Part shown: in pieces, positions 1 through 10,620 of the stretch
How the letters are laid out: the number at the start of each line of letters is the position of its first letter
Position numbering within the stretch: the stretch's first letter is position 1
Assembly: GCA_027600665.1 (NCBI GenBank)
Contig: JADGJL010001051.1
Coordinates: forward strand, 1 to 10,620
Length of the DNA stretch: 10,620 bases
Source: Irineochytrium annulatum
Lineage: Eukaryota; Chytridiomycota; Chytridiomycetes; Chytridiales; Chytridiaceae
Direction of reading: 5' to 3'
Made by a program: the position numbers and the translations under genes
The notes under the pieces: model-generated
What the model was told of the DNA's origin: nothing
The model's input: only the letters and a program-made list of their open reading frames with translations
Database searches by the model: none

Positions 1-2347
1 TCCCATCGCCCCCTGATGTCGGCACATCTGCCGACACCCCCATCCCCACAAGCCCCTCCCTCGCCTGCGGCACAACCGTCCACGCGACCCGTCCCGAACC
101 GGCCCGAATCGGCTCTACATAGCAATAAGTGACGCTCGACCCCGTCGGCGACGTCGGTGCGACATCGCCTCTCCGCGCCTGCGCAGAGAGCGTCACGTAC
201 CCCGTTCGCGGGTTATGGTTCAAAAACCTCCTGCCCGCAAATCCGGCTGGCACGGGCATCCAAAGGGGCGTCTGCTCACGCTCCAGGGCGGCGGCGCGGT
301 ACAGAGTGAGGAGGTGCCGGTCCGTTAAAAGGCCCGAGGGCTCGACCTCGTCCACGAGGTCCGTAGCCGAGATGCCCGCCAGGTCTAGCGTGGCGAGCAC
401 CTTGGAGAGCGTCGGCCGTCGAGGGGAGATGGTAAGATCGCCGGCATTGCTGCGGCCGTCGACGCCACGATCGAGAATGCCGCCGCCGCCGCCAACGTTA
501 AATCCCCATCCGCCGCCGCCCTCCCCACGTTTTAACGACGCGTAGTTACCCGCGCTGTAGATGGATGCTGGCCGCCGCGGGAGGGTTCCGCCGTTAGCGC
601 CGTTCGAGATATAGGTGATGGTCGTGCTGTTGGAAAGGTAGCTCTCGCGTTTTCGTGACGAGATGTTCGACGCCGGGTATTGCGGCCTCGATCTTGGTGA
701 TGAGGGTGTTGACCTAATCTCGGCGTCGTCGGCCTCCGACTCTGGGTATGCATCGTCCTCGTACGCACCGCCGTTGCCGCCGCCATCAAACGTCGGCGAC
801 AGCGGTGACACGCCCGCGCTGCTCGGCGCCGCATTTCCCGCCGCCGTCGCATACCCATTCATAGACGACGCCATGCTCGTCTTTCTCGCGACGGACCTCC
901 CGTTCCCGTTCCTCCCCACGTCGTTCCCGGCCGTGACCTCATCGTCATTAACGTCCTCCTCGTCCATATTCCTCCCCATCATCCAGCTCCTCACCAGCCT
1001 GAACCTGCCAATAGGCGGCTCCAGCTCCCGCGGTATCGCGTTGATGACCTTGATCAAAGTCTCCAGTCTCGTCCCCAGCACCCTGCCCAGCTCCGCGCGG
1101 TGCTGCTCTCCGCCAAACAGGCGCCAGAAGGACGTTGCGGTACCAACGAGAAGGTCGTCAAGTCTGTACGCGTCCGCCGCCATCCACATCTCCCGGCACG
1201 TCTCGCGCGGGTCCTCGGAATGTGAAAGGCTGAGCCCTTGCCCATGATGATGCCCATAACCCGCGTACGACACCCCCGAGCTCACGCCGGCCTGCGACGC
1301 GAATCGGTGGAACATGGCGACGAAGCTGTCCCGGTACGCGGGCGATCGCTCCTGCACGCCTAGGTAGTCCGTGACGCGGAAGCACTCAAGGACGAGGCGC
1401 CAGTCGGTCGAGGTCGGGGACGTGGCCTCGTCCTCCTCCTCGGCGGTGTAGAGAAATCGGCGGACGATCCGAAAGGCGTCCGGGTCCAGGACGGTGAGGT
1501 CAACAATCGGGGGGTTGGTGGGGTCGAGGGAAAGGTTGGAGGGAGGTTGGGAGAAGAGGCGGCGGAAGTAGTCGCTCCGGGCTTGGAGCATAATTCTATA
1601 GGAAAACGCTTGTAAGGACCAGAGGTACCGCGACGAAGAACAACGCAAGTGGCATAGTACGGTCTACAGGAAGGATGCAAACAGCACGTCGCGTTTAGGC
1701 ACCGGGTGCTTGCGCGCTGAATATCCCACACTCCAACTACTACTTGCAACACCGATTGCAGACCCTTCCACAGCTTGCATGCACACTCACTTGTGAGATC
1801 TGAACTCGACCTGGTCCTCTCCAACAATGACATGAACGTCCGCGCTGGCCTCATCGTTCATAAGCGCCAACAGGTCATTTCTAAGCCTGATCTGCGTCGC
1901 ATGCACGGCCGCGGCCGCCGCCCCGCTGCCGCCCCCAGGGAACGGAAACTGCTGCCCGGAAAGTCCCTGGTGGCTCGGCGGGCTCGAGAAGGACGGTAAG
2001 GGTGACGGCGTGGGCGACGGTGGCAGGGTGACGGTTCCGGCGCCACCACCAAAGATGTTTGGAAAGGACGGGAGGAACATGGATGAGCGCTTAGATGCTG
2101 ACGGGGAGGAGTTGGAGGACTTGCTTGTGCCGATCTGCTGCTGCTGCTGCTGCTGTGACAAGGACCCCATGGCACCGTTCCCGACGGCGCCAGCGACCTG
2201 AGCTGAGTTCCAGGCGAGCAGGCTGGCGCTGACGGAGTTCGAGGCGACGGAGAGGCGACGCTCTGGGGATGAGTACGGAGATGCCGCGCGAAGACCGAGT
2301 CCTTGGGAAGCTGTCATGCCCTCGAATCGTGGCGGCATGTCGTCCAT
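1..2347 (-). CDS. BTB/POZ-BACK domain protein, partial (C-terminus beyond left edge)
   Basis: Exon 1 is 2347-1791 and exon 2 is 1595-1, open to the window edge, giving about 717 residues so far. Splicing at 1790 (GTGAGT) and 1596 (TATAG) joins FRSHK to IMLQARSDYFRRLF, the hallmark centre of a BTB/POZ fold, so this 195-bp intron is well supported. Residues 1-150 are low complexity (a run of seven Gln from a CTG tract at 2135-2155, Ser/Pro/Gly-rich stretches). BTB covers about 155-260. A BACK-like helical region follows (about 260-390, with MWMAADAYRLDDLL and RLVRSWMMGRN). A Gly/Asn/Ser-rich stretch (about 395-570) then precedes a block with DLVDEVEPSGLL (about 580-620), which resembles the end of BACK in BTBD9-type proteins. 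The start is the first ATG after an in-frame stop (TGA, complement of 2360-2362) and has G at -3 and +4. Such proteins often act as Cullin-3 adaptors or protein scaffolds; the actual partner cannot be told here. Confidence 0.88.
1596..1790 (-). other. Intron of the BTB gene
   Basis: The donor is GTGAGT (1790-1785) and the acceptor is TATAG (ending 1596). It is a phase-2 intron that splits the Lys codon of FRSHK. At 195 bp it is three to four times longer than most introns of the neighbouring gene. The precise gap-free match of the joined protein to the BTB consensus supports both borders. Confidence 0.85.
2135..2155. repeat. (CTG)7 microsatellite, poly-Gln in the BTB protein
   Basis: Seven uninterrupted CTG units on the plus strand are read as CAG on the minus strand, encoding seven Gln in the N-terminal low-complexity part of the BTB protein. 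A pure repeat of this kind is prone to length polymorphism. Confidence 0.9.
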
Positions 2348-2965
2348 TTCTGGGCGGAGTCACCACACCGCTTGTAAAACTTCACTTCCACGTCCGGCAC
2401 CTGGCTAATGCAGGGTTCGGGGTTGAATCGGGTGATCCTCTCCACGGCAATAAACGCGCTGGCTGACGCTCCTCGACGATCGTGGATGTTGCTGGGGACG
2501 CCCGTCAGGTTAGGTCGCCGGTGACGCGTATATTCCGTGGTCGGCAGATGTATGGCGCAACAGCCCAACGACGGTCGGCTGAGGACGGTGGGCTCGCAAT
2601 GTCTCGGTCTTGCTGTGGTCGCGAGGGACGCAGCAATTGGTGGTGTGCAGTGGAAGGCCGCAAAAACGAGACAGGGCATGATATCGAGCGGCTTCAACTC
2701 CCTCCGAAGTCGTTCCACGAGCGCGTGGGCGTCGCAGACCTACCCCCTCGATGGCGGTGCTGTCGCGCGTACAGTGAATGCGGGGACTCCAAACATTGGC
2801 ACTGCAACTGCCAACTCCTGCACATGTCTGGAGGAAACAGGGCACTTCCTTTTATTAACACATCCGGTTGTGTACAGCATCCAGCAAGTTACAGTCAACC
2901 AGTCGGGATATCATCAGGAATTAAAGAATAAACCACTTCGTATGGTATCGCTTCTTTAAAATAAC
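2348..2965. other. Intergenic region: 3' end of Med15-like gene, 5' region of BTB gene
   Basis: This 618-bp stretch separates two minus-strand genes. Near its right side it holds the likely polyadenylation signal of the Med15-like gene; the rest should contain the promoter and 5' UTR of the BTB gene. Open frames exist on both strands (for example plus 2552-2959), but they overlap one another, show no recognisable domain and lack the strong C/G wobble bias of the flanking exons. I do not call them genes. Confidence 0.6.
2851..2856 (-). terminator. Polyadenylation signal AATAAA of the Med15-like gene
   Basis: TTTATT on the plus strand gives AATAAA on the minus strand, 110 bp after the stop codon of the Med15-like gene. 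It is the first canonical hexamer downstream on that strand. Confidence 0.6.
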
Positions 2966-5900
2966 TTAAGCGAGCAGCTTCACCATCGCCATCTGCAAGG
3001 TGGGGGTCCAATCATCCAGCACGGCCCTCTCATACGCGCCAACCGCCGACCCCTCGGACACGACGAGCACGCCAGCGACCGTGAACACCCCGTCGCCCGC
3101 CGCGTCCGCCAGATCAACGACGGCCCTAAACCCATCGTCCCTTTCGAGCGAAACTACCCTCCGCCGACCCTCGGAACGGACAACCCTCGCGTCGACATTA
3201 AACTCATCCTGCAGGCCAGTGAGTTCGGCCGTCAAGCGCGCGTTCGCGTCCACGCTCGCATCGGGTATGGACGCGTCCGCAGACTCCGGGTTAAAGGGGT
3301 TCTTGTAGTCATACTCGACCCAAGAGTCTATGCTCGCACGATCAGTAACATTACAATTGAAAACAAACATCCGAATGCACGTCAAGAAGATAACATCTCA
3401 CCTTCAGTTCCCATGAACCCATCGTCAACGCCAACATCCGCCTGCACCGTCTCAGTCGAGCTCCAAGCGCCAGTCGAAACACCATCATCAAACCCAAACA
3501 TGCCGTCCACGACCGAAGGCCTGGTCGCCGCTCCAGTATCCCGAACAAGACAGTCCCGCCCAAAAAACGCCTCAAGTTCCTTCCCAACTCGCGCCTTCGC
3601 GCCGCCGTCACCAATCGACCCGGCAGACCCGGGCACCTTCCCCTGCTGCTGCTGCTGTTGCATGGCCTGCTGCTGCTCCTCCAGCTTTACGGCCGGCACA
3701 TTCTTGTACGGATTCCCGGGCAAATCAATGTGGAACTTGCCGCCCGGCGACAGCTTCGGCGCGTTCGTCTGCTGCTGCTGCGACATCGCGCCAGCCATCC
3801 GTTGTTGCATCGCGTTCTGCTGCTGCTGTGCCTGCAGCTGCTGAGCCGACAGCGCGTGCGCCTGCTGCATCTGTTGCATCTGGAGCTGCGCTTGCTGACG
3901 CTGCTGCTCCGTCAGCCCCACACCGCCAGCCGCGGCCCATTGCTGCTGCTGTTGTGCAAGCTGCTGTTGCTGTTCCTTCTTCTTCTGCAGGAACGGCGTC
4001 GGGTCCACACCCGTTTTTTTCCTAAACTCCTCCGTGACCTCCCTCTCGCGCGTCGGGTTCTTGAGGATGGTCGCGTGCAGCATCTGGAGGACGGCGTCGA
4101 GCTTCGCGGGCTCGATGACGGTCGGCTGCGTCGGGACGACGTTAGCCGTCAAGTTTGGGGTGCGGTTGTTTGCCGCCGCCATCGGCGCCGCCGCGTTCTG
4201 CTGCACGGTAGGCGAAGCCTTCCCCCTCCCTCGGCCGCGGCCCGCGGGCGGCTTACCACTCGTTGCCGCGTTCGACGAAAGGGCGGCCGCCCCAGTCGTA
4301 AGAGGCGCTGCCGCGGCGGCGGCGTTCTTGCTAAAGTTTGAGGGCGCCGATGAGGGCGGCGAGGCCTGTGACATGGGCATCGCATTTGGTGAAGGTGAGC
4401 TGTCGACGTTAATAACCTCCATCGACGCCAGCTGCTGATTCTGCATACGCTCCTGGTACTTCTTCTGTATCTCGGACGCGTGCGCGAACATCTTGACGAG
4501 GTGGTCGCGGATCTGCATCAGTGTGTTGGGCGGGATGAGGTAGACCTTCGGGTTTTGCTCCAAGCCGTCATACTGCTTCTTCAACAAATCTCGCTGTACA
4601 CAAAACGTCAACGAAAATACTAACACTACGGAAACGATGGGGCACGAACCATGTGATTGATCTTTTGAATCTTGTCGTCCTCCTTTTTCTCCCCATACTG
4701 TGTGAGCGCCTGCACCAGGGCCTGGATATTGTCGAAGACGTGCCGCATCTCCGTCATCAGCATGACGATTTGACTCTTTTGATCCTCAGACGGCGTGAAC
4801 TGGGGATTGCTGGGAGGGGCAGAAGCTATAATCGACAAAAAAGAAAAGAAATACACTCAGAAACGTCCCAATCAAAACGCGATGTGTACAAACCCGCCGG
4901 TGCCGCCCCGAATCCAGTCGCTGGCGGTGTGCCCGCATTCGCGGCCTGCTGCTGCTGAATCAGCCGTTGCGCCTGGAGGTTCAGCTGCTGATATTGACTC
5001 AAGCTCGGGCTGGCAGACGACGCACCCATACCTAAAGCGAAAGAATCGGTTTAAAGACCACAGTCAACGGCGCCAAAGTAGAAACCCCACGTTGCTGCTG
5101 AGATATCTTCGTGAGCTCGGCGTTGATCAAAGCCACCGCGTTCGGGGTGAGCCTCTCCTGCGGAAGATTAAGCTTCTGCGCAATCACCTCGGGCCCCAGG
5201 TCGGTCTGCCCGCCCGCCCTGGCGAAAAGGAGCTGCGCCAGCTTCTGGTACTGTTGTTGTTGCTGCTGTTGTTGCTGTTGCTGCTGCGCTTGTTGGGCCT
5301 GCTGAGCTTGTTGAGCTTGCTGAGCCTGGGCTAGTCGAAGTTGCTTGATGACGGAATTATAAGAACGATGATGCAATGGTAACAAGTCAAACGACATACC
5401 TGCGCCGCCTGAAGCTGCTGAAACTGATGCGTCTGCTGGGCCTGTTGCGCCTGCGCCTGCTGCAGCGCCAGAGCCTGTTGCTGCGCCTGTTGCTGCTGCG
5501 CCTGCTGCTGTTGCGCGAGCTGTTGCTGGGCCTGCAGATTCTGCAGATGGTTCTGCTGTTGCTGTTGCTGTTGTTGCTGTTGCCCGAGGATCGAGTTCAG
5601 CGACGTATTGTTGACAGTCTGCTGCTGCAGGCTCTGCATCAGGGCCTGATATTGCTGCTCGGTGATCAGCGGTTGGCCCTTTTGCGCGCGCTGCATGTTC
5701 AGATTCGCGAGGTGTTGGGCGCTCGCGCCCGTGACGGCGGACGGGGCCGCCGGCTGTTGCTGAATCTTTAAAACAACGGTAAGTGATAACCCGTCATGCC
5801 CGACGCCCAAAATGCATGCCTACATTGTTCTGCGTCAAAAACGGAGACGCCGACGACTGTTGGGCCAACAGAGCAGCGCTTTGCGCGTTCTGCTGGCTAG

Positions 5901-6527
5901 CCTTCTGCTTGATCTGGTTGATTTTCTGCTGACATTGACTCATATAATCCGCCTAAGGGATCAAACAGTTAGAAATACCATCCACGCTCGTCACCACATC
6001 TTGCCTTTCGGCTCCCAAAGTTTTGAAAGATCGGTGCCTCGAGCCTCTGCGCCGTCGCCTGAACGTCCGCGTCCGGCGTCCCCGAGGCCATTAGCTTTAT
6101 GCCGTCGAAACTGTGTAGCACTTTTGTAAGCGCACAGCCGAAAGCAACAATATAGCACTTACAAAGCCTTAATAACGAGCTGCCTGTCGGTCTCCGAAAC
6201 TTGCGTGTTACCCGTAAACATGTTGTTAGCGAACTGCTGCTGTTGTGGCTGTTGTTGTTGCTGTTGCTGTAATTGTTGCTGTTGTTGCTGCTGTTGGAGC
6301 ATCAGCTGCGCCATTAGCTGCTGGGGCCTCTGTTGTTGTTGCTGCTGCTGAAGCAACTGCTGCTGCAAAAGCTGCTGCTGTTGGTGTTGCTGTTGTTGTT
6401 GTTGCTGTTGCTGTTGCTGCTGGTGTTGTTGCTGAAGCTGGAGGAGAACGACGTTCGCCATTGCCGGATTTGACTTCATCAGCTCCTGAAGGAGGTTCAT
6501 GTTTAACTGGCCATTCTGGTTGTTCAT
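2966..6527 (-). CDS. Mediator tail subunit Med15/Gal11-like, polyQ-rich with KIX-like segment
   Basis: Nine exons restore one frame: 6527-6163, 6110-6005, 5952-5824, 5765-5400, 5343-5091, 5031-4894, 4825-4650, 4593-3402, 3327-2966; 3087 nt, about 1028 residues. The N-terminus is Gln-rich (about 30-100). A KIX-like segment follows (about 110-180; TDRQLVIKAFFDGIKLM, then ADYMSQCQQKINQIKQKA), recalling the activator-binding domain of fungal Gal11/Med15. Further polyQ blocks lie at about 255-370. A helical region (about 455-560; QIVMLMTEMRHVFDNIQALV) precedes a Gln-rich part (about 690-830) and a conserved-looking C-terminus with DSWVEYDYKNPFNP and a final hydrophobic stretch ending MVKLLA. Med15 links transcription activators to Mediator and RNA polymerase II in the nucleus. 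The start follows an in-frame TAA at 6557-6555. The family call rests on KIX pattern plus architecture, not on a database match; another polyQ coactivator remains possible. Confidence 0.72.
3640..3990. repeat. Internal polyQ region of the Med15-like gene
   Basis: Repeated CTG/TTG triplets on the plus strand encode Gln-rich runs with Ala, Met and Leu on the minus strand, within exon 8 of the Med15-like gene. The antisense frames appear as poly-Leu, poly-Cys or poly-Ala and are artefacts of the repeat. Confidence 0.8.
5240..5580. repeat. CAG/CAA and Gln-Gln-Ala repeats in the Med15-like gene
   Basis: Two Gln-rich blocks flank an intron: a QQA-type repeat followed by about twelve Gln (around 5250-5325), and a QQA/QAQ block with eight or more Gln (around 5410-5580). 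Copies of GCC/GCT CAG CAG units alternate, which also supplies several candidate AG acceptors for the intron between them. Confidence 0.8.
5953..6004 (-). other. GC-AG intron in the Med15-like gene
   Basis: The exon ends CGAAAG and the intron begins GCAAGA, a GC donor with otherwise strong consensus. It contains TTTCTAACTG as branch site and ends CCCTTAG. Length is 52 bp, phase 0. No GT in the surrounding sequence gives the phase needed to continue into ADYMSQCQQ, and reading through meets a stop soon after. Confidence 0.75.
6111..6162 (-). other. Intron 1 of the Med15-like coding region
   Basis: The donor is GTAAGT, the acceptor CTACACAG, and the length 52 bp. Joining produces IKAFFDGIKLM within the KIX-like helix. 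The other GT-AG introns are 5766-5823, 5344-5399 (or 5326-5399), 5032-5090, 4826-4893, 4594-4649 and 3328-3401; all keep the frame. Confidence 0.8.
6234..6440. repeat. CAG/CAA-type repeat, N-terminal polyQ of the Med15-like gene
   Basis: Dense CTG/TTG triplets on the plus strand are read as mixed CAG and CAA on the minus strand, encoding long Gln runs with occasional His, Leu and Met. The CAA interruptions should make it more stable than a pure CAG tract. Confidence 0.9.
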
Positions 6528-6558
6528 GTTGGCGATAGACAAATATATGGTCAATTAT

Positions 6559-6658
6559 CTACGAACAAAAAGATTTGTCAGTTAAACGTATGATGAACAC
6601 GATGAAGGGCGTGGGCAAAGCGAGAGACGCGGGTGAGAGCCATCCCGAGCATCCTCAC
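6559..6658 (-). other. Probable 5'-UTR intron of the Med15-like gene
   Basis: GTGAGG at 6658-6653 and a strong acceptor at 6559 (pyrimidine-rich TTTTTGTTCGTAG, with TTTAACTGAC as candidate branch site) define a 100-bp intron 31 bp before the start codon. The exon behind it has an in-frame TAA, so it must be untranslated. Splicing would create a four-codon upstream ORF (ATG CTG A / AT AAT TGA). Confidence 0.5.
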
Positions 6659-7480
6659 TCAGCATCCGCTTCGTTCCGACTGCGCAGGGCTCGAAGTCGC
6701 CGGTCGCGTCCGTGAAAAGAGCGGGCAGAGTCCGGCCAGGCTGTTCCCGACAAGCCCTCGCGCGTGTTGATCGAGGCCTGCACAGCGCTGACTGCACGAC
6801 AGTACCATTCGGCCTCCAACTAGCACCGGCATGCGCTAAAGGGGCTCCGACCTCGACTTGGGTCGCGGCGTTCTGCCAAGCCCGCACCGTTGCCCGTGCA
6901 CAATCGGGCGGCACAATCTGATCTCCAGCTCGTCCCTCCAGCCATCCGCTCAGCTGCCGCGTCCGGGTCGTCGTTCGTCGCTGGCTCACCTGATGGAGGC
7001 CTGATGTCTAATAACTTTGACGAACTTCCTGGCCATGATGGCATGTGGGAGCCGTCCTTAAACGAGATAATTGACTCCCATCCGCGCAGCGGGCCAGCGG
7101 CTATTTCAAAGGACGTTAACGCATTGACCGATATAACGGCTTTTCGATTTTTCTGTATGTCTTCATCAAATGACGGACGCACATTTGAAGACGGCACTGC
7201 GCCGATGTCGGTAGCGCCGCTGTAAGTATCGTCGGGTGCCGGGCCACGTTCAAATTGCCGAATGCAGATCTCGATTCTGCTGCTGATCTAGGCTCCTCCA
7301 GTCGCAGGGCCATGAGATAATATCCATCGCCAAAAGCTCAGCGGAGAAATGAGTTTCCGGTGTATTAATGGATGTGGACCGGCTTTCGCATCACAAAGGC
7401 CTTTACAAACGCATTGAGCAATCCGGCGGCTGCATCTTAACTCCTCTTCACCATCTGAACACACTATAAGCGTATAACGG
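6659..7480. other. Intergenic region upstream of the Med15-like gene
   Basis: No convincing gene is seen. The part nearest the Med15-like gene should hold its 5' UTR exon and promoter. A plus-strand frame from ATG 7004 (73 codons, ending 7224) is followed at its stop by CTGTAAGT, a good splice donor, with candidate acceptors near 7290. An overlapping minus-strand frame (6820-7197) is also open. Neither has a recognisable domain, so both are left as possibilities only. Confidence 0.5.
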
Positions 7481-7492
7481 GTATAAGATGAA

Positions 7493-7498
7493 TTTATT
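7493..7498 (-). terminator. Polyadenylation signal downstream of the first minus-strand peptide gene
   Basis: TTTATT on the plus strand (AATAAA on the minus strand) lies just beyond the tandem repeat, 223 bp after the stop of the small gene at 7858. A transcript using it would include the broken extra copy of the core. Confidence 0.5.
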
Positions 7499-7510
7499 TA
7501 TGAGTTGTGA

Positions 7511-7780
7511 GTTGTTTAACTTCCAGGCGTGCTGCAGCTCGGTCTTCGTCGCTTGCACGTTCTTTCGACGCAAGTTCTTGGCGGACTCAGATGATGCTGG
7601 CGTGACCGCCGACAGCGCTAATAAAGACGGTGCTCGCTTGACGTGTTGTTTAACTTCCAGGCGTGCTGCAGCTCGGTCTTCGTCGCTTGCACGTTCTTTC
7701 GACGCAGGTTCTTGGCGGACTTAGATGATGTTGGCGTGACCGCCGACGGCGCTCAGAAGGACGGGTGCTCGCTTGACGTG
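7511..7780. repeat. Tandem direct repeat, two ~135-bp units (7511-7644 and 7645-7780)
   Basis: The two units match closely, with about seven substitutions and one single-base indel. Each unit spans the HVKR core coding end of the minus-strand peptide gene plus about 75 bp of its 3' UTR. Unit 7645-7780 belongs to the intact gene; unit 7511-7644 is the extra copy. Confidence 0.92.
7587..7645 (-). pseudogene. Truncated, frameshifted extra copy of the peptide core
   Basis: The copy starts at CAC GTC AAG CGA GCA, matching HVKRA of the intact gene, but the next Pro codon has lost one C, shifting the frame. Ignoring that loss, the remainder still parallels the VGGHA(N/S)II tail and ends with TGA in place of TAA. 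It has no start codon or leader of its own and sits in the 3' UTR of the intact gene. Confidence 0.75.
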
Positions 7781-7858
7781 CGCGGGCTTCTTGATCGCGG
7801 CCTGGGAGGGTGAGGCGGCGGCGATCGCGGAGACAGTGGTTTGGGTTGAGGCGGGCAT
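7721..7858 (-). CDS. Small peptide-precursor-like protein, 45 aa (pair 1, minus member)
   Basis: This 45-residue protein has a variable Ser/Thr/Ala-rich N-terminus beginning MPASTQ, then KKPAHVKR (residues 23-30) followed by APVLLSAVGGHANII to the stop. I do not recognise the family. Three paralogues in this window (8255 plus, 9173 minus, 9535 plus) share MPA at the start and the PAH[VI]KRAPV core, which supports a real gene despite its size. The Lys-Arg before APV looks like a Kex2-type processing site, so a 15-residue product is conceivable. However, no hydrophobic signal peptide is visible and no C-terminal CAAX motif is present, so secretion is unproven. The start has A at -3 and a GATAAAAGG box about 115 bp upstream. 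It is divergent from the gene at 8255. Confidence 0.75.
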   Translation of the reverse strand: MPASTQTTVSAIAAASPSQAAIKKPAHVKRAPVLLSAVGGHANII

Positions 7859-8254
7859 TTTAGTCGAGGTTGGAGGTGGGTTGTTGTTTGAAGGAAGTCA
7901 AGGTGAAGGCGTCCAAGACGAGATCTGTAGTTTCTTGATGTTGGTGGTGTTCGACGACGTCGGCAGGTCCTTTTATCGGCCTTCGTTCCGCGTGGATGCC
8001 AATGTATGTTGTGGACAGGTTGTTGAACCGCGTGGATCGTGGCCATGTCGAAGTTGTTGGCTTGAATGGCACTTCCACTCCACGTTTGCGGGCAACTGCG
8101 GTCCGTGAACAACACCCCCCTACCGCGACACCAGCCGCAGATCCCATAAAGGCGCCAGGAACTCGTCCTTGCCGACCAGCACTTCAATAGCAAACGCGCC
8201 TTCGGCCTTGAATACTCTCCCACTCCGGCTTCCTCATCAATTCTATCATCAAAA
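7859..8254. promoter_or_regulatory. Bidirectional promoter region of peptide gene pair 1
   Basis: This 396-bp region lies between two divergent start codons. TATA-like boxes point outward: GATAAAAGG on the minus strand (7977-7969) and CATAAAGG on the plus strand (8145-8152), each 110-119 bp from its ATG. The central part, GGATCGTGGCCATGTCG followed by a CTTCCAC segment, has a recognisable counterpart between the second gene pair, and the two 5' UTRs match those of the corresponding genes there. Confidence 0.6.
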
Positions 8255-8407
8255 ATGCCTGCCTCCACGACCATCTCCTCGAGCTCCAGTTCCACCGCGG
8301 CTTCCTCTGCCACCGTCACAGTTTCCGCCAGCTCACGGCCGGCTCACATCAAGCGAGCCCCCGTCATGCTCGGCGGTCCCGCGATCCCTCACGCGACAAT
8401 CCTGTAA
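8255..8407 (+). CDS. Small peptide-precursor-like protein, 50 aa (pair 1, plus member)
   Basis: This 50-residue protein begins MPASTTI and has a Ser-rich leader (six consecutive Ser at 8-13). SRPAHIKR (27-34) is followed by APVMLGGPAIPHATIL. It is closest to the gene at 9535: the core codons of RPAHIKRAPVML differ between them only at synonymous sites apart from the flanks, and both end PHATIL followed by CTGTAAAT. Compared with the two minus-strand members, the post-KR segment is one residue longer and carries Pro in place of Gly before HA. No signal peptide, membrane segment or CAAX box is seen. The start has A at -3 (AAAAATG). GTAAAT overlapping the stop could be misread as a splice donor, but no suitable acceptor at typical intron length is evident. 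The function is unknown. Confidence 0.75.
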   Translation: MPASTTISSSSSSTAASSATVTVSASSRPAHIKRAPVMLGGPAIPHATIL

Positions 8408-8605
8408 ATTGCAAGCCATCCTAAACCAACATTAAGATCACCAGGCAAGGCTTTGCGTTAAGCTCAGCGTTCAACACGCCGCGGCGCATGGCTGTAAAGT
8501 CGCAGCGCGGAGCAGGGAGCAAGAACGCAACAATGTACCCCCAGGTTCCTCCGCCCTTTGGCGGGGGCAATATTATCATTCGTAGTTTTTGTTTTCTAAA
8601 CAAAT

Positions 8606-8617
8606 AATAAATACGCC
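8606..8617 (+). terminator. Polyadenylation signal AATAAATACGCC
   Basis: This lies 199 bp after the stop of the gene at 8255. The same 12-mer occurs 236 bp after the stop of its paralogue at 9535, indicating a shared ancestral 3' end. Confidence 0.6.
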
Positions 8618-8959
8618 CATGTATGTCCGCAAACTACCGGTACATGCTCTCGCCACTTGCTGACACCGAAGTTAGACTTTGGCTGACCGCAACGGCCATC
8701 ATTCCATGTGAACATAAGTCATAAACCGGCGCTGACGCCTAATCTTGTACGGAGGTCCGCTGGAGGGAGCTTATCAATGATTTCCATCTTCCTTTGCTCC
8801 TTCCGCCCTTCGACATCCTCTTTTTGCAGAACTCGCCGCTCATACTAAAAAACGAAACCATGCAATGAAAATGCCAAAAATCCGGAGTGTTGGTTGGGTA
8901 TTCGAAAAACGGAACGCGAACAAAACGTACGTGCAACTAATGTGTAGGTATAATATTGT

Positions 8960-8965
8960 TTTATT
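8960..8965 (-). terminator. Polyadenylation signal of the second minus-strand peptide gene
   Basis: TTTATT on the plus strand is AATAAA on the minus strand, 23 bp beyond the stop of the gene at 9173. The short distance fits the view that this stop codon is a secondary one, located in former 3' UTR. Confidence 0.5.
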
Positions 8966-8987
8966 GTGATAAGCTGTGATATGCACT

Positions 8988-9173
8988 TTAAATGATAGTT
9001 GCTTCGAATCGGGCGGTTCGCGGGTCTTGGATGGTGGCGTGACCACCGATGGTGCTTAGGAGAACAGGCGCTCGCTTGACGTGTGCGGGCTTGTGCATTG
9101 CCGTGTTGGCGGGGGAGGCGGCGGTGGAGGCGGACGGAGTCGTGGAGGCGGCGGTTTGGTTCGCGGCGGGCAT
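8988..9173 (-). CDS. Small peptide-precursor-like protein, 61 aa (pair 2, minus member, extended C-terminus)
   Basis: This 61-residue protein begins MPAANQT. The leader is rich in Ala, Ser and Thr, and HKPAHVKR (27-34) is followed by APVLLSTIGGHATI. It is closest to the gene at 7858: through the core, codon differences are nearly all third-position and silent (six in KPAHVKRAPVLL alone), followed by A/T and V/I replacements. Where the paralogue stops after HANII, this gene reads CAA instead of TAA and runs on for 13 codons (QDPRTARFEATII), so the tail appears to arise by stop loss. The frame is also open upstream of this ATG, but the shared MPA start and the TATA-like box 117 bp upstream favour 9173. 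No signal peptide is visible. The function is unknown. Confidence 0.72.
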   Translation of the reverse strand: MPAANQTAASTTPSASTAASPANTAMHKPAHVKRAPVLLSTIGGHATIQDPRTARFEATII

Positions 9174-9534
9174 CTTCAGGATGACTCGAGGTGGGCTGGT
9201 ATTTGGGAAGATGTGAAGGTCGTCGAGTCGGGAAGGTAGCTGATGATGATGCTGGTGGCCGCAACGACCTGAACAACCCCTCTTTATAGGCTGCGACTGC
9301 GCGTGGAGGCTGTCGTGATTCGTGAGGCCGCAAAACGGCATGGATGGTGGCCCTGTCGGCGGCTTGTATCGGCTTCCACGCTCAATCGTTCGGCATGGGG
9401 CATCAGAGAGGTCTCTCGCGAGGCTGTCCGTTGCCGCGATCTCATAAAAGGTTCCCCGCCTCGTCCATGTCGGCCCATCCCGCACTTCAACACCAGACTC
9501 GCCTTCTATTCTTCACCCAACTCGGAAATCGTAC
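9174..9534. promoter_or_regulatory. Bidirectional promoter region of peptide gene pair 2
   Basis: This 361-bp region lies between divergent starts. CCTATAAAGAGG on the minus strand (9290-9279) and CATAAAAGG on the plus strand (9443-9451) are outward TATA-like boxes, 117 and 92 bp from their ATGs. GGATGGTGGCCCTGTCGG followed by CGGCTTCCAC matches the central part of the pair 1 promoter, and the 5' UTRs are alignable to those of pair 1. Confidence 0.6.
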
Positions 9535-9690
9535 ATGCCTGCCAACGCGACCACCTCCTCGGCCTCCAATGTCAACACGGTCGCCACCGCTCCCTCCGCC
9601 GCGGTTCCCGCCAGCACTAGGCCGGCCCACATCAAGCGAGCGCCCGTCATGCTATGCGGCCCGTTCATGCCGCACGCGACGATCCTGTAA
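9535..9690 (+). CDS. Small peptide-precursor-like protein, 51 aa (pair 2, plus member)
   Basis: This 51-residue protein begins MPANATT. The leader is rich in Ala, Thr, Ser and Val and unlike that of the paralogue at 8255. TRPAHIKR (28-35) is followed by APVMLCGPFMPHATIL. The conserved core against variable leader is the pattern expected of a processed peptide precursor; the single Cys after APVML is unique to this member. It is not in a CAAX position. Diverged from the gene at 9173 and controlled by its own TATA-like box 92 bp upstream. The downstream AATAAATACGCC at 9926 matches the paralogue. The start context is weaker (T at -3). The function is unknown; a mating or signalling peptide, or an intracellular microprotein, are both open. 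Confidence 0.75.
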   Translation: MPANATTSSASNVNTVATAPSAAVPASTRPAHIKRAPVMLCGPFMPHATIL

Positions 9691-10466
9691 ATGGGCGGCC
9701 ATTAGTTCCCAACCAACGCCTCTCGCGTCCAGAGGATCCCAACAACGACGCGTTAAACAAGCTTGGCGCGAAGATGAGCTCAAGCGCTAGCAGTCCCGAA
9801 GTCGCGGCACCATGAAGCGTGGGGGGAGAAGTTGCAGGCTCACAAGCATGAGGACCCGATATTGGCCCAAAAAAAAAATGGTCGCCGTTATTGTCGTTGT
9901 AAATGCACCTCAGCATGTATGTTACAATAAATACGCCTGCAGGCTTGAGAAGAACACCGGCTCCACAATTGTCCTTTGACTACTTGTCCTGAAAAGTTGC
10001 AAAAGGCCATCGTCGTGACCTAGAACGCTTGAGCAAGAAATTGCCGCTAACAACCATGATTGTATGGTCGTCGCGATATGGTTGAAGCTCTCCTGCGCAG
10101 TGAGTATAAAGAGGATGAAATATATTAAATAACTGATCGTCGTTCAAAAGAAACGAAGATTTGGAAGGGATATCGAGGCAAATTTTGATACAAGAGAATG
10201 CCAACCAGCTAAAGAAAACCAAATGAAATAATCAACTGCGGATATAGTTGGCACAATGATTGCAGACGAGTAATAAGAATGACCCGTAATACAAATAAAA
10301 AGGAAGGAAGGAGCTGTCAAGAGGAACAAATCTCCCTAGAGGACCGGCGAGAAGACAAGGGACCAGCCACTATAATCCTCCACCACCCTCCTCCCCCCAG
10401 AGTCCCTCCTCACCAAAATATTGTGAACTTTTTCCGCATAAGCCCTCCTTACCGAGGCATTATTAA
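9691..10466. other. Intergenic region right of the peptide locus
   Basis: The left part is the 3' UTR of the gene at 9535, with AATAAATACGCC at 9926-9937. From about 9950 to 10350 the DNA is distinctly AT-richer, with only short unrelated frames. TATAAAGAGG at 10105-10114 repeats the box seen at the minus gene of pair 2, but the ATGs just after it open only frames of a few codons. No gene is called. Confidence 0.5.
9926..9937 (+). terminator. Polyadenylation signal AATAAATACGCC
   Basis: It is the same 12-mer as at 8606, lying downstream of the paralogous plus-strand peptide gene. Confidence 0.6.
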
Positions 10467-10508
10467 TCCTTCCACACCCCCGTAATCCCTCCTTACCAAA
10501 TTATTATC
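10402..10508. repeat. Three spaced copies of CCCTCCTYACCRA
   Basis: Copies begin at 10404, 10443 and 10487, spaced 39 and 44 bp, each followed by an A/T-rich ATT-containing tail. On the other strand they read TTGGTAAGGAGGG or close variants, with similarity continuing for about 20 bp. They could be binding sites in a promoter or decayed tandem repeats. Confidence 0.6.
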
Positions 10509-10528
10509 AAGCCCACGCCGCATCAGGA

Positions 10529-10620
10529 TCAGGCCCTCTTCCATCTGAAAGCGAGCCTCTTTGGCGACATCCCCAGCATGTCGGCGTCCTCCTGCCCATC
10601 CTTCCCCTCCACCTCCCCGT
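10529..10620 (-). CDS. Possible C-terminus of a minus-strand gene entering from the right edge
   Basis: A minus-strand frame open to the edge encodes 29 residues, acidic and then basic, ending GMSPKRLAFRWKRA before TGA. Most third positions are G or C, as in the confirmed exons. The plus-strand frame over the same bases is equally biased because the wobble positions coincide, so the strand is undecided and the two readings exclude each other. No AATAAA follows on this strand within 250 bp. Confidence 0.25.
   Translation of the reverse strand, partial: GEVEGKDGQEDADMLGMSPKRLAFRWKRA
10578..10620 (+). CDS. Possible N-terminus of a plus-strand gene leaving the right edge
   Basis: ATG with A at -3 opens a Ser/Pro-rich frame, MSASSCPSFPSTSP, to the window edge. 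The same frame is open back to 10467, so it could also be an internal exon. The pyrimidine-rich leader and upstream repeated motif would suit a promoter. It is the alternative to the minus-strand reading of the same bases. Confidence 0.25.
   Translation, partial: MSASSCPSFPSTSP

Follow-up and report, generated by a model that had tools for sequence, protein, structure and literature searches.

A multicopy family of short open reading frames with a conserved core, mostly arranged as divergent pairs

Divergent histone gene pairs consist of two small genes that flank a single short control region and point away from each other, and the arrangement is repeated in the genome. Fungal pheromone precursors of the alpha-factor and a-factor types are likewise small and multicopy, with a leader followed by a conserved end, while the MSDIN-type precursors of fungal RiPPs are short, genome-encoded and devoid of a signal peptide. 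The family described here has the layout of the histone pairs, with no recognised sequence relation to them and no Pfam match. It differs from the alpha-factor and a-factor precursors in lacking both a strongly hydrophobic N-terminus and a CAAX end, and one of its members is without the KR dipeptide. In contrast to the MSDIN-type precursors, its variable part is an S/T/A-rich spacer, its conserved part is C-terminal and there is no MSDIN start. With intrinsically disordered microproteins (reviewed in PMC13276856), the family shares short length, low complexity and probable disorder, and it may share action through a short motif. It departs from them in that its members are paralogues of two types, set in divergent pairs, and we rate it as unusual for a disordered microprotein family on account of this two-type pairing.

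The window, that is, the whole stretch of DNA that was analysed (10,620 nucleotides), is an entire contig (C50) of an assembly of 26.9 Mb in 1082 contigs. It contains four related small ORFs of 45–61 residues, with the coordinates and strands put forward in the original prediction:

7721..7858, minus strand: ORF 1, minus-type member, 45 residues, KPAHVKRAPVLL..GGHANII
8255..8407, plus strand: ORF 2, plus-type member, 50 residues, RPAHIKRAPVMLGGP...HATIL
8988..9173, minus strand: ORF 3, minus-type member with an extended C-terminus, 61 residues
9535..9690, plus strand: ORF 4, plus-type member, 51 residues

The start and core that they had been predicted to share are evident in their alignment, where 16 columns are invariant, including M1, P2 and A3 and the motif P-A-H-x-K-R-A-P-V-x-L. 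The frame of ORF 3 is open further 5′, where an earlier ATG at 9341 would give 117 residues; the MPA start was chosen because it aligns with the other ORFs and because a TATA box (9283–9288) lies between both starts. In general, ATG-Pro-Ala is the probable start, since the sequences 5′ of this ATG differ between members and contain no shared splice acceptor.

Protein searches of the genome itself recovered at least 15 intact members on six contigs: four in the window, four on C566, three on C738, two on C252 and one each on C551 and C621. The same searches returned two decayed copies:

C738, about 300–467, minus strand: decayed copy with a broken frame
C551, 16391–16477, plus strand: decayed copy with a broken frame

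Weak matches on C723, C169 and C258 were read and discarded as low-complexity chance. The members are 41–51 residues long, apart from the extended ORF 3 (61), and conform to a family-wide core [RK]P[AE][HA][VI]K[RQ][ASC]PVx[LIM]. Two subfamilies can be distinguished, subfamily 1 in the window and on C566 with the motif [RK]PAH[VI]KRAPV and subfamily 2 on C252, C738 and C551 with the motif [RK]PEHVK[RQ][SC]PV and the end T-R-x-L; the C621 member, KPAAVKRSPVLLGG, is an outlier to both. An MPA N-terminus is found in 13 of the 15 members and is encoded by varying codons (CCC/CCT and GCC/GCG/GCT). The leader that follows is S/T/A-rich and 18–28 residues long, its length changes in frame and its amino acids change freely, while the distance from core to stop is 22–23 residues in every member except ORF 3, where it is 34. 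The alignment of the 15 members thus bears out the anticipated combination of a conserved core with a diverging leader.

The four ORFs of the window are two duplicated divergent pairs, related through the repeats D8, D9, D15 and D17, and whole pairs duplicate as units. A larger duplication and a smaller tandem one are also present:

7471..9692, no strand assigned: segment with both pairs, recurring on C566 at 5254–7358 (83% over 7471–7646, 93% over 7665–9692)
7511..7764, no strand assigned: tandem repeat covering part of the ORF 1 tail and its 3′ region (copies 7511–7630 and 7645–7764, 94%, 134 bp from start to start)
C566 7112–7240: duplicate of ORF 1
C566 6562–6714: duplicate of ORF 2
C566 5772–5921: duplicate of ORF 3, 49 residues
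C566 5256–5411: duplicate of ORF 4

C566 shows no match past the 7471–9692 segment in the same register, and on the right side the match ends 2 bp past the stop of ORF 4. Downstream, the stretch 4812–4971 of C566 resembles the inter-pair spacer of the window. The C566 counterpart of ORF 3 has the usual stop and the end ...HATIL*, and 26 bp spanning this stop are absent from the window, which accounts for the greater length of ORF 3; judged from this comparison, the tail extension looks like a lesion. Within the tandem repeat, the minus frame 7448–7720 carries a fragment of the family tail with a partial core, QHVKRAPSLL.

The original prediction held that the agreement among four separate ORFs could not be chance. 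It does lie beyond chance, in view of the diverged genomic copies and of dN being smaller than dS, but the ORFs are not independent. Because they derive from duplicated pairs, their agreement alone is no proof of selection; the distant copies are, and these match ORF 2 with E values from 2.0e-6 (C252) to 0.01 (C621).

The occurrence of the 2-kb segment at two places, the tandem repeat and the two decayed copies would each suit a non-coding repeat or the debris of a mobile element in which the ORFs are accidental. Substitution patterns and codon usage make this highly improbable. Of the 105 possible comparisons 15 were chosen, and in 14 of these the core and tail give a dN smaller than dS; dN/dS is below 0.4 in 13 and 0.44 in C50_1m/C50_2p, the tail being partly misaligned wherever a minus-type member is compared with a plus-type one. 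The exception, C50_3m/C566_3p (dN/dS > 1), involves a single changed codon. In the comparison of C738a_p with C738b_m, 11 codon changes are synonymous and two alter the amino acid. Core-and-tail values for the window are dN 0.076 and dS 0.319 for ORF 1, 0.020 and 0.111 for ORF 2, and 0.083 and 0.993 for ORF 4; ORF 3 (0.032 and 0.028) has no synonymous excess. When all 105 pairs, which are not independent, are counted over the 15-column core, the differences at codon positions 1, 2 and 3 number 283, 164 and 575.

Codon usage points in the same direction. Eleven members (all except the four C566 copies) score −0.041 per codon, intermediate between neighbouring sequence and RPL3/EF1a. Five held-out neighbour stretches, taken as stop-to-stop frames with introns unchecked, score −0.355 together and −0.464 to −0.078 singly, while RPL3 and EF1a, each scored with the other, reach +0.23 and +0.28. 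Synonymous draws at the composition of the 5′ flanks give −0.377 (sd 0.049), so that the family lies about 7 sd higher. The proposed frame is the best, the other five scoring −0.166 to −0.816; individual members score between −0.348 (C738b_m) and +0.113, and the Leu and Arg codons of the family do not follow RPL3. There is also no Rfam match within the window, and outside the duplicated segment the matches to the genome's own DNA (29 matches, simple repeats skipped) are only polyQ stretches and one short fragment at 7220–7392, which further argues against a repeat. Taken at sequence level, these patterns indicate that the open frames of the family are under purifying selection over the core.

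At each of six loci two intact members stand back to back, 360–397 bp apart from start to start. At two further loci an intact member faces a decayed copy, with 379 and 398 bp to the beginning of the latter. The C621 member is single, with no partner within the 600 bases read upstream. In the window the pairs are ORF 1/ORF 2 (7721–8407) and ORF 3/ORF 4 (8988–9690), with the following putative signals:

7859..8254, no strand assigned: divergent control region common to both genes of pair 1 (396 bp), with TATA-like boxes for either direction
9174..9534, no strand assigned: divergent control region common to both genes of pair 2 (361 bp), with TATA-like boxes for either direction
7972..7977, minus strand: TATA-like box GATAAA, −119 of ORF 1
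8145..8150, plus strand: TATA-like box CATAAA, −110 of ORF 2
9283..9288, minus strand: TATA box TATAAA, −115 of ORF 3
9443..9448, plus strand: TATA-like box CATAAA, −92 of ORF 4
7493..7498, minus strand: AATAAA, possible polyA signal of ORF 1
8603..8608, plus strand: AATAAT, possible polyA signal of ORF 2
8960..8965, minus strand: AATAAA, possible polyA signal of ORF 3
9926..9931, plus strand: AATAAA, possible polyA signal of ORF 4

Across the family, 13 of the 15 members have a TATA-like box between −90 and −120, the exceptions being C252_m and C738b_p. AATAAA occurs within 320 bases downstream in eight members, other polyA-like words in five and neither in two. A reading of the ORFs as upstream ORFs or arrest peptides was disfavoured, given that ORF 2 and ORF 3 converge and that polyA-like signals follow 13 of the 15 members within 320 bases.

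Every intact pair combines two different types. In subfamily 2, type A comprises C252_p, C738a_p, C738b_m and C551_m and type B comprises C252_m and C738b_p; trees of such short sequences have modest support values. Both decayed copies, judged by eye, resemble type B of subfamily 2, and each faces an intact type A member. Blocks consisting of GGAGGGTTAT and resembling CATAGGGTTA are common to the four control regions of subfamily 2, and those of subfamily 1 have other shared blocks. The 15-mer GGTTGGAGGGTTATG has three exact occurrences in the genome, all in control regions of the family (one on C551 and two on C738). The C252 control region is without an exact GGTTGGAGGGTTATG; sites with one mismatch elsewhere in the genome number two, and the reversed GGTTGGAGGGTTATG, used as a control pattern, gave one site. 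The divergent pairing was not among the claims of the original prediction.

That prediction also regarded the family as one without a name, and this stands: it has 15 intact members, apparent purifying selection on its core and no match in Pfam or in the protein database. None of the four window proteins matched a Pfam family at E ≤ 10. A search of 5.8 billion proteins, a database without the window's own proteins, gave 344 candidates with a 4-row alignment and 5190 with a 14-row alignment (the 15 members minus ORF 3), none at E ≤ 10 in either case. The 14-row alignment was also used for the PDB, IMG/VR, GTDB and AlphaFold2 runs. A profile search of the PDB produced a single match (E = 0.64) that we judge to be chance, and pattern matches in the viral IMG/VR collection (one) and in the prokaryotic GTDB genomes (23) were in no case confirmed. 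The motif strings of the family were not found in the open-licence literature, nor does such a family appear in the titles and abstract openings of the literature among the matches listed. The absence of homologues is weak evidence of novelty, as GTDB and IMG/VR cover prokaryotes and viruses and the collections searched probably hold few fungi.

What the proteins do can be approached from their layout. The reading that we prefer, and to which we give about an even chance, is that the ORFs are genuine protein-coding genes whose products are microproteins, intracellular and for the most part disordered, with a linear binding peptide as their C-terminal segment, and that the two genes of a pair are co-regulated. 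The segment would bind one partner protein in extended form and the leader would act as a flexible spacer. A linear binding peptide fits the observation that the C-terminal segment is fixed in length and conserved and lies behind a low-complexity spacer. The members are probably disordered, and we infer that they reside in the cell interior and bind a partner. The AlphaFold2 model has a mean pLDDT of 59.8 and a pTM of 0.17, its best block (75, residues 31–40) falling in the core; it is a poor model built from 14 related rows, for which DSSP returned no output, and it provides no confident structure. Through the shared control region both types of a pair would be made together at some stage or under some stress. 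In a more specific version, which we consider rather improbable, a single bidirectional control region would drive both the A and the B peptide of an undescribed two-type system, and the two paralogues would work together or against each other on one signalling partner.

The original prediction had weighed intracellular microproteins against peptide precursors such as pheromones or RiPPs. A secreted precursor would be cut after KR to release a C-terminal peptide of 15–16 residues, and the leader with its conserved C-terminal segment, the KR in 14 of the 15 members and the small multicopy genes are all compatible with this. So is an aspartyl protease gene that lies no more than a few kb from the family members of C566 and C252, as seen in a Pfam scan of 20 neighbouring open stretches; the scanned ORFs of the remaining four family contigs included none, and no further Pfam family recurs among the matches of the scanned stretches. 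However, no member ends in CAAX and none of the 15 has a strongly hydrophobic N-terminal stretch, the highest nine-residue Kyte–Doolittle mean for stretches starting at or before residue 20 being 1.66. The intact member C738b_p has KQ in place of KR, the conserved block reaches upstream of KR (RP.H.), the variable part has the character of an S/T/A-rich spacer and the four window proteins are without a Pfam match. The lack of CAAX, of a strongly hydrophobic N-terminus and, in one member, of KR makes a secreted precursor quite unlikely, and this half of the prediction is not upheld; the intracellular microproteins are, by inference, the better option.

The identity of the partner was approached with motif patterns. 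In a narrower form of the preferred reading, the core, read as KR-xP-V-x-[LI], could mimic a MAP-kinase docking site (D-site), so that the microproteins would fill the docking groove and tune signalling. A docking pattern (a regular expression) occurs in 13 of the 15 members, compared with an expectation of 0.9 of 15 when the residues are shuffled, yet the count is not independent because the members share descent, and the pattern was one of eight run together. The genome encodes protein kinase domains (at E ≤ 1e-20 there are 73 matches, which show kinase domains only and do not identify MAP kinases as such). Against a docking site, the pattern is absent from C738b_m and C738b_p, such a site would leave the conservation of the flanking P-x-H and GGP unexplained, and SP/TP sites are no more common than chance predicts (12 of the 15 members versus 12.2 expected). 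We regard docking as unlikely and as a lead at most. A PDZ class I pattern is present in seven members, all of subfamily 1, against 1.5 expected. The calcineurin PxIxI, RVxF and HP1 PxVxL patterns were tried and occur in none of the 15.

The proteins could instead be small organelle-targeted or ribonucleoprotein-associated proteins, the acid-poor N-terminus and the basic core serving for targeting or RNA contact rather than for docking of a peptide on a protein. All 15 have 0–2 acidic residues and an S/T/A-rich leader, and the shift of codon usage towards RPL3/EF1a is in keeping with such a role. Mitochondrial presequences, however, usually have Arg or Lys, while 12 of the 15 leaders have neither, and each protein has only 3–6 basic residues. 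We consider this possible and rather improbable.

If the preferred reading of disordered intracellular microproteins is correct, a multicopy, selected and mostly paired family in a fungal lineage that looks early-branching would suggest that genomes of this kind contain regulatory microproteins whose function has yet to be described. Genes of about 45 codons are easily overlooked by annotation pipelines. With its peptide end of fixed length, its two types and control regions that are both compact and shared, the system lends itself readily to testing.

The radial-spoke and RPL3 matches in the assembly point, short of proof, to a zoosporic fungus as the probable source of the DNA. One RPL3 exon has its best match to ribosomes that we take to be fungal. 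Tektin (PF03148) was not found in the assembly. Bacterial-looking sequence is present (C392), so that a marker gene outside the family contigs may belong to a different organism. A radial-spoke protein (PF04712) is encoded on contig C1052 (E = 9.5e-51), and C738, a contig with family members, has a weak match to the SHIPPO repeat (E = 6e-4).

Exact copies of the 15-bp element GGTTGGAGGGTTATG were found by a pattern search of the genome only in three control regions of the microprotein family, the stretches shared between the starts of back-to-back members (L064, L065 and L066).

A Pfam scan of the neighbouring open stretches gave aspartyl protease matches on two of the family-bearing contigs, C566 and C252, from which the stretches L037 and L038 were read:
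L037:1713-2783 (C566), aspartyl protease match, PF00026 (Pfam)
L038:6829-7281 (C252), aspartyl protease match, PF00026 (Pfam)
The occurrence of this protease on both contigs could be due to chance.

In a DNA search of the species' own genome, positions 456-642 of contig C256 match window positions 7220-7392 at 78%, and the window copy appears to be a relic. The C256 segment seems to cover one intron and one exon within a gene that, judged by its motifs, is presumably D-amino-acid-oxidase-like.

The minus strand of the window carries a strongly polyQ-rich, apparently multi-exon gene (2966-6527) that looks Med15-like by eye; Pfam gave no match for one of its open stretches, 3385-4785. The minus-strand open frame at 2-1663 has a weak BTB/POZ match, at 20.3 bits just below the Pfam cut-off of 20.5. 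A 36-nt repeat (D11 in the self-comparison of the window) is present at 10395-10513 in three imperfect copies with CCCTCCTYACC-like cores.

The assembly (G000) includes bacterial sequence, since EF-Tu and ribosomal L3, both judged by eye to be of bacterial type, share a single contig, C392 (L072).
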